Positions 1 through 64,000 of a stretch of 64,000 nucleotides of DNA are shown piece after piece. Numbering within the stretch: the stretch's first letter is position 1; every line of letters begins with the position of its first letter. Below the pieces are notes generated by a model that was not told the origin of the DNA, ran no database searches, and was given only the letters and a program-made list of their open reading frames with translations. Origin of the DNA: Meiothermus sp. (GTDB lineage: Bacteria > Deinococcota > Deinococci > Deinococcales > Thermaceae); NCBI RefSeq assembly GCF_026004115.1, contig NZ_BPIM01000001.1:2150501-2214500 (forward strand), written 5' to 3'. The translations under genes were made by a program, and so were the position numbers.

Positions 1-177
1 CGGCTCCGGCTCAAAAAGCCGGGTCTGGCCGGGCGTTACTACCTGGGATGGCTTCGCTTGCCCGAATTGCTGGATGAACCCTTAAAGTTTGAGCAAGCCA
101 TGCTCGAGCAAGAGCTTCTGGCCGAGGAGATGGGGCTCTTTTTGGATGAATTTCACAAAGTAGCAGGCTCTGGGTAG
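1..177 (+). CDS. C-terminal end of an unidentified protein (5' end outside window)
   Basis: Frame 1 is open from the window edge to a TAG at 175-177, giving the last 58 residues. They are charged and helix-like, with a Leu/Glu-rich stretch (LDEPLKFEQAMLEQELLAEE) and a short Gly-Ser end. The family is not recognisable from this fragment. The 3' end overlaps the convergent thiN gene by 25 bp, which is compatible with a real compact gene. Codon use is like the neighbours. Confidence 0.6.
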   Translation, partial: RLRLKKPGLAGRYYLGWLRLPELLDEPLKFEQAMLEQELLAEEMGLFLDEFHKVAGSG

Positions 178-791
178 GCAATTAATACCCCGTAACCGGC
201 CTCGAGCTCAATCTCTACCCGCTCCAAAGCCCGGTTGGAAAGGGTGCGGGTACTGCCCAGGGGTATCTCGGCATTCTGGAGCGGCCAGCGAACACCGCGA
301 AGACTCAGGCCTACCAGACCGCCCAACGGCAACAAACTCAGCTTGCTATTGGGTGGTAAATCCAGTCGCAGGGCGCCCGGCAACAGGGGGTGGGCCTCCT
401 CGAGGCCCGAGCTGAGCAGGGTTGGAATACCCTGGCCTACCAGCCGGACTCCCAGCAGCATATGGGCCAGGGTTTGATCGGTCTGACCGCCCATGGCCCC
501 TACCAGAATCAGCCGGTCGGCCCCCCGGGCCAGAGCCGCTTCGATGGCCAGCTCGCCATCGGTAAAGTCCTTGCTTACCGGGTGCTCCTCGCGGGGCACG
601 TGGGCATAGGTCTGCTGAAGTTCCGCAGAGGCCGAGTCGAAGTCGCCGACCCACAACTCTGGCTCGAGCCCCAGGGGCCCGGCGTGCGCCATGCCGCCAT
701 CGGCTGCAATAACCCGGCTCCCGGCTATCTGGGCTTTGAGCCGCCGGGTAGGCGTGAGCGAACCGCTAAGTAAAATGCTGAAGGTGCGCAT
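153..791 (-). CDS. thiN: Thiamine pyrophosphokinase
   Basis: Transfers pyrophosphate from ATP to thiamine, giving thiamine diphosphate in the cytosol. The 212-residue length is normal for bacterial TPK. Family motifs are in order: AADGG (29-33), VGDFDS (48-53), the acidic DFTD (75-78) and GGQTDQTLAH (101-110); the acidic residues bind Mg-ATP. The ATG lies 63 bp after the stop of the ABC ATPase gene on the same strand, so co-transcription is likely and suggests a role in using imported thiamine. No TPP riboswitch was seen upstream of either gene. Confidence 0.9.
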   Translation of the reverse strand: MRTFSILLSGSLTPTRRLKAQIAGSRVIAADGGMAHAGPLGLEPELWVGDFDSASAELQQTYAHVPREEHPVSKDFTDGELAIEAALARGADRLILVGAMGGQTDQTLAHMLLGVRLVGQGIPTLLSSGLEEAHPLLPGALRLDLPPNSKLSLLPLGGLVGLSLRGVRWPLQNAEIPLGSTRTLSNRALERVEIELEAGYGVLIAYPEPATL

Positions 792-854
792 AGGAGATCA
801 GGGGGTCGAGCGTTACGGGCCAGAATATCCGAATCCTGCACAGTGCATGGGCTT

Positions 855-1871
855 CTAAGGTTTTATGCCCGAGGTTTGGGCGTCTAAGAGCTCCCGGAGT
901 TCACTTTTTTCGCCTTCTTCCTCCAGTGGAACGACCTTCGACCAATCTACCCGGATGCAGGCGGTGTCGCCCGGATAAAGGCCCGGCTCCGGTCCTTCTA
1001 GATAAAGCCTCTGACCGCGCCAGGCCAGCTCCAGGGCCACTGTGAAACCTTTGAAGATTCGCTCCAGTACCCTGGCTTCTTCTCCTTCCCCCAGCGTGAG
1101 GGCCTCCTGGGGCAGTAGGTGCGGGCGGGCGGGCAAGCCCATCTGTCGGCTTTGCTCGGTGGTAAGAACATTGCGGTGGCCCAGAAAGGTGGCAATCCAG
1201 GGGTTCTTAGGCCGGTTGAAAAGTTGTTCGGGTGTGCCCTGCTGCACGATGGTACCTGCTCGCAGAATGCTCACTTGATGGGCAAATACAAAAGCCTCGG
1301 ACTGGTCATGCGTTACCACGATGGCAGGCACCGCCGTCTGGCGCAAAATGGCCCGCAACTCTAACAGCAACTCCTGGCGTAGCTTTAAGTCCAGCGCACC
1401 CAAAGGCTCGTCTAAAAGCAGTACCTGGGGCCGGTGGGCCAGGGCGCGGGCCAGGGCCGCCCGCTGACGCTCGCCGCCCGATAGCTGCTCGGGGCGTTTG
1501 TGGGCGTGGGGGGAGAGATGCGTCAAGTCCAGCAACTCGGCCACGCGCTTGCGGACGCGGGCAGTGTCCCAGCGGGCTTCCCGCAGACCAAAGGCGATGT
1601 TTTCGCTTACCGAAAGGTGGGGGAACAAAGCGTAATCCTGAAATACAAAGCCAACCTGGCGGGCCTCGGGAGCCAAAGGGGTCAGTTCGGTCTCATCCAG
1701 CCAGACCTGGCCGGAATCGGGCACCTCCAGGCCCGCCACCAGCCGCAGGAGGGTGCTTTTGCCGCTGCCCGAGGGCCCCAGGAGCGCCAGGGTTTGCCCT
1801 GGGCGAACCTCGAGCGATACCGACAGCGCAAAACCAGGATAGGTTTTTTGCAGACCCACCAGGCGTAGCAT
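855..1871 (-). CDS. ABC transporter ATP-binding protein, possibly for thiamine
   Basis: A 338-residue importer ATPase of the MalK/FbpC/ThiQ type. Walker A is GPSGSGKST (32-40), the signature is LSGGERQR (130-137), Walker B is LLLDEP (151-156) and the switch His is 188. A C-terminal extension of about 100 residues looks like a regulatory (TOBE-like) domain. The frame opens at a TTG 18 nt earlier, but the ATG at 1871 begins the conserved domain. No permease or binding protein is adjacent, so the substrate is unproven. The downstream TPP-forming kinase makes thiamine a reasonable guess; iron or polyamine are alternatives. Confidence 0.8.
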   Translation of the reverse strand: MLRLVGLQKTYPGFALSVSLEVRPGQTLALLGPSGSGKSTLLRLVAGLEVPDSGQVWLDETELTPLAPEARQVGFVFQDYALFPHLSVSENIAFGLREARWDTARVRKRVAELLDLTHLSPHAHKRPEQLSGGERQRAALARALAHRPQVLLLDEPLGALDLKLRQELLLELRAILRQTAVPAIVVTHDQSEAFVFAHQVSILRAGTIVQQGTPEQLFNRPKNPWIATFLGHRNVLTTEQSRQMGLPARPHLLPQEALTLGEGEEARVLERIFKGFTVALELAWRGQRLYLEGPEPGLYPGDTACIRVDWSKVVPLEEEGEKSELRELLDAQTSGIKP

Positions 1872-1998
1872 AGCTTTAGGGTACAGCAATCTATGAACCT
1901 GCCGTTTGTGCCATGCTGCAGCGCAGGGCGTTGCTCAAGCCGAAAGGCTGAGGCCGAACGCATCCCGACCCGGGATATGTGACCTTCGACATGCGACA

Positions 1999-3039
1999 TC
2001 AGTGCACTGGTAGCCAAACACTAAACTTGGCCCCCTGGCCCTCCTGTGACTCCACCCAGATGCGCCCATGGTGGGCCTCCACGATGGCCCTGGAGATGTA
2101 GAGCCCCAGGCCCGTTCCTGCAATCCCCCTCGAGATGGCGCTCTGGGTGCGGCTGTAGCGGTTGAAGAGCTGGCCCTGCTCCTCCAGCGGGATGCCGGGG
2201 CCGGTGTCCTCGACCTCGAGCAGCACCCCCCCATGTGACCTGGCCCGCAGCCAGATGGTGCCTTGCTGTGGGCAGAATTTGAATGCATTGGAAAGGAGGT
2301 TGCCCACCACTTGCCCGATGCGCTCCGGATCGGCTTCAATGATGGGCAGGGGATCCAACTCCCAGACAAAGCGAATTTGGCTGAGCTTGGCTACCCCGGC
2401 AAAGCTGCGGGCGGTCTGGGCCAGGGTGAACTGGAGGTCTACCGGCTGCGGGCTGATACTAAACCGTCCGGCCTCCAGCCGGGAGGTGTCCAGCAGGTTG
2501 TTGACCATATCCTTCAGTCGCAAACTGCTGTACTGGATGTTTTCCAGAAACTCCTTGAGTTCGGCATGGCTGTAACGGTCGTTTAGCAACAGTTCGCTAA
2601 AGCCCAGAATGGAAGCCAGCGGCGTCTTCAGCTCATGCGAAACAGCAGCAATGAACTCCGATTTCACTCGCTCAGTTTCGCGCTCTGCGGTCACATCACG
2701 AAAAAGAATTAGGGCAGTATCCTTTTCCATCGCTACAATACGGGCCTCGAAGTCGCGCCCATCAAGGCTAAACTCAATTACTTGGGCTGGTTCACGGTCT
2801 AAAACGGTCTGAATAGCCGCTTGAAGCTGCTCTGCCACACCTTGGGCAAAAAGCTCTCCCAGGGTGGTGCCCAGGAAACGATCCATGGGCAGGTGGTGGG
2901 CGCTTTTGCCCATTTTGTACTCGCGAATATTGCCCGCCGAGTCCACCAACATCAAATCGTCGGGAATCGCCTCCAGAATGGTGCGAATGCGCTGTTCACG
3001 CTGATGTTCCGGAATATTTTCTTGCATCGCCGCCATCAT
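1999..3039 (-). CDS. PAS-domain sensor histidine kinase (orphan)
   Basis: About 346 residues with no clear membrane segment, so probably cytosolic. An N-terminal PAS-like domain (about 20-125) precedes a HisKA domain with the phospho-acceptor His in AAVSHELKTPLASILGF. The HATPase domain follows, with an N box (NLLSNAFKF), G1 (VEDTGPGIP) and G2 (GTGLGLYIS). No response regulator is adjacent, so the partner is elsewhere. The frame opens at TTG 3048; ATGs at 3039, 3036 and 3027 are all possible starts, and 3039 is chosen. The gene is divergent from ccdA across a gap of only about 27 bp. Confidence 0.85.
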   Translation of the reverse strand: MMAAMQENIPEHQREQRIRTILEAIPDDLMLVDSAGNIREYKMGKSAHHLPMDRFLGTTLGELFAQGVAEQLQAAIQTVLDREPAQVIEFSLDGRDFEARIVAMEKDTALILFRDVTAERETERVKSEFIAAVSHELKTPLASILGFSELLLNDRYSHAELKEFLENIQYSSLRLKDMVNNLLDTSRLEAGRFSISPQPVDLQFTLAQTARSFAGVAKLSQIRFVWELDPLPIIEADPERIGQVVGNLLSNAFKFCPQQGTIWLRARSHGGVLLEVEDTGPGIPLEEQGQLFNRYSRTQSAISRGIAGTGLGLYISRAIVEAHHGRIWVESQEGQGAKFSVWLPVH

Positions 3040-3046
3040 ACCCAGC

Positions 3047-3062
3047 AATTCTTGAAAGAATT
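3047..3062. promoter_or_regulatory. 16-bp palindrome between the divergent kinase and ccdA genes
   Basis: A perfect inverted repeat, AATTCTT-GA-AAGAATT, fills the tiny space between the starts of the histidine kinase and ccdA. Its position is right for a regulator binding site acting on both genes, but no regulator is identified. Confidence 0.35.
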
Positions 3063-3066
3063 ACGA

Positions 3067-3780
3067 ATGTCCTTGCCGGGCTGGGCTATTCTGACAGCTA
3101 TGAGCCTGACCGCTGCCTTCTTGGCCGGGATTCTTTCGTTTCTTTCCCCCTGTGTGCTACCGCTGGTGCCCACCTATTTGCTTTATTTAGGGGGGGAGCG
3201 GGGACGGCCCTTATATAACGCTTTCTTCTTTGTGGGGGGCTTTTCGCTGGTGTTTTTGTTGTTGGGGCTACCCTTTACCCTTCTGGGAGGGGTATTGTTC
3301 GAAAACCGGCAACTGTTGGGCCAGGTGGGCGGGGTGATTCTGGTGCTGTTTGGGCTTTACATGCTGGGCCTGAAGCCAAAATGGGGGGTCAACCTGCGCT
3401 ACCAGGGCGATACCAGTCGGCCCTGGGGTGCATTTGTGCTGGGCATGGTTTTGGGCCTGGGCTGGACGCCTTGTATTGGTCCGATTCTGGGCGGTATTTT
3501 GACCCTTACCGCCGCCGGAGGGGGGGTCAACTTTTTGCTGGCTTACATTCTGGGTCTGGCGGTGCCGTTTTTGCTGGTGGCCCTTTTTGCCGACCGGGTT
3601 CGCCCGGTTTTACGCAAGGCGGCGCGTTTCTCTCGCTGGGCCGAAGTAATAGCAGGGGTGGCCCTGGTTGTTGTGGGGGTGCTGATGTTAACCGGTACCC
3701 TCACCCAACTCAACAGTTTTTTTATCAAGATTACGCCCGAGTGGCTGCTGAACCTCGAGAAAAGCCTGATCGGCCAGTAA
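3067..3780 (+). CDS. ccdA: CcdA cytochrome c biogenesis thiol-disulfide transporter
   Basis: A polytopic protein of about 237 residues that carries reducing equivalents across the membrane to keep apocytochrome haem-binding cysteines reduced. It has about six hydrophobic segments and the two family cysteines, in LSPCVLPLVPTYL (segment 1) and GWTPCIGPILGG (segment 4). The ATG at 3067 has a GAAAG-like site upstream; the ATG at 3100 (MSLTAAFLAG) matches the usual family N-terminus and is a fair alternative. It sits just upstream of the ccm cluster and probably feeds electrons to the CcmG thioredoxin. Confidence 0.9.
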   Translation: MSLPGWAILTAMSLTAAFLAGILSFLSPCVLPLVPTYLLYLGGERGRPLYNAFFFVGGFSLVFLLLGLPFTLLGGVLFENRQLLGQVGGVILVLFGLYMLGLKPKWGVNLRYQGDTSRPWGAFVLGMVLGLGWTPCIGPILGGILTLTAAGGGVNFLLAYILGLAVPFLLVALFADRVRPVLRKAARFSRWAEVIAGVALVVVGVLMLTGTLTQLNSFFIKITPEWLLNLEKSLIGQ

Positions 3781-3823
3781 TACAAACTCTGTAGCAGGTA
3801 ACGTTGAGGCGTTTGATGAACCT

Positions 3824-3901
3824 CTCATCCGGCGAGACCCCAAGAGCAACCTCGGTCGCAACCACCTTTTTTTGTGGCCAGAGTGGGTAGAGTGTCGCCA
3901 C
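3824..3901 (+). repeat. Degenerate intergenic element, copy 1
   Basis: This stretch between ccdA and ccmA shares CTCATCCGGCGA at its left edge and GTGTCGCCAC at its right edge with 14648-14724. The left-to-left spacing is 68 bp here and 67 bp there. The sequence between is only weakly similar, so this is an old or degenerate repeat if it is one. Confidence 0.35.
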
Positions 3902-3946
3902 CTTTTCCCGCAAGGGAAGATGGCAGTATAAATCAACCAGATTTGC

Positions 3947-3952
3947 TATAAA
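3947..3952 (+). promoter_or_regulatory. Extended -10 element of ccmA
   Basis: TGCTATAAA gives an extended -10 (TATAAA) ending 5 nt before the first ATG of ccmA, or 8 nt before the second. Transcription would start at or very near the start codon. Confidence 0.5.
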
Positions 3953-3957
3953 CGCAT

Positions 3958-4545
3958 ATGATGAAATCTATGCTGATTGAAGCCCAGGCCGTCGCCAAAC
4001 GCTATGGGCGCGATTGGGTATTGCGCGACCTGGATTTCCAACTGGCTAAACACGAAGCGGTGGCCCTGGTAGGGCCCAACGGCGTGGGCAAGACCACCTT
4101 GCTGCGGGTGCTGGCCGGGTTGGTGCGACCTACCCAGGGTTCTATCAGGCTGTTAGGAAGGGTGGGTTTTTTGGCCAATCCCCCCGCTTTTCACCGGCAT
4201 TTTAGTGGAGCCGAAAATCTGCATTATGCTCTGCGGCTCGATGGACGGGCTGGTGACCGCGCCGAGATTGACAGGGCCCTGAAGCAAGTGGGCCTTCCCC
4301 ACGACAAGCCCGTGCTGAGCTACAGCAGCGGTATGAAAAAGCGCCTGGCTATGGCCCGTTTGCGCTTGCAAAACCCGGACATCTGGCTACTGGACGAACC
4401 CGAGGCCGCCCTGGATGTACAGGGGCGGGATTTGCTGGAAGACCTGGTGCGCTTTGCCAGGGCTTCGGGAGGGGTGGTGATTGCGACCCACGACAAAAGC
4501 TGGCTTTCCCTGGTAGACCGGGTGGTGGAGCTAAAATCCCCTTAA
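3958..4545 (+). CDS. ccmA: CcmA, ATP-binding subunit of the haem/cytochrome c maturation ABC complex
   Basis: A 195-residue ATPase that powers release of holo-CcmE from the CcmABCD complex on the inner face of the membrane. It has Walker A (GPNGVGKTT), signature SYSSGMKKR, Walker B (IWLLDEPE) and a switch His in IATHDKSW. It is the short single-domain form typical of CcmA. Two adjacent ATGs at 3958 and 3961 and a third at 3970 are possible starts. It is the first gene of the ccm run and is followed by ccmB after 92 bp. Confidence 0.92.
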   Translation: MMKSMLIEAQAVAKRYGRDWVLRDLDFQLAKHEAVALVGPNGVGKTTLLRVLAGLVRPTQGSIRLLGRVGFLANPPAFHRHFSGAENLHYALRLDGRAGDRAEIDRALKQVGLPHDKPVLSYSSGMKKRLAMARLRLQNPDIWLLDEPEAALDVQGRDLLEDLVRFARASGGVVIATHDKSWLSLVDRVVELKSP

Positions 4546-4637
4546 CTTCCACGGCCTTGTCGGATGAAGCTTGTCTATATCTCTGAACCAAACCCCAGGC
4601 CTTTACGTTCTGCACCCAAACCGATAGCCTTAGCCCT

Positions 4638-5303
4638 GTGCAGCGGATTTTCTGGCTGGCCTGGCGCGACCTGGTACTGGAGTTTCGCGGGCGCACGGGC
4701 ATCCTGTCGGCAGTTTTTTTTCTGGCCGTCATGCTATTTATATTGGCCATGGCTTTTGGCCCCAACCCCCAGGATCTGCAAAAAGCGGCCCCGGGGGTGT
4801 TGTGGGTGGCCCTGGCTTTTGCCGGTAGTCTGCTGGCTGGGCGGGCTTTTGGCCTCGAGGTCGAGGACGGCACCCTGGACGACCTGCTCCTGACCCCCGG
4901 TAGTCGGGAGTGGATTTATTTTGGAAAGCTTCTGTTTCAGTTTTCGCTGCTAATTTTGGTTGGGCTGGTGCTGCTCTTGCTGACGGCGGGGTTGTTTTAC
5001 CTGCCCTTGCAAAACTGGGGTTGGTTCGTGGTGGTGTTGTTGCTGGGCTCGCTGGGTTACGCGGCCATTTCCACCTTCTATGCGGGAATGCTGGCCCGCC
5101 TGCGGGGGCGGGAGGTGCTCTTGCCCCTCTTGCTTTTTCCGCTGGTGATTCCGGTGGTGCTGGCGGCGGTGCGTTTTACGCAGGGCCTGGCCCAGGGTAT
5201 TCCGATGGCCGAGCTTTCGGACTGGCTTCGTTTGCTGGCGGTCTTCGATGTTATTTACGTGACGGTCTGCGCAATGGTGTTTCCGTATATGCTCGAGGGA
5301 TAG
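4638..5303 (+). CDS. ccmB: CcmB, membrane subunit of the haem maturation ABC complex
   Basis: A 221-residue integral membrane protein with about six hydrophobic segments and the family N-terminus (IFWLAWRDLVLEFRGR). It forms the channel part of the CcmABCD complex that frees haem-loaded CcmE. The start is a GTG at 4638; the frame upstream is out of register with any better start. It follows ccmA and precedes ccmC, the standard order. A 173-bp gap follows with a strong Shine-Dalgarno and possibly an internal promoter for ccmC. Confidence 0.9.
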   Translation: MQRIFWLAWRDLVLEFRGRTGILSAVFFLAVMLFILAMAFGPNPQDLQKAAPGVLWVALAFAGSLLAGRAFGLEVEDGTLDDLLLTPGSREWIYFGKLLFQFSLLILVGLVLLLLTAGLFYLPLQNWGWFVVVLLLGSLGYAAISTFYAGMLARLRGREVLLPLLLFPLVIPVVLAAVRFTQGLAQGIPMAELSDWLRLLAVFDVIYVTVCAMVFPYMLEG

Positions 5304-5476
5304 GTTATGTCGGTTATAACCCCGAGTACGGCCGGTTGTTAACGAAAACTTACCCTGCCGGGGTATTCTGGAAATACTAAACGAGGCGCAAGAGCCACTC
5401 AAGTCTGTAGATGTAACGTGGTTTACGCCGCTTAATCTATTTCAGGTCAGAATACATATAAAAGGAGAGGACTTGA

Positions 5477-6169
5477 ATGCAGCTAGCACGCTCCAATCAA
5501 ACCAACCGTCTGGATAGCCTGACCCTGGGCATTCTGGGCCTGGGTGTGGTGGGCGCAGGGGTGGGGTTCATCCTGGCTATGGGTGCGCCGCCCGACCAGA
5601 GCCAGGGCTTTGTGGCCCGAATTTTCCATATGCACGTCCCAATGGCCTGGATGGCCTACCTGGCCAGCTTTGCTGCGCTGGGTTACTCGGTGGCTTACCT
5701 GATCCGGCGCAAAGCCCATCACGACCGTGTAGCAGCCGCGGTGGTGGAGGTGGGCCTGATCTTCATGGCCCTGGCTTTGCTGTCGGGCATGTTGTGGGCC
5801 CGCCCCACCTGGGGGGTGTACTGGGACTGGGAGCCCCGCCTGACCACCACGGCTATCCTGTTTGCCATCTACGTGGGGTATGTGGTGGTACGGGGTGCCA
5901 TCGAAGACCCCGAACTGCGGGCCAAGGCTGCTGCGGGGGTGGCCATACTGGGCTCCATTAACGTGCCCATCAGCTATATGTCTGTTAAGTGGTGGCGCAG
6001 CCTGCACCAGACCCAGTCCATCGACCTCACCACCGGAAAGATCAATGTGGATGCGGCCATTCTCATTCCCATGCTGATCAACCTGGCTGCTTTTACGCTA
6101 CTGTTCATCGGTTTGGTGCGGCTACGCGGCATCATTGCGGCCCGCGAGGCGGCCAGGGAAGAGGTATAA
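5477..6169 (+). CDS. ccmC: CcmC haem lyase subunit
   Basis: A 230-residue protein with six predicted membrane segments that loads haem onto CcmE. The tryptophan-rich periplasmic signature (WGVYWDWEPRLTTT) is intact, and candidate haem-ligand histidines lie in HMHVPMAWM and WWRSLHQTQS. A strong ribosome-binding site (AAAGGAGAGG) precedes the ATG. The gene runs into ccmD with only 1 bp between stop and start, so the two are translationally linked. Confidence 0.94.
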   Translation: MQLARSNQTNRLDSLTLGILGLGVVGAGVGFILAMGAPPDQSQGFVARIFHMHVPMAWMAYLASFAALGYSVAYLIRRKAHHDRVAAAVVEVGLIFMALALLSGMLWARPTWGVYWDWEPRLTTTAILFAIYVGYVVVRGAIEDPELRAKAAAGVAILGSINVPISYMSVKWWRSLHQTQSIDLTTGKINVDAAILIPMLINLAAFTLLFIGLVRLRGIIAAREAAREEV

Positions 6170-6170
6170 A

Positions 6171-6293
6171 ATGCCCGATAACCCCCTGTGGAACCCGGTC
6201 AACCCCTTTGTGGTCTGGACCTATCTGGCGGTGTATGTGTCGGTGTTTGGTTATTTGGGCTATCTCATCTGGCGCTACCAGAAGAATAAGTAG
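6171..6293 (+). CDS. ccmD: CcmD-like small membrane protein
   Basis: A 40-codon ORF between ccmC and ccmE. It encodes an amphipathic N-terminus (MPDNPLWNPVNPF), one membrane helix (VVWTYLAVYVSVFGYLGYLI) and a basic tail (WRYQKNK). Size, topology and position match CcmD, which stabilises the CcmABC complex and is needed to release holo-CcmE. The ATG follows the ccmC stop by one base, and ccmE starts 18 bp later. Sequence conservation in CcmD is low, so position is the main argument. Confidence 0.85.
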   Translation: MPDNPLWNPVNPFVVWTYLAVYVSVFGYLGYLIWRYQKNK

Positions 6294-6311
6294 AACCAAA
6301 GGCAGGTTTAT

Positions 6312-6743
6312 ATGAAACCCAAATACATCATCGGACTGCTGGTGATAGCCGGTGCCCTGGCCTACCTGGTTTTTGGGGGCCTGGGCCAGAACCTGGTTTA
6401 CTTCATCACCCCCAGCGAATACTTCCAGCAGATAGACCGCTACCAGAACCGTCAGGTGCGCCTGGGTGGCCTGGTTAAGGAAGGCTCGCTTTCCTACAAC
6501 CCCCAAACCCTCGAGCTGCGCTTTGTGGTAACCGACGGGGTCAAGGAGGTTCCCATTCGTTCTTCGGGCGCTACCCCACCGGCCCTTTTTGGCGAAAACC
6601 GGGGTGTGGTGGTGGAGGGGAGGTTCCAGGGCGAAACGTTTGTGAGCCAGAATCTGCTGGTCAAGCACTCCGAGACCTACCAGGCCCCCAAAGAGGGCTG
6701 GACGCCCGAACAGGTACGCAAGCTGATCGAGGAGACCCAGTGA
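6312..6743 (+). CDS. ccmE: CcmE periplasmic haem chaperone
   Basis: A 143-residue membrane-anchored OB-fold protein that binds haem covalently and hands it to CcmF. A single N-terminal signal anchor (about 5-22) is followed by a beta-rich domain. The conserved haem-attachment pattern HxxxY is present as H119-SET-Y123 in LVKHSETY. It is the His-type CcmE, not the Cys variant. The gene lies between ccmD and ccmF in the usual order. Confidence 0.95.
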   Translation: MKPKYIIGLLVIAGALAYLVFGGLGQNLVYFITPSEYFQQIDRYQNRQVRLGGLVKEGSLSYNPQTLELRFVVTDGVKEVPIRSSGATPPALFGENRGVVVEGRFQGETFVSQNLLVKHSETYQAPKEGWTPEQVRKLIEETQ

Positions 6744-6759
6744 TGGACAGGAGGTTCTC

Positions 6760-8751
6760 TTGACGCCGGGGCTTTTGGGAGGAGTCTCCCTTGTTGCTGC
6801 ACTCATTCTTTCGGTGCTCGGCCTGGTGCTTTCTAGCCTGGCCTTCGTCTTGCGGGATGGGCGCTACCTCGAGGCCGCCAAGCGCCTATCGGCGCTGAGC
6901 CTGCTGGCGGCGGTGCTGAGTTTTGGGGCGCTCGAGTGGGCCATTCTGACCGACGACTTTAGCGTCTCCTATGTGGCCAACCACAGCTCCGCCAATAACC
7001 CGCTGTGGGTCAAGCTGGTCACGCCCTGGGCGGCGCTGGAGGGCTCCATCCTGCTGTGGGCCATGCTCCAGACCGCCTACACCTGGCTGGTAAGTCTGCG
7101 GGCAGGCCATAGCCTGGACATCTGGCGGGCCCCGGTGGCGCTGGGTACGCTGTTTGCTGTTCAGGTGTTCTTTTTTGCGGTGATGGTCTTCGTGGCACAT
7201 CCCTTTGATGCTGTGCCCAACCCACCCCCCGATGGCCGGGGTACCAACCCCCTGCTGCAAAACCACTGGATGATGGCCGTACACCCGGTCTTGATGTACT
7301 TGGGTTTTGTGGGCCTGTCGGTACCTTTTGCCTATGCGGTGGCGGCCATGGTAGCCCGGCGCTACCAGAGCTGGATTTTCGAAACCCGCTGGTGGACCCT
7401 GGTGGCCTGGGGCTTCCTGACGGCGGCCATCTTCACCGGCAAGTGGTGGAGCTACGAGATTCTCGGCTGGGGGGGGTACTGGGCCTGGGACCCGGTCGAA
7501 AACGCCTCCATCATCCCCTGGTTGCTGGCCACCGCTTTCCTGCACACCGCCCAGGTGCAAGAGCGCAAGGGGCTTTTTAAGGGTTGGAACTTTGCCTTCA
7601 TCACCCTGGCCTTTGCGGCTACGGTGTTTGGCACCTTCCTGACTCGCTCAGGTGTGATTCAGTCGGTGCATGCTTTTGCCAGTGGGCCGGTGGGGGCTTG
7701 GTTCTTGCTCTTTTTGCTCGCCGTGATGGCGGGGGGGCTGGGGCTTTTGGCCAGGGTTTCTTCCGAGATTCGCGAGGCCGGCGAAGTGCGCTGGAAAAGC
7801 CGCGAGGGGGCCTTGCTGGCCGGGGCTTTGTTTTTTGGCACCTTTGCTTTTGTGGTGGTGCTGGGCACCTTGTGGCCGCTGGTGGTGGAGATCGCGAGTG
7901 GGGCCAAGGTCTCGGTGGGGGCCCCCTTCTTCAATCAGGTCTCCATCCCCCTGGGTATTTTCATGCTGCTTCTGATGGGCGTCGGGCCGGTGTTGCCCTG
8001 GCGTAACTCCAGCGCCCAGGTGCTGCGAAACCTGACCGCCATGCTCATAGCCCTGGGGGCGGGCACCCTCCTGGGCTTCGTGCTGGGCCTGAGCCTGGGG
8101 GTCTCGCTGGCTATTGGCCTATTTGCCTACAATCTGACCGCCATCTGGCTGATGGTGGCCCAGGGTGTGGGCGAACGGGCCCGCGCACTGGGGATCTCGC
8201 CCGCGCAGGCGCTTATGGAGCTGGCGACCAGCCACAAACGCCGCTTCGGTTCGCACATTGTGCACTTCGGCGTTGCTTTGGCTGCCCTGACCATCGCCTT
8301 TAGCCAGACCTACCGCTTTACCGAGCAAAAGACCCTCCAGGTCGGCGAAACCTGGCAGACCCGGGGCGTGGAGGTGCGCTTGTTGTCTATTGGCGCCCGG
8401 GAAGAGTCCAACCGTTTTGCCGCCGTTGCACCCATTGAGGTTCGCTCGACCGGCCGCGAGGGCTGGGGTTCGGATGGCCGCTACGAGACCCGGCTCAACT
8501 TCTACCCCCAGATGGGCTCGCCGCTGGCTACGCCGGTGGTCAAGTACTCCCTTTACAACGACTACTATTTTGTGCTGATGCAGTTTGACCAGGAAAATGG
8601 CCAGTGGGCCACCCTCAAGATTATCGTGACCCCCATGGTCTGGTGGCTATGGGTGGCTGGCCTGATTATCGTGCTGGGTACGGTGTACATCCTGTGGCCC
8701 AGCGGGGCCCGGGTGTCCAGCCGCCAGCTGTCGCCCACAGCAGGAGATTGA
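6760..8751 (+). CDS. ccmF: CcmF cytochrome c haem lyase
   Basis: A 663-residue polytopic protein that attaches haem from CcmE to the CxxCH motifs of apocytochromes. It carries the tryptophan-rich WWD signature (GWGGYWAWDPVENASIIPW) and many membrane segments, with a large outward domain near the C-terminus, as in the family. The start is TTG at 6760 behind a good site (GGAGG), 16 bp after ccmE. The length is normal for CcmF. Confidence 0.95.
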   Translation: MTPGLLGGVSLVAALILSVLGLVLSSLAFVLRDGRYLEAAKRLSALSLLAAVLSFGALEWAILTDDFSVSYVANHSSANNPLWVKLVTPWAALEGSILLWAMLQTAYTWLVSLRAGHSLDIWRAPVALGTLFAVQVFFFAVMVFVAHPFDAVPNPPPDGRGTNPLLQNHWMMAVHPVLMYLGFVGLSVPFAYAVAAMVARRYQSWIFETRWWTLVAWGFLTAAIFTGKWWSYEILGWGGYWAWDPVENASIIPWLLATAFLHTAQVQERKGLFKGWNFAFITLAFAATVFGTFLTRSGVIQSVHAFASGPVGAWFLLFLLAVMAGGLGLLARVSSEIREAGEVRWKSREGALLAGALFFGTFAFVVVLGTLWPLVVEIASGAKVSVGAPFFNQVSIPLGIFMLLLMGVGPVLPWRNSSAQVLRNLTAMLIALGAGTLLGFVLGLSLGVSLAIGLFAYNLTAIWLMVAQGVGERARALGISPAQALMELATSHKRRFGSHIVHFGVALAALTIAFSQTYRFTEQKTLQVGETWQTRGVEVRLLSIGAREESNRFAAVAPIEVRSTGREGWGSDGRYETRLNFYPQMGSPLATPVVKYSLYNDYYFVLMQFDQENGQWATLKIIVTPMVWWLWVAGLIIVLGTVYILWPSGARVSSRQLSPTAGD

Positions 8752-8763
8752 TGTTGAGGCTAG

Positions 8764-9306
8764 GTGCAAAAGAGGTGGCTCGTGCTTAGGTTCTGGCCCA
8801 TCTGGGTGTTATTGCTGGGGGGCTTGTTTTACTGGGGCATGCAACGCCCCAATCCCAACGAGCTTAAGTCGGTGCTGGTTGGCAAGCCGGCCCCCAGCTT
8901 CAGCCTGCCCTTATTGGAGCCCTACCGCGCCCAGTACGGTCCTGAGATGGGCATTGGTGAGCGTTTAGAAAAACCAGTATTGCTCAACATCTGGGCCAGC
9001 TGGTGCGTCCCCTGCCGCACCGAGGCCCCGCTACTGGAGCGCTATCACCAGCAGTACAAAGACAGGATGCTCTTTCTGGGGGTCAATGTCCAGGATAAGG
9101 AAAGCGAGGCCCTGAAATTTGTCCAGCAGTACGGCCTGACCTTTCCCAGCGTTTACGATGGCCGCGGGCGTGTCGGCATCGAGTATGGCTACTACGGCGT
9201 ACCCGAGACCTTTGTGATTGACCGCAACGGTACCGTGCTGGCCCGGCATGCCGGTGAGCTGACCGAAGCCCAGCTGCAGGGGTATTTGAGGCAGGTGTTG
9301 CAGTGA
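8764..9306 (+). CDS. ccmG: CcmG/ResA-type membrane thioredoxin
   Basis: A 180-residue membrane-anchored thiol oxidoreductase that reduces apocytochrome cysteines before haem attachment. An N-terminal anchor (about 8-23) precedes a thioredoxin fold with the redox motif WASWCVPC and the cis-Pro loop in GVPETFVID. The start is a GTG at 8764, 12 bp after ccmF. Its stop overlaps the GTG start of ccmH (GTGA), implying coupled translation. CcdA at 3.1 kb is the likely electron source. Confidence 0.92.
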   Translation: MQKRWLVLRFWPIWVLLLGGLFYWGMQRPNPNELKSVLVGKPAPSFSLPLLEPYRAQYGPEMGIGERLEKPVLLNIWASWCVPCRTEAPLLERYHQQYKDRMLFLGVNVQDKESEALKFVQQYGLTFPSVYDGRGRVGIEYGYYGVPETFVIDRNGTVLARHAGELTEAQLQGYLRQVLQ

Positions 9307-9803
9307 AGGTGCGGGGAACGGGCAGCAGAGGAGTAGCGTTATGGAACCAGCTTTTGGCTGTAGGCCTTTGGCTTTTGGCTATTGCCCTGGCCCAGCCCAC
9401 CCCCAACACCCCACCGCCCGATCTCTCCCCCAGGGTTTTTGAAATTGCCCGTGCGCTGCGTTGCCCGGTCTGTCAAGGGGAGTCGGCAGCAGAGTCCAAC
9501 GCCGGGATTGCGGTGGAGATGCGCCGCATCATTGCCGAGCAACTGGCCGAGGGCAAGTCCGAAGCCGAGATACGGCAGTTTTTTGTGCAGCGCTATGGCG
9601 ACTGGATACTGTACGAGCCCCCCGCACGCGGCCTGACTCTATGGGTCTGGCTTTCCCCTTTGATAGGACTGGGATTGCTGAGTTTTGGTTTGTGGCGCTA
9701 CCTGAGCAGGGTCAGGGCCCAGGCCAAAGCACCCCTGAACGATGTCTCTGAGGAAGAAATTACCCGCCTCGAGGCTGAGCTAAACACCGAGCGTCCGTCA
9801 TGA
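9303..9803 (+). CDS. ccmH: CcmH, apocytochrome thiol-handling subunit
   Basis: A 166-residue protein with a cleavable-looking signal sequence, the redox motif RALRCPVCQGES, a helical bundle and one C-terminal membrane segment (about 110-130). The CcmH family motif LRCxxC binds or reduces apocytochrome cysteines alongside CcmG and CcmF. It starts at GTG 9303, overlapping the ccmG stop by 4 bp, and its own stop overlaps the next ATG (ATGA), so three genes are chained. Confidence 0.92.
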   Translation: MKVRGTGSRGVALWNQLLAVGLWLLAIALAQPTPNTPPPDLSPRVFEIARALRCPVCQGESAAESNAGIAVEMRRIIAEQLAEGKSEAEIRQFFVQRYGDWILYEPPARGLTLWVWLSPLIGLGLLSFGLWRYLSRVRAQAKAPLNDVSEEEITRLEAELNTERPS

Positions 9804-10792
9804 TATTTGCCTACCTGCTTCTTGCGTTGTTGTTTGGGCTGGCCCTGGCCTATGCCCTATGGCCCTTCTACCGCACTCAGGCCCAGCCCTTTCCCGAAAG
9901 CCCCCGCCCGGAGGAGCTGCGGGCTGAGCTCGAGGTGCTCAAGTCGCTGGCTAAAGAAGCCGAAGGAGACGAGCGCAAACGCCTGCTGGTCCAGGCGGTG
10001 CGGCTCGAGCGCCAACTGGCCGAGCTGGGCAGTGAAAAACCGGTTCCTCGCCGCCTGAGCCCTGTAACGCTGGGCGCCGTGACCCTAAGCCTGATAGCCC
10101 TGGGGGCGGGGCTTTGGGCCTACACGGTGCCCCGGCTGCCTGGTGAGACCATCATCACCAGCCGCAACGAGGCCCGCGAACTGGGCAGCCTGCAACGCAA
10201 AGCCGAGCAGAGCGGCAAAGCCGCCGACTGGCTGGCCTATGCCAACAAAGCCTACGACTTGCAAGACTTCGAGCGGGCCGTGCAGGGCTACCTGAAGGTG
10301 ATCGAGCTCGAGCCCCGCAACGCCAACGCCGTGCGGCGCATTGGCATGCTCCTCTTCATGAGCGGCAGGCCCGAGGAAGGAGCGCAGGCCCTCGAGCTCG
10401 CCGTGCGGGCCGAGCCCGATGTGCCGGAGGGCTGGCTGTTTTTGGGCAACGCCTATTTCCAGCTCGGCCGTCCTGCCGAGGCCATTGTGGCCTGGGAAGG
10501 CTACTTGAAGGCCGGCGGTGAGGCCCGCGAGCGGGTCCAGAACCTAATCCAAACAGCCAAGAACCAGCTCAATACCACCTCTACCGGTCAGCAGGTGTAT
10601 CTGGCCAGGTGTGCGGCCTGCCACGGGGCCCAGGCCCAGGGCGGTATCGGTCCCCGTTTGCAGGGCAACCCCATCAGTAAAGTGCCGGAGGCGGTGAGGG
10701 AAATTGTCCTCAAGGGCCGGGGCCAGATGCCGGCGGTTCCCCTGACTGAGGCCGAGATGCAGGCTTTGCTGCAGTATCTGGGGGGTTTGTAG
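9800..10792 (+). CDS. CcmI-like TPR protein fused to a C-terminal cytochrome c domain
   Basis: A 330-residue protein. A short N-terminal membrane segment and acidic helix are followed by a second membrane segment (about 92-112) and TPR-like repeats (about 130-240), the layout of CcmI, the apocytochrome chaperone. The last 75 residues are a class I cytochrome c domain: haem motif CAACH and a later Met in GRGQMPAVPL as probable axial ligand. CcmI proteins normally lack haem, so this is an unusual fusion. The ATG overlaps the ccmH stop. The protein may be both chaperone and client of the pathway. Confidence 0.85.
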   Translation: MIFAYLLLALLFGLALAYALWPFYRTQAQPFPESPRPEELRAELEVLKSLAKEAEGDERKRLLVQAVRLERQLAELGSEKPVPRRLSPVTLGAVTLSLIALGAGLWAYTVPRLPGETIITSRNEARELGSLQRKAEQSGKAADWLAYANKAYDLQDFERAVQGYLKVIELEPRNANAVRRIGMLLFMSGRPEEGAQALELAVRAEPDVPEGWLFLGNAYFQLGRPAEAIVAWEGYLKAGGEARERVQNLIQTAKNQLNTTSTGQQVYLARCAACHGAQAQGGIGPRLQGNPISKVPEAVREIVLKGRGQMPAVPLTEAEMQALLQYLGGL

Positions 10793-10826
10793 CCCTGCGG
10801 GCCGCTTTGTTTAGTGGGTGCACGGT

Positions 10827-12877
<2,051 letters not shown>

Positions 12878-12878
12878 T

Positions 12879-12884
12879 TATACT
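12879..12884 (+). promoter_or_regulatory. -10 box of the 12891 gene, leaderless start
   Basis: TATACT ends 6 nt before the GTG at 12891. There is no Shine-Dalgarno, which favours leaderless translation. Confidence 0.6.
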
Positions 12885-12890
12885 TGAAGC

Positions 12891-13274
12891 GTGCGAACGC
12901 TTTTATTTCTGGCGCTGATTGTGGGCGGAGTATACTTTTACGCAGAGCGGTATGGTCTCGCGGTGGGCTATGCCCCTTTTACCCCGGTTTACTACTGGAA
13001 CTACACCGGCGAAACCCGGAACCAGGTACGGGCCACGGGCATTCGTGCTTTCGTAAAGGTCACGGTAAGCGGCGATTTGCGCAAGGGCAGCTTTGAGGTC
13101 GAGGTTCGCCGCGCGGGCCAGACCAGCCCAGGCCTGCTCAAGCGCTACCAGGGCCGCTTTGCCGAAGAAATTCGCTACCCGGTTGACGCCAACTTGTACG
13201 ATGTCATCTTCCGTTTCAAGGATGCGCGGGGCCAGATTCGCATGGACTGGGTGGCAGCTCGGAACGAATTCTAA
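12891..13274 (+). CDS. Small exported or membrane-anchored protein of unknown function
   Basis: A 127-residue protein. It has an N-terminal hydrophobic segment (about 3-17) then an aromatic stretch (YAERYGLAVGYAPFTPVYYW) and a beta-rich remainder with alternating charged and hydrophobic residues. It resembles a small extracytoplasmic beta-sandwich but no family was recognised. The GTG start is supported by the TATACT box 6 nt upstream. It stands alone between divergent tyrS and rpsT. Confidence 0.7.
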   Translation: MRTLLFLALIVGGVYFYAERYGLAVGYAPFTPVYYWNYTGETRNQVRATGIRAFVKVTVSGDLRKGSFEVEVRRAGQTSPGLLKRYQGRFAEEIRYPVDANLYDVIFRFKDARGQIRMDWVAARNEF

Positions 13275-13392
13275 AAGGGTCTAGGCATGGCCCCCGGCAA
13301 TGTGCTAGACTTGTGAGCGGTTTGCCTCGAGGCTGCCGGTACTGTTATTGCAGCAAGCTGCGCAGCCCCCAAATGGGCAATTATGGAGAACT

Positions 13393-13686
13393 ATGGCACA
13401 AAAGAAATCTGCTCGTAACCCCTCGGCCATGAAGCGCCACCGGCAATCGCTCAAGCGCCGCGCCCGCAACAAGTCCAAAATGTCGGCCATCAAGACCGTT
13501 AGCAAAAAAGCGGTCGCCCTGGCCAAAGAAGGCAACGCCAACGAAGCGGTGCGTGTGATGCGCTATGCCGAAAGCCTCATTGACAAGGCCGCCAAAGGTT
13601 CGACCCTGCACAAGAATGCGGCCAGTCGTCGCAAGTCGCGCTTGATGAGCAAAGTGAACCAGCTTCTGAGTGGAGCCAAAGCCTAG
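13393..13686 (+). CDS. rpsT: 30S ribosomal protein S20
   Basis: A 97-residue, very basic helical protein of the small subunit that binds 16S rRNA. The N-terminus ([19 protein letters not shown]) and the C-terminal [18 protein letters not shown] are typical. The frame is open further upstream, but the ATG at 13393 has a GGAGA site and gives the family N-terminus. It is followed after 9 bp by thx, so both are made from one transcript ending at the hairpin at 13796. Confidence 0.97.
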
Positions 13687-13695
13687 GAGTAGAGC

Positions 13696-13776
13696 ATGGG
13701 CAAAGGTGATCGTCGCACCCGTCGTGGCAAAATTTTCCGTGGTTCTTACGGCAAGTACCGCCCCCGCAAGAAGTAG
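13696..13776 (+). CDS. thx: 30S ribosomal protein Thx
   Basis: A 26-codon ORF encoding a highly basic peptide (MGKGDRRTRRGKIFRGSYGK, then YRPRKK). This is the Thermus small-subunit protein Thx, which sits in a cavity at the top of the 30S head and stabilises RNA elements there. It begins 9 bp after rpsT, with a GGAG site. It is too short for most gene finders, but the match to the known Thermus protein is close along its length. Confidence 0.95.
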   Translation: MGKGDRRTRRGKIFRGSYGKYRPRKK

Positions 13777-13795
13777 CGCCGTATTCTAGCCCTCG

Positions 13796-13820
13796 CCGGA
13801 GGAAGCCCTCCGGTTTTTTT
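13796..13820 (+). terminator. Rho-independent terminator after rpsT-thx
   Basis: A 7-bp perfect stem (CCGGAGG / CCTCCGG) with an AAGC loop is followed by seven T residues, 19 bp beyond the thx stop. Confidence 0.9.
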
Positions 13821-14526
13821 ATTTCAGGCTGCCCCGATGTGTTTTCCAGGCCTCCCGAGCTGCCTCGAGGGCCGCGGCCAGATCGGCTTCGAGTTGCTTC
13901 TTGAAGGTTATGGGTATCCGGCCCCCATCGGCTTCAAAGGCGGCCAGATACCGCCTGGTAAAGCTCAGGTCGCCTGCCTGTCCAAAAACCTCCTGGAGGG
14001 TTTTTATGGCCTGGCTGTTTAGTCCCAGCCATTCCCTGGCATAGCGCAGGCGACGAAGGGCCCGCCGCAAAGCATGGAGATGCTCGAGGTCTCCTTCCCG
14101 CTGCCATTCCTCTTCCCGACGCCGTACCTGCAACAAAAAGCGCTCAAGGCGTGGCAGGGCTGCTTGTGCATCCAGGGGCGGTAGGTTGGATAGAGCCTGG
14201 ATCAGCCCGGACAGTCGGGGGGCTCCCAGCAGGGGCACGAAGGCCGCTCGAGCCTGTGCGAGCCGGGTCTCGGTCCAGCGCCGGAAGGCTTTGGGAAGGG
14301 TGGGGTGCTGTAGCAGCACTTCTAGGTCGCGCACCTCACCGGCCGCCCGCACCAGCCAGGCCAGGTCGTCCTCGAGCACGCGCATACCGGCCAGGCGCAG
14401 CCATACCCGCAGGCGGCGCACGGCCACCCGCACCTGGTGCACACCCTCGGGGTTCTGGCCCTCGCGGGCGATGGGTAGGTGCTCAAGCAGGTGTTGGAGC
14501 CAGCGCTCCAGCCCAATGGTCGCCAT
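13819..14526 (-). CDS. CHAD-domain protein
   Basis: A 235-residue, almost all-helical protein. Conserved histidines and basic residues of the CHAD fold appear in VHQVRVAVRRLRVWLRL (N-terminal half) and HALRRALRRLRYAREW (C-terminal half). CHAD proteins bind polyphosphate or other polyanions. No CYTH domain is attached and no ppk gene is adjacent, so its exact role is open. The ATG lies 6 nt after a TAGGCT -10 box. The 3' end abuts the convergent thx terminator. Confidence 0.85.
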   Translation of the reverse strand: MATIGLERWLQHLLEHLPIAREGQNPEGVHQVRVAVRRLRVWLRLAGMRVLEDDLAWLVRAAGEVRDLEVLLQHPTLPKAFRRWTETRLAQARAAFVPLLGAPRLSGLIQALSNLPPLDAQAALPRLERFLLQVRRREEEWQREGDLEHLHALRRALRRLRYAREWLGLNSQAIKTLQEVFGQAGDLSFTRRYLAAFEADGGRIPITFKKQLEADLAAALEAAREAWKTHRGSLK

Positions 14527-14532
14527 AAAACC

Positions 14533-14538
14533 AGCCTA
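14533..14538 (-). promoter_or_regulatory. -10 box of the CHAD gene, leaderless start
   Basis: TAGGCT on the minus strand ends 6 nt before the ATG at 14526. Confidence 0.6.
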
Positions 14539-14647
14539 GCATTGACTTCGGTGGAAAACCATGCCGCCTCGGCATCGCGCAGGGGCAGTGCATAAAGTAA
14601 TACTAACTTTATTTGGACCCTTAGCTTTAAGGGTCGTCCCAAGCTCG

Positions 14648-14724
14648 CTCATCCGGCGATACCCAGGTGCAGTCAAGCGTGTTCCTATCGCTGTTTGTAA
14701 ATAGCGCGGTCGGGGTGTCGCCAC
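14648..14724 (+). repeat. Degenerate intergenic element, copy 2
   Basis: It carries CTCATCCGGCGA and GTGTCGCCAC at nearly the same spacing as 3824-3901. A TATAA-like motif follows both copies within 50 bp. The internal sequence has diverged. Confidence 0.35.
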
Positions 14725-14781
14725 AGCTCCCTCCAGGAGAAGGCAAGGGGTTCATGTGGATTTGGTATAAAACCGCTCCTT

Positions 14782-14800
14782 CCTCCCCCAACGGGGGAGG
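14782..14800. repeat. CCTCCCCC/GGGGGAGG hairpin repeat, copy 1
   Basis: A perfect 8-bp stem with an AAC loop. Near-identical hairpins occur at 20460-20478 and 27848-27866, each in intergenic repeat-rich DNA. Confidence 0.5.
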
Positions 14801-14974
14801 CTAGGTGGGGGCCTGATACCCAGCTAGGTTGCCTGGCTGGACTGCTCGTACAAAACCCCCACCCGACCCCCACCCGGCAACACCGGATGGCCGCTGATGA
14901 AACCTCTCTTCCACTACGGGATAAGGCCGGTAGCAAAACCATTAAGGCCCGACATGAGACGGGCGGGGCCGCGC

Positions 14975-15526
14975 TTAGTCCAAATCGCCCAGCAAACGGG
15001 AGAGTTCAGCGCCCAGTTTGGTCTGGGGTTTGGGCTGGTGGCCGCAGTCTACTTCGTTCAGATTGGCCCCACAGACCGGGCAGAGACCCTTGCAGTCTTC
15101 TTTGCAGAGGGTGGTGTAGGGCAGCTCGAGGGCAAAAGCTTCGCCGAGCAGAGGCGCCAGGTCGAAGTCGGGATGGCCAAAGAGCAGGATTTCCTCTTCA
15201 CCTTCCTCGATGACCTCGAGCTGCTGCAAACCGGCCTCATAGCGCAGCATGTACTGGAAGTGGGCACGCACCGGGGTGGGCGTGGGGGTCAGGCAGCGGC
15301 GGCACTCCAGCAGGGCGTTGCCGGCGATCTCGCCCGACAACCAGAACTCCTGCCCGCCTTCACCCTCCAGGCGGGTCACGCTCACCTTCCATTTGGCCGG
15401 GCCCTCGAGGGGAATGCGCTCCTCTTGCAGGGCGATGTACTCGAGAATTTCGTCTCTGGCATCGGTGCTGCCGCCCTCCCGCAGCAGGCGCGAGAGGTTG
15501 ATACTTTGGATATGCGGTTCTTTCAT
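14975..15526 (-). CDS. DUF177 (YceD-like) protein
   Basis: A 183-residue protein of the family that usually precedes rpmF and is tied to 23S rRNA or ribosome biogenesis. Family cysteines are present: CRRC in the middle and a C-terminal zinc-like cluster (CKEDCKGLCPVCGANLN plus a later CGH). No L32 gene follows in the window, so the usual yceD-rpmF pair is not seen here. The start is the ATG at 15526. Confidence 0.85.
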   Translation of the reverse strand: MKEPHIQSINLSRLLREGGSTDARDEILEYIALQEERIPLEGPAKWKVSVTRLEGEGGQEFWLSGEIAGNALLECRRCLTPTPTPVRAHFQYMLRYEAGLQQLEVIEEGEEEILLFGHPDFDLAPLLGEAFALELPYTTLCKEDCKGLCPVCGANLNEVDCGHQPKPQTKLGAELSRLLGDLD

Positions 15527-15673
15527 TGCGATATAACCTACGCCCCAGCGCGTAGCTCTTTATGTTAGCGCCGAAACGGCTTTGGGTCAATGGCCAGGGC
15601 ATGGACCGGATTCGGATGATCCCTACTCCACCGACGTTATCGAGCACGAGGTGCGGGTGCTTGACCCCGGCGG

Positions 15674-15679
15674 TAGACT
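15674..15679 (+). promoter_or_regulatory. -10 box of rocF, leaderless start
   Basis: TAGACT ends 7 nt before the ATG at 15687. Confidence 0.55.
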
Positions 15680-15686
15680 AGTTCGC

Positions 15687-16583
15687 ATGAAGCAGATTGG
15701 CGTTCTAGGGGTTCCGATGGATCTGGGCCAGGGGCGGCGTGGGGTGGATATGGGGCCCAGCGCCATGCGCTATGGGCGCTTACAGGAGGTGCTCGAGGGC
15801 CTCGGTCACCACGTGCACGACTACGGCGACATCAAGGTGCCGGTGGTCGAGAGTCTGCGCCATCAGCCAAAGGAACAGGGGGGGATGGGCTACCTCGAGG
15901 CCATCCGCACGGTCTGCCTGGACACCATCGAAGCCCTGCACCAGATGCCCGCCGGGGTGTTTCCCATTGTGCTCGGGGGCGACCACTCCATTGCCATGGG
16001 GTCGGTGACCGGGGCCAGCCGCGGTGAGCGCATTGGGGTGATCTGGGTAGATGCCCACGCCGACTTCAACACCCCCCAGACCAGCCCCAGCGGCAACATT
16101 CACGGGATGCCCCTGGCGCACCTGTGCGGCCTGGGTGATCCCCGCCTGGTAGACCTGAGCCGCCCGGGGGCCAAGGTGCGACCCGAGGATGTGGTGCTGG
16201 TCGGAATTCGCAGCCTGGACACAGGGGAGGTCAAACTGCTGCGGGAGCGCGGGGTCACGGTCTTCACCATGAAAGAAATTGACGTGCAGGGCATCCCGGC
16301 CATCGCTGAACAGGTCGCGGCGCAGTTCGATGGTTTTGGCCGGGTACACGTTTCGCTGGATGCCGACGTGCTCGACCCCGAAATTGCCCCGGGGGTGGGT
16401 ACCCCGGTGGCCGGCGGCCTGACCTACCGCGAGGCCCACCTCCTGATGGAGCTACTGGCCGACGCCCAAATCGTCACCAGCCTGGATCTGGTCGAGGTGA
16501 ACCCCATCCTGGACATCGCCAACCGTACCGCCCGGATGATGGTTGAGCTTGCCAGCAGCCTGTTGGGGAAGAAAATTTACTGA
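15687..16583 (+). CDS. rocF: Arginase
   Basis: Hydrolyses arginine to ornithine and urea. The 298-residue length is typical. The binuclear manganese ligands are in GGDHSIAMG, DAHADFNTP and SLDADVLDPEIAPG. The frame is open upstream, but the ATG at 15687 yields the family N-terminus (MKQIGVLGVPMDLGQGRRGV) and follows a -10 box at leaderless spacing. hisA begins 30 bp downstream with its own promoter. Agmatinase is less likely because the N-terminal and His-loop pattern (SPSGNIHGMP) is arginase-like. Confidence 0.93.
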   Translation: MKQIGVLGVPMDLGQGRRGVDMGPSAMRYGRLQEVLEGLGHHVHDYGDIKVPVVESLRHQPKEQGGMGYLEAIRTVCLDTIEALHQMPAGVFPIVLGGDHSIAMGSVTGASRGERIGVIWVDAHADFNTPQTSPSGNIHGMPLAHLCGLGDPRLVDLSRPGAKVRPEDVVLVGIRSLDTGEVKLLRERGVTVFTMKEIDVQGIPAIAEQVAAQFDGFGRVHVSLDADVLDPEIAPGVGTPVAGGLTYREAHLLMELLADAQIVTSLDLVEVNPILDIANRTARMMVELASSLLGKKIY

Positions 16584-16600
16584 TGGCCTGGCCAAACTGA

Positions 16601-16606
16601 TACAAT
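16601..16606 (+). promoter_or_regulatory. -10 box of hisA, leaderless start
   Basis: TACAAT ends 6 nt before the GTG at 16613; TTTACT 19 nt further up may serve as a weak -35. Confidence 0.6.
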
Positions 16607-16612
16607 CCCCCC

Positions 16613-17314
16613 GTGCTGGTTATTCCTGCAGTAGATATCCAGACGGGGCGCGCCGTGCGCTTATTTGAGGGCGACCCCCGCCAGGAGACCGTTTACTACG
16701 AAAACCCCGTGGAGGCTGCCCTGCACTGGCAAAGGCAGGGGGCGCGGATGCTCCACCTGGTCGACCTGGACGCCGCTACGGGCCGGGGGGAAAACCGGGC
16801 GGCGCTGCGTGAGATTGCGCAGTCTATCACCATCCCTTTTGAGGTGGGGGGCGGGGTGCGCAGCGTGGAGGCAGCCCAGGAGATACTCGCTCTGGGAGCG
16901 GCGCGGGTGGTGGTGGGCACCGCGGCTGTGAAAGCGCCGGAGGTGCTGAGCCGGATGCTGCAAGCGTTTGGAGCCGAGCGGGTGGTGGTAAGCCTGGACG
17001 CTCGGGGCCTGGATGTGGTGGTCTCGGGCTGGGTGGAAGGAACGGCCCTCGAGGTGCCGGGCTTGAGCCTGCGCATGTGGGAGATGGGCGTGCGCACCCT
17101 GATTTATACCGATGTACGGCGGGATGGCACCCTGGCCGGGCTGGACCTCGAGGTCGTACGCCAGGTGCGGGCCGCCTGGCCGGGCTTTTTGATTGCCGGT
17201 GGGGGTATTGCCTCCGATGCCGACCTGAGGGGCTTGCAGAACCTGGGGGTAGAGGGTGCCATCACCGGCAAGGCCCTCTACGAGGGCCGCATCGACCTGA
17301 AGAAGTGGGTTTGA
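16613..17314 (+). CDS. hisA: HisA, ProFAR isomerase
   Basis: A 233-residue TIM-barrel enzyme that opens the ribose ring of ProFAR in histidine synthesis. The catalytic Asp near the N-terminus lies in IPAVDIQTGRAVRL and the second in IYTDVRRDGTLAGLDLE; phosphate-binding loops are GGGVRS and AGGGIAS. The GTG start is fixed by the family N-terminus (LVIPAVDI) and by the -10 box 6 nt upstream. No other his genes are adjacent. Confidence 0.93.
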   Translation: MLVIPAVDIQTGRAVRLFEGDPRQETVYYENPVEAALHWQRQGARMLHLVDLDAATGRGENRAALREIAQSITIPFEVGGGVRSVEAAQEILALGAARVVVGTAAVKAPEVLSRMLQAFGAERVVVSLDARGLDVVVSGWVEGTALEVPGLSLRMWEMGVRTLIYTDVRRDGTLAGLDLEVVRQVRAAWPGFLIAGGGIASDADLRGLQNLGVEGAITGKALYEGRIDLKKWV

Positions 17315-17345
17315 CCTGCGCTCAGCCTCCCTGGGGGGCCTGGAG

Positions 17346-17351
17346 TAAACT
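17346..17351 (+). promoter_or_regulatory. -10 box of the LapA-like gene, leaderless start
   Basis: TAAACT ends 6 nt before the ATG at 17358. Confidence 0.6.
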
Positions 17352-17357
17352 TCTGGT

Positions 17358-17669
17358 ATGAAAGTCCTGAACGGGCTGGCTTTCCTAATAGTGTTGCTGG
17401 TGACCGCGGTCGCCTGGGCCTTATATGCGCTGGAACCGGGGTTGTTGCTGGGGACACCCTGGGGCCTGGTGCACCTGAGCTTTTTGCTGATGGGAGCTTT
17501 TGGGCTAGGTCTGGCCGTCATGGGGCTGTATGTGCTGGCCGGCTGGGCGAATGCCCAGGCTGCCCTGAACAAGCGCAACCGCGAACTGCGCCAGGTCAGG
17601 AGCGAGCTCGAGGCCCTCAAGAAACAACACCCCGAGGAAACCCCGGTCATCCCCGACCGGCTGCCCTGA
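17358..17669 (+). CDS. LapA-domain-like small membrane protein
   Basis: A 103-residue protein with two hydrophobic helices (about 5-27 and 38-63) and a C-terminal coiled coil (ALNKRNRELRQVRSELEALK). The layout matches the LapA/YciS-type family linked in enterics to lipopolysaccharide assembly control; in a Thermus relative the role is unknown. It precedes recJ by 95 bp and may or may not be co-transcribed. Confidence 0.65.
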   Translation: MKVLNGLAFLIVLLVTAVAWALYALEPGLLLGTPWGLVHLSFLLMGAFGLGLAVMGLYVLAGWANAQAALNKRNRELRQVRSELEALKKQHPEETPVIPDRLP

Positions 17670-17764
17670 GGGCTTTGGCCCGGCAGGTGTGCTTCGTACC
17701 CTGTACTGCTTTGCTTTTGATTTTCAGCTTTCGGCTCGAGGCACCGCTCTGAAGGAGACCCTGG

Positions 17765-19732
17765 ATGATCTGGAAATTCCGTGAATGGCCCCCCGTTTCC
17801 GAGCTTCGCCCCCTGGTGGAGCAACTAGGCGTCTCGCCCCTGGCCGCGGCGGTGCTCTGGAACCGGGGGTTCAGGCGCAAGGAAGACCTCGAGCCCCCGC
17901 TAGAACTCTTGCCCATCGAGGGGCTAGAGCCGGCGGCCCGACGGATTATCGAGGCCCTGGAAAAAAAAGAGCGCATTCGGGTACATGGCGACTACGACGC
18001 CGACGGTCTTACCGGTACGGCGGTTTTGCTGAACGGCTTGAGCCGGCTGGGGGCCGATATCCATGCCTTCATTCCCCACCGCCTGGGTGAGGGCTATGGG
18101 GTCTTGATGGACCGGGTGCCGGAGCACCTGGAAGCCTGCGACCTCTTCATCACTGTGGACTGCGGCATTACCAACCACGCCGAGCTACGCGAGCTGGTCG
18201 AGAACGGGGTCTCGGTACTGGTGACCGACCACCACTCGCCTGGCGCTGCGCCGCCACCGGGCCTGATTGTGCACCCCGCGCTTTCGCCGGGGCTCCGGGG
18301 CCAGGCCCATCCTACCGGTTCGGGGGTGGCTTTTTTGCTCTTGTGGCAGGTCTACAAGCTGTTGGGAAAAGACCCACCCCTGGAATATGCCGACCTGGCC
18401 GCCATTGGCACGGTGGCCGATGTGGCCCCCTTGCAGGGCTTCAACCGGGCCATCGTCAAGGAAGGGCTTCACCGCCTGCGTGCTTCAGCCAACCTGGGTC
18501 TGAGGGTACTGGCCGCCGAGCACTGCCGTGAGTTTAGCGCCAGCGAGATTGCCTTTCGCATCGCGCCCCGCATCAATGCCGCCTCGAGGCTGGGCCAGGC
18601 CGAGGTGGCTTTGCAGCTCCTCACCACCCAGGACATGCTCCAGGCGCGCCCCCTGGCCGAGCACCTGACGCGGCTCAATGTGCAGCGACAGCGTATCGAA
18701 GAGGAGATGCTACAGCGCATCTGGCCCACCATCGACGCCACCCGTCCTGCGCTGGTCATCCACGATGCAGAGGGGCATCCGGGTGTGATGGGCATTGTGG
18801 CCAGCCGGGTGTTGGAGCGCTACTACAAGCCGGTTTTTATCATCGCCGACGGTAAGGGCTCGGTACGCTCCACACCGGGCATCAGCGCGGTGGGGGCTTT
18901 GCGGCACGCCGCGCCCCACCTTAAGCGCTTTGGGGGCCATGCGCAGGCGGCGGGTTTTGCTATCCTGGAAGAGGAAATTCTAGCCTTTAAGGCGGCTATT
19001 GAGGAATATACCGCGCAATTTCCAGCACCGGTACCGGAAATTGTGCTGGATGGCTGGTTGAATGGGGAAGACCTGACTGAGCTGCACCAGGCCCTGCAAC
19101 TGCTGGAGCCGCTGGGCGAGGGCAATCCCGAGCCGCTGTTTTTCTTGCAGGGCAGGCCGGAGCAGGTACGGATGCTGAGCGAGGGCAAGCACCTGTCGTT
19201 CAGGCTCCAGGGGGTCAGGGTCATCAAGTGGCGTGATAACGGCGAAAAATTACCGGATGAACTCGATCTGGCAGCCAGTCTAACGCTCAACGAATGGAAC
19301 GGTGAACGTACCGTCGAGTTGCGTGCGGCGGCCTATCGCCCAACGCCCCGGCCGGAGGAGGCTCGAGGGGCCGAGTGGGCCATACCGGTGCCGTTCCGCG
19401 AAGCGGTTTATCGGGCGGTCGGCCAGGGAGCCCGGGTATATGTGCATTCCGAGGGCGCCGACTGGTTTATCAGCCGCGGGGCATCGGTGGTGAACCCTGA
19501 GGAAGCCGCCTACTGGTTCAGCTTGCCGAGTGTACCCCTGTACCCTGAAAAGGTGCAGATTGCCCTCTCGGATAAAGCCCTGGGCAACCTGGAAAAGAAC
19601 CCCGATCCCCTGGTTCGGGCGCTGGGTAAACGGGTCGCAACGGCTTACCGGTTGGGCCAGTCTGCCCGGCTGGGAGAAAGCCTCAGGCTCTACTGGGAAG
19701 CGCTGGATTGCTCGGTCCCCGAGGTGTGTTGA
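17765..19732 (+). CDS. recJ: RecJ single-strand-specific exonuclease
   Basis: A 655-residue 5'-to-3' ssDNA exonuclease used in recombination and mismatch or base-excision repair. The DHH-family motifs are present: HGDYDADGLTG (about 74-84) and VTDHHSPG (DHH), followed by the DHHA1 region with the GGHAQAAGF motif. A C-terminal OB-like and extra domain follows, as in Thermus RecJ. The ATG has a good site (AAGGAGA). The 3' end overlaps the convergent HD-hydrolase gene by 43 bp. Confidence 0.95.
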   Translation: MIWKFREWPPVSELRPLVEQLGVSPLAAAVLWNRGFRRKEDLEPPLELLPIEGLEPAARRIIEALEKKERIRVHGDYDADGLTGTAVLLNGLSRLGADIHAFIPHRLGEGYGVLMDRVPEHLEACDLFITVDCGITNHAELRELVENGVSVLVTDHHSPGAAPPPGLIVHPALSPGLRGQAHPTGSGVAFLLLWQVYKLLGKDPPLEYADLAAIGTVADVAPLQGFNRAIVKEGLHRLRASANLGLRVLAAEHCREFSASEIAFRIAPRINAASRLGQAEVALQLLTTQDMLQARPLAEHLTRLNVQRQRIEEEMLQRIWPTIDATRPALVIHDAEGHPGVMGIVASRVLERYYKPVFIIADGKGSVRSTPGISAVGALRHAAPHLKRFGGHAQAAGFAILEEEILAFKAAIEEYTAQFPAPVPEIVLDGWLNGEDLTELHQALQLLEPLGEGNPEPLFFLQGRPEQVRMLSEGKHLSFRLQGVRVIKWRDNGEKLPDELDLAASLTLNEWNGERTVELRAAAYRPTPRPEEARGAEWAIPVPFREAVYRAVGQGARVYVHSEGADWFISRGASVVNPEEAAYWFSLPSVPLYPEKVQIALSDKALGNLEKNPDPLVRALGKRVATAYRLGQSARLGESLRLYWEALDCSVPEVC

Positions 19733-20358
19733 GCAAGGGTTTCTAGCTCTTGTGCTAGGTTTTCGCGGGCGGGTTGCTCAAGGTGCGCGAAGGCTTCGGT
19801 TTGATAGATACGCTCGCGGGACAAGAACTTATGCAACAGCCGTGCACGGCGTTCCTGGAACAGCGCCTCGGGAACCCAGGCGTACTCCTGCCGGATGGCC
19901 CGGGCATACGCCCGGTAGATTTTGGGTTCGGCCCCCAGGATGGAAAGGTCGGCATCCAGGAACAAAGCGGTATCGGGGTCGTCTGACTGATGGTCTTGCG
20001 TGGCCCGGATGATGTGGGTAACTTTCTGGATGAGCGAAGGCTCCACACCCAGGCGTAGCAGGCTCTCCTGGGCCAGCCCTGCACTCTGGGCCTCGTTGTC
20101 GGCGCGGGTGGGGTCGTAGATGGCATCGTGGAACCAGACCGCAAACTCCAGATGGGGTTTTGCGGGCAATAGTTGTAGTAGCGTGTCCAGGTGGGCCAGA
20201 TTGTGATATAAGCGCTGCGGTTCGGTATGGCGGACGAGCAGATTGTCGAGCATGGAGAAATGTGCTCCGGGATCTATCTTTAGCGATGCAAGTAGCGCAT
20301 TCCAGCGGCCAATCAGCCGCTTGCGGCCTCCGTGAGAGAGTTTGAACCCCTGCTGCAC
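19690..20358 (-). CDS. HD-domain predicted metal-dependent phosphohydrolase
   Basis: A 222-residue protein. The metal-binding HD pattern is YHNLAHLDTLL, then WFHDAIYDP (the HD pair) and a downstream Asp in FLDADLSILG. This matches the predicted metal-dependent HD superfamily; the substrate is unknown. The GTG at 20358 follows TAGAGT by 6 nt, and no Shine-Dalgarno is seen. It overlaps the end of recJ convergently, so antisense effects are possible. Confidence 0.82.
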   Translation of the reverse strand: MQQGFKLSHGGRKRLIGRWNALLASLKIDPGAHFSMLDNLLVRHTEPQRLYHNLAHLDTLLQLLPAKPHLEFAVWFHDAIYDPTRADNEAQSAGLAQESLLRLGVEPSLIQKVTHIIRATQDHQSDDPDTALFLDADLSILGAEPKIYRAYARAIRQEYAWVPEALFQERRARLLHKFLSRERIYQTEAFAHLEQPARENLAQELETLAQHTSGTEQSSASQ

Positions 20359-20364
20359 ACCTGT

Positions 20365-20370
20365 ACTCTA
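20365..20370 (-). promoter_or_regulatory. -10 box of the HD-hydrolase gene, leaderless start
   Basis: TAGAGT on the minus strand ends 6 nt before the GTG at 20358. Confidence 0.55.
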
Positions 20371-20459
20371 ATGCTTTTTTGGCCTGAAGCGCTGGCGCTT
20401 GGGAGATGGAGTTTAAATGAATGTTTCCGTTTGAGGATAGATTGGCGGGGCCCCCCTCG

Positions 20460-20478
20460 CCTCCCCTGCTGGGGGAGG
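20460..20478. repeat. CCTCCCC/GGGGAGG hairpin repeat, copy 2
   Basis: A 7-bp perfect stem just left of composite repeat R1. The 393-bp gap between 20359 and 20751 holds this hairpin, R1 and the 3' flank of valS; no gene is seen. Confidence 0.5.
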
Positions 20479-20493
20479 GAAAAGGGGCTATTT

Positions 20494-20697
20494 ATACCGG
20501 ATTCAAAAAGATAATCATCCAAACTAAAGACCCCCAGAGGCTATCTTTTTGAATCCTAGAGCACTCCCTTCCAAGGGGCGGTATCGCCCTCCGCTACGCG
20601 GATAACTTCCAAGGGGCGGTATCGCCCTCCGCTACGCGGATAACTTCGGCCCTGTTAGTTCGGCGCCGTATGGCGGCGAACTAACCGAATCTGGTAT
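20494..20697 (-). repeat. Composite MITE-like repeat, copy R1
   Basis: About 204 bp bounded by ATACC at 20494 and GGTAT at 20697. Reading minus to plus strand, it has the TTAGTTCG hairpin (20654-20685), two tandem 38-bp units (20568-20605 and 20606-20643), and the GATTCAAAAAGATA / TATCTTTTTGAATC inverted-repeat module (20499-20555). It lies between the 5' end of the HD gene and the 3' end of valS. Orientation is opposite to R2. Confidence 0.85.
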
Positions 20698-20751
20698 TCC
20701 TGGGGCAAAGCGGAGTGAATCCGGTAGGTTTTTTTATGGCAGAGTGTGGCT

Positions 20752-23382
20752 TCATACCAACCGCGCCAGGTTCTCGCGGATGCGCTTTAGGTGGGCCTGA
20801 TTCTCGGCCAGCCGCTCCCGCTCAGCCTGCACCACGGCGGGGTCGGCCCGCTCGACAAAACCGGGGTTGGCGAGTTTTTTCTGACCCTGCTCGACCAGTT
20901 TTTCCAGCTCGGTTAGCCGCTTTTTTTGGCGTTCCAGGAAGCTGCTCAGATCGCCTTCTGGTTTGAGGTAGACGGTGGTGGTGGCGGTAACCTGGGCAAT
21001 GGCCTTTTCGGGAACCCCCAGCGAGGCCTGGGTCTTGCTCAGGAAGCGGAACAGGGCCTGGTTCTCCATCACCAGCGAGGCCCCGGGTCCCTCGAGGTGC
21101 ACACCAATTTCCTGCTGCGGGGGGATGCCCAGCTCGGCCCGCAGGTTGCGGGTAGCGGTGATGGTTTCTTGCAGGGTCTCGAAGGCTTTTTCGGCCTCGA
21201 GGTCGCGCTCACCGGCCAGAGGCCAGTCCTGCAAGGCCAGTTGTTGATCTGCACCGGTCAGGGTCTGGTAAAGCTCCGAGGTAATGAAGGGCATGATGGG
21301 GTGCAGCAGCTTCAAGAGCGTGGCCAGGGCGGACTCCAGGGTGGCCTGGGTGGCAGCGTTCCCCTCGCGCAAAGCGGGCTTGGCAGCCTCTAGATACCAG
21401 TCGCAAAACTCACTCCAGACCAGGTCGTAGACCAGCCGGGCGGCGCGGCCCAGGTCGAAGGCTTCGTAGGCCTCGGTAATTTCGGCAATGCCTCGGTTGA
21501 GGCGGGAAATCATCCAGCGGTCGGCCAGGGTGAGGAAGCGCTTTTCGCTGGGTGGGCCTTCCTGGGCGGTGGGCCGGATTGTCTGCGCCCTATTCATGAG
21601 CACGAAGCGGGCCGCGTTGTAGAGCTTGTTGGCAAAGTTGCGCCCTTGCTCGTAGCGCCGGGGGTCGTGGCGGATGTCCTGCCCGCCGGTGGCCAGATAG
21701 TCCCAGGCGAAGCGGCAGGCGTCGGCTCCGTACTGATCCACCAGCTCGAGGGGGTCGATGCCGTTGCCCTTGCTCTTGGACATCTTCTGGCCTTTGGCAT
21801 CCAGATATAGCCCGTGCAGCACGATGGTATGGAAAGGCGCCTGGCCGGTGAACTGGTAGCCCGACATCTGCATACGCGCCACCCAGAAGAAGATGATGTC
21901 ATAGCCGGTGACCAGCACGTCGGTGGGGTAGTACTTTTTCAGGTCTGCGGACTCATCGGGCCAGCCCAGGGTGGAAAAGGGCCATAGGGCCGAGCTAAAC
22001 CAGGTATCGAACACGTCCGGGTCGCGCCGCAGATTCAGGTGGGCGTAGCGGGGATCCTGGTCGCAGTCGAGGTCGGGGTTCTCGAGGTCGGGTACATAGA
22101 CGTTGCCCTCATCGTCGTACCAGGCCGGTATCTGGTGGCCCCACCACAGCTGCCGGGCGATGGCCCAGTCCTTGATGTTTTCCAGCCAGTCGCGGTTAAC
22201 CTTTTCCCAGCGCTCGGGCACGAAACGCATCTCGCCTTTGTCGAGGCCCGCCAGCACCTTTTCGGCCACTGGCTTCATGCGCACAAACCACTGCTCGAGC
22301 AATAGGGGCTCCACCGGGGCCTTGGTGCGCTCGGAGTAGCCCAGGGCAATAGTGTAGTCGCGGATTTCGCGGATGTGACCGGCCTCTTGCAAAGCCAGCA
22401 CCACAGCTTTACGGGCCTGGAAGCGTTCTAAACCCCGGAAGGCCTCGGGCACCAGCTCGCCCACAAGGTGACCTTGCAGGTCAATCACGCTGGGCATCTC
22501 CAGGTTGTGCCGAGTGCCAATTTCAAAGTCGGTGGGGTCGTGGGCCGGGGTAATCTTGAGGGCCCCGGTGCCAAAGTCGGTCAATACCGACTCGTCGGCG
22601 ATGATGGGAATGTAGCGCTCGGTGAGGGGGATGCAGGCCTTCTGGCCTACCAGGTGCCGGTAGCGCTCGTCGGCGGGATTCACCGCGATGGCCACATCGG
22701 CGAAGATGGTCTCGGGGCGCACGGTGGCAATCTGAATCTCGCCGCCCCCCAGGAGCGGATAGGCCAGGGTGTAGAGCTGGCCCGGGGTAGGCTCGATGTT
22801 CACCTCGAGGTCGCTCACCACCGTCTGGGCCACTGGGTCCCAGTTCACGATGCGTTTACCCCGGTAAGCCAGGCCCTGGTGATAGTACTCCACGAAGCTC
22901 CGCCGCACCGCGCGGGAAAGCCCTTCATCCATGGTGAAGCGCTCGCGGCTCCAGTCGCAGGACGCCCCGATGCGGCGCAACTGATAGAGAATGGTGCCGC
23001 CGTTTTTCTCCTTAAAAGCCCAGACCCGCTCCAGGAACTTCTCGCGCCCCAGATCGTGGCGGGAAAGCCCTTCCTGGGCCAGCTCCTTTTCCACCAGCAC
23101 CTGGGTGGTGATGCCGGCGTGGTCGGTACCGGGCAGGTACAAGGCCTCGTAGCCCTGCATGCGCTTGAAGCGAACCAGGGTATCGATGAGGGTGTTGTCC
23201 AGGGCGTGCCCCAGGTGCAGGTTACCGGTCACGTTGGGGGGCGGGATCACGATGGTAAAGGGGCCTTTGCCTTTGTGGGCGTTGAGCTCCGGACGCAACG
23301 GGTTGCGGGCCCACTCTTCGGCCCAGTGCGGCTCCACGGCTTTGGGGTCGTAGGTTTTAGGGAGTTCTTTGGGTTCGGTCAT
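20752..23382 (-). CDS. valS: Valyl-tRNA synthetase
   Basis: An 876-residue class I synthetase with editing domain. Signatures are NVTGNLHLGHALD (HIGH type) and GQKMSKSKGNGIDP (KMSKS), and the C-terminal coiled-coil arm (about 810-876) is intact. The frame is open 168 nt further, but the ATG at 23382 gives the family N-terminus and overlaps the stop of the upstream gene (ATGA). The pair is expected to be controlled by the T-box leader at 24296-24586. Confidence 0.96.
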   Translation of the reverse strand: MTEPKELPKTYDPKAVEPHWAEEWARNPLRPELNAHKGKGPFTIVIPPPNVTGNLHLGHALDNTLIDTLVRFKRMQGYEALYLPGTDHAGITTQVLVEKELAQEGLSRHDLGREKFLERVWAFKEKNGGTILYQLRRIGASCDWSRERFTMDEGLSRAVRRSFVEYYHQGLAYRGKRIVNWDPVAQTVVSDLEVNIEPTPGQLYTLAYPLLGGGEIQIATVRPETIFADVAIAVNPADERYRHLVGQKACIPLTERYIPIIADESVLTDFGTGALKITPAHDPTDFEIGTRHNLEMPSVIDLQGHLVGELVPEAFRGLERFQARKAVVLALQEAGHIREIRDYTIALGYSERTKAPVEPLLLEQWFVRMKPVAEKVLAGLDKGEMRFVPERWEKVNRDWLENIKDWAIARQLWWGHQIPAWYDDEGNVYVPDLENPDLDCDQDPRYAHLNLRRDPDVFDTWFSSALWPFSTLGWPDESADLKKYYPTDVLVTGYDIIFFWVARMQMSGYQFTGQAPFHTIVLHGLYLDAKGQKMSKSKGNGIDPLELVDQYGADACRFAWDYLATGGQDIRHDPRRYEQGRNFANKLYNAARFVLMNRAQTIRPTAQEGPPSEKRFLTLADRWMISRLNRGIAEITEAYEAFDLGRAARLVYDLVWSEFCDWYLEAAKPALREGNAATQATLESALATLLKLLHPIMPFITSELYQTLTGADQQLALQDWPLAGERDLEAEKAFETLQETITATRNLRAELGIPPQQEIGVHLEGPGASLVMENQALFRFLSKTQASLGVPEKAIAQVTATTTVYLKPEGDLSSFLERQKKRLTELEKLVEQGQKKLANPGFVERADPAVVQAERERLAENQAHLKRIRENLARLV

Positions 23383-24110
23383 TCTTTCGCCTCGCTGCTC
23401 AGGTAATAACTCATTTTCTCGTCTTCGAAGCTGGCTTCTTTGTAGGCTACCCCGTACACCGGGGTGTGGGCCTCGAAGGTGTGGCTCCAGAAGCCCACTG
23501 TAAGTCGGTTGCCCTCGAGATGCACCGTCCCCACCGCAAGCTCCTTCCATTCGGCCTCGAAGTCTTCGTCCTCGTCTTCGCGCTCGAGGTCTGCAAGGGT
23601 GGCTGCTTGCAGGGTGCAGACCTGGCCCACCAGGCTATAGATGGGATTGTTGGGTTGGTCAAAATAGGTGCTCAGCTCTGGACGGAAAGGGGTGTAATTG
23701 ATGGCCGCGACCAACAGGTAGTTGCCGAGTTCCCATTTGCACTTTAGCAAGGGGGGTGGAGGTTCGTCCTTGTCGGGGTCGTAGCCAGGCGGAGGGGGGA
23801 CAATGGGCGCGCCGAGTAGATCGGCCAGCATCTTTTTACGCTCGCTTTTGCTGGCCTGATACGGGGCCGGGCGGCCAAAGATGTCGCTCAGGTTCCAGTG
23901 TTTCAGACGCGACTTAAGCTGCGTCAGGGCCTCCTCGAGGCTATCTACAATCTGCGGAAAGCTGCCGTGCGAGAAGTACCAGCCGGGATAATCTTCCGAC
24001 TCCCTCGGGGATATTTCCTGGCCCATAAACTGAAGGGTGTGGGGTTCACGACTGAACCAGCTAAACGTGGGTTCGTAGTGGGGCTCGAGCTGCCATTCCT
24101 TGGGAATCAT
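23379..24110 (-). CDS. Unknown protein co-transcribed with valS under the T-box
   Basis: A 243-residue soluble protein not matched to any family. It is rich in aromatic and acidic residues, with a Pro-rich loop (PIVPPPPGYDPDKDEPPPPL) near the middle and an acidic patch (LEREDEDEDFEAEW). No signal peptide or membrane segment is seen. The ATG has a strong site (CCAGGAGG), and its stop overlaps the valS start, so translation of the two is coupled. A role connected with valine supply or tRNA-Val is possible but only by position. Confidence 0.75.
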   Translation of the reverse strand: MIPKEWQLEPHYEPTFSWFSREPHTLQFMGQEISPRESEDYPGWYFSHGSFPQIVDSLEEALTQLKSRLKHWNLSDIFGRPAPYQASKSERKKMLADLLGAPIVPPPPGYDPDKDEPPPPLLKCKWELGNYLLVAAINYTPFRPELSTYFDQPNNPIYSLVGQVCTLQAATLADLEREDEDEDFEAEWKELAVGTVHLEGNRLTVGFWSHTFEAHTPVYGVAYKEASFEDEKMSYYLSSEAKE

Positions 24111-24295
24111 AAGACCTCCTGGGTTCTAAGGAGACTGACCTTCTTGAGGACTAGTCCGACTACCGTGCACCAAGAATCTGCGTTGCAACACCGGCAAAAG
24201 CCAGGCAAACCGCGCTTACTCGTGGAGCCCTTTTGTATAGCCCCTCCCGACCAAGATCTACCATGCTCAGCTCTTTCATCTCCAAACACGTCCTT

Positions 24296-24333
24296 AAAAA
24301 TAAAACGCCCCTGCAGACTCCGCTGCACGGACG
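24296..24333 (-). terminator. Terminator hairpin of the valS T-box leader
   Basis: On the minus strand CGTCCGTGCAG pairs with CTGCAGGGGCG (11 bp, one mismatch, one G-T) around a CGGAGT loop, followed by TTTTATTTTT. It overlaps the 3' side of the T-box antiterminator, as regulation requires. Confidence 0.85.
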
Positions 24334-24586
24334 AGGATTTACCCCGCGGTACCACCGCGCTTCCGATAGGGTCGAGGGTATCGAGTTGGACTTAAACTAG
24401 ACCTGGACGTGCTATCGGCGCTCATGCGTGCTGTAACGGGCACTCCCGGCAGGCTCTACGCTCCAAAAAGAGTTTCTTCCTGCAAGCTCGCGGGCGACGT
24501 TCAGTTTCTGCGGTGTCCAGATGCCCTCTCAGCCAACGGAGCATCCTCTCTGGGGGCGCGAAAAACCTACTCCTCCCGGTCAACGC
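24296..24586 (-). promoter_or_regulatory. T-box leader of the 243-aa gene-valS operon
   Basis: On the minus strand the T-box core GGTGGTACCGCGG is at 24356-24344, followed by TCGTCC and a terminator. Upstream are Stem I landmarks: GGAGTAGG (AGTA bulge), AGAGAGGATG (24551-24542) and GTTGGCTGAGA. A GTC valine codon in GAACGTCGCC (24498-24496) is well placed as specifier. Uncharged tRNA-Val would pair with specifier and T-box, favour the antiterminator and let transcription reach valS. Secondary structure was judged by eye only. Confidence 0.88.
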
Positions 24587-24616
24587 CTATAACAAGTATA
24601 CAGCGGGCGAAATCAA
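24587..24616 (-). promoter_or_regulatory. Promoter of the T-box leader
   Basis: TTGATT (24616-24611) as -35, and TATAGG or TTATAG (around 24593-24587) as -10 with a spacer of 17-18 nt. TATACT at 24600-24595 is an alternative -10. Confidence 0.5.
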
Positions 24617-24690
24617 AGCGCTTGAATACCAGATCACTCAGCATCAGGCCCGATAAATCTTTGCGAGGATGTAAGACGATGGAATAAGTA

Positions 24691-24893
24691 ATACCAGATT
24701 CGGTTAGTTCGGCGCCGGATGGCGTCGAACTAACCCGACCGAAGTTATCCGCGTAGCGGAGGGCGATACCGCCCCTTGGAAGTTATCCGCGTAGCGGAGG
24801 GCGATACCGCCCCTTGGAAGGGAGTGCTCTAGGATTCAAAAAGATAGCCTCTGGGATCTTTGGTTTGGATGATTATCTTTTTGAATCCGGCAT
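24691..24893 (+). repeat. Composite MITE-like repeat, copy R2
   Basis: About 203 bp from ATACC (24691) to GGCAT (24893). In order it holds the TTAGTTCG hairpin, two inverse-oriented 38-bp units (24741-24818), a GGAGTGCTCTAG joint and the GATTCAAAAAGATA inverted-repeat module. It separates the T-box promoter from the 3' end of the small membrane-protein gene. Confidence 0.85.
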
Positions 24894-24901
24894 AAGGAGC
24901 C

Positions 24902-25048
24902 CTAAAAGCCCAGGATCATTTCTAGAACCAACCAGCCCAGGAAGACTACTGCTGAGAAAATTGAGACAACGTATCGCGCCGAGGCTTTGGGCTTGATTTC
25001 GTCGCGGTTTAGGAGGTTCTTGAGGGGGTTTTGGGCGTGACTGGTCAT
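24902..25048 (-). CDS. 48-residue single-span membrane protein
   Basis: A short ORF with a good ribosome-binding site (GCAAGGAG) 8 nt before the ATG. It encodes a polar N-terminus (MTSHAQNPLKNLLNRDEIK) and one membrane helix (VVSIFSAVVFLGWLVLEMIL) ending in GF. It could be a small oxidase or transporter accessory subunit, but no family is recognised. It lies 17 bp after the diguanylate cyclase gene on the same strand, so co-expression is likely. Its stop is 9 bp from repeat R2. Confidence 0.7.
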   Translation of the reverse strand: MTSHAQNPLKNLLNRDEIKPKASARYVVSIFSAVVFLGWLVLEMILGF

Positions 25049-25065
25049 AGCAGACACTCCTTGCG

Positions 25066-25743
25066 CTAGTAATAAAGTCCGGGGAAGGTTTGGTTGCGGC
25101 CCGAGCTTTTGGCCTCGGCCTGAAAGCGATCGGCGCGGGCCAGCACTTCCTGGGCGGTAGGCTCATCGTCGCGGCCTGCAAAGCCCAGGCTGATGGTCAC
25201 TTTGAGCTCAGGGTGCAGTTGATTCCAGGGGTATTTGAGCACTGCCAGGCGCAGCCGCTCACACACCCCGAAAGCCCGGTCGCCGGAAATACCACGCAGA
25301 ATTAAGGCGAACTCCTCACCACCGATTCGTCCCGCCACATCCGAGGCCCGCAGGGCTTTGCGCACCAACTGACCCATCCGGCGCAACACCTCATCACCTG
25401 TTGCGCTGCCAAAGCGCTCGTTGATTCCCCTGAAGCCATCGAGATCGAAGGTCACCACCGTAAAAATTTCTCCGCTGACAAAAACCCGCTCGAGGGCTTT
25501 TTCAAAAGCTGCCTTGCTGGGCAATCCGGTGAGTGCGTCGTCGTCTTCGGCCCCGTACCCCTTCAGCAGGGGGCTGCGCGCATTGAGGAGGCTCTGATTG
25601 CGTTCTTCGACCAGGCGCTGGGCCAACTCGAGGGCCATCTTGAGGGATTCCAGGCTGCTGCTGGAATGCGCAATCTGAGTGCGCATCTGCTCGAGCAGTT
25701 GCACCAGTTTCAGGTCTTCGTCGCGGAGCTTGTCAATGCTCAT
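25066..25743 (-). CDS. Diguanylate cyclase (GGDEF domain)
   Basis: A 225-residue cytosolic protein: an N-terminal helical, likely coiled-coil region (about 1-65), then a GGDEF domain. The active-site loop is GGEEF in RIGGEEFALILRG, a form compatible with activity, and the domain start carries DDALTGLPSKAAFEKAL. An RxxD inhibitory site is not obvious. The frame opens farther upstream, but the ATG at 25743 is just behind a TATAAT box (10 nt). No phosphodiesterase is adjacent. Confidence 0.85.
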   Translation of the reverse strand: MSIDKLRDEDLKLVQLLEQMRTQIAHSSSSLESLKMALELAQRLVEERNQSLLNARSPLLKGYGAEDDDALTGLPSKAAFEKALERVFVSGEIFTVVTFDLDGFRGINERFGSATGDEVLRRMGQLVRKALRASDVAGRIGGEEFALILRGISGDRAFGVCERLRLAVLKYPWNQLHPELKVTISLGFAGRDDEPTAQEVLARADRFQAEAKSSGRNQTFPGLYY

Positions 25744-25999
25744 ATTGAAGCGGATTATATGGAGGTTTGGGCCTGCAACCTGTGGTATTTGACCATCACC
25801 AGGGAGTGCTGCGAAACGGCGGTAGATGGGTGTGGGCACTAACTGGAGGATGAAGGGCTTTAGGTTAAGGGCGAAGCACAAAAGGTGATGAGACCGCGCA
25901 TCCACCGTTGGATGGATTGACAAATTGTGTTTTGGGTCTGCGGTAATGTGACGCTAACCTCGTTCGTCAGAGCATTTCCAGGCATAATCTGAATACGAG

Positions 26000-27049
26000 A
26001 TGAGTGTGCTCACCGAAGCCCGGGTACTGGAAGCCCTGAAGACCGTCAACGATCCCGAGTTACACAAGGATTTGGTGTCGCTGGGAATGGTCGAAAAAAT
26101 TGTGGTGGAAGGGGCCAGGGTAGCAGTCAAGATTAACCTGACCACCCCGGCCTGCCCACTCAAGGAGCAGATTGAGGGGGATGTGCGCTCGGCTATCGGC
26201 AAGATTGGTGCTGCCGAGATTGAAGTGCACTTTGGCGCACAGGTGCGTGCCCCGCAAAACCTGCCCCTGCCTGGGATCAAGCACATTGTGGCTATCGCTT
26301 CGGGCAAAGGGGGGGTGGGCAAGAGTACCATTGCCGCCAACCTGGCCATCGCGCTGGCCCAGGAGGGCGCCCGTGTGGGTTTGCTGGATGCTGATATCTA
26401 CGGCCCCAGCCAGGCCCAGATGTTTGGCACCCAGGGAGAGAAGCTCCGGGTAGATGAGCAAAAGCGCATGGTGCCTCTTGAGCGCTATGGAATCAAGCTC
26501 ATCAGCATGGCCAATATCGTCCCACCGGGACAGGCCATGGTCTGGCGTGGCCCCATATTGCATGGCACCATCAAACAATTCTTGCAGGAAGTAGCCTGGG
26601 GCGATCTTGACTACTTGATTATTGATCTGCCCCCCGGTACAGGGGACGTGCAGCTTTCTCTGTCGCAACTCACCCGGCTTTCGGGGGGGGTGATTGTCAC
26701 TACCCCGCAAGATGTGGCCCGGATTGATGCTGAGCGGGCGCTGGACATGTTCAAGCGGGTACAGGTCAACATCCTGGGTGTGATTGAGAATATGTCCTAT
26801 TTTGAACAGAACGGCCAAAAGACCCACATCTTTGGACAGGGCGGGGGCCGGCAGATGGCCGAACAATACAAGACTGCTTTCCTGGGTGAGATTCCCATCG
26901 CGCTTTCGGTACGCGAGGGGGGCGATAGCGGTGTGCCGGTGGTCGTAGGTGCCCCGCAGTCGCCCGAGGCTGAGGCCTTCCGCCAGGCCGCGCGCAATCT
27001 GGCAGGACAGTTGTCGGTGCAGTCTTATCTGCTGCTGCCGATGGCCTAG
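26000..27049 (+). CDS. mrp: Mrp/ApbC-type P-loop ATPase, Fe-S cluster carrier family
   Basis: A 349-residue protein with an N-terminal MIP18 (DUF59) domain (1-85) and a ParA-like ATPase domain with deviant Walker A SGKGGVGKST and DADIYGPS. It is expected to carry or load Fe-S clusters. The usual C-terminal CxxC that holds the bridging cluster is absent: ENMSYF is followed by EQNGQKTHIFGQGGG with no cysteine. The neighbour downstream is a SufR-type regulator, 7 bp after the stop, which fits an Fe-S homeostasis operon. Confidence 0.9.
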   Translation: MSVLTEARVLEALKTVNDPELHKDLVSLGMVEKIVVEGARVAVKINLTTPACPLKEQIEGDVRSAIGKIGAAEIEVHFGAQVRAPQNLPLPGIKHIVAIASGKGGVGKSTIAANLAIALAQEGARVGLLDADIYGPSQAQMFGTQGEKLRVDEQKRMVPLERYGIKLISMANIVPPGQAMVWRGPILHGTIKQFLQEVAWGDLDYLIIDLPPGTGDVQLSLSQLTRLSGGVIVTTPQDVARIDAERALDMFKRVQVNILGVIENMSYFEQNGQKTHIFGQGGGRQMAEQYKTAFLGEIPIALSVREGGDSGVPVVVGAPQSPEAEAFRQAARNLAGQLSVQSYLLLPMA

Positions 27050-27056
27050 GGGTGTT

Positions 27057-27677
27057 ATGGCTGTGGGAATGGGTGAGACCAAGTTGCGCATCCTCGAGAC
27101 CCTGCGCTCGCGCTCGAGCTGTGCAGGCTCGCTGGCCGAGTCGCTGGGCATCTCCAAAGTAGCGGTGCACCGCCACCTGGAAGACCTCGAGCGCGAGGGT
27201 TTGGTGCGGGCCCGTCTAGAGAAAAACGAGAGCCGGGGCCGCCCTAAGCAGGTGTACCAGGCTGTTGACGAGCAGGCCTCTTACGCCCGCGTCTGCGCCG
27301 ATGTGCTCACCCACCTCAAGGAGCTTTTTGGGGAAGGGCTGGTGCTGGAAGTTCTGACCCGGCGCAACAACAAGCTGCTCGAGGAACTCGCCCCCCACAT
27401 GGAAGGTCTGACCCTCGAGCAAAGAATCTATCGCTTGAGTGAATTTCTCACCGAGCAGGGCTACCAGGCCAGTTTTTACCTCGAAAATGGGGCCTGGTAT
27501 CTCGAGCAGGGTCGCTGCCCCAAGCTGGCCCTTTCCATGGAGCACAGTGAATTCTGCCACGCCGAACTCGAGATGTATAAGCAACTGCTGGGGGCTTCGG
27601 TCGAGCGCGAAGAGCGTATCGCAGCCGGAGGCAACCGCTGTCGCTACCGCATAGATGCAACCGGTATTGAAGGCTAA
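27057..27677 (+). CDS. SufR-type [4Fe-4S] transcriptional regulator
   Basis: A 206-residue protein with an N-terminal winged helix (recognition region SLGISKVAVHRHLEDL) and a C-terminal cluster-binding domain. Cysteines 154, 167 and 195 have the C-x12-C-x27-C spacing of cyanobacterial SufR, which represses Fe-S assembly genes. The frame is open before 27057, but the ATG there directly follows mrp; a second ATG is at 27069. No suf genes are in the window, so its targets may be distant or mrp itself. Confidence 0.85.
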   Translation: MAVGMGETKLRILETLRSRSSCAGSLAESLGISKVAVHRHLEDLEREGLVRARLEKNESRGRPKQVYQAVDEQASYARVCADVLTHLKELFGEGLVLEVLTRRNNKLLEELAPHMEGLTLEQRIYRLSEFLTEQGYQASFYLENGAWYLEQGRCPKLALSMEHSEFCHAELEMYKQLLGASVEREERIAAGGNRCRYRIDATGIEG

Positions 27678-27694
27678 AGATGGCAAAAAAACTC

Positions 27695-28030
27695 ATACCA
27701 GGTTCGGTTAATTTGTCACCCTTCGGTGACGAACTAATAAGAAATCCGTTTATTAAGTTTCCAATTTTCCGAATAATCACCCAAAATGCCCCTCGAAAGA
27801 AAAGGTTTTGATAGAGGGTTCCGCGGATGGGCACTGCCCCCACCCGACCTCCCCCGCTGGGGGAGGGAAAGGAGGTTTTTCGCCAAGGCCAAATGGAATG
27901 CAACGGGCAGGTTTCTTACAACAGGGCCGAATTTATCCGCGTAGCGGAGGGTGTAAGCCCCTTGGAAGGGAGACGCTTTTTTCGCCGGCCGACAGGGAGG
28001 GGTGTGCTCAGGATTCAAAAAGACAGCCTC
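27695..28030 (+). repeat. Composite MITE-like repeat, disrupted copy R3
   Basis: The left end (ATACCAGGTTCGGTTAA and the GTCACC/GGTGAC hairpin) is at 27695-27736. The rest resumes near 27930 with one degenerate 38-bp unit, the CACACCCCTCCC-type joint and half of the GATTCAAAAAGACA module, ending near 28030 without a right terminus. About 190 bp of unrelated sequence, with a C/G hairpin, lies between. It sits between the convergent 3' ends of the SufR-type gene and maf; this 403-bp gap has no gene. Confidence 0.6.
27848..27866. repeat. CCTCCCC/GGGGAGG hairpin repeat, copy 3
   Basis: CCTCCCC and GGGGAGG arms around CGCTG, almost the same as the hairpin next to R1. It is preceded by CCCCCACCCGA, which also occurs near the 14.8-kb copy. 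Confidence 0.5.
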
Positions 28031-28080
28031 GTATTTCATCGTCTTCAGCGGAGGTTTTGTGGAATACTCTTGGTAAAGCC

Positions 28081-28659
28081 CTATCTTTGGCCAAAGTAGC
28101 CCAGTTGGTATAGCCGTTGCCAGACCCGACTCACCGGCAGTCCCATCACGGTGTAAAAATCGCCCTCGATGCGCTCGATAAGCACCATTCCCAAACCTTG
28201 TGCCCCATATCCTCCGGCCTTGTCCAGTCCCTCGCCGCTACTGGCGTACCACTCGAGCTCCCACTCTTGCAAATCCCGAAAGGCAACCTTTGCTTCGACC
28301 ACTTCGCTGTGCAGGTGCCCCTCGGGCTGCTGGATGGCAAAGCCCGTATAGACCGTATGGGTGCGGCCTGAAAGCCGATGTAAGAAGGCCTTGTTTTCCT
28401 CAGGGCTTCGCGGTTTGCCCAGAACCTCGGTATCTAGCGCCACCACGGTATCGGCGGCCAGTACCCACTGCCCCGGCTGCCAGATGGTCTGGGCTTTTTT
28501 TGCGGCCAGGGCTTCGGCCATGGGAGCTGGCTCGAGGTGCCCCAAAGACTCTTCGTCTATATCAGCAGGGCGTGCTTCGAAGGGAATAGATAGTCGCTTT
28601 AGCAGCTCAGCACGGCGGGGGCTTTGCGAGGCCAGGATGAGGGTGGGGAGAGAAGTCAT
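28081..28659 (-). CDS. maf: Maf nucleoside-triphosphate pyrophosphatase
   Basis: A 192-residue house-cleaning enzyme that hydrolyses dTTP/UTP-type or modified nucleotides. Family motifs: LASQSPRRAELL at the N-terminus, LAADTVVALD, GKP and a conserved Gly/Asp region (GGYGAQGLG). The ATG at 28659 gives the family N-terminus; an ATG at 28695 would add 12 residues. It is transcribed alone, convergent with the SufR-type gene. Confidence 0.92.
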   Translation of the reverse strand: MTSLPTLILASQSPRRAELLKRLSIPFEARPADIDEESLGHLEPAPMAEALAAKKAQTIWQPGQWVLAADTVVALDTEVLGKPRSPEENKAFLHRLSGRTHTVYTGFAIQQPEGHLHSEVVEAKVAFRDLQEWELEWYASSGEGLDKAGGYGAQGLGMVLIERIEGDFYTVMGLPVSRVWQRLYQLGYFGQR

Positions 28660-28870
28660 GGGAGCTTGGGGGAAGGGGAGAGGGGCTTGGTGCATGGGTA
28701 ACTTATTTTGTAGCACATTTTTAAACACGTTGATTGCCCAAAATTGCGATGTGCGGCCCATTGGGAGGCACTGAAGTGCATACTGAATTCTTGCTTGCCA
28801 GACCACTTAGCCAAGGGGGCTGGGGTGTTTGGATAAGCTTTTCTCGTGGGTTGTGTAAGGCTAAACATGT

Positions 28871-30001
28871 CTACAAGCGGCTTCCAGCACGCCAGGTGGC
28901 CTCCACTTCACGCTGGTAGCGCTGTGCCAGGTTGCTGTCGCGCAAAATGAGCAGGTTTTCGTTGTTCCGACTAAAACCGGAGCTGGTAAAGTTGTAGCTT
29001 CCTGTGACCACCCACTCGCCATCCACCACCATCACTTTGTGGTGCATGGTGTAGGGGTTGTCGTCCTTGCGGACATCAATTCCAGCTTGCTTCAAGGTTT
29101 CATCCCGTGAGTTTTCCAGGTTTCGCGCTTCTATCACCACCCGGACCCGAACCCCCCTCCGGTGGGCTTGCACGAGCGCCTCGACCATGCGGGTGTCGGT
29201 CAGGACAAAAGCGGCAATCCAGATATCTCGATTGGCCCGCTTCAGCAACTCGAGAATAGCACCCCGGCCCTCGCGGCCTCCCGCCGGGCTAAAGTAGACG
29301 GTGCCCTCGGTGGAGCCGATCAGGAATCGCTCGGAGCGGCCCAGACCACTTTCCTGGCCCGCGAAGATGGTATTGAACTCGGCCCGGTATACGTCCACCA
29401 GACCCCGCACCGGAAGCCACAGGCTGTTTTCGTTGTTGCGCTCGAAGGCGTTCCAGGTCAGGTTGGCGCTGCCGGTCCAGACGCCCAGGTCGTCAATCAA
29501 CACAAACTTGTGGTGCATCAGCGCGTTGTTGCGGCTGTCGTAGCAGACCCGCACTTGCTGGAGGGTTTCGCAGCGGGCCTGGCTGCTGCTTTTTACGCCC
29601 AGACTTTCGCGGGTTTCAATGCGGTAATCCGAATCGTTGAACATCCGCACCCGCACCCCCCGGACGGCAGCCCGAGCGAGGGCCTGGCCGATCTCGCGGT
29701 CTTCGAGCTCGAGCGCGGCTACCTCAATCCGGTTTTGGGCGGAATTAATCAGGTTAATCAGGCGGTTTTTGGCTGCCCGACCTTGCGCTGGAGCAAAATA
29801 GAGCTCGAGCCCCCCCGGGGCTTGGTAGACCTGGGGAACCGGGCGGAAGTAGGTATCCCAGACCAAATACCCCACCACCACCAGCAGCAGCAGAAAAAGC
29901 CAGATTCGGTCGCCGCTGCGGCGGGTTCGGCCACGACCCCCAAGGGGCCGCAGTAAGCTCCACACGCTGGGCAGTTGGCTGAAAATTGAGCGGCGACGCA
30001 T
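28871..30001 (-). CDS. Phospholipase D-like protein, membrane anchored
   Basis: A 376-residue protein with one N-terminal membrane span (about 33-50) and two PLD repeats. The HKD motifs are MHHKFVLIDD (first half) and MHHKVMVVDG (second half), each followed by GS(A/Y)N(L/F)T. It may act on phospholipids or nucleic acid outside the cell; the Nuc/endonuclease and cardiolipin-synthase branches are both possible. A TAGACA box lies just upstream of the ATG. No partner gene is adjacent. Confidence 0.85.
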   Translation of the reverse strand: MRRRSIFSQLPSVWSLLRPLGGRGRTRRSGDRIWLFLLLLVVVGYLVWDTYFRPVPQVYQAPGGLELYFAPAQGRAAKNRLINLINSAQNRIEVAALELEDREIGQALARAAVRGVRVRMFNDSDYRIETRESLGVKSSSQARCETLQQVRVCYDSRNNALMHHKFVLIDDLGVWTGSANLTWNAFERNNENSLWLPVRGLVDVYRAEFNTIFAGQESGLGRSERFLIGSTEGTVYFSPAGGREGRGAILELLKRANRDIWIAAFVLTDTRMVEALVQAHRRGVRVRVVIEARNLENSRDETLKQAGIDVRKDDNPYTMHHKVMVVDGEWVVTGSYNFTSSGFSRNNENLLILRDSNLAQRYQREVEATWRAGSRL

Positions 30002-30194
30002 AGCAGATGTCTACTGTACAACGCAGTGCGAAATTGTGCGGGCTAAAGTTTGACCTTGAAAAGACTCACGCCGCTCAGCTGGTATTCAGGGGATAAATGA
30101 AACGAGCTACAGAGCCCGTGCTCATCACGATACTGAATCGCGCAACCTATATTTTGGTAGCCAAAGGTGGCTAGCGCAATTTATTGGACTTGGG

Positions 30195-30200
30195 TACAAT
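30195..30200 (+). promoter_or_regulatory. -10 box of the TetR gene, leaderless start
   Basis: TACAAT ends 6 nt before the ATG at 30207. Confidence 0.6.
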
Positions 30201-30206
30201 CTCTTC

Positions 30207-30836
30207 ATGCTCAGTCTGCGGGAAAGGCAAAAGCTGCGTCGCCGTGATCGCATTTTTCGCACTGCCATCAACCTGTTTCGGGAGAAGGGGTTTCACCAGA
30301 CCACCGCCACCGACATTGCCAAAGCCTCGCACGTATCGCGCGGTACTTTCTTCAATTACTACGCCTACAAAGAAGCTGTGCTGCTCGATTTTGGCGCGCA
30401 ACTGCTGAGCGAGTTGCGCGAACAGGCCCTGGCCGAACTGGGCCAGGGAGAGCCTCCCCTCGAGGTCTTGCGCCGGTTGTGGGATCGGCTGGCCGAGGTG
30501 AGCGAGCGGGAACGTGTACTGCTCTCGCCGCTGGCTTACGAGCTCCTGAATCCCGATCCTGCACGAGCCAAAGCTGCCTTCGAGGCTCTGCCTCTGGGCG
30601 ATCTGATTGCCGATATCCTGCGCCCGCTCAAGCTGCGCGGCAGGCTGCGGGAAGATATGTCGCTCGAGCGCATCTCCCGCTCGATTGCCGATGTATACCT
30701 GCTCTCGGCATTGCGCTGGGCGGCCTATACCCCGGGACGGCAGCTCAAGGAAGAGATGACCAAGTTTCTCGACCTCATGCTGGAAGGAGCCGTAACCCGC
30801 GAGACCAGCAAGCGCGAAAAAGCCGCTAAGGCTTGA
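30207..30836 (+). CDS. TetR-family transcriptional regulator
   Basis: A 209-residue regulator. The N-terminal helix-turn-helix is typical (FREKGFHQTTATDIAKAS, then HVSRGTFFNYYAYKEAVL), and the helical C-terminal ligand domain has no informative motif. It starts without a leader. The alkyltransferase-like gene begins one base after its stop, so the two form an operon; a link to alkylation or xenobiotic stress is possible but not shown. Confidence 0.88.
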   Translation: MLSLRERQKLRRRDRIFRTAINLFREKGFHQTTATDIAKASHVSRGTFFNYYAYKEAVLLDFGAQLLSELREQALAELGQGEPPLEVLRRLWDRLAEVSERERVLLSPLAYELLNPDPARAKAAFEALPLGDLIADILRPLKLRGRLREDMSLERISRSIADVYLLSALRWAAYTPGRQLKEEMTKFLDLMLEGAVTRETSKREKAAKA

Positions 30837-30837
30837 G

Positions 30838-31293
30838 ATGTACAGCCTGCTGATTCCCACGCCCATTGGCCCCCTTTTTGCCAGGGCTAGCCACCAAGGG
30901 TTGCTATCGGTGGAGTTGCTGGTGCTGGGTGAGGGCTTGCCGGAGCGCCCCAACCGGCTTCTGCGTAGCCTGGCCCGGCGGGTAGAAGGCTATTTTGCCG
31001 GTAAAGGGGAAACTTTTTTGGGGATACCCCTGGACTATGCCGGTTTCGATGTCCGGCGGATGGCCCTGTACGAAGCAGTTCGACGTATTCCCCTGGGTGA
31101 AACCCGCAGTTATGCCCAGATGGGACGCTTGTGCGGCCTGACCCCGAGGGCGGTAGGAGCGGGTATGCGGGCTTGCCCCTTCTTCCTGGTGGTTCCGGCC
31201 CAGCGGGTGATACATGCTGATGGCAGCCTGGGCGGTTTTGCTGGTCGCGAGGGCCTTAAGGAGTGGATGCTGCATTTTGAAGGCGCAAGATAG
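30838..31293 (+). CDS. Alkyltransferase-like protein (ATL), lacking the acceptor Cys
   Basis: A 151-residue protein of the Ogt/MGMT fold: MALYEAVRRIPLGETRSYAQ and a helix-turn-helix with an arginine finger (TPRAVGAGMR). The catalytic PCHRV is replaced by PAQRV, so it cannot transfer alkyl groups to itself. ATL proteins bind O6-alkylguanine and flag it for nucleotide excision repair, as known for E. coli and Thermus ATLs. The His after the acceptor is also changed (Gln). It is co-transcribed with the TetR gene. Confidence 0.88.
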   Translation: MYSLLIPTPIGPLFARASHQGLLSVELLVLGEGLPERPNRLLRSLARRVEGYFAGKGETFLGIPLDYAGFDVRRMALYEAVRRIPLGETRSYAQMGRLCGLTPRAVGAGMRACPFFLVVPAQRVIHADGSLGGFAGREGLKEWMLHFEGAR

Positions 31294-31352
31294 GGCCAGG
31301 GACGGTGGGGCAATCCTTGGCTGCATTACCTGTGCCTGACCCGTCGGTCAGG

Positions 31353-31358
31353 TAAAGT
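31353..31358 (+). promoter_or_regulatory. -10 box of the S9 peptidase gene
   Basis: TAAAGT abuts the ATG at 31359 and ends 6 nt before the in-frame GTG at 31365. The latter has the usual leaderless spacing and may be the true start. Confidence 0.5.
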
Positions 31359-33215
31359 ATGGGGGTGACAACCGACCTGCTGTATCAACTCCGCTTCTTG
31401 TCCGACCTGACCGAAGGCCCTGGTGGCAAACCCCTTTTTGTTTACACCGACATCGAGCGACCCGAAAAAGAGCCCCCTCGCTACCGCTCCCGCCTGGCCA
31501 TGTGGGATGGGGAGATGCATTTGCTAACACAGGGCGAGGCCAAATCGCCCTTCTGGCGGGGGCGCTACATTTATTTCACCCGCAAGGTAGACAAGGCACC
31601 GCAACTTTTTCGCTTGCCCCTTTCGGGTGGCGAGGCCGAGCAGATCACACAGTTCAAAGCTGGCATAGAGGGTTACAAGGTGAGCCCCGATGGCAGCCGG
31701 ATCGCCCTGCTAACCCGAGGCGACTACGAGCCCCCCAAACCCGACGAACCCCGCACATACGAAACCTGGCCGGTCAAATTCGATGCTAGGGGTTTGTTGC
31801 CGGGGCAGCCCAGGGAACTCTGGCTGTGGGAAAACGCAACCGCCAGGCCGCTGGTCAAACTCGCTCAGGACGTCGAAGAGGTGGTTTGGAACGCGGTGGG
31901 CAACGGGTTATACTTCACCGCTTCGGGTTCGCCCCAGGAACGCTGGGGCTGGATTCAGCGGGCTTATCACGTAGGGTTGGACGGGCATATAGATGAGCTG
32001 TTTGGAGGGGTGGGGCCTATCGGCGGCCTCGAGCCCACCCCGGACGGCGGGCTGGTCTACCTGGCCCATGCCTGGGAACGGGGGGGTGGTACGGAGTCCA
32101 GGCTCTATTACCGGGGGCTGGACGGAAATATTCGCTTGCTGGCCCAGGGTTCTTTCCTTAACTCGGTGAACTCAGATATGCGTATCGGCGCCGGCGTACA
32201 AACCCCCAGGGTGGGGCCCGATGGTCGGGTTTACGTGGTGGTCACCCACCAGGGTTCGGCCCGCCTGCTGGCGGTGACCTTGGGGGGAGAGGTGCGGTTC
32301 TTCAGCCCGCAGGAGTTCAACATCCTGGGCTTTGCCTTTTGTGGCAACGACCTTTACACCCTCTCGGAAAATTTCACCCACGGCGCTCGCCTGACCCGCC
32401 GGGGAGAGGTACTCTTCGACCCCAATGCCGGTGTGTTGCCCGAACTGCCCACCCCCCAAGAGGTGCGCTACGAGGCACCCGAGGGTCATACCGTGCAGGG
32501 CTGGGTGTTGCTGCCCGAAGGCGAGGGCCCCCATCCCGTTGTTCTCTACATTCACGGCGGCCCCCACACCGCTTTTGGCAATGCCCTGATGTTGCAGTTG
32601 CAGCTCTTCCGGGCCGCTGGCATTGCCGTGGCCTACTGCAACCCCAGGGGTTCGACGGGCTACGGTCAGGACTATGTGGAGCTGGATAAGCGCTGGGGCG
32701 ATATTGACGAAAAAGACTTATTGGGCTTTTTGGATCATGTGCTGGCGCAGTTTCCCCTGGATTCCCGCCGGATTGGGGTGGCGGGGGGCTCGTATGGCGG
32801 CTTTATGACCAACTGGCTTACCGCCCGGCACCCAGCCCGATTCAAAGCCGCCGTGACCGACCGAAGCATCTGCAACTGGACGAGCTTTTATGGGGCCTCC
32901 GATATCGGGCCGCGCTTTACCTATCTGCAACTGGGGGCCAGACCCTGGGAGAACCCCGAGGTGCTGTGGCAAAAAAGCCCGCTCTCGCTGGCGCACCAGG
33001 TACAAACCCCCACCCTGGTGGTGCACTCTGAACAAGACCACCGTTGCCCCATAGATCAGGGCGAGACCTGGTATACGGTCTTGCTGCAAAAAGGGGTGCC
33101 CACCCGGTTTTTCCGAGTGCCCGAGGAGGGCCACGAACTGAGTCGGGCGGGTCGCCCTGACCGCCGCATTGCGCGTCTAAATGCTTATCTGGAGTGGTTT
33201 AAGGTGCATTTGTAA
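31359..33215 (+). CDS. S9-family serine peptidase (acylaminoacyl-peptidase-like)
   Basis: A 618-residue protein with an N-terminal beta-propeller that gates substrates and a C-terminal alpha/beta hydrolase domain. The nucleophile is in GGSYGGFM, the acid in SEQDHRCP and the His in EEGHELSR. It would cleave oligopeptides in the cytosol; no signal peptide is seen. The GTG at 31365 may be the real start (see promoter). Its 3' end faces the DUF3467 gene across two repeat elements. Confidence 0.9.
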   Translation: MGVTTDLLYQLRFLSDLTEGPGGKPLFVYTDIERPEKEPPRYRSRLAMWDGEMHLLTQGEAKSPFWRGRYIYFTRKVDKAPQLFRLPLSGGEAEQITQFKAGIEGYKVSPDGSRIALLTRGDYEPPKPDEPRTYETWPVKFDARGLLPGQPRELWLWENATARPLVKLAQDVEEVVWNAVGNGLYFTASGSPQERWGWIQRAYHVGLDGHIDELFGGVGPIGGLEPTPDGGLVYLAHAWERGGGTESRLYYRGLDGNIRLLAQGSFLNSVNSDMRIGAGVQTPRVGPDGRVYVVVTHQGSARLLAVTLGGEVRFFSPQEFNILGFAFCGNDLYTLSENFTHGARLTRRGEVLFDPNAGVLPELPTPQEVRYEAPEGHTVQGWVLLPEGEGPHPVVLYIHGGPHTAFGNALMLQLQLFRAAGIAVAYCNPRGSTGYGQDYVELDKRWGDIDEKDLLGFLDHVLAQFPLDSRRIGVAGGSYGGFMTNWLTARHPARFKAAVTDRSICNWTSFYGASDIGPRFTYLQLGARPWENPEVLWQKSPLSLAHQVQTPTLVVHSEQDHRCPIDQGETWYTVLLQKGVPTRFFRVPEEGHELSRAGRPDRRIARLNAYLEWFKVHL

Positions 33216-33244
33216 AGGGCTCTGAAAGGAACATCAAGGTTCTC

Positions 33245-33376
33245 AGGGCGGTTTCAGGTAATGACCTTGGGGTGAGGAGAGCGCTACTATCATCCGGGGG
33301 GTGAGGGGGAGGCCGCTGCGCGGCTACCCTGGGCTTGCTATCCCTATATCCATCGGATCAAATCGCAAACCGCTCT
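33245..33376 (-). repeat. Second inverted-repeat element, copy 1
   Basis: About 132 bp beginning AGGGCGGTTT and ending in the complement (AAACCGCTCT). It shares a stretch near ACCTTGGGGTGAGG and GCGCTA, and a second near GATCAAATCGCAAACCGC, with the element at 37234-37337 in opposite orientation. It abuts composite repeat R4 with no gap. The 447-bp gap 33216-33662 holds only repeats and a terminator. Confidence 0.65.
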
Positions 33377-33576
33377 ATACTGGGTTCAAAAAGATAGTCT
33401 TCAAAACCCACGACCCCCAGAGGCTATCTTTTTGAATACTGGAGCACACCCCTCCCGAACGGTCGATGAAGAAGGCGTCACCCTTTTCAAAGAGCCGTAT
33501 CGCCCTCCGCTACGCGGGTAGCCTCAGTCGGGTTAGTTCGTCACCAAATGGCGGACGAACCCGCCGCATCTGGTTT
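33377..33576 (-). repeat. Composite MITE-like repeat, copy R4
   Basis: About 200 bp from ATACT (33377) to GGTTT (33576). It has the GATTC-type inverted-repeat module, the CACACCCCTCCCGAACGGTC joint, one degenerate 38-bp unit (about 33485-33522) and the TTAGTTCG hairpin. The ends are more diverged than in the other copies. It lies between the 3' ends of the S9 peptidase and DUF3467 genes. Confidence 0.75.
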
Positions 33577-33609
33577 TACCTTGATACGCTTAGGGGCCTG
33601 GGTCCACAC

Positions 33610-33629
33610 AAAACCAACAGAAGTGTTGG
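33610..33629 (-). terminator. Terminator after the Roadblock-DUF3467 operon
   Basis: On the minus strand CCAACA-CTTC-TGTTGG is followed by TTTTG, 34 bp beyond the DUF3467 stop. A longer, weaker outer pairing (CCTGGG with CCCAGG) surrounds it. Confidence 0.65.
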
Positions 33630-33662
33630 AATCTTCCCACCTCTTCTGTGAACCCCCAGGGC

Positions 33663-33956
33663 TCAAGCTTTGGAAGTGTCCACGGCCTCGGGGATGACCC
33701 CGAAGGTTTCCTCGTAGCGCTGGATGTTCTCGGCCAAGCTACGCAGCAGCGCTTTGGCGTGCTGGGGACTGGTGATCACTCTGCTGGTGACCACAGCCAC
33801 GACCTGATTGGGTTGTCCGCCGGGTTGCATCAAGGCGAAGTCGAGGTAGAACTCGTTTTTTTGGTGCGAGAAGATGGCGAAATTGGCATACTTGCCAAGG
33901 GCGGTTTCGCGGTCAATATCTACACGTAGCTCGGGTACTTGTGAAACCTCACTCAC
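33663..33956 (-). CDS. DUF3467 protein
   Basis: A 97-residue soluble protein. It has the family signature of an N-terminal beta strand pattern (YANFAIFSHQKNEFYLDFAL), a TSRVITSPQHAKAL motif and a helical end. Function is unknown. Its start overlaps the stop of the adjacent Roadblock gene by 4 bp, so the proteins are probably made together, perhaps as a complex with a small GTPase encoded elsewhere. Confidence 0.8.
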   Translation of the reverse strand: MSEVSQVPELRVDIDRETALGKYANFAIFSHQKNEFYLDFALMQPGGQPNQVVAVVTSRVITSPQHAKALLRSLAENIQRYEETFGVIPEAVDTSKA

Positions 33957-34306
33957 GATAAAGCCTCCTGGAGGCGTGGGACACTCTTTTTCAGCTGGAA
34001 GCGCACCCGGCCCAGGCTTTGCATGGAATCCATCAGCACAACCAGCAAGTACCCAGCCTCGAGCGGAACCAGCAGCACTGGCCCCTCGGGGTACTCTACC
34101 ATGACCTCTTCGACCTCGCCGCGACCAAGTTCTTGGGATAGAGCCCGCGCAGAGGCCAGCGCCGTAGAAGCTGCACCCCCTAGAAAATCCACATCCGGGG
34201 CTTGCTCGGCACGGAGACTCTCGACCACAAAGCCATCCTCGGCTACCAGCGCCGAGGCCAACACGCCTTTGGTGACTTGCAACTCACCAAGCACTTCTTG
34301 AATCAT
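33953..34306 (-). CDS. Roadblock/LC7-domain protein (MglB-like), second of pair
   Basis: A 117-residue single Roadblock domain: VTKGVLASALVAEDGFVVES near the start and a central beta sheet (GPVLLVPLEAGYLLVVLMD). Roadblock proteins bind and activate Ras-like GTPases such as MglA. The site TAGGAG precedes the ATG. It overlaps the DUF3467 gene and lies 10 bp after the first Roadblock gene. Confidence 0.83.
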   Translation of the reverse strand: MIQEVLGELQVTKGVLASALVAEDGFVVESLRAEQAPDVDFLGGAASTALASARALSQELGRGEVEEVMVEYPEGPVLLVPLEAGYLLVVLMDSMQSLGRVRFQLKKSVPRLQEALS

Positions 34307-34316
34307 AGATTGACTC

Positions 34317-34649
34317 CTAGATTGTTTGCGCCAGGCGCAGGGCTAGACGTGAAAGCTCGTTGCCGATGCTCTTGCGATCCGCGCCCTTCTCAACCACTGC
34401 TCCCAGAAAATAGCCACCAAATACCACCACCAGCACCTCCCGGTGTTCAGTAGCGATGGTGAAGCGCCGTAAGTCTCCTCCCAGGCTCTTGGCCAGAGTG
34501 CGGCTGGCTCTGGCGAGGGTGGCCAGCTCGGCAGCCAACAGCTCGGGCTCTGGAGTTTCCTTGCCTGCGCTTTCGATCACCAGCCCGTCCTGACTGGTTA
34601 GGATGGCCTGGCGGACTCCCAGTGGTACGAGGGTCTCGAGCATTTTCAT
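34317..34649 (-). CDS. Roadblock/LC7-domain protein (MglB-like), first of pair
   Basis: About 110 residues with the same fold: LGVRQAILTSQDGLVIES at the N-terminus and a GGYFLGAVVEKGADRKSI strand-loop near the end. The frame opens at TTG 34673; the ATG at 34649 (or 34643) is a better start for the domain. It leads the three-gene Roadblock-Roadblock-DUF3467 unit. Sequence identity to its partner is low, so they may form a heterodimer. Confidence 0.8.
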   Translation of the reverse strand: MKMLETLVPLGVRQAILTSQDGLVIESAGKETPEPELLAAELATLARASRTLAKSLGGDLRRFTIATEHREVLVVVFGGYFLGAVVEKGADRKSIGNELSRLALRLAQTI

Positions 34650-34898
34650 GCGCTGCCCCCACAATCGTCCCAACCCATACGGATTTTAGCCTAGCATAGC
34701 CCCCGCCAGGGTTCTGCCCATTTGCACAGAAAAGCGTTATGTGGCGAGGGCACTTGAATGAGAAACCTTCCGAGCACCAGCAGCTTCTTTCCTGACCGCA
34801 AGCAGGCAGTCCAAAGCGATGTCCACCCAGTTTTGTCCTCCGACTTGGCCACGGCTTTATCTCTGGGATGCGCACATGGGAGATTACCGCTGGACGGG

Positions 34899-35486
34899 CT
34901 ACTGATAGCCGCGGCGGTTCTCCAGTGCCCGGGCCAGGGTCACTTCGTCGGCGTACTCGAGGCTCCCTCCGACCGGCAGGCCATAGGCCAGTCGGGTCGA
35001 GCGGACGTGTTGCTGGTTCAGGCGCTCGGCCAGATAACCGGCGGTGGCCTCGCCCTCGACGGTCATGCCGGTGGCCAGAATGACTTCAGCCACACCCTCC
35101 AGCCGAGAAAAGAGCTTTTCCAGATAAAGTTGCTCGGGCCCAATTCCCTCCAGGGGGTTGAGCGCGCCGCCCAGCACGTGATAAAGGCCGTTGTACTCGC
35201 CGCTACGCTCGATGGCCATGAGGTCGGAGATGGTCTCGACCACACAGATCACCGTCTTGTCACGCTCGGGGTCGGCACAGATGGGGCACAATGCGCCTTC
35301 GGCCAGATTGCCGCATACCGGGCATGGGTGCAGGGCCTGGGCTGCTTCCAGGCTGCCAAGCAACTCTGCCGACATATCGGGGTTTTGCACCAAAAACAAC
35401 CCCAGCTTCTGGGCGCTTTTGGGGCCCACCCCCGGCAGGCCAGCCAGGGCCCGCACTAGTTTGAGGAGTCGCTCAGGGTAGCGCAT
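34899..35486 (-). CDS. recR: Recombination protein RecR
   Basis: A 195-residue protein that works with RecO and RecF to load RecA on gapped DNA. It shows the N-terminal helix-hairpin-helix (LAGLPGVGPKSAQKL), the zinc finger (CPVCGNLAEGALCPIC) and the Toprim domain (VICVVETISDLMAIE, then GLYHVLGG). The neighbour ebfC lies 61 bp upstream, the classical ebfC-recR arrangement; dnaX is not present. Confidence 0.96.
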   Translation of the reverse strand: MRYPERLLKLVRALAGLPGVGPKSAQKLGLFLVQNPDMSAELLGSLEAAQALHPCPVCGNLAEGALCPICADPERDKTVICVVETISDLMAIERSGEYNGLYHVLGGALNPLEGIGPEQLYLEKLFSRLEGVAEVILATGMTVEGEATAGYLAERLNQQHVRSTRLAYGLPVGGSLEYADEVTLARALENRRGYQ

Positions 35487-35547
35487 AACAAGGCCGATAG
35501 CCGATAGCCTTTAGCCATTTGCTACTGGCTATAAGCTACCAGCCAGC

Positions 35548-35862
35548 TTAGAACATCCCCCCCAGCATGTTGCCGATGCCGCCGAGTTCCCGGCTCATCT
35601 CTTTTTCTGAAAGGTCGTGGGCCTTTTTTTGGGCATCCTGGACAGCCACTAGGAGCAGGTCTTCGAGGGCCTCGAGGTCGTCCTTGTCCACGGCTTCGGG
35701 TTTGAGCTTGACCCCCACAATTTGCCCGTGACCGTTGGCCGTGACCTCGACCAGGCCCCCGCCAGCGCTGCCCACCACCATCATGCCGCCCAGCCTCTCC
35801 TGTACCTCGGCAGCTTTTTTCTGGGCTTTTTGGGCCTCTTTCATGATTTTCTGGATGTTCAT
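35548..35862 (-). CDS. ebfC: YbaB/EbfC nucleoid-associated protein
   Basis: A 104-residue dimeric DNA-binding protein. It has the N-terminal helix (MNIQKIMKEAQKAQKKAAEV), the central beta strands (VEVTANGHGQIVGVKL) and the C-terminal helix (DLLLVAVQDAQKKAHDLSEK). The ATG follows a GGAGG-like site. It precedes recR on the same strand and follows the MFS gene after 54 bp. Confidence 0.93.
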   Translation of the reverse strand: MNIQKIMKEAQKAQKKAAEVQERLGGMMVVGSAGGGLVEVTANGHGQIVGVKLKPEAVDKDDLEALEDLLLVAVQDAQKKAHDLSEKEMSRELGGIGNMLGGMF

Positions 35863-35916
35863 CTATGCCTCCACAACAACATCCACCATTATGGCATCAA
35901 GCAGCGCCCCATACCA

Positions 35917-37131
35917 TCACCCCGGTCTGGCTTCACTGGGCTGGCGCGGGATGCCACCCCATAAAAACACCGTAAAGACCGCCAAAAATACCGCGAAACC
36001 AGACATGTACAGCACCGTCAGTACCCCCAGCCGTGGCTCCAGAACCCCGGCCAGAAAGGTGCCGATCAAGACCGCACTTTGCATGGTGGCTCCAAAAGCC
36101 GCCATGATGCGACCCCGCAGCTCGGGCGGTGCGGCCAGTTGAATAATGGAGCGGGCCGGTACGATAAACATGGTGTTCAGGATGCCCAGCGCAACCATGG
36201 CAACCCCGGCCCAGACTGGAAAAGGAAACAAGCCGGTGGAGGCTAAAAAGAGTCCCCATGTTCCCAGCCCCAGCAGGAACACCGTCTCGCGGGATAGGCG
36301 TTTAATTAGAGGTATGGTCACAAACAAGCCCATAATGGCCCCTCCGGCCATCAGGCCCTCGAGCACCCCAAACCCCTGTACCCCAATTTTGAGGGCGCCC
36401 ACCGCATATACAATCCCCAGGGCTGCCTCTACCGAGCCAAAAGCAGCGGCCAGGGCCAATATTCCAATGGTTCGGCTGAGGGTGGGGTTTTGCCACAGCG
36501 GGCGCAGGCCTTCGGCCACGGCGGCAAAGTAGTTGCTCTTGCCCGCCTTGCCAGGAAGCGGGGGTAGAAGGGCCAGCAACACAGCGGCAATCAGGTAAGA
36601 CGTAGCATCTATCCAGAAGGCCGGGGCTGGCCCCACATTTGCGACCAGCACCCCTGCCAGGGCCACAAAGGCCACATCGGCGAAGCGGCTGACAAAAGTC
36701 ATCAGGCCGTTGGCCCCATCGAGTGCTGATTCGGGCACCATGTCGGGAATGGCGCTGTTGCTGGCTGAGTAATGCAGCGACTCAAAAACGGCCATCAGAA
36801 AGGCAATAACCATCAAGAAGGGCATCGAGCCAATAGCAAAAAGCGGTATGCAGGCGACCAGAAGAGCTCGAACCAGGTCGGATAGAACCATTAGGGTACG
36901 GCGGTCGTAGCGGTCGGACAGGGGCCCCAACAGCGGCCCCAGCACTGCGCTGGCCAAAAACTGTGCGCCCAGAATCAGGGAGACCCAGACAGCATTCTGG
37001 GTTTCCTGATAGGCCACAAACAGCAAAGCGATGCGATGAATCTTGCTGCCAACCAGCGATATCAGGCTGGATATAAACAGCCAGCGAAATCCTATATGTT
37101 GTAATGCGCTCCACATAAGTTGCTCAATCAT
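35917..37131 (-). CDS. MFS transporter
   Basis: A 404-residue protein with 12 predicted membrane segments. The A-like loop between segments 2 and 3 (GPLSDRYDRRTLMVLSDL) is typical of the major facilitator superfamily, of the MFS_3/enterobactin-exporter-like group. It probably exports small molecules; the substrate is unknown. A putative -10 (TAAAAG) ends 11 nt upstream of the ATG. It is followed by ebfC-recR on the same strand. Confidence 0.88.
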   Translation of the reverse strand: MIEQLMWSALQHIGFRWLFISSLISLVGSKIHRIALLFVAYQETQNAVWVSLILGAQFLASAVLGPLLGPLSDRYDRRTLMVLSDLVRALLVACIPLFAIGSMPFLMVIAFLMAVFESLHYSASNSAIPDMVPESALDGANGLMTFVSRFADVAFVALAGVLVANVGPAPAFWIDATSYLIAAVLLALLPPLPGKAGKSNYFAAVAEGLRPLWQNPTLSRTIGILALAAAFGSVEAALGIVYAVGALKIGVQGFGVLEGLMAGGAIMGLFVTIPLIKRLSRETVFLLGLGTWGLFLASTGLFPFPVWAGVAMVALGILNTMFIVPARSIIQLAAPPELRGRIMAAFGATMQSAVLIGTFLAGVLEPRLGVLTVLYMSGFAVFLAVFTVFLWGGIPRQPSEARPG

Positions 37132-37233
37132 ACATTGTCAATCTTTTATCGTAAATATAAACCGAGTACAGTCTTATAATGATAAGTGCGCTCAAGCAGC
37201 TTCCCGCTTTGCTGGTGCGTCGTATTGCAGTTC

Positions 37234-37337
37234 AGGGCGGTTTGCGATTTGATTCGAGGTACATGCGAGTGGCAAATCGCTTCCCAGATGATGTTAGCGC
37301 TTACCTCACCCCAAGGTTATTTCCTTCAGACCGCCCT
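37234..37337 (+). repeat. Second inverted-repeat element, copy 2
   Basis: About 104 bp bounded by AGGGCGGTTT and AGACCGCCCT, which are inverted repeats of each other. The right part (CTCACCCCAAGGT) and the left part (GCGATTTGATTC) match the copy at 33245-33376 read in reverse. It has no coding potential. Confidence 0.65.
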
Positions 37338-37464
37338 TATGCAGTCCATATCGCTTTATCGACCATTTGTGGGCAGCGTGCACTGAATTGCCAGCGATTG
37401 AGTTTGGCAGCATTTATGCATCTTCACGTTGGAATCTACCATATGCGATCCAGAGCCGGGTCTA

Positions 37465-37594
37465 ATACCAGATTCGGTTAGTTCGTCACTGTTGAGTGAC
37501 GAACTAACCCGACTGAAAGGAGTGCTCTAGGATTCAAAAAGATAGCCTCTGGGGGGATCTTTGGTTTGGATGATTATCTTTTTGAATCCGGTAT
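37465..37594 (+). repeat. Composite MITE-like repeat, copy R5 (short form)
   Basis: A 130-bp copy from ATACC to GGTAT, flanked by TA on both sides. It has the TTCGTCACT/AGTGACGAA hairpin, joint GGAGTGCTCTAG and the GATTCAAAAAGATA module, but no 38-bp unit. It lies between the 5' region of the MFS gene and the 3' end of the 599-aa gene. Confidence 0.85.
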
Positions 37595-37647
37595 TATGAG
37601 ATGCAGCATGCTGGTAAACGTTGAGCGGTCGAGTTCGGCAATGAGCC

Positions 37648-39447
37648 TCAAGAAACGGCCTGGCTCTGAGGTTGAATGATGACCAGGCTATGGGCTACCC
37701 GTGCCCCTTCACGTGCCAGCACCAACCCTCCCTCGGGCACCATCCAGATCATCAAATCCTGTAGTTTGCGAGGTACCAGCCCGGTAGAAGAGACATACAC
37801 GGCATCATCCTGGTAGCGCAGCGAAAGCACAGCGCTACCTGCCTTGACTGTGCTGGGGCTGTCACCCACAGTCGTGGAGCCTACATCCTCTCCCAGGGTA
37901 TCGCGGGAGGGGGGGCTAAAGCCCAGCCATTCGGAAAGCTCGAGCCGCAAGACCTGGGCGTAACTTTCTAGCTCGAGCGCCCGCGCCACTTCGGCTAGAT
38001 AGGCTGTCCAGCTCGAGTTCCTTTCAATGCGGCCCTTGACTACCTCGAGGCCCTTGCGGGCAAAGTCCTGGAGATTGTCTATGGGGGCTTCGCCGTATTT
38101 GCCAGCCGATTCGGGGCTGAACAGGGCATAGTTGACCTCGCCCTTGAACCGGGCTGAAAGTGCCCGTAGCAAGCGCAGGTAGGCAAAGTGGTTTTCCGGC
38201 CACATCAGGAAGGTCATCACCCGCCCTTCGGCCAGGAGGTTGGAAAGGGTGGCCGCCTCGCGGGGTTCGATGCGCAAATGCAGGTAGTCCTGATAGCGGA
38301 TTACATGTAGCTCGGCATCCGGAAGGGTCAAGCTGAAAGTTGCGCCTTCTTCGATCATTCGCTCTTGTCCACCCACACTCAGGCCAAAGAGTTTGCCTGC
38401 CTGCGAGATGCCAATTTCGTGGTTCCAGAAGTAAAAGCGTTGCGGCATCAGGCGCAGACTAAGGGCCCTGGCATCGTGGGGAACGGCCTGGAGTCCATAC
38501 TCCGGGCTCTGGCTGCCCAGAATTTTGGGGGGGATATGCGGCCAACTGGCCTCGCCCCTGGGGCTGGGCAGGTAGCGGGAGAGCAGGGTGGTCAGGCGTT
38601 CGATGGCCGCTGAAAAACGCCCCCGGTCGTCCTCCATGACCAAGGACATCCGGCGCTCCTCGGCAGCGGCGGCCTGGAGACGCTCCTCCAGGGCCCGAAT
38701 TTCCCCAATGCTCAGGTTCTGGCGGTGGGCCTCCTCGAGCGCCCGGCGCAGGGTCTCGAGACTGGGCCCCCGAATGCTGGTGCGGAGCGAACCTTCGCTT
38801 TCCAGCACTCGCCGGGCAAAGCGCCTTATGTAAGGCACGGTTTCTTCCGGCGGCAGTTTGAGCTTACTTGAAAGGGCAAAGGCCTCACGGAACAGCTCCA
38901 TCAGCATGTTTTTGGCAACGACGGGGTCCTCCAGATGTACCCTGGGATCGGAGACGCTGGGAATGGGGTGGGCCAGCACAAAGCGCGAGAGGTTGTAGTC
39001 CTGAGCAAACTGGGGGCTTTTGGAATAGGCCTCGAGGTTTTGCAGGATCGCATAGGTCATGCGCAGCTCGTCCCGCTTGCCATGATTGAACGACTTGGCG
39101 GTACGCAGGAGGTCGCGCTCGAGCCGGCTCCAGTACACGGCCTCGGCCAGCTTTTCCAGGGCCTCGCGCTCGGGGCTGGCCGCAGGGCTGTCCTCTTCAA
39201 CCAGGATGGTGCCCAGATCGGGGGTGCTGCCCTCGTCCACGGCGGTCTTGTAACCGGGCCGGTGGGCTTTGAAACGTGCATCTATATCGCGAAACTTCTT
39301 AGCCAGCGGGCCCGGCAGGTTGGACTGGATTAAAGTCTGGCGCAGACGGGTCAGGCCCGCCATCCCCCCTTTGGGTTCGGTGCCCGCTACAAGGTCGTCT
39401 ACCTTGTATTCATATAGCTCGAGTAATTCAACCAGGCCTGCCTTCAT
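37648..39447 (-). CDS. 599-residue protein of unknown function beside a Ser/Thr kinase module
   Basis: A large soluble protein with no signal peptide or membrane span. The N-terminal third is helical and charged, and about residues 250-290 form a probable coiled coil (LRRALEEAHRQNLSIGEIRA). The C-terminal half is mixed and ends in a beta-rich segment. No family was recognised. It is divergent from the PP2C-kinase pair across 22 bp with overlapping -10 boxes, so the genes are likely regulated together; a role as a kinase substrate or partner is a guess. Confidence 0.75.
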   Translation of the reverse strand: MKAGLVELLELYEYKVDDLVAGTEPKGGMAGLTRLRQTLIQSNLPGPLAKKFRDIDARFKAHRPGYKTAVDEGSTPDLGTILVEEDSPAASPEREALEKLAEAVYWSRLERDLLRTAKSFNHGKRDELRMTYAILQNLEAYSKSPQFAQDYNLSRFVLAHPIPSVSDPRVHLEDPVVAKNMLMELFREAFALSSKLKLPPEETVPYIRRFARRVLESEGSLRTSIRGPSLETLRRALEEAHRQNLSIGEIRALEERLQAAAAEERRMSLVMEDDRGRFSAAIERLTTLLSRYLPSPRGEASWPHIPPKILGSQSPEYGLQAVPHDARALSLRLMPQRFYFWNHEIGISQAGKLFGLSVGGQERMIEEGATFSLTLPDAELHVIRYQDYLHLRIEPREAATLSNLLAEGRVMTFLMWPENHFAYLRLLRALSARFKGEVNYALFSPESAGKYGEAPIDNLQDFARKGLEVVKGRIERNSSWTAYLAEVARALELESYAQVLRLELSEWLGFSPPSRDTLGEDVGSTTVGDSPSTVKAGSAVLSLRYQDDAVYVSSTGLVPRKLQDLMIWMVPEGGLVLAREGARVAHSLVIIQPQSQAVS

Positions 39448-39455
39448 TCAGACGG

Positions 39456-39464
39456 TATTATAAG
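39456..39464. promoter_or_regulatory. Overlapping divergent -10 boxes
   Basis: TATTATAAG contains TATTAT reading right (8 nt before the PP2C ATG) and TATAAT reading left (9 nt before the 599-aa ATG). The two promoters cannot be melted at once by separate polymerases, so their use is probably mutually exclusive. Confidence 0.55.
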
Positions 39465-39469
39465 GTGTC

Positions 39470-40228
39470 ATGCGATTGGCACGGCTTGAAATTGCCACAG
39501 AATCCAATATTGGTCGTCGTCGTAGAAACAACGAGGACTTTCACCGCGTTGCCGTACACCCGACCCCCGCCGGCAACCTGGTCTTGCTGGCCGTGGCCGA
39601 TGGTATGGGGGGGGCCGAAGCGGGTGAGCTGGCCAGCAAGCTGGCTATTGAAGGCGTTAGCTCCGCCGCCAAATCCTACGCCGAACACGCCGCTACGGGT
39701 CGCCCTGGGGTGGGGCTCAACCTGGTCATGGACAAGGCCTTCAAACTATCCCAGCGGCGGATCGTACAAGAAGGCGAGCGGGTGCCTTCACGCAAGGGCA
39801 TGGGCACCACCCTCACCGCCGTCATGCTGACCGAATGGAACCGGCAAGCCGTGATTGGGCACGTGGGCGATACCCGCGCCTACCGCTACTCCTCGGGCCG
39901 CTGGACGATGTTGACCCAGGATCACTCCTGGGTGGCCCAGCAGGTGCGCCAGGGGGTACTCACCGCCGACCAGGCCGAAGACCACCCCTGGAAGCACATG
40001 TTGACCCAAGCCCTGGGGCTGTCCGATGTCCGGCACGACATTATCTCGGTGAACTTTGCTCCTGGCGAGGTGCTGGTGCTGGCCACCGATGGACTCTATG
40101 GCCTGGTGCCCCCGGAAGAATGGAACATTACCGGCGATTTGCAGTCGGCTCTCGAGAGCTGGGTCAGCAAGGCTTTGGTGCGTGGTGGAACAGACAACAT
40201 CACGGTGGTTGCTGCGAGGTTCAAATGA
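39470..40228 (+). CDS. PP2C-family protein phosphatase
   Basis: A 252-residue cytosolic Ser/Thr phosphatase. The metal-binding Asp motifs are NNEDF (near the N-terminus), LLAVADGMGG, GHVGDTRAYRY and VLATDGLYGLV, with a final GGTDNITVV. It ends in ATGA overlapping the start of the membrane Ser/Thr kinase gene, forming the usual phosphatase-kinase pair. It should reverse that kinase's phosphorylation. Confidence 0.93.
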   Translation: MRLARLEIATESNIGRRRRNNEDFHRVAVHPTPAGNLVLLAVADGMGGAEAGELASKLAIEGVSSAAKSYAEHAATGRPGVGLNLVMDKAFKLSQRRIVQEGERVPSRKGMGTTLTAVMLTEWNRQAVIGHVGDTRAYRYSSGRWTMLTQDHSWVAQQVRQGVLTADQAEDHPWKHMLTQALGLSDVRHDIISVNFAPGEVLVLATDGLYGLVPPEEWNITGDLQSALESWVSKALVRGGTDNITVVAARFK

Positions 40229-42249
40229 GCTACCTGATTGCTTTGTTGCTGGTCGGCATCTCCGCCGCTCTGATCTTGCGCGTAGGACGTACCTGGATGA
40301 TGCTGGCATTGGTAGCGCTGGTGCTGGGTGGATTGGTGGTGCTGGGGGCTCAGCCCCTGGTGCTGGCTACGGCCCTGTTGTTGGGCCTGGCTTCGATGTG
40401 GGCTCCTAAATCCACCCGGGTGGCCTTCAAACCCCGCCCCAAGCCCGCACCCCGACCCCCCAAGACCAAGCCCAACCCCAAGGTATCGCTCGGGAACAGC
40501 GTCACTGGCCTCGAGGCCCTCTACGATATCCAGGAAAAGGTCGGCATCGGTGGTATGGCCACGGTTTACAAGGGTCGCAGCAAAAAAGATGGCCGTCTGA
40601 TTGCCCTCAAAATTCCCCAGGAAAAATACATTGGCGACCCCCGGTTTGTACGACGCTTCCACCGCGAGGCCGAACTGCTGGCCCACCTCGACCATCCGGG
40701 CATCGTAAAGGTGTATGACCACGGCAACCAGGGCGATACCCACTACATCGCCATGGAATTTCTCGATGGTGAGGGGCTGGATCGCTTGATCGAAAACAAG
40801 CGCCTGGGGATCAGGAGCATCGTGGAAGTGATGAGCCGGGTAGCCGAGGCCCTCCAGCACATTCACGCGCAGGGCATCATTCACCGCGACATCAAGCCCG
40901 GCAACATCATGGTGCTCAAGAATGCCGTGCGTGACGATGGCAGCGTGGATCCTCGGGGGGTGCGCCTGATGGACTTCGGGATTGCCGCCGGTAAGGTGCT
41001 GACCCGCCTGACCATCACCGGGGCCCGCATCGGTACCCCGGTCTACATGAGCCCCGAACAGGCCAAGGGCCAGCGCATCGATCACAAGTCCGACATTTAC
41101 AGCTTTGGGGTGGTGTTCTACGAAGCCCTGTGCGGTCAACCCCCCTTCCAGGGGGCCTACGAGGCGGTCATCCATCAACAGATTACCCAGATGCCCACCC
41201 CGCCCAAGCAGGTTAACCCGGATATTCCGCAGGTGCTCTCCGATCTGGTCTACCGCATGCTGGAAAAAGACCCGGAAAAACGCCCTGGTCTGGAGGCAGT
41301 GCTGGAAGTGTTGCGCGGTAAGTGGCAGGAAGACCCGGGTCTTACTGCCCCCCTCTACCTGGCCCTGGCCGTGGAGACCAAGAAGGGCACCCTGCGCCTG
41401 ATGGACCTGAATGGCACCCTGATGCGGATGTGGAGTGGGGTGGGCAGCGGGCGGGGTATGTTCCCCTCGCCCCCGCTCTCCATTTCGGTGGATAAAGACG
41501 GCGGCTTCTGGATTAGCCTGTTCGAGTATGGCGGTGGTGCGGTACGGTTGGTACACCGCTTCGATGTGGAGGGTGAGATCACCCACTCGATTGCGCCCTA
41601 TGGGATGAAGCTGGGTGAACTGCTTTATCCCATCTCGCTGGCGGCGGTGCCCGATGGCCTGCTGGTGCTGGATGGTGAGGCCTGTACCATTACCCGCTTC
41701 GACCTGGAAGGTAACCCCGTGGCCCGCTTTGGGGGTTCTGGGCAGGGCCGGGGCACCTTCGAATCGCCCCGGGCCATGCTGGCCAGCCGCAACTATATTT
41801 TCGTCCTCGACTACGGCAATCGCCAGGTACAGCGCCTGGATCATAGCGGACAGTACGTTTCGCGCTACGCCTTTCGCAAAAGCCGGGAGTCGCAAGAACT
41901 GCGGCTGCTGGGTGGCCTGGGCCTGACCCCCGACGACCAGCTTTTGATTTACGACGCGGACAGCCAGAAAATTCGCAAACTCTCGCTCGAGGGCGAAGTC
42001 TTGCTCTCGCTGCCGCTGCCAGTGGCCGATGGCGAAGACCCCACCAGCCAGGTGGAGATGGTGGTACTGGACGATACCATCTACGCCATCCGCCGGGGCG
42101 GCACCAGGATTCACCGGGTCAAGCTAAGCGGTCAGTCTCTTCCGAGCCTGGAAGTCTATGCCCCTTTACGGGGTATCGCCTTTTGGCACAATACCCAGAA
42201 AGCCAAGGTCAATGCGCCCATAGACCTCTCGGCCCAGGCCTTTGATTGA
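40225..42249 (+). CDS. Membrane Ser/Thr protein kinase with C-terminal beta-propeller-like domain
   Basis: A 674-residue protein. Two membrane segments lie at the N-terminus (about 3-20 and 25-58), then a Pro/Lys-rich linker. A Hanks-type kinase domain follows (about 100-355: GIGGMATVYKG, IALKIP, HRDIKPGNIM, DFGIA, GTPVYMSPEQ). The C-terminal 300 residues look like NHL-type repeats (GGSGQGRGTFESPRAMLA, FVLDYGNRQVQRLD). Most bacterial kinases place the span after the kinase and the sensor outside; here kinase and propeller are on one side. ATG overlaps the PP2C stop. Confidence 0.9.
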   Translation: MSYLIALLLVGISAALILRVGRTWMMLALVALVLGGLVVLGAQPLVLATALLLGLASMWAPKSTRVAFKPRPKPAPRPPKTKPNPKVSLGNSVTGLEALYDIQEKVGIGGMATVYKGRSKKDGRLIALKIPQEKYIGDPRFVRRFHREAELLAHLDHPGIVKVYDHGNQGDTHYIAMEFLDGEGLDRLIENKRLGIRSIVEVMSRVAEALQHIHAQGIIHRDIKPGNIMVLKNAVRDDGSVDPRGVRLMDFGIAAGKVLTRLTITGARIGTPVYMSPEQAKGQRIDHKSDIYSFGVVFYEALCGQPPFQGAYEAVIHQQITQMPTPPKQVNPDIPQVLSDLVYRMLEKDPEKRPGLEAVLEVLRGKWQEDPGLTAPLYLALAVETKKGTLRLMDLNGTLMRMWSGVGSGRGMFPSPPLSISVDKDGGFWISLFEYGGGAVRLVHRFDVEGEITHSIAPYGMKLGELLYPISLAAVPDGLLVLDGEACTITRFDLEGNPVARFGGSGQGRGTFESPRAMLASRNYIFVLDYGNRQVQRLDHSGQYVSRYAFRKSRESQELRLLGGLGLTPDDQLLIYDADSQKIRKLSLEGEVLLSLPLPVADGEDPTSQVEMVVLDDTIYAIRRGGTRIHRVKLSGQSLPSLEVYAPLRGIAFWHNTQKAKVNAPIDLSAQAFD

Positions 42250-42306
42250 GAAATCTGCAAGCGGCTAATTTTGCCCTGACCCACACCCGGGGTTTGCTAA
42301 AAACGC

Positions 42307-42312
42307 CATACT
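42307..42312 (+). promoter_or_regulatory. -10 box of the first peroxiredoxin gene, leaderless start
   Basis: CATACT ends 6 nt before the ATG at 42319. Confidence 0.45.
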
Positions 42313-42318
42313 GGGCAC

Positions 42319-42825
42319 ATGAAGTTGAAGACCGGTGACCCAGCTCCACTGATCCGGGTGCAGGATGCTTTTGGCAAAACCATAGACCTGGCCGAACTGG
42401 TGCAGCAGGGGCGCTACATTGTACTATGGTTTTACCCTAAAGCCAGTTCCCCGGGCTGTACGGCCCAGGGGAAACAGTACGCCGAACTGTACGAAACCTT
42501 CAGGCAGCTTGGTGCAGAGGTGTTTGGTGTAAGTGCCGACCCGGCTTCGGCCCAGTGCAGCTTTATTGACCAACTGGCGCTCAAAGGCGGCATGATTCCC
42601 GACCGGTCTGGCTCTTTGGGGCGTGCGTTTGGGGTGGGGGGGTGGCTCGGTTTTGGTCTGCTGCTGGGCATGTACAACCGCGACACCATCCTGATCAACC
42701 CCCAGGGCCGGATCGAAAAAATCTGGCGCAACGTCAACCCCTTCCAAGACGCCAAGGTGGTGCTGCAATACCTGAAGTCGAAAGCGGGCGCTGCTCTTGC
42801 CCAGCCCGGACTTAACCAAACTTGA
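42319..42825 (+). CDS. Peroxiredoxin, Bcp/PrxQ family, cytosolic
   Basis: A 168-residue thiol peroxidase. The peroxidatic Cys is C47 in FYPKASSPGCTAQ. The common PrxQ partner 5 residues later is missing (Gly-Lys), but C80 in SADPASAQC may be the resolving Cys, 33 residues on. No signal peptide is present. A paralogue follows after 48 bp with the same Cys spacing, so this is a tandem duplication. Confidence 0.92.
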   Translation: MKLKTGDPAPLIRVQDAFGKTIDLAELVQQGRYIVLWFYPKASSPGCTAQGKQYAELYETFRQLGAEVFGVSADPASAQCSFIDQLALKGGMIPDRSGSLGRAFGVGGWLGFGLLLGMYNRDTILINPQGRIEKIWRNVNPFQDAKVVLQYLKSKAGAALAQPGLNQT

Positions 42826-42873
42826 AGCCTGGCCCACAGCAACCCCTGGTCTGGTGCGGGCACACTCTAGGGT

Positions 42874-43371
42874 ATGAAACTTTTGTGGTTTTTGCTTTTG
42901 CTGCTGGCCCCGGTGCTGGCGTTGGCTCCCGGTGACCCGGTGTCCTTGCCCAAAGTGCAGGACTCCTTTGGTAAGCCTGTAGACCTGGCGGCTACGGCCA
43001 GGGAGGGGAAATATCTGTTGTTCTGGTTTTATCCTAAGGCCAGCTCGCCCGGTTGCACCGCCCAGGGCAAGCGCTATGCCGAGCTTTATGGCGAGTTCGA
43101 GAAGCTGGGTGTGGAAATTTTCGGGGTAAGTGCCGACCCTGCCGCCGACCAGTGCGCCTTCATCGAGCAGATGGCACTCAAAGGGGCCATGCTGCCCGAC
43201 CGGGATGGCACCCTGGCCAGGCTCTTCAAGGTGGGTGGGATTTTTGGCTTCTACAACCGCGACACCATTTTGGTTAACCCCAGGGGCCGCATCGAGCGCA
43301 TCTGGCGCAACGTGAATCCCTTCCGCGACCCCGATACGGTGCTGGCGTACGTGCGTGAACTGAAGCGGTGA
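42874..43371 (+). CDS. Peroxiredoxin, Bcp/PrxQ family, exported
   Basis: A 165-residue paralogue of the preceding protein with an added N-terminal signal sequence or anchor (MKLLWFLLLLLAPVLALAPG). The peroxidatic Cys is C61 and the second Cys is C94, spaced 33 residues as in the neighbour. It lacks the 8-residue insert (GWLGFGLL) found in the first copy. It would protect the envelope while the first acts in the cytosol. Confidence 0.9.
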   Translation: MKLLWFLLLLLAPVLALAPGDPVSLPKVQDSFGKPVDLAATAREGKYLLFWFYPKASSPGCTAQGKRYAELYGEFEKLGVEIFGVSADPAADQCAFIEQMALKGAMLPDRDGTLARLFKVGGIFGFYNRDTILVNPRGRIERIWRNVNPFRDPDTVLAYVRELKR

Positions 43372-43494
43372 GTTTTACTTTTGCTGTCTGAGTGTCCGAA
43401 TGCACACTCTTGAGCTAATGCCTTATTCAAAAAGGCAAGAGACTGTAACCATTCCGCAAGTCTTTGTTCGCCTGGAATCGCAAAATAACAGTTG

Positions 43495-45015
43495 ATGAAA
43501 GTAGTGGTGATCGGTGCGGGGGTCGGGGGTCTTACTACCGCCGCTTTGTTGGCGCAGGCGGGCCTCGAGGTTACCGTGCTCGAGCACCACACTTACCCCG
43601 GCGGCTCGGCAGGCACCTTCTGGCACCAGGGTTTTCGCTTCGATGCAGGTGCAACCTTGCTGGCCGGTTTTGATGAGGCGGGGGTTTTTACCCGACTGGA
43701 GCGCCAGTTGGGCGTTCGTTTTCCTGTGCGCAAGCTGGCCCCGGGCGAACCTTTGATGGAGGTCTGGCTGCCGGATGGCCGGGTCGTGACCCGTCCGGTG
43801 GGTCGGGCCCACGAGTTGGAAGCACAGCGGGAGGCATTTGGCAAAACCGTGCTGCGGTTCTGGACCTGGCAAGAAAGGCGGGCTCATGCCCTGTGGAAAC
43901 TGGCCCAGGGTTTGCCGTTTCCACCGGCCGACTTGCTCGAGTTGCGGCGTATGGTGCAGCAGGGGCTGCCCTGGGCACTGGAGCACCTGGCCGATTTACC
44001 GGGAATTCTGGCCGATTTGCTGCGCCGCACGGGGGCCCATGCGCCCTCTCATCCGTCATTCAGGCGCTTTCTGGATGCCCAGCTTCTGATTGCCTCTCAA
44101 ACCGATGCCCAGGGCACCTACGCGCTGTTTGGAGCGGCGGCCCTGGATCTGCCCCACCGGGGCCCGGCCATGCCTATGGGGGGGATGGGCGCTGTGCCCG
44201 AGACCCTGGCCGAGGCCGTACGCCAGCACGGGGGTCGGGTGCTTTACCGCCACCGGGTGGAAAAACTGGAGGTTCAGAAGGGACGGGTTGTGGCCGTGGA
44301 AGTTGCGCTGGGTGGGAAGCGACGCGGGGAGCGAGAGGTGCTCGAGGCCGACCTCTTCATCGCCAACCTGACCCCCGGCGACCTGGCGGCCCTCATCCCC
44401 GGCGGCTCCCAGCAGAACCCACCAGCCGATGGCTGGGGGGCCTTCATGCTGCACGCTGTGGTGCCCGAGGACGTGGTTCCACCGGGCGCCCCCTACCGGC
44501 AGTGGGCGGGGGAAGGCGATTGGACGTTTGTGAGCCTGGCGGATGCCGGTGATCCTTTGCGCGGCCCGGCGGGTTTGCGGGTGTTATCGGCCTCGGTGCA
44601 TACCCGGCTGGTCGAGTGGCGGGGCTTATCCAAAGAAGCCTATCAGGCCCAGAAACAAGTTTGGCAGAAACGGGTTTTGCGACAGGTAGAGCGGCTGATC
44701 CCCGGCTTCCTGGAGTCGGCAGTGCTTGTGCTGGGTGGAACCCCTCGCACCTATCACTTTTACACCCGCCGACGGGACGGCTGGGTGGGGGGGTATCCAC
44801 AGGTACACCCCTTCCGCACCCCCAGCCCCAGAACGCCCTACTCCAACCTGTGGCGGGTAGGGGAGACCATCTTTCCCGGGCAGTCAGTGCCGGCGGTGGC
44901 GCTGGGGGGCGAGCGGGTGGCGGCGCTGGTTCTGACCCGACTGGGGGTAATACCAGATTCGGTTAGTTCGTCACCGCAGGGTGACGAACTAACCCGACCG
45001 AAGGGAGTGCTCTAG
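43495..45015 (+). CDS. FAD-dependent oxidoreductase, CrtI/phytoene-desaturase-like
   Basis: A 506-residue flavoprotein with an N-terminal Rossmann motif (VVVIGAGVGGLTTAALLAQA) and the desaturase-type PGGSAGTF that follows. The C-terminal FAD motif is SVPAVALGGERVAALV. Substrate is unknown; carotenoid or other isoprenoid oxidation is possible. The last 22 codons and the stop (44950-45015) come from composite repeat R6, so the original C-terminus was replaced or extended. A TTG at 43492 is an alternative start. Confidence 0.85.
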   Translation: MKVVVIGAGVGGLTTAALLAQAGLEVTVLEHHTYPGGSAGTFWHQGFRFDAGATLLAGFDEAGVFTRLERQLGVRFPVRKLAPGEPLMEVWLPDGRVVTRPVGRAHELEAQREAFGKTVLRFWTWQERRAHALWKLAQGLPFPPADLLELRRMVQQGLPWALEHLADLPGILADLLRRTGAHAPSHPSFRRFLDAQLLIASQTDAQGTYALFGAAALDLPHRGPAMPMGGMGAVPETLAEAVRQHGGRVLYRHRVEKLEVQKGRVVAVEVALGGKRRGEREVLEADLFIANLTPGDLAALIPGGSQQNPPADGWGAFMLHAVVPEDVVPPGAPYRQWAGEGDWTFVSLADAGDPLRGPAGLRVLSASVHTRLVEWRGLSKEAYQAQKQVWQKRVLRQVERLIPGFLESAVLVLGGTPRTYHFYTRRRDGWVGGYPQVHPFRTPSPRTPYSNLWRVGETIFPGQSVPAVALGGERVAALVLTRLGVIPDSVSSSPQGDELTRPKGVL

Positions 45016-45076
45016 GATTCAAAAAGACAACCTCTGGGGTTTTTGGTTTTGTAAACTGTCTTTTTGAATCCGGTAT
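44950..45076 (+). repeat. Composite MITE-like repeat, copy R6 (short form)
   Basis: A 127-bp copy from ATACC to GGTAT with the TTCGTCACC/GGTGACGAA hairpin, joint GGAGTGCTCTAG and GATTCAAAAAGACA module, and no 38-bp unit. The left 66 bp are translated as part of the FAD oxidoreductase gene. It sits between the convergent 3' ends of that gene and mrdA. Confidence 0.85.
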
Positions 45077-45084
45077 AACCCAGC

Positions 45085-46842
45085 CTAGCGGGCCGCGAAA
45101 CTCTGCCCCACTTTCCAGTAAGCAGCCATGACCTTGCGCACAGCGGGCAGGGCTACCCCACTGCCCTCGCCTCCGTTCTCGAAGAAGGCCACTACCACCA
45201 GCGGGGGCCGGGGGTCACTGGGGTCTACCGGGCCGTAGCCCATATACCAGGCGTGCTCGAGGCCGGGGGTGAGTGTTTCGTTCTGGGCAGTACCGGTCTT
45301 GCCTGCGGTGGCTACGGGAAAATTGCCCAGCACATGCCGCGCGGTACCCCAGGTGACGGTTTTGCGCAGTCCTTCCTGTAGTTCATTCCAGTAGCGCCCC
45401 GGCACAAAAGTAGTGGGCCGCCTTACCTCTTGATTACCAATCCGGCGAACCAGGTGTAGCTCAGGTTGCTGACCGCTCTGGGCAATGGTAGCGAGCATAC
45501 GGGCAATCTGAACAGGGGTGGCCTTGTTGTATCCCTGCCCGATGGCAATCGAAAGGGTCTCGCCCGGCCACCAGCGGGGGTCTTTAGGAATGTTCTGGCG
45601 CTTCCATTGCAGGGTGGGCACAATGCCGGTTTGCTCGCCGATTTCCAGCCCGGTCGAGCGGCCTACCCCCAGTTCCAGCGCCCGCTTGTGGAGTTTGTCC
45701 ACCATGCCGATGGGGTCGAGCATGGCCACCTGGTAGTACCAGGTGTTGCAGCTTTGTGCGATGGCTTCCTTGACGGTCATCATGCCCATGTCCACCCGGG
45801 CCCAGTTGCGGCGAATGCCGCCAAAAACGATGTAGGGGCTACAGCGGAAAGCGGTGTTGCTGGTGACATAGCCGCTTTCCAGGGCCAGGCTCGAGGTCGC
45901 CAGTTTGTAGGTAGAGCCCGGTGGATAGGCATTCACCGCCCGGTTCAGGGTAGGCCGGTCTTTGTCGGCAAACAGTTCGCGGATTTTGTCGTTGGGGCGC
46001 GGTCTGCGGCCAAACAGGTTGGGGTCGAAGGCGGGGGCAGTGGCCATGGCCAGTACCTCGCCGTTGCGCGGGTCGAGGGCCACGATGGCCCCCTTGGCCT
46101 GGCGGGCCAGCGGAAGCCCATTGCGAAGGCGGATGCGGTTGATGTCCTCCACCCCCTCCCGTAGCGCCTGCTCGGCAGCCCGTTGCAGGTTCAGGTCGAG
46201 GGTCAGGTACACATCGGTGCCGGCCTGCGGTTCTTTGAGTTCCTCGTAGCGCACCCGCTGGCCCCGGGCATTCACCTCGGCCAGCACCACACCCTTGATG
46301 CCCTTGAGCTGGGCTTCCAGGGCCGCCTCGAGGCCCGCCGCTCCCACCAGTTCCTCGGGGTCGTAGCCCTCCTGGAGCTGTTCCTGGGTGGGCAGCGCAG
46401 TATATCCAATCACCGGCCCCGCGATGGGGTTGGGGTAAACCCGCTCGATACGCTCCAGAAGCTTCAGATTGGGTTCCCCGGCGGCCAGCTCGGCCAGGGT
46501 GGGAATCAGTACCTCTGGAATATTGACCATCAGCTCCTGCGGCTCCCGCTCCACCTTGGGCAGTTCCTTGAGCCCGGCCAGCGCCAGAATGCGCTCCTTG
46601 AAATGTACTTCCCCACCCAAATAAATCAAATCCACCGCCAGTCGGTTGGTGGCGATTACCTGCCCGTTTCGATCCAGAATGCGCCCCCTGGGGGCTAGCG
46701 AGGTTTCGGTACGAAGGTAGTTGCCCTGGCTGCGGGTGGCATACTGCTCGTACTGCACCACCTGTAACTGCCACAGCCGCCCCACAAACAGCATCAGTAT
46801 GAGGTAGAAAAGCCCCAGCAGGATCCAGACACGGCTGTTCAC
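45085..46842 (-). CDS. mrdA: Penicillin-binding protein 2 (MrdA)
   Basis: A 585-residue peptidoglycan transpeptidase of the elongation machinery. It has one N-terminal membrane anchor (about 5-25), a dimerisation domain (LAPRGRILDRNGQVIATN) and a transpeptidase domain with the active Ser in YPPGSTYKLA, SCNTW and KTGTAQ. It is the third gene of mreC-mreD-mrdA and starts 9 bp after mreD. Confidence 0.95.
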   Translation of the reverse strand: MNSRVWILLGLFYLILMLFVGRLWQLQVVQYEQYATRSQGNYLRTETSLAPRGRILDRNGQVIATNRLAVDLIYLGGEVHFKERILALAGLKELPKVEREPQELMVNIPEVLIPTLAELAAGEPNLKLLERIERVYPNPIAGPVIGYTALPTQEQLQEGYDPEELVGAAGLEAALEAQLKGIKGVVLAEVNARGQRVRYEELKEPQAGTDVYLTLDLNLQRAAEQALREGVEDINRIRLRNGLPLARQAKGAIVALDPRNGEVLAMATAPAFDPNLFGRRPRPNDKIRELFADKDRPTLNRAVNAYPPGSTYKLATSSLALESGYVTSNTAFRCSPYIVFGGIRRNWARVDMGMMTVKEAIAQSCNTWYYQVAMLDPIGMVDKLHKRALELGVGRSTGLEIGEQTGIVPTLQWKRQNIPKDPRWWPGETLSIAIGQGYNKATPVQIARMLATIAQSGQQPELHLVRRIGNQEVRRPTTFVPGRYWNELQEGLRKTVTWGTARHVLGNFPVATAGKTGTAQNETLTPGLEHAWYMGYGPVDPSDPRPPLVVVAFFENGGEGSGVALPAVRKVMAAYWKVGQSFAAR

Positions 46843-46851
46843 GCGGTACTC

Positions 46852-47328
46852 CTATTTGCTGCGAACTGCAAAAAGCTGCTGAGAGAGTCGGATAACGAAA
46901 GGCGCGATCAGAAGGGTCAGCAGCATCTCCGGTAGAATAACCGACCACAGCGTGAGAGGATTGAAGTTGGAGAGCCGCAACCAGTAGGCTACCAGCAAGA
47001 TACCCAACCACTTGGCTACGAAGCTGCCCCCCAGAATGACGACCTGCCCGGCCAACTCGTCCCAATGTACCAGCCGCGAAAGACGGTAGTAAGCATAGGC
47101 GGCAAATAGCAGTCCCACCGCATGCAATCCTGGATACCCTGCCGAAAGCAGGTCTTGCAGCAACCCTAGGGCAAAGGCCAGAGGCAAGCCCACATAAGGC
47201 GATATTGAAGCCACCAGTAACAGGGTGGCCAGATAAATCAAATCGGGGGGTGTAAAGCTATCGCCCAGCAACCCAGAAACAAAGCCCTGGAGGAGAAAAG
47301 CCGAAACTGCAATTAGAATAATTCGCAT
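46852..47328 (-). CDS. mreD: Rod shape-determining protein MreD
   Basis: A 158-residue integral membrane protein with about five hydrophobic segments. MreD couples MreC and PBP2 in lateral wall growth. The frame is open another 99 nt, but the ATG at 47328 gives the hydrophobic N-terminus (MRIILIAVSAFLLQGFV). Sequence is poorly conserved, so the call rests on topology, size and position between mreC and mrdA. Confidence 0.88.
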   Translation of the reverse strand: MRIILIAVSAFLLQGFVSGLLGDSFTPPDLIYLATLLLVASISPYVGLPLAFALGLLQDLLSAGYPGLHAVGLLFAAYAYYRLSRLVHWDELAGQVVILGGSFVAKWLGILLVAYWLRLSNFNPLTLWSVILPEMLLTLLIAPFVIRLSQQLFAVRSK

Positions 47329-47475
47329 AGCTGGGAAAGGGCTGATCCAGTCGATACACGGATGACGATGAAAAGTGGGTTCACCGATCGCATTTGCGTT
47401 CCTTTTGGGTCTTTCCCGACAGCCCAAAGCTGTCGCTATAACCCTTGCTGTGCCAAGGTCTGTGAGGCTTTGTGT

Positions 47476-48267
47476 TCATAGCGGCTTGAGCACCTGCACT
47501 TCTTCCAACAGTGAGAGCTGCACGGCGGGCCGTACCATCAGGACCTTTTTTAGGGCACCGGGCGAAATGGGCAGCACCTGTTCGACGGTGCCCACGGTAA
47601 TACCGGCAGGGTAAAGTCCTTGCAATGCGCCCGACACCACCTTGTCGCCAGGTTTGACGCTGGCTTCGGGAGCAATCTCAACCCGCAGCATGCTTGGGGG
47701 GGCACCATAAGCAATACCACGCCCTGGGGCGCCTGCGAGCCGTACCCCCACCCGCGATTCGGGGTCGAGCACCGTGCGAACCACGGCATTGTTTGGTGTG
47801 ACCTCGGTGATGATCCCTACCAGTCCGCTGGCGGTCGTGACAGGCATGCCGACCCGCAGACCCTGGGCTGAACCGGCGCCCAGATAAAGCCTGCGATAAA
47901 GCCCCGAGGGATCATCGTCAATCACCGGCGCAACCGCTACCACGCCCAAACCTTGCACAGTCTGTACCCGCAGGGTGGCCTGAAGCTTGCGGTTTTCCAG
48001 CGTCAGGCGCTGGTTTTCTTGCTGGAGTTGTTGCAACTCGGCTTGCATCTTACGTTGTTCGGCCCGCAGGTCACGGCGGTCAAAAATAGCAGCCAGGCTG
48101 GCCTTGACATTCTGGCCCAGGCGAAAGGAATAGCCAAACAAAGGGGCAGTGCGGGCGGCAAACTCACCTGGCAAGGTGGGGGCCGATTGCCGGGTGAGGG
48201 TTGCCAACAAGACCCCCAGCAACAATAAGCCGACCAGCAAAGCCCTGCGAATCGCGGTATCGCTCAT
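47476..48267 (-). CDS. mreC: Rod shape-determining protein MreC
   Basis: A 263-residue bitopic protein: one N-terminal span (about 9-25), a coiled coil (about 65-100: LRAEQRKMQAELQQLQQENQ) and a beta-rich periplasmic domain with GLVGIITEV and GDKVVSGALQGLYPAGI. It activates PBP2. No mreB gene is adjacent, as expected where it sits elsewhere in the chromosome. A TAGACT box about 80 nt upstream (48353-48348, minus strand) may be its promoter. Confidence 0.93.
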   Translation of the reverse strand: MSDTAIRRALLVGLLLLGVLLATLTRQSAPTLPGEFAARTAPLFGYSFRLGQNVKASLAAIFDRRDLRAEQRKMQAELQQLQQENQRLTLENRKLQATLRVQTVQGLGVVAVAPVIDDDPSGLYRRLYLGAGSAQGLRVGMPVTTASGLVGIITEVTPNNAVVRTVLDPESRVGVRLAGAPGRGIAYGAPPSMLRVEIAPEASVKPGDKVVSGALQGLYPAGITVGTVEQVLPISPGALKKVLMVRPAVQLSLLEEVQVLKPL

Positions 48268-48419
48268 AATCTAGCGCCTGATCGAAGAATGCAGAAAGTG
48301 ATGGTGGACTGCCTAAAAAAACTCAAAAAAATCAACTCCCAAACAAGAGTCTAGCGTATATGGTAACTGTTGTCTCACGGCGGGCCGCATTACGCAGAGC
48401 ACCAGCACGTGAGTCGAGA

Positions 48420-49181
48420 TTATTCAACTATCGGCTTAGGTTTGGCGCCGATGTAGCGTGTGGCCGTCCAGATCAACACCACTGCAAATACTAACCGTAG
48501 CCAGAATTCAGGTAGCTGGTTGGCCACCAGACCCCCCGCAAAAGCCCCAAGCAAAATGCCCACCACCAGCCCCGGCACATACTCCTGGGCCAGGTTGCCG
48601 TGGCGGTAGTGCGTATAAGACCCAACCAGGGCCGAGGGAATCATGGCCAGCAGGGAGGTACCCTGGGCAGTGTGCTGCTCGAGGCCCACCAGCAAAACCA
48701 TAATGGGCACCGTGATGGTGCCGCCCCCCACCCCCAGCAGGCCCGAGGCAAAGCCCGCAGCCGCCCCCGTAAAGATGAGAGGAATAATCCGCAGCCAGCC
48801 TTGCAGGGGCTCCTCGACATGCGGAATATAGGGCTTAAGCAGCAGGCTCAGGGCTACTACCACCAGGTACCAGCCAAAGACCCGCTTAAGTCTCCATTCC
48901 GGCAACTGGTTGGCGTAGCGCGCGCCCCAGTTGGCCGTGACCATAGCGCTGGGGAAAATCAGCAAGGCTGCCAGCCAGTCCACCGTGCCCTGGGTGGCAT
49001 AGGTGAGGGCCCCGGCCAGGCCGGTAAATACCACCATAACCAGGCTGGTGGCCACGGCTCGGTGCTGGGTTAGCTTAAGAAAGGTGGCCATCAACGGAAC
49101 CGCTACAATGCCCCCGCCCAGACCTACCAACCCCCCAAAGGCCCCCGCTACCAGTCCGATCCACAGGCTAGAAAGATTCAC
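48420..49181 (-). CDS. TauE/SafE-family anion exporter
   Basis: A 253-residue membrane protein with seven to eight hydrophobic segments. The duplicated family motif appears as GGLVGLGGGIVAVPLM near the N-terminus and GLLGVGGGTITVPIMV in the second half. It probably exports sulfite or a sulfonate; the exact anion is unknown. It sits between mreC and the M19 dipeptidase on the same strand, 36 bp after the latter. Confidence 0.88.
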   Translation of the reverse strand: MNLSSLWIGLVAGAFGGLVGLGGGIVAVPLMATFLKLTQHRAVATSLVMVVFTGLAGALTYATQGTVDWLAALLIFPSAMVTANWGARYANQLPEWRLKRVFGWYLVVVALSLLLKPYIPHVEEPLQGWLRIIPLIFTGAAAGFASGLLGVGGGTITVPIMVLLVGLEQHTAQGTSLLAMIPSALVGSYTHYRHGNLAQEYVPGLVVGILLGAFAGGLVANQLPEFWLRLVFAVVLIWTATRYIGAKPKPIVE

Positions 49182-49217
49182 AGCCCCCGTTATACCACGG
49201 CTTGTCAGATTTTAGAT

Positions 49218-50216
49218 TCAAAATGGCAAGACGCCTTGCAACCAACGCAGCCAGTTCTGGCCCAGCACCCCTTGTCGGAAAGGTGCGGGAACCAGTTCAC
49301 CGACTTTGTGCAGGTCGGCCGGCTGGTTAAGGCCCTCGGGGTTTTCGTGCAGACCAAAACCGCCATCGAAGTCGGAGCCGATGCCCACCTTGTCCCAGCC
49401 AACCAAGGCAGCGGTGTGGGCCATGTGCCGTCCGACGACGTCCAGCTTCACCCGCTCGGTGCCCCGCTGCCAGGTGTGATCCAGGAAAAACCCAAACAAG
49501 ACCGTGCCAATTACCCCGCCCCGCTGCCCGATGGCCCGGATCATGGCATCGCTCAGGTGGCGGTTGGCAAAAGGGGGCTCTTCGCCCCCCAGCAAGGCCC
49601 GAGGGTTGCTGTGGGTAGCGCAAACTGACCCCTCAAATACCTCTAGGGCCTGCCAGAGGGCCTGTTCGTCCATGTGGGAGAAGTCCAGGGCCAGGCGGTT
49701 CTCGTCCATGGCGTGCATCAGTTCGAATCCCAGCTCGCTCAGGCCGCCGGGTTCACGGGTGCCGCCCGAGTAGCGGGTGCGGTTCCAGGCAGGGCCGATG
49801 AGCCGCACCCCCTGGGCCTTCCAGAACCCCACCTCGCCTGGTTCGCGGATGCACTCGGCGCCCTCGATCAGGATGACCAGGGCGGTCACGCGGTCCTCCG
49901 GCCACAACGCCAGATGCCTTTGCAGGCTGGCCTGGTCGCGCAGAATGCGAATCCACCCCTGTTCTTCCCAGCGCAGATACACCTCGAGTTGCCGCAGGGC
50001 ATGCTGGTGAGCACTCTCTGGGTCGGTGTACTTGCGCGGATCCACCCAGAGGGTGGCGAAACAGATGCCGACCTGGCCTTCCCGTAAGGCTGGCAGGGTC
50101 ACGACCGGCACATCGGGATGGGTGTCCTGTTGGCGCAGCTCCGCCAGCGGCAGGGTGAGGTTGCGCCCCAGGTCTACTACGTTGTGGGCCAGGTCGAGAT
50201 GGGCGTCTACGATCAT
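49218..50216 (-). CDS. M19-family membrane-type dipeptidase (renal dipeptidase-like)
   Basis: A 332-residue zinc peptidase of the amidohydrolase fold. Metal-binding motifs are VDAHLDLAHN (start), IEGAE, LDFSHMDE and CATHSNPRAL, with GIGSDFDGG near the end. It hydrolyses dipeptides, possibly D-amino acid forms. Three in-frame starts exist; the ATG at 50216 is 7 nt behind TAGTAT and gives the family N-terminus. No signal peptide is seen. Confidence 0.9.
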   Translation of the reverse strand: MIVDAHLDLAHNVVDLGRNLTLPLAELRQQDTHPDVPVVTLPALREGQVGICFATLWVDPRKYTDPESAHQHALRQLEVYLRWEEQGWIRILRDQASLQRHLALWPEDRVTALVILIEGAECIREPGEVGFWKAQGVRLIGPAWNRTRYSGGTREPGGLSELGFELMHAMDENRLALDFSHMDEQALWQALEVFEGSVCATHSNPRALLGGEEPPFANRHLSDAMIRAIGQRGGVIGTVLFGFFLDHTWQRGTERVKLDVVGRHMAHTAALVGWDKVGIGSDFDGGFGLHENPEGLNQPADLHKVGELVPAPFRQGVLGQNWLRWLQGVLPF

Positions 50217-50223
50217 GGCCCAC

Positions 50224-50229
50224 ATACTA
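50224..50229 (-). promoter_or_regulatory. -10 box of the M19 dipeptidase gene, leaderless start
   Basis: TAGTAT on the minus strand ends 7 nt before the ATG at 50216, which helps choose that start. Confidence 0.55.
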
Positions 50230-50335
50230 TTCAAACTGGTGACATATTCCCAGGCCTGGGGTTGTGCGGGCTTTGCGCGGCGGTTTGTAGGGTAGGCCGG
50301 TGCAGTTCATAGCTTTTGCCTTTAAAAACAGGCTT

Positions 50336-51712
50336 ATGAACCTGATCTGGCACCGCGCCGATTTGCGGTTGCACGACAACCCTGCCCTGAGTGAAGCGCT
50401 GAAAGCGGGTCCTGCGGTGGGCCTGGTGGTGTTTGACCCTAACATTTTGCGAAACTCCACCCCCCGCCGGCGGGCCTGGTTTTTTCGGAACACCGCGGCT
50501 TTGCGCGAGGCCTATGCACGGCGGGGCGGAACCCTGCTGGTGCGCAGCGGCCAGCCCTGGGAGGTGCTGCCTCAGGCTATCAGCGAGTTGGGGGTGAACC
50601 GGGTTTACGCAGTTCGGAACTCGACTCCCTATGCTCGCTATCGCGATCAGAAGGTGGCTGCGGCCCTGCCTGGTCGCATTGTGTGGTTGGAGGGCCAGTA
50701 CATCCACGAACCCGGCAGCATTTTGAAGCCCGATGGTGGCCCCTACACCGTTTTTACGCCTTTCTCCAAACGCTGGTGGGCAGCCCGCGAGCCGGTTTTG
50801 CTTGAAGCACCCGCCCACTTTCCGGATGTGACCCTTCCGTTAGGCTTCAACCCAGGCATCATCCCCGAGGAGGCCTCGGACATACCGCTCCCGCCTGCAG
50901 GGGAGGAGGCCGCGTTGGGTGCGCTCGAGGTCTTTTTGCAGAACAAACTGTCTCGGTACCACCAGAACCGCGACGGGCTGGCTGGAGAAGGGGTCTCGAG
51001 GCTTTCCTACTACTTCACCCTGGGGGTGTTATCGCCCCGGCTGGCTGCTCGGAGAGCCTTGCAAATTGGCGGCGAGGGCGCTCGCAAATGGGTGAACGAG
51101 TTGTGCTGGCGCGACTTTAGCGGCGATCTGCTCTACCACCGCCCCCAGATGCTTCACTCGGCTTTTGACCCCCGTTGGGACGACCTCCCCTGGAACGATG
51201 ACCGCGAGCTTTTTGCAGCCTGGCTACAGGGCCACACCGGCATCCCGGTGGTGGACGCCTGTATGCGTGAGTTGCGGGCCACGGGCTTTTTGTCTAACCG
51301 GGGCCGCATGGTGGTAGCCCAGTTTGCGGTCAAGTTGGCCCTCTTGCCCTGGCAACAGTGCGAACGGGCTTTTCGCGACCTGCTGCTCGATGGTGACAAC
51401 GCCTCCAACCTCCAGGGCTGGCACTGGGCGGGGGGGCTGGGAGTAGATGCGGCACCCTACTTTCGGGTCTTTAACCTGATCACCCAGGCCAAGACCCACG
51501 ACCCCGGCGGGGCATGGCTCAGGCGCTGGGTGCCCGAGTCGGGCGGACAGCCCCATCCTTACAAAGCCCCGGTGCTGGATTTAGAGCTGGCCCGCAAGCG
51601 CTACCTGGCCGCGGCGGAGAAAATCGCCAGGAAAACCGGGGCCGGTGTCCCTGACCAAAGCTTTCAACGGGTGGCCCCAAGACCTCCTGAGAATGAGCCG
51701 GGTGGCTCCTAA
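50336..51712 (+). CDS. phr: Deoxyribodipyrimidine photolyase (class I)
   Basis: A 458-residue flavoenzyme that uses blue light to split cyclobutane pyrimidine dimers. The N-terminal antenna domain starts MNLIWHRADLRLHDNPAL. FAD-binding signatures in the C-terminal half are GIPVVDACMRELRATGFLSN and LQGWHWAGGLGVDAAPYFR. A GTG 36 nt upstream is a possible but less likely start. It is followed by a DUF2256 gene, as often seen next to photolyase or cryptochrome genes. Confidence 0.95.
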   Translation: MNLIWHRADLRLHDNPALSEALKAGPAVGLVVFDPNILRNSTPRRRAWFFRNTAALREAYARRGGTLLVRSGQPWEVLPQAISELGVNRVYAVRNSTPYARYRDQKVAAALPGRIVWLEGQYIHEPGSILKPDGGPYTVFTPFSKRWWAAREPVLLEAPAHFPDVTLPLGFNPGIIPEEASDIPLPPAGEEAALGALEVFLQNKLSRYHQNRDGLAGEGVSRLSYYFTLGVLSPRLAARRALQIGGEGARKWVNELCWRDFSGDLLYHRPQMLHSAFDPRWDDLPWNDDRELFAAWLQGHTGIPVVDACMRELRATGFLSNRGRMVVAQFAVKLALLPWQQCERAFRDLLLDGDNASNLQGWHWAGGLGVDAAPYFRVFNLITQAKTHDPGGAWLRRWVPESGGQPHPYKAPVLDLELARKRYLAAAEKIARKTGAGVPDQSFQRVAPRPPENEPGGS

Positions 51713-51716
51713 TAAG

Positions 51717-51734
51717 CTTCTAAGCGCTTAGAAG
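51717..51734. promoter_or_regulatory. 18-bp perfect palindrome after phr
   Basis: CTTCTAAGCGCTTAGAAG is fully self-complementary and lies 5 bp after the phr stop and 70 bp before the DUF2256 start. It lacks a T-run, so it is a weak terminator candidate; an operator for the downstream genes is equally possible. Confidence 0.4.
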
Positions 51735-51803
51735 ATTAGATCCGAAACCCAGCAGCAAAGGAACTCGGTAATGCGCGACGTCCAGGGCATATATAGGCTT
51801 GAT

Positions 51804-51959
51804 ATGGGATACAAAGGTTTCAAGGCGCACCTGCCCATCAAGGTTTGTCCGGTGTGTAGTAGGCCTTTTCAGTGGCGCAAGAAATGGGCTCAAAACTGGC
51901 CAGATGTGATGTACTGTTCGGAACGCTGCCGGGCCTGGGCCCGGAGGAGGAAGACTTGA
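51804..51959 (+). CDS. DUF2256 small zinc-ribbon-like protein
   Basis: A 51-residue protein with four cysteines ([16 protein letters not shown], then MYCSERCR), the DUF2256 signature. Function is unknown, but the family is strongly linked to photolyase and cryptochrome genes, as here. The ATG at 51804 gives the compact family form; an ATG at 51771 adds 11 residues. It overlaps the next gene by 4 bp (TTGA). Confidence 0.85.
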
Positions 51960-52324
51960 GTGAGCTGGTAGGCGAACGCATCGCCCAGCAACTAATGCTA
52001 TGGGCGCTGGTGTGCTTTGCAGGCGCTATTTTCGGTTTGTGGCGCACTCGGCATGGCTATTGGAGGCCCTTTTGGTTTATGACCGGGGTCTGGGCATGGG
52101 TGAATGCGGCGATTGCCTACGGGGGCTGGCTGGGGGCCGAGCCCAACCCCGCCAGCCTGCGCCAACTCCTGTGGATTAATGCGGGTCTGGATACCCTGTA
52201 TATAACGGTAGGACTCATCTTGAACATGCGACAAGAACCGATGTATAAGGGGTTTGGGCTCGCTATTGTGCTTCAAGGATTATTCCTATTGGGCTTTGAT
52301 GTGTTTCATGCCCTACAAATTTGA
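51956..52324 (+). CDS. Four-helix membrane protein of unknown function
   Basis: A 122-residue protein read from a TTG at 51956 that overlaps the DUF2256 stop. About four hydrophobic segments are visible: [56 protein letters not shown] and [16 protein letters not shown]. The frame also opens earlier (51872), but that would overlap the DUF2256 coding sequence heavily. Coupling with DUF2256 and phr suggests a light-response or repair link, unproven. Confidence 0.7.
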
Positions 52325-52485
52325 ACGTATTTTAGACAAATATTCTACTAATGTTCTACGTATACCCTATACCTAGAGGTTGAGAGGGCAGTGATTTTAC
52401 AGCCAATGGCCGATGAATATCGGCACAGGCCGGGGTTGAATACTTGCCCTCTAACCCAATACAAAGTTGTACAAGGAGGCAGCAT

Positions 52486-52980
52486 ATGAAGATCAAAGCC
52501 CTACTGGTAGCAGGTAGTCTGGCCCTGGCCGCTTTAGGCCTAACCCTCACCAACGCCCAGAGCGCCACCCAGAACCAGACCATCGCGCAAATTGTGGCCA
52601 CCAACCCCAACTTCAGCACTTTGCTGGCGGCTGTGCAGGCGGCTGGACTGGCCCAGACCCTGTCGGGCCCTGGCCCCTTCACGGTTTTTGCACCGACCAA
52701 CGAAGCCTTCGCCAAGATTCCCAAGGCCGATCTGGATAAGCTGCTGGCCGACAAAGCAGCCCTGACCAAGGTGCTTACCTACCATGTGGTGGCCGGACGG
52801 GTGCCCTCGAGCCAAGTCGTCACACTCAAGGAAGCCAAAACCGTAGAGGGTCAGAACGTGACCATCGCGGTCAAGGATGGCAAGGTGGTTTTGAACGGCA
52901 ACTCCACGGTCACGGCGGTGGATATCCAGGCCAGCAACGGCATCATCCACGTTATTGACACGGTTCTGTTGCCCAAGTAG
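52486..52980 (+). CDS. Secreted fasciclin (FAS1) domain protein
   Basis: A 164-residue protein with a signal peptide (MKIKALLVAGSLALAALGLT, cut near 25) and one FAS1 domain. The domain has the H1 and H2 boxes: GPFTVFAPTNEAFAKIP and ASNGIIHVIDTVLLP, plus YHVVAGRV. FAS1 domains mediate adhesion. A strong AAGGAGG site precedes the ATG, so unlike many genes here it has a true leader; a terminator follows. Confidence 0.93.
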   Translation: MKIKALLVAGSLALAALGLTLTNAQSATQNQTIAQIVATNPNFSTLLAAVQAAGLAQTLSGPGPFTVFAPTNEAFAKIPKADLDKLLADKAALTKVLTYHVVAGRVPSSQVVTLKEAKTVEGQNVTIAVKDGKVVLNGNSTVTAVDIQASNGIIHVIDTVLLPK

Positions 52981-52995
52981 CAGCGCGCATTGTGC

Positions 52996-53034
52996 AAACG
53001 CCCCTGGGCAACGCTCAGGGGCGTTTGTTGTTTT
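52996..53034 (+). terminator. Rho-independent terminator after the fasciclin gene
   Basis: AAACGCCCCTG pairs perfectly with CAGGGGCGTTT (11 bp) around a 9-nt loop, followed by GTTGTTTT. It starts 16 bp after the stop. Confidence 0.9.
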
Positions 53035-53171
53035 GCAGGATGGGGTGGATGAGCCGCCCATACCTTGGTCTGGTCAGCTTGCTCTGTAATCCAAAGAGGT
53101 TGTAGAAGAATGCTTCTCACGATACGATGACCTAGCAAGCTTATAACCCTAGCGGTAGAAAGGAGTGTTCT

Positions 53172-53825
53172 ATGCGGTGGATGAGGTGGATCGCAGGTCT
53201 ATTGGTGGTACTGGGTGTTGCGCTGGCCCAGGAAGGTACGGCCTATGTGCGGTTTGCCCACCTGGTTCCCGATGCGCCGGCGGTGGATATCGTCTCGGGG
53301 GGCAACAAAGTTTTCGAGGCCCAGGCTTTCAAAGACGTAACCTACTACGCCGAAGTGCCCGCTGGCAGCCTGACCCTGACCGTTCAGACCACGGGGCAGA
53401 ACCCGGCCAAGGTTGCCGACGTAGCCATTCGCGTACAAGTAGGCAAGTACTACACGGTCATGGCGCTGGGTACGGCCTCGAGCCTTAAGGCCCGACTGGT
53501 CGAAGACCGCATTGCCCCTGCCGAAGGGGTGGCCAAGGTTCGCATCGTCCATGCCTCGCCGGATGCTCCGGCGGTAGATGTGGCCCTCAAGGGCGGGCCG
53601 GTGCTGTTCCGCAACCTGGCCTTCAACCAGATCTCGGGCTACGGCATTGTGCCGGCTGCGGCCTACAACCTTGAGGTACGTCCCACCGGCACCACCACGG
53701 TAGCGCTGCCGCTCGAGGGGGTGGCTTTTGAAGGCGGCAAGGTTTATAGCGTGTTTGCGGTGGGTTTGCTGGCCGGCGAGACCCTCGAGGTGATCGTGGT
53801 CGAGGATAGTTTTGCCAGTCCATAA
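53172..53825 (+). CDS. Secreted DUF4397-domain protein
   Basis: A 217-residue protein with a signal peptide (MRWMRWIAGLLVVLGVALAQ) and two DUF4397-like repeats: AYVRFAHLVPDAPAVDIV and AKVRIVHASPDAPAVDVAL. The family is found in secreted or surface proteins; its role is unknown. A GAAAGGAG site precedes the ATG. It is followed by its own terminator with a UUCG loop. Confidence 0.88.
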   Translation: MRWMRWIAGLLVVLGVALAQEGTAYVRFAHLVPDAPAVDIVSGGNKVFEAQAFKDVTYYAEVPAGSLTLTVQTTGQNPAKVADVAIRVQVGKYYTVMALGTASSLKARLVEDRIAPAEGVAKVRIVHASPDAPAVDVALKGGPVLFRNLAFNQISGYGIVPAAAYNLEVRPTGTTTVALPLEGVAFEGGKVYSVFAVGLLAGETLEVIVVEDSFASP

Positions 53826-53843
53826 GGGCAAAGCGGGCTGGAG

Positions 53844-53867
53844 GGTGGGCTTCGGCCCACCTTTTTT
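53844..53867 (+). terminator. Terminator after the DUF4397 gene
   Basis: GGTGGGC-TTCG-GCCCACC followed by six T residues, 18 bp after the stop. The TTCG tetraloop makes it very stable. Confidence 0.92.
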
Positions 53868-53915
53868 GTGGGCCCTGGTCAAGTCTTAAGCCCTTTGTGG
53901 CCTCAGGATAAGAGA

Positions 53916-55205
53916 ATGCAGAAGTGGATGGTTCTGGCTTTGGGACTGTTGAGCATGGGGCTGGCCCAAACCGACCGCTGGATGGGCCAGCCGGAGTATC
54001 GGGCTATTCCGGGCGCTCCCACGGCAGCAGGGGCGGCCCTGGACCGAAGTTATGTGCTGGTCTACCCAGCCCAGGGAACGCCGCACGGCACTGTCGTTTT
54101 GGTGCCGGGGTTCCTGGGGGGGGCCACCAACTTCGACGCCCTGGCCCGGCGGCTGGTGCTGGCGGCCCCCGGCTGGGCGGTCTGGGCCTGGGATCGGCGC
54201 GCCAACGGCCTCGAGGATCGCCGGGGCTTCACCTCGCCCGACCCCTGGGCCTACTACCAGAACTACCCCCTGCCCGATTTTCCTTTCCTCAAGGACTGGG
54301 GCCTGAAGGTACACCTGGACGACCTCGAGCAGGTGATAGACCAGGCCCGCAGGAGCGGCCCCGTGGTGCTGGCGGGGCACTCCCTGGGGGCCAGTATGGC
54401 CTCGCTGTTTGCCCTTTATAGAGGCGATAAAATCAGCGGCCTTATTTTGCTGGACGGCGCGCCCCGCCTGATTCCCCTCACCCGTGAGCAATACTTTAGC
54501 GGTACCGAAGGGGGCTTTGGGCGGCTGGCCGGGCTCAACGAACTCTTAGAAGGCAAAGCCTCCCCCTACATCACCGCTTTCGGGCTCAACCCGGTGGGCT
54601 TTGCCCAGGCCGAAGCCCAGGCTTTCATGACTGCGCAGAACCCCCAGGCCGATGCCCCGCCGGGCTGGGTTCCTTTCCGGGCGAGTCGGCTGGCGGCAGC
54701 CCTTTCCCGCGTGGACGACCGCTATGCCCTGTCGCCCATTTTCTCGGTCTCGGTGGGGCAGTCTACCGGGCGCGAGGGGATTAGCCTGTTCAGCTTTTTT
54801 GTGGGGAGTGTGGTCTACACCATCCGGGGCCCAAGGGGGAGTCGGGTAGAGTGGCGCGATAGCGGTGAGGCCACCGATCCGATGGAATTTATTTCATCGT
54901 ATGCCAGCCCCACCACCGGCTTCTCGGAGTGGTTTTTCCCCTACCGCCTCTCCCTCGACATCTCGGCCTACGATGTGGCCATGCCCGAACTGAGGCCGCG
55001 TTCGGTGGCGTATCCGGTGCTGGCCCTGGGCGCGGGGCGGGGGTTGCTCCCACAAACCCGCAATTTTCAAAGTGTAGGGGAGGTTTTCCCCAATACTCGA
55101 GTAGATATCCGAATCCTGCCGGGCCTCACGCACCTGGACATCCTGACCAGCCGCAACGGCGCTGCGGTGGGCCCTATTGCGGCTTACCTGCAAGGGGTGC
55201 GCTGA
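53916..55205 (+). CDS. Secreted alpha/beta hydrolase
   Basis: A 429-residue protein with a signal peptide (MQKWMVLALGLLSMGLAQ). The hydrolase fold shows an oxyanion region (VVLVPGFLGGATNFDAL), the nucleophile elbow GHSLGAS and a late His in GLTHLDILTS. The substrate is unknown; a lipase or esterase is likely. The frame opens before 53916, but the signal peptide starts there. The photolyase-like gene follows after 42 bp. Confidence 0.85.
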   Translation: MQKWMVLALGLLSMGLAQTDRWMGQPEYRAIPGAPTAAGAALDRSYVLVYPAQGTPHGTVVLVPGFLGGATNFDALARRLVLAAPGWAVWAWDRRANGLEDRRGFTSPDPWAYYQNYPLPDFPFLKDWGLKVHLDDLEQVIDQARRSGPVVLAGHSLGASMASLFALYRGDKISGLILLDGAPRLIPLTREQYFSGTEGGFGRLAGLNELLEGKASPYITAFGLNPVGFAQAEAQAFMTAQNPQADAPPGWVPFRASRLAAALSRVDDRYALSPIFSVSVGQSTGREGISLFSFFVGSVVYTIRGPRGSRVEWRDSGEATDPMEFISSYASPTTGFSEWFFPYRLSLDISAYDVAMPELRPRSVAYPVLALGAGRGLLPQTRNFQSVGEVFPNTRVDIRILPGLTHLDILTSRNGAAVGPIAAYLQGVR

Positions 55206-55247
55206 GCGAAACTCTCTCACCTCTGACCCCAGGCCCTCAAGATTGGT

Positions 55248-56744
55248 ATGACCCTCTGGATTCTCGGCGACCAACTCAACCATGCTGCCCTGGAGCAGCT
55301 ATCGCCCCGGCGGGTGCTGCTCTTGGAGGCCTACGAGCTGGGGCGTACCCCGCCCATGCACCCGCAGAAGCTGGTGCTCTTCTTCAGCGCCATGCGCCAC
55401 TTTGCCCAGGAACTGCGGGCAAGCGGAAGGGAGGTCATCTACCTGCAAGCCGAGACCCTGGCCGAAGCCCTGGGTCAGTTTTTCCAGGCGCACCCCGGCG
55501 CAACCCTGGCTCAGATGCAACCGGCCGACTACGGCTTCGCCGAGCGGGCGGGGGCCATCGTGGAAGGCCTGGGTGGCATTTATCGCCTGCTGCCCAACCG
55601 GCTGTGGCTGCTAGAGCCGGAGGAATTTGACCGCTGGGCTGGGAACCGCAAGACCTACAGGCTGGAATACTTCTACCGCTTCATGCGCCAGCGCACCGGC
55701 TATCTGATGCAGGGCGGCCAGCCGGTAGGCGGAGCCTGGAACTACGATGCCGAGAACCGCAAGGCGCCGCCCCCAGGCTACCAGCCCCCGGCCCCGCGCC
55801 GTTTTGCCCCCGATGCCATTACCCTGGCGGTCGTCGAGACCGTACGGGAAAAGTTCAGGGGGCATTTTGGTTCGCTCGAGGGTTTTGCGTGGCCGGTGAC
55901 GCGGCAGCAGGGCCTGGAAGCCCTGGAAGATTTCGTTCAGCACCGTCTGGCGGCCTTTGGCCCTTACCAGGACGCCCTGGTGGAGCAAAGCTGGAGCCTG
56001 CACCACTCGCTGCTTTCTCCAGCCCTCAACCTGGGCCTGCTGCACCCCGCCGAGGTGGTGGAGCGGGCCCTATCGGAGTATGACAAGGGCAGCATTCCCC
56101 TGGCCAGCATCGAAGGTTTTGTGCGACAAATCATCGGCTGGCGTGAGTACATCTACCATGTGTACCGCCGCGAGATGCCGGGGCTTTTAGAGGCCAATCA
56201 ACTTCAGGCCTCGAGGCCCCTGCCCCCGCTTTTTTGGGGGGCCCCCACCCGGATGCGCTGCTTGTCCACGGTCATTGAGCGTGCCAGGCAGCGGGGTTAT
56301 GCTCATCACATCGAGCGGCTGATGTTGCTCGCCAACTTTGCGCTCCTGTATGGCATCGAACCGCAGGCCCTCAATGCCTGGTTTGTGGCCGCCTTTGTGG
56401 ACTCTGCCGACTGGGTGATGGTGCCCAACGTGCTGGGCATGGGGGTATTTGCCTCGCCCATCCTTTCCTCCAAGCCCTATGCGGCCAGCGGGAAGTACAT
56501 CGCCCGCATGGGCAACCACTGCCAGCACTGCGCTTTCAAGGTAGCAGAAACCCTGGGCGAGCAAGCCTGTCCCTTCAACAGCCTGTACTGGGACTTCATG
56601 GCCCGGCACCGCGCCTTGCTGGAGGGCAACCCCCGCCTGGGGGTGCTGTACAAGACCTGGGACAAGCGTAAGCCAGGAGAACATACGGCTATCCGTCAGC
56701 GGGCCCAGGAACTGCGCGAGCGCATTGCCCAAGGTGAGGTTTGA
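55248..56744 (+). CDS. Iron-sulfur cryptochrome/photolyase, (6-4) photolyase-like
   Basis: A 498-residue protein of the prokaryotic Fe-S photolyase group (PhrB/CryB-like). The N-terminus (MTLWILGDQLN) is typical. Four cysteines likely hold a [4Fe-4S] cluster: one in TRMRCLST, then NHCQHC and EQAC, with the last three spaced 3 and 13 residues apart as in Agrobacterium PhrB (C438, C441, C454). That enzyme repairs (6-4) photoproducts. With phr 4 kb upstream, the cell would repair both major UV lesions. Confidence 0.9.
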   Translation: MTLWILGDQLNHAALEQLSPRRVLLLEAYELGRTPPMHPQKLVLFFSAMRHFAQELRASGREVIYLQAETLAEALGQFFQAHPGATLAQMQPADYGFAERAGAIVEGLGGIYRLLPNRLWLLEPEEFDRWAGNRKTYRLEYFYRFMRQRTGYLMQGGQPVGGAWNYDAENRKAPPPGYQPPAPRRFAPDAITLAVVETVREKFRGHFGSLEGFAWPVTRQQGLEALEDFVQHRLAAFGPYQDALVEQSWSLHHSLLSPALNLGLLHPAEVVERALSEYDKGSIPLASIEGFVRQIIGWREYIYHVYRREMPGLLEANQLQASRPLPPLFWGAPTRMRCLSTVIERARQRGYAHHIERLMLLANFALLYGIEPQALNAWFVAAFVDSADWVMVPNVLGMGVFASPILSSKPYAASGKYIARMGNHCQHCAFKVAETLGEQACPFNSLYWDFMARHRALLEGNPRLGVLYKTWDKRKPGEHTAIRQRAQELRERIAQGEV

Positions 56745-56913
56745 ATGACAACTGACTTAACCCAAAATAAAACAGGCGTTACCCGCGTACGAGCCGACAA
56801 GGCACAAGCTTCAATAAAGCCCGTGCAGGCGAGACCTTGCAGATGTGACGGGGGAGCGGCCTGGGGCGTGACTAAAGGGGCTGGTGTAAATAACGTTTTG
56901 AAGACCGGCTTCT

Positions 56914-59505
56914 GTGAGTAGAATCACCGGGTACGATGGTAACCGAAAGATATACGCTAAACGCTCAAGATTAGATTGTGGCTGTGATGTTTGGGAACCG
57001 GAGGGCTTTTTGCTTTCGCCGATAACGACCTGGTTAAAGCCGCGCAGGCTCGAGCTCACTTTGGGTTTGCTGTTCATTTTGGCCTATGCACTGATTTTCC
57101 CTGAGGCATACCGCAGCCTGAATCATGGGGTGTTGCTGCTAATTTGGCCCGGCGTGGCCCTGCTGAGCTGGGGGCTGGGGCTTTGGGGTGCGGTGGGGGT
57201 GGGTTTGCTTTTGTTTCCCTTTCTTGCGGGCCTGCTGGGCGTGGCGGGGGTTTCCTGGGATAAGGAACTGCGCGATGCGGTGTACCTAATCAGTGCGATG
57301 GGGCTGCTGACGAGCCTGGTGGTGGGGTTGTTTCGTTTTCAGTACGACCGTCGCTGGAGCGCCGAGGCCGCCATGCAAAAAAGCCAGGCTCAGGCCGAGG
57401 AGCGCAACCTCGAGCTTTCCCTCTTCTCTAAGGTGCGCGATGGGCTGGCCCGAGACCTCGAGCCGCTGGCCCTGATGCGGGGGGTGGTGGATACCCTTCA
57501 AGAACACCCCCATTTTGACAGTGTGGCCGCATATCGGCTCGAAGGGGATCAGCCTAGCTTGCTCTGGTGGAGCGGCAAACAAACCCTGCCCGAGCACTTT
57601 GACTCGACCCACGAGGTGGTTCATCGGGCGGCCCATCTGGGCGAAACCGTGGTCTTGTACAGTACCGAGGAGCGCAGCAAGGCCGGTTTGGTGGGCCAGC
57701 GAAGCCTGGTCGCGGTGCCCCTATTGGTCAAGGGCCAGATAAACGGCTTGTTGGTCGTGAGCAGCGCCGCCGACCTCGAGCCGCGCGATGTGCGTTTTCT
57801 GGAGGGGGTGGCCGGTCAGCTTAGCCTGGCCATTGACCGGGCCCAGGTCTACGATGCCTTACGTGAACAGGAAGCCACATACCGAACCCTCATGGAGACC
57901 CTGCCTGATGCGGTAGCGCTATTTGACGGCTCCAAAGTGCTCTACCTCAACCCGGTGGGGCTGCGGGGGCTCGGGTACCAACGTTTGGACGAAGTGGTGG
58001 GGCAGTCCTTGACCCAGTTTGTGCACCCTAACTCGCTGCCGCGGGTGGCTGAACGAATCCAGCGTATCCTCAGCGGGGAGCGCGATGCCCTCGAGGAGGT
58101 TCGCCTACTCACCCGAGATGGGCGCGAACTTGAGGTTGAGGCCCTGGGGGTGCTGGTGCAGATTGCCGGCCACAAGCAGGTTCTGATTTCCGTCCGCGAT
58201 GTGGGCGAGCGCAAACGCCAGCAAGCCCGCATCGAGTACCTGGCCTATCACGATCCGCTCACCGACCTGCCCAACCGTCGCAAGCTGTGGGCGGTGGCCG
58301 AGTCGCTTTTTGTGGCCGACCGCCGCAAGCGCGAAAGCCCGGCCTTGATCTACCTCGACCTCGATAACTTCAAGGTGGTTAACGACACCCTGGGTCACCA
58401 GGCTGGCGACGAGCTTTTGCGCCAGCTAGCCCTGCGCATCAAGGAGGTGCTGCGACAAGACGACCTGCTGGCCCGCATGGGGGGTGACGAGTTTGCGGTT
58501 TTGCTGCCCTCAGCCGACCAAGCCTCGGCTACCGCGGCGGCCCGCCGCATGATGGAGGTGTTTGACACCCCCTTTGTGCTGGGTGAACACACCCTGTATG
58601 TGCAGGCCAGCCTGGGTTTGGCTTTACACCCCGAGCACGGCCAGACCCTTGACGAACTGGCCCGGGCCGCCGATGTGGCCATGTACCAGGCCAAGCACGC
58701 CCGCACCGGGATTGCCGTCTACGATCCTGCGCAGGATTTGAACTCCCTCGAGCGCCTCGAGACGGTGCAGCAGCTCCGCAAGACCATCCAGGAGGGCTGT
58801 TTCCTGATCCAGTACCAGCCTATTCTGAGCATCCAGGATCGCTTCATAAGCAAATGGGAGGCCCTGGTGCGCTGGGAGCACCCGACCCGGGGGCTTTTGC
58901 GCCCCAGCGAGTTTGTGCCCCTGGCTGAAGAGGCCGGTCTGATTGGCGAGCTCGACCTGGCTGTGCTCAAACAGGCCGTGCAGAATCAGAAGCAGTTGGG
59001 AGCCGAATTGGCCATTAATTTTTCGGCAGTGACGCTGGCCCACCCCAACTGGGTGCGGGAGGTGGTGCGTTCGCTGGTAGAAGAAGCTTTGCAACCAAGC
59101 ATGCTGTGGATCGAGATTACCGAGTCGGCGTTGCTGCCCGAGCGACAGAAGTGGTTGGGTGGATTGGTGGCCCTGCGCGGACTGGGTGTGCGGGTGTCCC
59201 TCGACGACTTCGGCATGGGTTACTCCTCGCTGGCCCACCTCAAGCAGGTGCCGATAGACCTGATCAAAATCGATAAAAGCTTCGTGGCCGAAATTGGCCA
59301 AAGCCATACCTCCGAGGAGATTTTGCGGGCTATGCTGCAACTGGCCAATGCGTTTGGCCTCAAGACCCTAGCGGAGGGCGTGGAAAACCGGGAGCAGCTA
59401 GAATGGCTGGCCCACCACGGCTGCCACTATGCCCAGGGCTATTACATCGGTCTGCCGATGTCCGTCGAGCAGGCTTTAGAGGAAGTTTTTTCCAAAGTGT
59501 TTTGA
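56914..59505 (+). CDS. Membrane GAF-PAS-GGDEF-EAL protein (c-di-GMP turnover)
   Basis: An 863-residue protein with three to four N-terminal membrane segments (about 48-135). A GAF-like domain (about 170-310), a PAS domain (about 320-430: TYRTLMETLPDAVALFDG), a GGDEF domain with intact RMGGDEFAVL, and an EAL domain with KWEALVRWEHPTRG follow. Both catalytic signatures look intact, so it may make and break c-di-GMP. The GTG start at 56914 is uncertain; a TTG at 57010 would still keep the membrane part. It stands alone. Confidence 0.88.
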   Translation: MSRITGYDGNRKIYAKRSRLDCGCDVWEPEGFLLSPITTWLKPRRLELTLGLLFILAYALIFPEAYRSLNHGVLLLIWPGVALLSWGLGLWGAVGVGLLLFPFLAGLLGVAGVSWDKELRDAVYLISAMGLLTSLVVGLFRFQYDRRWSAEAAMQKSQAQAEERNLELSLFSKVRDGLARDLEPLALMRGVVDTLQEHPHFDSVAAYRLEGDQPSLLWWSGKQTLPEHFDSTHEVVHRAAHLGETVVLYSTEERSKAGLVGQRSLVAVPLLVKGQINGLLVVSSAADLEPRDVRFLEGVAGQLSLAIDRAQVYDALREQEATYRTLMETLPDAVALFDGSKVLYLNPVGLRGLGYQRLDEVVGQSLTQFVHPNSLPRVAERIQRILSGERDALEEVRLLTRDGRELEVEALGVLVQIAGHKQVLISVRDVGERKRQQARIEYLAYHDPLTDLPNRRKLWAVAESLFVADRRKRESPALIYLDLDNFKVVNDTLGHQAGDELLRQLALRIKEVLRQDDLLARMGGDEFAVLLPSADQASATAAARRMMEVFDTPFVLGEHTLYVQASLGLALHPEHGQTLDELARAADVAMYQAKHARTGIAVYDPAQDLNSLERLETVQQLRKTIQEGCFLIQYQPILSIQDRFISKWEALVRWEHPTRGLLRPSEFVPLAEEAGLIGELDLAVLKQAVQNQKQLGAELAINFSAVTLAHPNWVREVVRSLVEEALQPSMLWIEITESALLPERQKWLGGLVALRGLGVRVSLDDFGMGYSSLAHLKQVPIDLIKIDKSFVAEIGQSHTSEEILRAMLQLANAFGLKTLAEGVENREQLEWLAHHGCHYAQGYYIGLPMSVEQALEEVFSKVF

Positions 59506-59560
59506 AGGTATGTGGATCTGGATTTGCTTCTGCCCCACGGTGTAAATAGCACAACAAGCG

Positions 59561-59566
59561 TAGGCT
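59561..59566 (+). promoter_or_regulatory. -10 box of the SDR gene, leaderless start
   Basis: TAGGCT ends 6 nt before the GTG at 59573. The same hexamer and spacing occur at the CHAD and flavoprotein genes. Confidence 0.6.
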
Positions 59567-59572
59567 CGAGGC

Positions 59573-60211
59573 GTGAATACCCTGTTGATAGGAGCCACGG
59601 GTGGCGTTGGACAGTCTTTAGCACATCAACTGGCGGGCCGGGTAAGCCGTTTGTGGCTTTCCGGACGCAATGGGCAGATTCTGGCTGGCCTGGCCCGCGA
59701 CCTGAGTGCGCTGGCGGTTCCCGCCGAACTCGGCAACGAACTCGAGGTTCAGGCTCTGGCCGAAGAGGTGGGGCCGCTCGACCTGCTGCTATATGCGGCG
59801 GGGGCAGTACAGAAGGCAGGTCTGCGCGAACAAAGTATGGCCGACCTCGAGCGCCTCACCACCGCCAACATGGGCGGCCTGGCCATATTGCTCAAATATG
59901 TGCGGTTCAACCCCCAGGCCCGGGTGGCCGTACTGGGCGTATACCCCGAGCTGATTGCAGTTCCTGGGCTCTCGGCGTATGTGGCGACCAAGCTGGGGGC
60001 CGAGGGCCTGGTGAGCGTGGCCCGCAAAGAGTTTCGTCGCGAGGGGGTACGTTTTTGCCTGGTGCGCTTGCCTGCAGTTGCAACCGGCCTGTGGGCGCCC
60101 CTGGGGGGCGCTCCTAAAACGGCTCTGCATCCAGATGAGGCGGCGGCGCGTATCCTGGAAGGCGTTCTGGCCGAGCCCATGCCGGAGGTACTGGAGATCC
60201 GCTCCACCTGA
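59573..60211 (+). CDS. Short-chain dehydrogenase/reductase
   Basis: A 212-residue NAD(P)-dependent oxidoreductase. The cofactor motif is GATGGVGQSL (8-17), with LLLYAAGAV for the NAG-like site and the catalytic YVATK. The Ser that normally precedes the Tyr is not obvious; GVYPELIAV lies at that place, so activity should be checked. The substrate is unknown. The GTG start is supported by a -10 box at leaderless spacing. The YceI gene follows after 11 bp. Confidence 0.85.
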   Translation: MNTLLIGATGGVGQSLAHQLAGRVSRLWLSGRNGQILAGLARDLSALAVPAELGNELEVQALAEEVGPLDLLLYAAGAVQKAGLREQSMADLERLTTANMGGLAILLKYVRFNPQARVAVLGVYPELIAVPGLSAYVATKLGAEGLVSVARKEFRREGVRFCLVRLPAVATGLWAPLGGAPKTALHPDEAAARILEGVLAEPMPEVLEIRST

Positions 60212-60222
60212 GGAGAGAACCT

Positions 60223-60762
60223 ATGAATCATGTGAAATGGCTTATCCCTCTGCTGGCTGGCCTATTCTTCGGCCTGTCGCAGGCCCAGACCAACCAGTAT
60301 GCCATCGAAGGGCGCGTGACCTACGCAGCCAGTTATAACCTGGGCCGCTGGGAGGGCGCCAACACCAGCGTTCGCGGCACGGTGCGCTGGAACAGCCAGA
60401 CGGGCGAGGCCTCGGGCCAGGTGTGCGTGGAGCTGGGCCGCTTCGACTCCGGCAATGCCCTGCGCGATGCCGATGCGCGGGGCGTGTTTGATGTCAACCG
60501 GTTCCCCCAGAGTTGTCTCGAGGTTGAGCGGCTGGTGCAAACCGGCGAGGACGCCGTGCTCAGCGGCACCCTGGAGATCAGCGGCACCCGGCGGGCGGTG
60601 CGGATTAGCGGCAAACTGACCCGCGAGGGCAATACCTATCGGTTTGCCGGAGGGTTCAACACCAGCTTTTCGGAGTGGAAACTCAACCCGCCCAGTTTGC
60701 TGTTTCTTCGGGTCAACGACCCGGTGGAAGTACGCCTCGAGGCCCGGGCGGTTTTGCGTTAA
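60223..60762 (+). CDS. YceI-family periplasmic protein
   Basis: A 179-residue protein with a signal peptide (MNHVKWLIPLLAGLFFGLSQ) and the lipocalin-like YceI fold (VRWNSQTGEASGQVCVELGR, then the alternate strands). YceI proteins bind polyisoprenoids or similar lipids. Two cysteines (VCVELG and SCLEVE) are present. A GAGGAGAG site precedes the ATG. It is likely co-transcribed with the SDR. Confidence 0.85.
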   Translation: MNHVKWLIPLLAGLFFGLSQAQTNQYAIEGRVTYAASYNLGRWEGANTSVRGTVRWNSQTGEASGQVCVELGRFDSGNALRDADARGVFDVNRFPQSCLEVERLVQTGEDAVLSGTLEISGTRRAVRISGKLTREGNTYRFAGGFNTSFSEWKLNPPSLLFLRVNDPVEVRLEARAVLR

Positions 60763-60833
60763 GTAAAGCAAAGTTAAACACCCATTCAACTTAGCTTTGG
60801 GACAGGTTGATAGGCTTAGAGCTGGAGGTTCCC

Positions 60834-61850
60834 ATGCAGAAAAACCCCCTCCTGCTTTGGGCCCTGGTTGCGTTGTGGGGATGTAACGCGCCGGATGCCA
60901 TTCCTCCCGTACTTCCACCCGGTCAGCCCGCCCCGGTAGCGGGGCAGGCCTGCCCCGACTGGGTGCACAATCGCTACACCGTGCGCGGCCCCGACGGCGA
61001 GCTCTATCCCACCTGGCATCCCCAGGTAGACCCGGAGTACAAATGCTACTTTACCCACGAGCACGGCGATGACCCCCGCACCAGCCTGGCCAACCCCGAG
61101 CTGCCCCCCTTTGGCTACGTGGGCAAGCTTGCCGGTATGCCCGAGGCCCACGAGGGCTTCAAAGTTTTTGTGGCCAACCGGGGCACCCGCAACGACGAAG
61201 ACCGCATAGCCCTGACCAGTACCCGTATCGTGGCACACATGGGTACCGGCGGGGTGCGGCGATACAGCGTGCGCCAGCACTCCCTGATGTTCGACCTGGT
61301 AGCCCCTAGCGGGCACCGGGTGCGCGTGCAGGGCATGGCCGACACCGGCCTGGTGGGCTCCATCTGCGAGCGCGACCCCACCCTGAACGATGCCAACCCC
61401 AACAACGACATTGGCCGCAGCGTGATGACCCTCCCCGGAACCGGCTGCCACAGCCAGAATCCCGGCTCGCTTTACGAAATCTGGGCCTTCAGGCTACGCC
61501 TGGCCGACAAAGTGCAGGTGATTGCCTCGACCGCCGTCTTCGACCCCATCACCACCATGAACCCCGCCAACCTGAGCGAGCTGCACTACACCGAGCAGGT
61601 TTTTATGGGCTTTAGCGGCCTGCGTGGCTGCGACCGTGAGGCCTACCACGGGCCGGTTTACTGGTATAACCAAAACGGCCCGGAAAGGTTTTACACCGAT
61701 GCCTTCGGAAGGCCTGGGGGGTCCATCCAGCAAGAGGTCTCGCGCCACAACGACATTGGCATCTGGATGTCGCAGCGCTCGGATGGCTTTCAGAATCAGT
61801 TCAAGCTGCCTAAAAACCATTGTGCGCTGGGGTTGGGTCTTCTAAACTAG
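60834..61850 (+). CDS. Lipoprotein of unknown function
   Basis: A 338-residue protein with a lipobox-type signal (LLLWALVALWGC), so probably lipidated at the Cys. A Pro-rich spacer follows, then a beta-rich domain with many aromatic, His and Cys residues (CYFTHEHGDDPR, GTGCHSQNPGSLYEIW). No family was recognised. A GCTGGAGG site supports the ATG at 60834; a longer frame from 60807 exists. Its 3' end faces the flavoprotein gene across repeat R7. Confidence 0.8.
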   Translation: MQKNPLLLWALVALWGCNAPDAIPPVLPPGQPAPVAGQACPDWVHNRYTVRGPDGELYPTWHPQVDPEYKCYFTHEHGDDPRTSLANPELPPFGYVGKLAGMPEAHEGFKVFVANRGTRNDEDRIALTSTRIVAHMGTGGVRRYSVRQHSLMFDLVAPSGHRVRVQGMADTGLVGSICERDPTLNDANPNNDIGRSVMTLPGTGCHSQNPGSLYEIWAFRLRLADKVQVIASTAVFDPITTMNPANLSELHYTEQVFMGFSGLRGCDREAYHGPVYWYNQNGPERFYTDAFGRPGGSIQQEVSRHNDIGIWMSQRSDGFQNQFKLPKNHCALGLGLLN

Positions 61851-61983
61851 CCACACACTGCGGCAGGTGAAGGGGGTGTTTGCAAAGCAGGTCTGCGCCG
61901 TGGGCCTGGAGTTCCCCCGGGCTTCCATAGCCCCATAGAACCCCCACGGAGCGCATCTGGTGGGCTTTTGCCCCCAGGATGTC

Positions 61984-62247
61984 ATACCGGATTCAAAAAG
62001 ATAATCATCCAAACCAAAGATCCCCCAGAGGCTATCTTTTTGAATCCTAGAGCACACCCCCTCCCGAACGGTCGGCGAAGAAAGCGTCTGCCTTCCAGGG
62101 GGCGGTATCGCCCTCCGCTACGCGGATAACTTCCAAGGGGCGGTATCGCCCTCCGCTACGCGGATAACTTCCAAGGGGCGGTATCGCCCTCCGCTACGCG
62201 GATAACTTCGGCCCGGTTAGTTCGCCGCCATCCGGCGCCGCTGGTAT
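61984..62247 (-). repeat. Composite MITE-like repeat, copy R7 (long form)
   Basis: About 264 bp from ATACC (61984) to GGTAT (62247). It has the GATTCAAAAAGATA module, the CACACCCCCTCCCGAACGGTC joint also seen in R3 and R4, three tandem 38-bp units and a shortened TTAGTTCG hairpin. It lies between the convergent 3' ends of the lipoprotein and flavoprotein genes; the rest of the 502-bp gap 61851-62352 has no gene. Confidence 0.85.
62092..62205 (-). repeat. Three tandem 38-bp units inside R7
   Basis: Units at 62092-62129, 62130-62167 and 62168-62205. Each contains two small palindromes, GGGCG-GTAT-CGCCC and CCGC-TAC-GCGG. The units are almost identical, with one change in the first. No spacers separate them, so this is not CRISPR. 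Confidence 0.9.
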
Positions 62248-62352
62248 TAAATCCTCCCCAACCCTCCCTACGAAAGGGGTAGAGTCGGCCCGCACTGAGT
62301 GCGTCTGATTGGGCAGTATAGGGGTGCGCAGATTCCTGGGTAGCAGAGTTAA

Positions 62353-63696
62353 TCAATCAAAAATCTTACCTGGGTTAAGCAGGTTTTGGGGGTCGAAAAG
62401 CTGCTTGATCTGCCGCATCCAGTCCAGGGCTGGGCCATGTTCTTTGGAGAGGTATTTTTTCTTGCGCAGCCCCACCCCGTGTTCGCCGGTGCAGGTGCCA
62501 CCCAGGGCTAAGGTGTGCTCTACCAGTCGCTCAGAGAAGACCTCGCCTCGAGGGTCGCCCGGTTCACAGACCACAAGGGTGTGGAAATTGCCGTCGCCCA
62601 CGTGCCCCAGGATGTTGCCGGTCAGGCCCATTTCGCGCAGCAGGCGGCTGGAATATTCCACCAGGTCAGGCATCCTGGAGATGGGCACGGCTGTATCGGT
62701 GGAGAGGTACTCCTTGCCGGGAAACAGGTTGACCAGGGCCCAGTAGGCCTGATGACGGGCCTCCCACTGGGCGTTGCGCTCCTCCTGGGTGCGGGCAGTA
62801 TCTATGCTGATGGCGCCGGTCTCCTGCATCAGCCCCAGGGCCATGCTTGACTCGGCTTCCAGGGCTTCTTTAGTCGAGGAGTGAAACTCCACAAACAAAG
62901 CCGGTTTTTCTGGGTAGCTGCGCCCCAGGTAGTGATTGATGGCCCGGATACCTACCTCGTCCACCAGTTCCAGCCTGGCCACCGGCAGCCCACTGGCCAT
63001 CACGGCGTAAGCGGCCTGGGCCGTGTCGGAAAGGTCGTCAAAAAAGACCCGCAGGGTGTGGATGTGCTCGGGAATGGGGTGCAGCTTTAGGGTCAGGCGG
63101 GTGATGATGCCCAGGGTGCCTTCGGAGCCGATAAACAAATCCTTGAGGTTGTAGCCGGCGCTGGTTTTGCGAACCCCCCGACCCAGTTCCAGTACCTGGC
63201 CATTGGCCAGCACCACCTGCAAGGCCAGCACATTGTGCCGCATGCCCCCGTAGCGTACGGTGGTAGTGCCCGAGGCGTTGGTAGCCGCCATTCCGCCCAG
63301 GCTGGCATCCGCACCGGGGTCTACTGGAAAGAATAATCCGGTGCCCTTGAGGGCTTCATTCAGGGCCTTGCGGGTTAGACCCGGCTCCACCACTGCCATG
63401 AAGTCCTGGGGTTGAACTTCCAGCACGCGGTTCATCCTGGAAACATCCAGCGAGATGGCCCGTACCTGCGGAATAACGTGTCCTTCTATGCTGGTGCCTG
63501 CCCCGAAGGGGATTACTGGCAGATGGTGCTCCCGGGCCCAGGCCAGGGTGGTCTGTATGTCGGTTGGGCTCTCGGCAAAGACCACCGCCAGGGGTGGGTG
63601 TCGCACAGGGTAGCTTTCATCTTTGCCGTGGGTCTCGAGGTCGGTCGGGGCGGTACTGACCTTTCGAGGTAAGAGGGTTTTCAGGCTTTCCAGCAT
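62353..63696 (-). CDS. FAD-linked oxidase, GlcD/D-lactate dehydrogenase type
   Basis: A 447-residue flavoprotein of the vanillyl-alcohol oxidase fold that oxidises 2-hydroxy acids such as D-lactate or glycolate. FAD-binding motifs are PFGAGTSIEGHV and GGMAATNASGTTTVRYGGM; the C-terminal part has LGHVGDGNFH and GTCTGEHGVGLRKKKYL. There are two ATGs (63702 and 63696). The second is 6 nt after TAGGCT, so it fits a leaderless start, while the first would overlap the box. No GlcE or GlcF partner is adjacent. Confidence 0.9.
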   Translation of the reverse strand: MLESLKTLLPRKVSTAPTDLETHGKDESYPVRHPPLAVVFAESPTDIQTTLAWAREHHLPVIPFGAGTSIEGHVIPQVRAISLDVSRMNRVLEVQPQDFMAVVEPGLTRKALNEALKGTGLFFPVDPGADASLGGMAATNASGTTTVRYGGMRHNVLALQVVLANGQVLELGRGVRKTSAGYNLKDLFIGSEGTLGIITRLTLKLHPIPEHIHTLRVFFDDLSDTAQAAYAVMASGLPVARLELVDEVGIRAINHYLGRSYPEKPALFVEFHSSTKEALEAESSMALGLMQETGAISIDTARTQEERNAQWEARHQAYWALVNLFPGKEYLSTDTAVPISRMPDLVEYSSRLLREMGLTGNILGHVGDGNFHTLVVCEPGDPRGEVFSERLVEHTLALGGTCTGEHGVGLRKKKYLSKEHGPALDWMRQIKQLFDPQNLLNPGKIFD

Positions 63697-63702
63697 GACC
63701 AT

Positions 63703-63708
63703 AGCCTA
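63703..63708 (-). promoter_or_regulatory. -10 box of the flavoprotein gene, leaderless start
   Basis: TAGGCT on the minus strand ends 6 nt before the ATG at 63696. Confidence 0.55.
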
Positions 63709-63855
63709 GCATGATATGGAAGGTGGGCAGCGTGTCTTGCTGTCCCCTGGGTTGGTGATATTTGGCCCGTCAAAAGATCCTGAGCGTTAAGTAAATCCCG
63801 TTGGTGACGAATGCGCCGAACAACCCCGAATAAGCTGCTACCCTGACCCTTGGCA

Positions 63856-64000
63856 ATGAGTACCTTGACCGACGCCTACCCACCTACCGAACGCGAGAAT
63901 CTGCAACAACTCCTCGCCGTTGCCTGGCTCAAACTTGAGCAGCAACCGCTGGAGGCGGCAGTGTTGGCACGCAGAACAGAGCATCTGGCACGGCGCTCCG
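63856..64000 (+). CDS. Start of an unidentified protein (3' end outside window)
   Basis: From an ATG at 63856 the frame stays open to the window edge (48 residues). The visible part is helical and Leu/Ala/Glu rich (NLQQLLAVAWLKLEQQPLEA), perhaps a TPR-like beginning. No family can be named. A TACCCT box lies 11 nt upstream. Confidence 0.5.
   Translation, partial: MSTLTDAYPPTERENLQQLLAVAWLKLEQQPLEAAVLARRTEHLARRS

Follow-up and report, generated by a model that had tools for sequence, protein, structure and literature searches.

In a 64,000-nucleotide stretch of Meiothermus sp. DNA (the window), three adjoining genes are arranged around a short divergent intergenic region. On the minus strand, a gene with an ATG start (37648..39447) encodes a 599-aa protein, here called D599, which belongs to an unnamed Deinococcota family and whose closest named record comes from M. 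hypogaeus (98% identity). On the plus strand lie the genes for a PP2C-type Ser/Thr phosphatase of the Stp1/IreP-like kind (39470..40228, 252 aa) and for a PknB-type Ser/Thr kinase (40225..42249, 674 aa), with the phosphatase stop and the kinase start overlapping in ATGA; an 804-aa open reading frame from 39835 in the mechanical listing is a mere upstream extension of the kinase frame. The 22 bp between D599 and PP2C (39448..39469, TCAGACGGTATTATAAGGTGTC) hold a putative symmetric bidirectional −10 element. These coordinates confirm the gene overlap and the 22-bp divergent spacing described in the initial annotation. Its three-gene module is correct in gene order but omits a fourth gene, for an MFS transporter (TIGR00900/EntS-like; 35917..37131, minus strand), which sits immediately downstream of D599 in the conserved block of Thermaceae and of family f4, and which in the window begins about 500 bp from D599. 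Farther out, the kinase gene is followed on its own strand by two similar adjoining genes that read as AhpC/TSA-type peroxiredoxins (42319-42825 and 42874-43371, plus), and two small adjoining frames (33953-34306 and 34317-34673, minus) that read like roadblock/LC7 (MglB-like) proteins lie upstream of recR and ybaB, again on the same strand.

The designation of the two overlapping genes as a kinase-phosphatase module holds on profile matches for both products. PP2C exceeds the cut-offs of PF13672 (6.3e-15) and PF00481 (3.2e-07) and carries the catalytic motifs RRRNNED, ADGMGG, GDTRAY, TDGLY, and DNITVV, which include the metal-binding Asp motifs NED, DGMGG, TDG, and DN. Since its score against NF033484 (Stp1/IreP) is 185.9 bits, under the equivalog cut-off of 230 bits, we call it Stp1-like and do not file it as Stp1. 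The kinase domain (residues 100-361) matches NF033483 (Stk1) at 1.8e-85, with 288 bits under the NCBIfam equivalog cut-off of 450 bits, and has PknB and StkP as its best PDB matches. A hydrophobic N-terminus (about residues 3-60), which we read as a membrane anchor, is joined to the kinase domain by a Pro-rich linker, and the C-terminus (about 370-660) matches NHL propellers (TRIM2, 1e-22; scyF_NHL, 4.7e-10) and appears from the sequence to share its side of the membrane with the kinase domain. The pair thus resembles the PrkC-PrpC and PknB-Stp1 operons, in which PP2C likewise lies upstream of, and translationally overlaps, a PknB-type membrane-anchored kinase (the anchor being predicted here). 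It differs in that those kinases carry extracellular PASTA repeats, none of which were found in this kinase by Pfam search, whereas this one has an NHL-type propeller, apparently on the kinase side; and we know of no counterpart of the divergent D599 partner in those operons. Within the same phylum, RqkA (DR_2518) of Deinococcus radiodurans also combines a kinase with a beta-propeller, described as a PQQ-motif or WD40 domain (PMC11007091), and the window kinase may be related to it, a comparison of architecture alone with a genome set that held no Deinococcus. The anti-phage kinase PD-T4-6 was rejected as an identity: the PADLOC matches span only the generic kinase domain, and the locus is syntenic across Thermaceae, unlike a defence island.

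Architecture of D599

D599 is predicted to consist of an N-terminal helical hook (residues 1-62), a disordered linker (66-88), a helical section (92-292), an eight-strand sandwich (328-395), further helices (397-508), and a second eight-strand sandwich (523-590). The best-conserved stretch of the family is the hook motif LxELYEYKVxDL, and the linker varies in length, is poorly conserved in sequence, and places Ser/Thr beside acidic residues. At one locus (L226, genome G080) the linker has expanded to about 670 residues, with an abundance of Ser, Asp, Glu, and Gln, and in a complete genome (G039, locus L061, 5238-7488) a D599 relative is spread over two frames, the N-terminal 205 residues and the rest, through either a frameshift or a true two-piece gene.

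That this protein lacks a recognised domain, as first annotated, is borne out at the levels of both sequence and predicted structure. Searches found no Pfam, NCBIfam, or PADLOC match and no PDB sequence relative, whether with the single sequence or with a profile. An AlphaFold2 model built from 27 sequences (pLDDT 86, pTM 0.59), whose helical section includes one 46-residue helix, gave only insignificant Foldseek matches (best E 0.055), many of them to helical-plus-PH proteins, and VIA-align returned generic helical matches within background (best Z 6.2). The PH fold was not borne out by the first sandwich modelled alone (pLDDT 87, pTM 0.71), for which Foldseek returned nothing below 0.001; its best VIA-align row, the CcmF periplasmic domain (Z 5.7, 70 residues, 2.5 A), was below the background level of the tool. 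The two sandwiches have strands of nearly equal length and align in register by hhalign over 62 columns (P 4e-4, probability 34%), which is suggestive only of an internal duplication.

FHA proteins are the usual partners of such Ser/Thr kinases, and the sandwich does show a weak shape match to FHA domains (EssC 5fwh, Z 4.0 over 60 residues at 3.0 A; GarA in 6i2r and DgcB 6hc1, both Z 3.3), with unrelated sandwiches scoring at equal Z. FHA membership is nevertheless rejected on sequence: PF00498 matches none of the 27 family members, profile comparison with the FHA domains of relatives gives a probability under 1%, and D599 lacks the GR...SxxH...NG signature. No FHA protein was detected in 13 of the 25 relatives searched, though their genomes encode several Ser/Thr kinases. 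On the present models, no fold name is justified for D599.

The shared intergenic element

The two −10 boxes overlap within the 22-bp gap, TATTAT on the plus strand (39456-39461) and TATAAT on the minus strand (39462-39457), such that the −11A of each strand pairs with the −7T of the other. Assuming the usual 7-bp spacing, the predicted transcription start sites fall at 39468 and 39450, 18 bp apart; should both transcripts begin exactly at the ATG, the predicted distance would be 23 bp. Both values are common among bacterial bidirectional promoters, 18 bp being the commonest layout (PMC10268837) and 23 bp likewise frequent (PMC12825309). With its overlapping −10 boxes, reciprocal −11A/−7T pairs, and predicted 18-bp spacing, the element has the geometry of the known symmetric bidirectional promoters (Warman et al.; PMC10268837, PMC12825309). 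It differs from them in that both transcripts would be mRNAs of adjoining conserved genes and in that the element itself is conserved across genus groups. Since the −10 boxes stand a few base pairs before both start codons, as in the leaderless −10 motifs of Deinococcota, where leaderless transcripts are frequent (PMC12340547), the D599 and PP2C transcripts look leaderless or nearly so. Competition between the two directions is possible; in E. coli, bidirectional promoters of this kind show none at basal activity, and it arises only under strong activation of one direction (PMC12825309).

The overlap of the boxes, which the initial annotation had pointed out, gains weight from comparison among relatives. 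The sequence TATTATAA is found at a constant 8 bp from the start of D599 (position 9) in 17/17 Meiothermus, 2/2 g2, and 5/5 f4 genomes, 24/24 in all, while the flanking bases vary. In g4 TATTATAA is absent and the gap between D599 and PP2C measures 143 bp; Thermus has another sequence, CCTATAATGG or CCTATACAATG, within an equally short gap, and g3 too has a different sequence in a similarly short gap. Because the distance of TATTATAA is fixed in 24/24 genomes despite varying flanks, and because the three-gene order is kept in 49/49, we consider the overlap to exceed chance.

Distribution and joint loss of D599 and PP2C

A D599 profile matched 97 of 111 Deinococcota genomes, a set that contained no Deinococcus, or 96 once a spurious match was left out (G058, E 8e-4, 70 residues). 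D599 adjoins the PP2C-kinase pair divergently in 49/49 D599-bearing genomes of the window's own family (f1, Thermaceae), so that the three-gene arrangement is indeed conserved there, and in 7/7 of f4 and 2/3 of f2, as opposed to 0/33 of f3 (Trueperaceae, by record names) and 0/4 of f5. The initial annotation would have been undermined had most relatives shown the 599-aa gene separated from the pair; across the phylum it is adjacent in 58 genomes and apart in 38, though always apart in Trueperaceae and f5. In most f3 and f5 genomes PP2C and the kinase remain neighbours, and in the two single-contig Trueperaceae genomes D599 lies 420 and 630 kb from PP2C. Every genome of the Thermus group (g5) that was searched has a single D599 copy, and plasmids yielded no match. 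So far, the family has been found only in the Deinococcus-Thermus phylum, the scan of contigs beyond it having used the EYKV pattern, which misses even Thermus (EYRV).

In Meiothermus, Thermus, Calidithermus, and most of f4, D599 has the MFS gene behind it on the same strand, often tens of base pairs away; no MFS homologue was found at the D599 loci of f2, f3, and f5. The arrangement was noted at loci L076, L079, L099, and L110 among others in Thermaceae and f4; in the f4 genus g19, MFS abuts the kinase now that D599 and PP2C are gone. At one Thermus-group locus (L235, genome G074), only PP2C is intact of the four genes: D599 and MFS survive as fragments and the kinase is split between frames, through decay or sequencing errors.

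What is new here is a pattern of joint loss. D599 is absent from 15 genomes, and in 13 of these the PP2C of the pair is missing too. The two exceptions, which keep PP2C without D599, are G049 (58% complete) and G082, whose gap is likely one of assembly, since in its near-identical sister G088 D599 is present as a copy split across contigs. An RpoB tree of 60 genomes, from whose count G012 (one of the 13, 84% complete, without the whole locus) was excluded, places five changes in D599, or four when G082 is set aside. These four losses (f4/g19; f3/g11; f3/g29 together with g31; and G107) are all accompanied by loss of the pair's PP2C, whereas the kinase is kept in three of them (g19, g11, and g29/g31, the g29 match being partial) and was not found in G107. 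In the PP2C tree, the remaining phosphatases of eleven genomes negative for both D599 and the pair's PP2C fall into a second paralogue clade (support 100/99), so the PP2C of the pair has been lost rather than having diverged.

Physical linkage may explain one of these events: in g19 the MFS gene now stands about 50 bp from the kinase, and the joint loss looks like one contiguous deletion. The three Trueperaceae losses cannot each be a single deletion because the genes are unlinked there, which leaves three of the four joint losses independent of linkage and argues for a functional tie between D599 and this PP2C, a tie that we regard as likely in view also of the gene order and the shared promoter. 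A sign test on the tree gave a median p of 0.125; the small number of pairs keeps it from reaching 0.05 at all. There is also a counter-case, a clade (G046, G057, and G108) that has D599 without the pair's PP2C and in which EYKV has been altered to EYVM, EYVL, and EYKF. As for erosion of the hook after PP2C loss, hook profile scores did not consistently drop further than those of the rest of D599.

Candidate roles of D599

Given that losses of D599 take PP2C with them but usually spare the kinase, the evolutionary tie appears to be to the phosphatase rather than to the kinase. The 599-aa protein had initially been put forward as the substrate or regulator of the module; its connection to the module stands, while a role purely as kinase substrate has become less likely. 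We tentatively favour D599 as a dedicated partner of PP2C, either client or targeting subunit, although we would put this reading just short of an even chance. The locus would then be a Ser/Thr phospho-signalling unit made up of a PknB-type kinase, probably anchored in the membrane and bearing an NHL propeller, together with a co-translated PP2C and soluble D599. In this scheme, for which we infer the contact with PP2C, the role of the hook, the direction of the effect, the signal of the kinase, and the firing of the promoter both ways, the N-terminal hook and the long flexible linker of D599 would hold PP2C or be held by it, and the helical and sandwich core would bring PP2C to its targets; alternatively, the core may itself be the main protein that PP2C dephosphorylates. 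One symmetric −10 element would drive D599 in one direction and PP2C-kinase in the opposite one, with the result, as we propose, that the three proteins would be made in a linked ratio. The hook as docking part for PP2C is a guess, to which the motif change in the PP2C-less clade lends no clear support because it is not clearly beyond general divergence. Against a partner role stands the model of D599, in which no binding or catalytic fold is recognised.

A somewhat unlikely alternative is that D599 is chiefly a substrate of the kinase and the output of the module, its acidic Ser/Thr linker switching conformation or partner binding when phosphorylated and being reset by PP2C. The disordered linker, which varies in length up to several hundred residues in G080 and sets Ser/Thr beside acidic residues between two folded parts, would suit such a phospho-switch, and D599 shares promoter and neighbourhood with both enzymes. 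However, the linker sequence is poorly conserved, and a protein that was purely an output of the kinase should come and go with it, whereas the kinase orthologue persists in most lineages without D599 while PP2C vanishes.

We consider it improbable that the neighbourhood is neutral, with D599 a phylum-specific housekeeping protein and the co-losses a product of general genome reduction. The separation of D599 from the pair in all Trueperaceae-type and f5 genomes would fit, as would the small size of some genomes with losses (G107, 1.8 Mb; G110, 2.1 Mb; g19, 1.4-2.1 Mb). Yet both genes are also missing from genomes of unreduced size (3.3-3.8 Mb in G042 and G109, 3.2 Mb in G103) and present in small ones (2.0-2.4 Mb in Thermus, 2.3 Mb in G037), and the promoter element keeps the same bases from one genus group to another. 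Least probable is that D599 serves the MFS transporter behind it, for instance as a cytosolic regulator, with the PP2C-kinase pair controlling transport: the two genes do adjoin in Meiothermus, Thermus, Calidithermus, and most of f4, but the transporter was not found beside D599 in f2, f3, and f5, remains in g19 without D599, and starts at some distance from it in the window.

Taking D599 as the dedicated PP2C partner one step further, it could be the first known of a phylum-spanning class of bacterial subunits that target or regulate PP2C, built as hook, linker, and core with a duplicated sandwich of undescribed fold and dosed against PP2C by the shared symmetric promoter; in this full form we find the idea unlikely. 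Kinase-PP2C operons and bidirectional promoters are of known kinds, while no description of the D599 family turned up in the libraries consulted (Pfam, NCBIfam, PADLOC, and PDB). To our knowledge, bacterial PP2C phosphatases are generally thought to work without dedicated targeting subunits, and a family lost with one particular PP2C even when unlinked would be a direct lead to phosphatase specificity. The promoter, for its part, would offer a small, naturally occurring case in which to test whether a signalling unit is transcribed in both directions and without leaders, as predicted here. Which kinases produce the Thermus thermophilus phosphoproteome is not yet known (PMC12667214), and this conserved locus, present in all Thermus-group genomes searched, is an obvious place to seek them.
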